Source of the DNA: Nitrospinota bacterium
Lineage (GTDB): Bacteria > Tectomicrobia > Entotheonellia > J063
Direction of reading: 5' to 3'
Assembly (NCBI GenBank): GCA_003696125.1
Contig: RFHZ01000731.1
Span: 1-5,285, forward strand
Length of the DNA: 5,285 nucleotides
Below, in pieces: positions 1 to 5,285 of the stretch (its first letter is position 1; the number at the start of each line of letters is the position of its first letter). The notes below the pieces were generated by a model that did not search any database, was not told where the DNA came from, and was given only the letters and a program-made list of their open reading frames with translations. The position numbers were made by a program, and so were the translations under genes.

Positions 1-854
1 ATGATGTTGAGGCTCACCGTCGGGTAATGGTAGAGTCGCCGCACCGCATCTCGCTGCTCCGGGGTCAGGGAGGGGTCTTCCAGCAGGAAATCGATGCTGG
101 TCTGGATAACCGGCTCCAGCTCTGCCGGGATATCCAGCGGAAAATCGGCGATCCGTTTGACATGAGGGATGACGGCGAGCAGCTTCTCGATGGCGTTCTC
201 CCCCAGATAGGGTTGGGAGCCGTGCGCAGTAACCCCTTGCGCCTGCAAGACCGTGGCCATTCCCCCTTTGCAGCCGAGCTCGATGGTTGGTCGTTCTCGT
301 GTCCCCCCGCTGGCATCACCGATGACACAGACATCCCCCTGCAGTTTTCCTGCCTCTGCCAGCCACTTGGCCCCATCCTCTCCTCCGATCTCCTCATCTG
401 CGGTGAGCCAGACTTCCAGGGTCGGATGCGCTCCCTGAGCCACGGCATGGAGTACCGTTGCCGCCACCATGGCGGCGGCACAGCTCCCCTTCATATCTGT
501 CGCTCCCCGACCATAGACCCGATCCCCTTCAATGGCTCCGCTGAACGGGGGATGCTTCCAGGCCGCATGATCCCCTTCTGGTACCACATCGAGGTGACCG
601 AGCCAGAGGATCTTGCCCGGCTGCTTTCCCGGGATGGTGGCACAGAGGTTCGGTTTGCGCTCCACATGCTGATGGAGGCTTGTCTCGATCCCGCGCTCCT
701 GGAAATAGGATTGGGCAAAAGCGATACACTCATCGATGTAGCCAGGGGGGACCACGGTGGGGAACTGGACCAGCCGGGAGGTGAGTTCCATCAGCTCTTT
801 CCCGCAGTCTGCAATGCGATCCTTCACCCTTTGCACCAGCGTACTCTCTGCCAT
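1..854 (-). CDS. M20-family zinc metallohydrolase (ArgE/DapE/ACY1-like deacylase or peptidase), 3' end outside window
   Basis: Cytoplasmic metal-dependent amidohydrolase that would remove an acyl or aminoacyl group from an N-acyl amino acid or small peptide; the substrate cannot be read from sequence. Translating the minus strand from 854 gives 284 uninterrupted codons running off the left edge. The M20 two-zinc site is complete: His87 and Asp89 in LGHLDVVP, bridging Asp120 in GRGATDMKG, the Glu154-Glu155 pair in TADEEIGG, and Asp180 in VIGDAS. The inserted dimerisation domain starts near residue 190, with His211 in VTAHGSQP, the histidine that reaches the partner's active site in this family. 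Family members are usually about 380-430 residues, so roughly the last quarter, including the final metal-ligand histidine, is missing. The ATG at 854 has AAAGGAG upstream and a good promoter further up. It diverges from the ThDP-enzyme gene. ArgE, DapE, carboxypeptidase G2-like and aminoacylase roles all remain possible. No signal peptide is seen. Confidence 0.93.
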   Translation of the reverse strand, partial: MAESTLVQRVKDRIADCGKELMELTSRLVQFPTVVPPGYIDECIAFAQSYFQERGIETSLHQHVERKPNLCATIPGKQPGKILWLGHLDVVPEGDHAAWKHPPFSGAIEGDRVYGRGATDMKGSCAAAMVAATVLHAVAQGAHPTLEVWLTADEEIGGEDGAKWLAEAGKLQGDVCVIGDASGGTRERPTIELGCKGGMATVLQAQGVTAHGSQPYLGENAIEKLLAVIPHVKRIADFPLDIPAELEPVIQTSIDFLLEDPSLTPEQRDAVRRLYHYPTVSLNI

Positions 855-865
855 ACGACCAATCG

Positions 866-872
866 CTCCTTT
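866..872 (-). promoter_or_regulatory. Ribosome binding site of the M20 hydrolase
   Basis: On the minus strand this reads AAAGGAG, 11 nt before the ATG at 854. The spacing is slightly long but the match to the anti-Shine-Dalgarno sequence is good and supports this start. Confidence 0.6.
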
Positions 873-929
873 CTGTTCAAGATCATCCCTTTCACGTCTG
901 GTTATTTCTGCCGTAAGACCGTTTTTCCT

Positions 930-958
930 GGTATAGAGGATGGAGTGGAGAATGTCAA
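930..958 (-). promoter_or_regulatory. Sigma70-like promoter for the M20 hydrolase
   Basis: On the minus strand there is a perfect -35 hexamer TTGACA (plus-strand 953-958), a 17-bp spacer and a -10 hexamer TATACC (plus-strand 930-935, 4 of 6 matches). The predicted transcript starts near 923 and has a leader of about 70 nt. This is inferred from consensus only. Confidence 0.6.
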
Positions 959-994
959 GCGCAGATTCCCTTGCGGGACGCCTCACCTTTTTCG

Positions 995-1023
995 TTGCCC
1001 GGGCGATCCAAACCCTTTATAAT
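995..1023 (+). promoter_or_regulatory. Sigma70-like promoter for the ThDP enzyme
   Basis: A perfect -10 hexamer TATAAT (1018-1023) lies 17 bp after TTGCCC (995-1000, 4 of 6 matches to the -35 consensus). Transcription would start near 1030, which excludes the upstream in-frame GTG at 1026 as a start codon and supports translation from 1083. Its -35 box lies 36 bp from that of the opposing promoter (953-958), so both could share a regulator site between them. Confidence 0.6.
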
Positions 1024-1070
1024 GGGTGGGGGTTTTGTGGATTGGGAGACGAGACGATGAGCCATATGAC

Positions 1071-1076
1071 GAGGAG
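1071..1076 (+). promoter_or_regulatory. Ribosome binding site that fixes the ThDP-enzyme start
   Basis: GAGGAG lies 6 nt before the ATG at 1083. The next in-frame ATG at 1092 would be 15 nt away, and the GTG at 1026 has no Shine-Dalgarno and sits at the predicted -10/+1 region. The site therefore selects 1083. Confidence 0.7.
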
Positions 1077-1082
1077 ATCGGT

Positions 1083-2762
1083 ATGGGAAAGATGACGGGG
1101 AATCTTGCACTGCTCGAACTACTCCGGCAGGAAGGGGTCAGGTATATCTTTGGCAATCCAGGTACCACGGAACTTCCGCTCATGGATGCCCTGGCCCAGA
1201 GCGAGGATTTCACCTATATCCTGGGACTCCAGGAGGGGGTGGTAATGGCCCTGGCCGGAGGGTATGCCCAGGCCTCTGGCCGGCTCGGCTTTGTCAACGT
1301 CCATGTCGCTCCTGGCCTGGGAAACACGCTCGGGCTGATGTATACCGCTTACATGACCCGTGTTCCCCTGCTGGTCACGGCCGGCCAGCAGGATCGCTCC
1401 CTCCAGTTGCAAGAGCCGCTACTCTGGGGCAACCTGGTGAAGATGGCGGAACCGTACACCAAGTGGGCCTACGAGGTACAGCGGGTGGATGATCTCCCCC
1501 AGGCCGTGCGGCGTGCGATCAAGGTGGCCCAGACCCCACCGGCCGGTCCGGTCTTCCTCTCCCTGCCCATGGATGTCCTCTATGAGGCCACCGATCTCGA
1601 TCTCTCCGCCCCTCCTCGTCCCTCGCTCCGTACCCAGGGGAATGCCGAAGATCTGCAGCAGGCTGCCACCCTCCTGGCCGCAGCGCAATCCCCGGTCATC
1701 CTGGTCGGCGATCGGGTGGCGTACAGTGAAGCCCTGGCAGAGGTGGTAGAGTTGGCCGAACTCCTGGGGGCACGGGTCTTTGCCGAGCCGATCGCTAACA
1801 CCACCAGCTTCCCGACCGATCATCCCCTGTTTGCCGGCTTTCTTCCTGTCTTTGGACACCAGATTCGGCAGGCCCTGGACCCGGCCGACCTGATCCTGGT
1901 CATCGGCATGAACCTCTTCAAACCTTTTCTCCCCTCCTCCACCCCTTCCCTTCCACCCGGGGTCCCGCTCATCCAGCTCGACACCGATCCCTGGGAGATC
2001 GGGAAGAATCATCCGGTAACGGTAGGGATTCTGGCCGATCCCAAAGCCGGGGTCGCGGCCCTGACCTCCCTGCTGGCTTCCCGGCTCTCGGCCACCGCCA
2101 GGCAGAAGGCCCAGGAACGAAGGCAGCAGTATGGGGCGACCAGGCAGGCGGAACGAGAGAGCCTGGAGGCACATGCTGCCGCGGAAGAGGACAGGGTCCC
2201 CATGGCGCCCATCGTCCTGATGCGGGAACTGGCCCGGCATCTTCCCCCTGATGTGGTCATCATGAACGAATCGGTCACCTCGGGAAGGACCCTGCGGGAA
2301 TTCCTCACCTGCCGGGACAGCAAGAGCTATTTCGGTCCCAAGGGAGGAGGGTTAGGCTGGGGATTGCCGGCAACGATCGGGGTGAAGCTGGCCCTGCCGG
2401 AGAGGCCGGTGGTGGGGCTCTTAGGCGAGGGGAGCGCCATGTATGCCATTCAGGGACTCTGGACCGCTGCCCACTACCAGGTTCCGGTTCTGTTTGTCAT
2501 CTGTAATAACGCTCAATACCGGATATTGAAAGGAGGTCTGCTCGCCTTCAAGAGTGAAGCAGCCAAACAGGGGAAGTTCATCGGGATGGATCTGACCGAG
2601 CCGGAGATCGATTTTGTGTCTCTGGCCGAATCGATGGGGGTAACGGCAGAGCGCGTTACGCACTTTCAAGAGGTGGGACCGGCTCTGCAGCGCGCCCTTG
2701 CCCGGCCGGGCCCGTCTCTCATTGATGTCCCGCTTGACCGCTCCGTGAAGGCGCTCTTCTGA
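1083..2762 (+). CDS. Thiamine-diphosphate-dependent enzyme, benzoylformate decarboxylase/acetolactate synthase-like
   Basis: Cytoplasmic ThDP enzyme of the 2-oxo-acid decarboxylase/carboligase superfamily, 559 residues, a normal family length. The order is: N-terminal Pyr domain (about 1-170) with FGNPGTTELP at 23-32, cofactor-activating Glu51 in LGLQEG and His74 in NVHVAPG; central domain (about 190-330); C-terminal PP domain (about 370-545) with NES at 395-397 and the cofactor-binding motif at 448-476. That motif reads GEGSAMY...CNN rather than GDG...NN, so the usual Mg ligand Asp is Glu449. From a remembered alignment, the framework resembles Pseudomonas benzoylformate decarboxylase (Glu47, His70 equivalents), but its second catalytic histidine (His281) corresponds to Phe282 here and the substrate-side helix after CNN is about seven residues longer, so the benzoylformate substrate is doubtful. 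Acetolactate synthase, oxalyl-CoA decarboxylase-like or sulfopyruvate decarboxylase-like activity cannot be excluded. It has its own promoter, diverges from the M20 gene, and is followed by a probable terminator. Confidence 0.92.
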   Translation: MGKMTGNLALLELLRQEGVRYIFGNPGTTELPLMDALAQSEDFTYILGLQEGVVMALAGGYAQASGRLGFVNVHVAPGLGNTLGLMYTAYMTRVPLLVTAGQQDRSLQLQEPLLWGNLVKMAEPYTKWAYEVQRVDDLPQAVRRAIKVAQTPPAGPVFLSLPMDVLYEATDLDLSAPPRPSLRTQGNAEDLQQAATLLAAAQSPVILVGDRVAYSEALAEVVELAELLGARVFAEPIANTTSFPTDHPLFAGFLPVFGHQIRQALDPADLILVIGMNLFKPFLPSSTPSLPPGVPLIQLDTDPWEIGKNHPVTVGILADPKAGVAALTSLLASRLSATARQKAQERRQQYGATRQAERESLEAHAAAEEDRVPMAPIVLMRELARHLPPDVVIMNESVTSGRTLREFLTCRDSKSYFGPKGGGLGWGLPATIGVKLALPERPVVGLLGEGSAMYAIQGLWTAAHYQVPVLFVICNNAQYRILKGGLLAFKSEAAKQGKFIGMDLTEPEIDFVSLAESMGVTAERVTHFQEVGPALQRALARPGPSLIDVPLDRSVKALF

Positions 2763-2813
2763 GGCTGCTCGTCCCTGGACTCTTCACGACATGCCAAGCC
2801 CTGGAGGACCAGA

Positions 2814-2865
2814 GATCCCTTCTACTGATCTCCCGGCAATGGGCTTTGGGCAGGGGTCATTTTTT
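2814..2865 (+). terminator. Probable Rho-independent terminator after the ThDP enzyme
   Basis: GATCCCT (2814-2820) can pair with AGGGGTC (2852-2858), with one G-U pair, and is followed by A and six T residues (2860-2865). The loop is long, about 31 nt, but contains further possible short pairings. An alternative small hairpin is the perfect GAGATC/GATCTC pair at 2812-2832. The position about 50 nt past the stop codon and just before the next promoter fits a terminator. Folding energy was not computed. Confidence 0.45.
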
Positions 2866-2867
2866 GA

Positions 2868-2896
2868 TTGACCTTCGTGATTCATTTCGGTAGGAT
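2868..2896 (+). promoter_or_regulatory. Sigma70-like promoter for the tandem FBPA/P gene
   Basis: TTGACC (2868-2873, 5 of 6) is followed after exactly 17 bp by TAGGAT (2891-2896, 4 of 6). Transcription would begin near 2903, leaving an untranslated leader of about 240 nt. It starts directly after the T-run of the preceding terminator. I found no better promoter closer to the coding start. Confidence 0.45.
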
Positions 2897-2902
2897 AAGA
2901 GC

Positions 2903-3144
2903 AATTTCAACCCTTGCAAATGCTTCCACCCTCGCCGATAACCGTGCAGAACTCTACGGAATTAAGGGTTACCCGAAAAGAAGAGCATGGCCCGAACACT
3001 CATGGAGTGACCAGAGCAAAAGAACGTACCGGGGCAGCGAGCATTAAGAGACTAGAAGGAGGAGCGAGGGGGCAGAGGGTCTTATAGCTATAGAGTGGAG
3101 ATATGGGGAAAGGTCTGATCGACGAAACGTAATGGAGGTAGACT
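2903..3144 (+). other. Long non-coding leader upstream of the tandem FBPA/P gene
   Basis: No recognisable protein gene or known riboswitch consensus is seen here. The contents are: a GGGTTACCC inverted repeat (2966-2974); a strongly purine-rich stretch (about 3044-3080) containing AAGGAGG at 3056-3062, a perfect Shine-Dalgarno with no start codon at usable distance; a 10-bp palindrome TATAGCTATA (3083-3092); and a nine-codon reading frame (3103-3132, MGKGLIDET) ending just before the real ribosome binding site. The base composition is less GC-rich and less codon-like than the flanking genes. It could be a regulatory leader, a decayed gene or mobile-element remnant; nothing here decides it. 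Confidence 0.35.
3134..3139 (+). promoter_or_regulatory. Ribosome binding site of the tandem FBPA/P gene
   Basis: GGAGGT lies 5 nt before the ATG at 3145. An in-frame TAG at 3139-3141 immediately upstream means that the reading frame cannot begin any earlier, so this site and the ATG at 3145 define the start. Confidence 0.8.
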
Positions 3145-5285
3145 ATGGGAAAATTTCGCGGAACAGAGCAGCGTCCGATAACGCAGTCGAACGTTATGAT
3201 TGTCAGTGCCGATCTGGGAAGCTGTTTTGGTCATGAACTCCTGCCTGACGTGCTGGAACCTCCTCGAGAGTTTTTGCAAGGGAAAGTCGCCGCAGGGGTG
3301 TTGAGAGGCGCCTGGGTCAACGTCTTTGGAGGTGATCTGCACCTGCATCTTACCACCTATAACGGCGACTTTGTGGAGGGGGAAACCTACCGCGAGAATC
3401 CCTCTGAGGTGGCGGCCCGCCTGGCCCTGGAAGCCGTCCTGCTGGCGGTAAAGAAGGGGATGGAGATCGGGTTGTACCAGCCGGCAGAGGGAGCCAATGT
3501 TCTCGATATGGCTCCGGAAGAGCAGGTACAGGTCCTGAAGCTCCGCTATCTCGACTTTCCCTTCACCGAACGGGGAGCAGAACCGATCTATGTGGCCAAG
3601 GCGTTAAACGCGAGTTGGGGATTCTTCAATCGTGCCCTCTTCAACCTCTTCTTCAATCCGGATAAGGGGTCTGGACGCCGTATTGAAGGAAACGATTTTC
3701 TGGCCGTTGTCGAGAGCATCGAAGACCTGAAGGCGGGGAAGTCGGAAGTGCGCACCTATGAGTTCGGTTCAGGACACATCAACGAACTGCAGGCGCTCAT
3801 CGCCGATGCCGATGAGTGGCGTCTGAGCGAGGTGTATGCGACCCGGGGACGCTTCGGGGAAGGGTCCTTGAGAGAGGAACCGGCGGCCATGGTGGCCGGG
3901 AGTTTCAACCCGGTTCTGATCGGCCGCTCCCAATCAGGTCTTCCAGCCATCGGCGAGTTCACGCAGGCGACAGGCGAGTTCTACTTTGGCCCTGGTGGCG
4001 AAGGGGGCGGATACCGGGTCGGGCTCATGCCGGTCACCTTTGCCGAGGCCCAGAGCATGGTGGTCTCAGAAGGGACGGCCAAGGTGGTGGCCTATGCCTA
4101 CCAGTCCTATGACAAAGGCCGGATCCCGGAAGGACCTGATGTACAGGACATCTTTGCCCAAAATCGTCCGGAAACCCGGCAGTTGCAACGCGAGGCCGCC
4201 TACCTGATCCAGCACATGGTCATGCATGGGGAGTTTGAGCCTTACCTGAATGCCCAGACGGCCGAGAGCCGGGCCCTGGAAGAGGCCAAGCGGCTGGGGA
4301 GTCGTCTGCAGGAGATCCCGGATGGCGAAGATCCGGTGGTCACGGCGGCCAACCAGCGGGCGATCTTCACCATCTCTGACATCAAAGCAGATGCTGGCGG
4401 CAAAATCGGGCATACCACTCCGCCTAATCATTTCCGTTATGTGGCCGATGCCAGCCTGGAAGAAGCGAAAAGAGCAGGACTGATCTTTGGCACCTCGGAG
4501 ATCATCGAGGTGGGGGATGATGGACACCTGCTGATGACGCACAACAAAGGGGCGGATAACAATGCCATCCACTTCTTTGCCTACAAGACTTTCTTCCGCC
4601 AGGTCTGGGTGGCCGAGGTTTTGGGCTACAAGTGGTACGGGCTGGGACAGGACCTGGTCGGTGATGCCTCGGCCGGGAAGACCACAGAAGAGCTCGCCGA
4701 TCTGACCGATACCTTTATCTCGCTCTTGCCCCAATTCCTGCCGGAAGCGGAAAAGCGGCAGTATGACAAGCTGAAAGCCTCCTATGAACGCTGGAAGAGT
4801 GGGGCCGGGAAAGGCCATACCCCCCAGGCTCCTTTCTCCGGGAACGTCTCCGGTCAGGGACCCGGTTTTGCCGAACTGCCGATGCCGCGTTCCACCAATG
4901 TCGGGCTTCTGGCCATAGACAAGGCCGGTCCCTCCGCCTTTAACGTTCCGGTCTACTATTGCCTGCAAAAGGCGATGCGTGACGGGAGCCTGGCCCGCTA
5001 TCTGGCTGGAACCGATGCGCAGGGATTCGTCATAGAGATCTGGGAAGTAGAGGAGCATCGCCGCATTTTCCTTGATCTGGCCAGCGAATTGCCTTCGGTT
5101 GAGCGTCTGCTGGGGGCCACGGAGAAGTTCAATGTGAAACGGGTCTGGACCCGCACGACAGCGGAATGGGATCCGGCCCGGGCCGAAGAGAGCCTGGGCG
5201 ATATCCTGCTTTCCGCTTCCACAGAGAAGCTGGCCGTCATCACCGGGGGTGAGTATCGGGGCAAGGACGATCCGGTACTGCTGGC
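3145..5285 (+). CDS. fbp: Tandem type V fructose-1,6-bisphosphate aldolase/phosphatase with degenerate N-terminal copy, 3' end outside window
   Basis: The family is bifunctional: it condenses dihydroxyacetone phosphate with glyceraldehyde 3-phosphate and dephosphorylates the product to fructose 6-phosphate, driving gluconeogenesis in the cytoplasm. 713 codons are visible with no stop. Two FBPA/P domains follow each other. Copy 1 (about 16-368) has ADLGSCFGH, GGDLHLHL, AEPIYVAKALN, GLPAIGEF, GLMPV and HGEFEPY in family order, but the catalytic K-D-D of GKDDP is Ser253-Phe254-Asn255 and the Asp-Lys of the ADK motif is Leu154-Asn155. A linker (about 369-404) follows. Copy 2 (from about 405) retains Asp416, His423, Asp458-Asp459, Gln502, Asp592-Lys593, SGNVSGQGPG (565-574), Tyr704 and Lys707-Asp708-Asp709 of YRGKDDP. 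An insertion of about 55 residues (509-563) splits its lid loop. Usual members are single-domain, roughly 370-400 residues; about 150 residues of copy 2 are presumably beyond the edge. Copy 2 is probably the active enzyme and copy 1 structural or regulatory; that split is inferred. No signal peptide or membrane segment is seen. Confidence 0.9.
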   Translation, partial: MGKFRGTEQRPITQSNVMIVSADLGSCFGHELLPDVLEPPREFLQGKVAAGVLRGAWVNVFGGDLHLHLTTYNGDFVEGETYRENPSEVAARLALEAVLLAVKKGMEIGLYQPAEGANVLDMAPEEQVQVLKLRYLDFPFTERGAEPIYVAKALNASWGFFNRALFNLFFNPDKGSGRRIEGNDFLAVVESIEDLKAGKSEVRTYEFGSGHINELQALIADADEWRLSEVYATRGRFGEGSLREEPAAMVAGSFNPVLIGRSQSGLPAIGEFTQATGEFYFGPGGEGGGYRVGLMPVTFAEAQSMVVSEGTAKVVAYAYQSYDKGRIPEGPDVQDIFAQNRPETRQLQREAAYLIQHMVMHGEFEPYLNAQTAESRALEEAKRLGSRLQEIPDGEDPVVTAANQRAIFTISDIKADAGGKIGHTTPPNHFRYVADASLEEAKRAGLIFGTSEIIEVGDDGHLLMTHNKGADNNAIHFFAYKTFFRQVWVAEVLGYKWYGLGQDLVGDASAGKTTEELADLTDTFISLLPQFLPEAEKRQYDKLKASYERWKSGAGKGHTPQAPFSGNVSGQGPGFAELPMPRSTNVGLLAIDKAGPSAFNVPVYYCLQKAMRDGSLARYLAGTDAQGFVIEIWEVEEHRRIFLDLASELPSVERLLGATEKFNVKRVWTRTTAEWDPARAEESLGDILLSASTEKLAVITGGEYRGKDDPVLL
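3190..4248 (+). other. Copy 1: degenerate FBPA/P domain (residues about 16-368)
   Basis: Compared from memory with the Thermoproteus/Sulfolobus enzyme, ligand positions read: Asp11 kept (Asp23), His18 kept (His30), Asp52 to Gly63, Asp53 kept (Asp64), Gln95 to Glu115, Asp132 to Leu154, Lys133 to Asn155, Tyr229 to Val250, Schiff-base Lys232 to Ser253, Asp233 to Phe254 and Asp234 to Asn255. The glycine-rich SGNVRG-type lid motif is also absent. Fold-defining segments are retained through to the C-terminal HG.F.P motif, so the copy is full-length but probably without aldolase or phosphatase activity. Confidence 0.8.
4357..5285 (+). other. Copy 2: catalytically intact FBPA/P domain with lid-loop insertion (residues 405 onward, truncated)
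   Basis: The segments ISDIKADAGGKIGH, VGDDGHLLMTHNKG, YGLGQDLVGDA, PFSGNVSGQGPGFAEL, LLAIDKAGP and YRGKDDPVLL follow canonical FBPA/P order with all metal ligands and the Schiff-base lysine (Lys707). The C-terminal loop that carries the last catalytic tyrosine of the family lies outside the window and cannot be checked. Confidence 0.88.

Follow-up and report, generated by a model that had tools for sequence, protein, structure and literature searches.

Does a gene that fuses two copies of a bifunctional enzyme encode two active sites, or one that is shared between the copies? The locus analysed here raises this question for FBP aldolase/phosphatase (FBPA/P). The window, meaning the whole stretch of 5,285 nucleotides that was analysed (G000:C113:1-5285), came from an assembly of 990 contigs and ends within a gene for two successive FBPA/P copies. 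FBPA/P has been argued to be an ancestral gluconeogenic enzyme, and both of its reactions use a single, remodelling active site. The explanation favoured here, with moderate confidence, is that duplication and fusion divided the homodimeric composite active site of this bifunctional gluconeogenic enzyme between a catalytic half and a dead half, the latter completing it in trans, with one obligate asymmetric site left per chain. The split enzyme would occur in three or more unrelated lineages of bacteria and would usually be their only detectable FBPase.

A tandem FBPA/P gene at the contig end

The tandem gene lies on the forward strand at positions 3145..5283 and runs as one open frame of 713 codons from an ATG start. 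A ribosome-binding-site-like GGAGG was recognised in the sequence at 3134..3138 (+), 6 bases 5' of the start codon. The 3' end of the gene is missing: the frame exits the contig end without a stop codon and copy 2 is thereby incomplete. Judged against homologues of 845 residues, ~130 residues are missing, and the last third of copy 2 is absent. A linker joining the two copies occupies 4249..4365 (+; residues 369-407).

A sequence-only reading of the window had described one frame encoding two successive FBPA/P folds, and the uninterrupted 713 codons and the Pfam matches agree with it. FBPase_3 (PF01950) was the sole family matched on the window protein, in three stretches with 245 bits in all: residues ~17-368 (copy 1), and residues 409-508 and 563-712 (copy 2). 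The curated cut-off of 25 bits was passed by copy 1 alone (84) and by both copy 2 pieces (75.8 and 88.6), so that two copies were matched, not one. The cut-off of the NCBIfam equivalog model for FBP aldolase/phosphatase (NF041126, 520 bits) was missed by the window protein (235 bits) and by the full-length homologues (231 bits). A single-domain subunit of ~360-400 residues is one mark of FBPA/P; the tandem frames instead have 845-869 residues. The tandem protein is a true member of the FBPA/P superfamily (PF01950) with a new architecture, outside the NCBIfam equivalog as defined. The earlier reading had known of no description of this architecture, and in the open-access literature, for which coverage was incomplete, no account of it was found; the mentions found concerned the single-domain enzyme only.

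Two further genes were seen in the window. Upstream of the tandem gene, 1026-2762 (+) encodes a thiamine-diphosphate enzyme whose closest match is benzoylformate decarboxylase (465 bits, missing the cut-off of 493), and the divergent gene at 3-986 (-) encodes an M20-family deacylase/peptidase. Neither has an evident tie to gluconeogenesis.

Distribution and selection

Full-length tandem proteins were found in eight further genomes (845-869 residues, 62-66% identity), in the size range of 800-900 residues at which homologues had been expected. A search of 386 diverse genomes gave one more complete tandem, in a Poribacteria MAG (G320; 845 residues, 63% identity; L031 is the same gene as L052). 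Among 396 genomes from the phylum of an Acidobacteria MAG (L053, JAJDTT010000299) there were seven complete tandems and one C-terminal fragment. G320 alone carried the tandem among the 84 genomes of its phylum. No complete tandem was found among 377 genomes of a Deltaproteobacteria MAG's phylum, and none was found in the viral contigs searched. Single-domain FBPA/Ps, mostly of 370-400 residues, were present in 36 of the 386 and 39 of the 396 genomes in the same searches. From these searches, with few complete tandems spread over several genomes, the tandem is judged to be rare yet real and old. An assembly or frameshift artefact was ruled out by the occurrence of the fused frame in nine genomes from different assemblies.

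Two partial copies were also recorded. The Deltaproteobacteria MAG G468 contains a remnant in which residues 8-98 are joined to residues 744-838 (L054 1452-1712; G468:C157:41586-42108) without the middle ~645 residues, through either an internal deletion or an assembly join. G679, which already has a complete tandem, has a second N-terminal tandem fragment at a contig edge (L113 2-550, G679:C187), either a paralogue or a strain variant.

In a tree each copy formed a single clade with full support and a very long stem. One ancient fusion is therefore enough, and because the stems are very long it is uncertain where the two copies belong among single-domain proteins. Mean identity to single-domain members was ~21% for copy 1 and ~32% for copy 2. 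Purifying selection acts on both copies, with dN/dS values of 0.09-0.20 for copy 1 and 0.05-0.12 for copy 2. Copy 1 is therefore under selection, and a decaying pseudogene half was ruled out.

Fold and active-site residues of copy 1

Copy 1 (3184..4248, +; residues 14-368) has an FBPA/P fold, supported by PF01950, hhalign, a structural model and a fold search, and is predicted to be catalytically dead. Residues were compared in an alignment of 53 single-domain proteins (ST0318 included), nine first copies and nine second copies, with family residue numbers taken from the 3r1m chain. By this alignment, G63-D64 replaces Asp53-Asp54 (3331..3336, +), L154-N155 replaces Asp132-Lys133 (3604..3609, +) and S253-F254-N255 replaces the catalytic Lys232-Asp233-Asp234 (3901..3909, +). 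The Ser-Phe-Asn, Leu-Asn and Gly substitutions had been named in the sequence-only reading, in each case correctly. In all nine tandem proteins copy 1 lacks the Schiff-base lysine and most of the metal ligands, and of the catalytic, metal and substrate set only Asp12 and Asp54 are kept throughout. At the positions of His19, Tyr91, Gln95, Gly104, Asp233 and Ser268, copy 1 has unrelated residues that differ by lineage. Duplication and fusion with loss of catalysis in copy 1, as proposed from the window, is supported as a prediction by the alignment of nine proteins.

A profile of the nine first copies was matched by hhalign to sixteen single-domain proteins with a probability of 99.1% and an E value of 8e-19 over 346 columns. 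An AlphaFold2 model of the window copy 1 alone (seven rows) had a mean pLDDT of 64 and a pTM of 0.71. In a fold search with this model the FBPA/P crystal structures all ranked first (Foldseek E 1e-18). Alignment with VIA-align to 1umg, 3r1m and 3t2x gave Z scores of 24-25 over 304-319 residues at 3.6-4.2 Å (for 1umg and 3r1m, ~25 over ~310 residues), and the best unrelated row scored Z 8.6. An unrelated fold for copy 1 was not borne out, and similarity by chance was ruled out by hhalign and the fold search. The fold match is support and not independent proof, because the alignment used for the model held FBPA/P relatives.

Copy 2 and the complementary losses

Copy 2 (4369..5283, +; residues 409-713, incomplete) keeps each catalytic and metal residue that falls in the window. 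D592-K593 corresponds to Asp132-Lys133 (4918..4923, +), and Y704-R-G-K707-D708-D709 corresponds to Tyr229, the Schiff-base Lys232 and the metal ligands Asp233-Asp234 (5254..5271, +). The paired metal aspartates Asp53-Asp54 are present as D458-D459, so the earlier statement that copy 2 retains all of the named residues held. Across the tandem proteins, copy 2 retains Asp12, His19, Asp53, Asp54, Tyr91, Gln95, Gly104-Asn105, Asp132, Lys133, Tyr229, Lys232, Asp233, Asp234, Arg266, Ser268 and His269 wherever the position is present, and 15/15 cis catalytic, metal and substrate positions are invariant. The Schiff-base Lys232, Tyr229 and the metal Asp/His/Gln residues, which mark an FBPA/P when they stand in one chain, were found together in copy 2 of 9/9 proteins and not in copy 1. 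Asp287, presumably a substrate contact of FBPA/P, is absent from copy 2 and is replaced by Ser or Asn. The FBPA/P fold of copy 2 is supported from sequence only.

An insertion of ~54 residues in copy 2 lies immediately 3' of the Gln95-Asp96 segment (4669..4830, +; placed by alignment). It is present in 9/9 tandem proteins and absent from every single-domain protein inspected, and it sits at what we take to be the position of a mobile lid loop. In single-domain FBPA/P the active-site loops move between the two reactions (PMC4473056).

The earlier reading had missed that the losses are complementary, with copy 2 also having lost family-invariant residues. Conserved columns were defined as those with at least 96% conservation in the 53 single-domain FBPA/Ps, which gave 76 columns. 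Copy 2 alone retained 37 of these and copy 1 alone 13; a further 16 were retained in both copies and 10 in neither (Fisher p 0.04 for exclusive retention, a modest value that ignores phylogeny). For polar columns the counts were 22, 5, 5 and 3 in the same order (Fisher p 0.03, phylogeny likewise ignored). Glu124, Phe147, Pro150, Gly155, Arg240, Gln242, Pro246 and Ala247 are invariant in 9/9 first copies and altered or deleted in second copies. Ala131, Pro184 and Glu250 follow the same pattern with exceptions, and Arg121, also in the set kept only by copy 1, may reflect an alignment shift.

In the window most of these residues fall in three copy 1 segments, placed by alignment. ERGAEPI (residues 142-148; 3568..3588, +) keeps the family Glu124, and FFNPDKGSG (residues 169-177; 3649..3675, +) keeps Phe147, Pro150 and Gly155, all of which copy 2 lacks. 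RSQSGLPAIGE (residues 261-271; 3925..3957, +) holds the invariant Arg240/Gln242/Pro246/Glu250 motif, the proposed trans donor. Gln242 is present in 53/53 single-domain proteins and 9/9 first copies and is deleted in 8/8 complete second copies. A Gln242 motif downstream of KDD within the same domain is a further mark of FBPA/P; the full-length homologues carry it in copy 1 only, having lost it by deletion downstream of the copy 2 KDD. Copy 2 has lost the Arg240-x-Gln242...Pro246 motif and parts of segments 124-155, and single-domain FBPA/Ps hold both this set and the catalytic one. Conservation of the trans set in copy 1 is partly circular as evidence, because the set beyond Gln242 was chosen after the pattern had been seen.

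Two very divergent single-domain proteins, from G003 and the viral contig L106, retain the catalytic set together with Gln242, Pro150, Gly155, Pro246, Ala247 and Glu250; the G003 protein is altered at Arg121, Glu124, Phe147 and Arg240. The G003 protein (L085; G003:C9:78563-79762) is FBPA/P-like, has ~465 residues with an N-terminal extension and comes from the window's own class. The L106 gene (2001-3104) lies on a 187 kb contig classed as viral (IMGVR_UViG_3300036766_002288). Its product has ~40% identity to cellular FBPA/Ps with all catalytic residues and Gln242 present, and it is possibly a phage metabolic gene or a binning error.

Proposed composite active site

The tandem is probably a pseudo-heterodimer made by fusion, with a single composite active site, in which copy 2 would supply the chemistry and copy 1 the trans face. 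Gln242 (residues 242-243) is taken here, following the UniProt/HAMAP annotation of FBPA/P, to be a substrate contact shared across dimer partners, with the remaining FBP contacts presumably in the opposite chain. In the single-domain homo-oligomer each subunit would give its own catalytic set and also a surface that completes the site of its neighbour. Duplication and fusion would have shared out these two roles between the copies. Copy 2 would hold the Schiff-base lysine and the catalytic tyrosine, along with the metal ligands and the sugar-phosphate residues that act in cis. Copy 1 would hold the trans surface, made up of Arg240-x-Gln242-x-x-x-Pro246, Glu124 and the Phe147-Pro150-Gly155 segments. 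If this role of Gln242 is right, the live site would combine the copy 2 catalytic set with Gln263 of copy 1. The mirror site, formed by the copy 1 catalytic set and the copy 2 Gln242, would have decayed on both sides, the expected outcome of relaxed selection on a redundant site, leaving one live site per polypeptide. We infer that the Arg240/Gln242 motif acts in trans, that both activities are kept and that the chains form an oligomer. The built-in asymmetric dimer of the earlier reading is supported as a prediction. An AlphaFold2 model of the whole tandem (three rows) had a pLDDT of 42 and was set aside.

The same reading had offered copy 1 as a possible scaffold. That copy 1 is structural only, with copy 2 making complete sites alone or with another copy 2, is considered unlikely. 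Copy 1 does retain the fold and evolves slightly faster than copy 2, and pseudo-subunits in scaffold roles are common. However, residues invariant in 53/53 single-domain enzymes have been lost from copy 2 and are held in copy 1; the Arg240-x-Gln242-x-x-x-Pro246 motif would be dispensable for a mere scaffold and would be expected to persist in a self-sufficient copy 2. Given that conserved residues missing from copy 2 are retained in copy 1, copy 1 looks like a trans donor and not a plain scaffold, and the earlier proposal was refined accordingly.

It is very unlikely that copy 1 is an allosteric sensor, binding a sugar phosphate or other effector in its former active site and controlling copy 2. 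The degenerate second site of a fused dimer does sometimes turn regulatory, and the invariant Asp12 and Asp54 would fit such a role. The former active-site positions are, however, among the less conserved of copy 1 (3/14 invariant, against 156/338 for the whole copy), and the six positions listed above vary among lineages with unrelated residues. A sugar-phosphate sensor in the former pocket, as the sequence-only reading had suggested, is disfavoured because the pocket positions are so poorly conserved. Copy 1 may bind some other ligand elsewhere than in this pocket.

Metabolic setting

The nine tandem-bearing genomes, all incomplete MAGs, were searched for three FBPase families (GlpX, class I and single-domain PF01950). 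No other FBPase of these three families was found in 8/9 of these incomplete genomes. GlpX (PF03320) was absent from 9/9 by profile search and no second, single-domain PF01950 gene was found in any of the nine. Class I FBPase (PF00316) was found in G679 only, plus a fragment in G599, and class II FBP aldolase (PF01116) in one of the nine, G694. In G694, G774, G679 and G599 (Acidobacteriota) the next gene, on the same strand and ~1-50 bases downstream, encodes pyruvate phosphate dikinase (PPDK); the PPDK genes beside the tandem are 79-83% identical to the G774 copy. The pairing fits gluconeogenesis, because PPDK can turn pyruvate into phosphoenolpyruvate. On these sequence data the tandem is the likely FBPase of several uncultured lineages that lack the other standard families searched, and a likely FBPase is thus pointed out where the NCBI equivalog model makes no call.

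We give little credence to the reading that the tandem acts on another phosphorylated substrate or retains just one of the two activities. It draws on the low identity of copy 2 to single-domain enzymes and its score below the equivalog cut-off, on the 54-residue insertion and missing Asp287, and on the presence in G000 of a distinct FbaB-type class I FBP aldolase (521 bits, cut-off 277). Against it, copy 2 keeps all catalytic, all metal and most substrate residues for both half-reactions, most carriers lack any other searched FBPase, and PPDK directly follows the tandem gene in four genomes. Two other PF01791 proteins were classed as LsrF-like. In G000:C920 (L097) a 346-residue frame resembling transaldolase or glucose-6-phosphate isomerase is found upstream of the FbaB-type aldolase.

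Other neighbours were also recorded. In Poribacteria (L052 252-7701) the tandem lies ~270 bases downstream of an apparent corrinoid methyltransferase cluster, judged from the sequences, with MtaA-like, B12-binding, reductive activator, pterin-binding and homocysteine S-methyltransferase-like genes. In three Acidobacteriota genomes (L107 2690-7462, also L108 and L109) a four-gene oleABCD-like cluster (KAS III-like, alpha/beta hydrolase, a third gene and 3beta-HSD-like) adjoins the tandem and is transcribed away from it. No clear functional link to the tandem was seen for the corrinoid methyltransferase-like genes of Poribacteria or for the radical SAM and aminotransferase neighbours in the L053 group.

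Comparison with known systems

The nearest known system is single-domain FBPA/P, or class V FBPase, of Sulfolobus tokodaii (ST0318, 1umg/3r1m) and Thermoproteus neutrophilus (3t2b-3t2g). The tandem is like it in the fold of both halves, in the catalytic and metal residues of copy 2 and in the Gln242 motif of copy 1. It is unlike it in having two fused copies (~845 residues), each without what the other keeps, and in the ~54-residue insertion of copy 2. If the composite site is real, this natural separation of subunit roles would distinguish cis-acting from trans-acting residues. Each side could be mutated alone with its symmetric partner untouched, which a homo-oligomer does not permit.

A pairing with pseudo-two-fold symmetry, in which one composite site is live and the other has decayed, is found in the C1/C2 domains of mammalian adenylyl cyclase and in the FGAM synthetase PurL. 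Their folds are unrelated to FBPA/P, and in them the decayed site is occupied by a regulator or structural nucleotide; the tandem gives no sign of such binding. Trypanosoma AdoMetDC and its prozyme pair an active enzyme with a catalytically dead paralogue; unlike the tandem, they are encoded by separate genes, and activation is by relief of autoinhibition, not by completion of the active site (PMC5201418). The fused alpha-prime and epsilon types of archaeal tRNA-splicing endonuclease are unrelated to the tandem in protein and in reaction and are an analogy of mechanism only: there a homo-oligomer gave rise to fused copies, with subfunctionalisation after duplication and fusion (PMC6379350).
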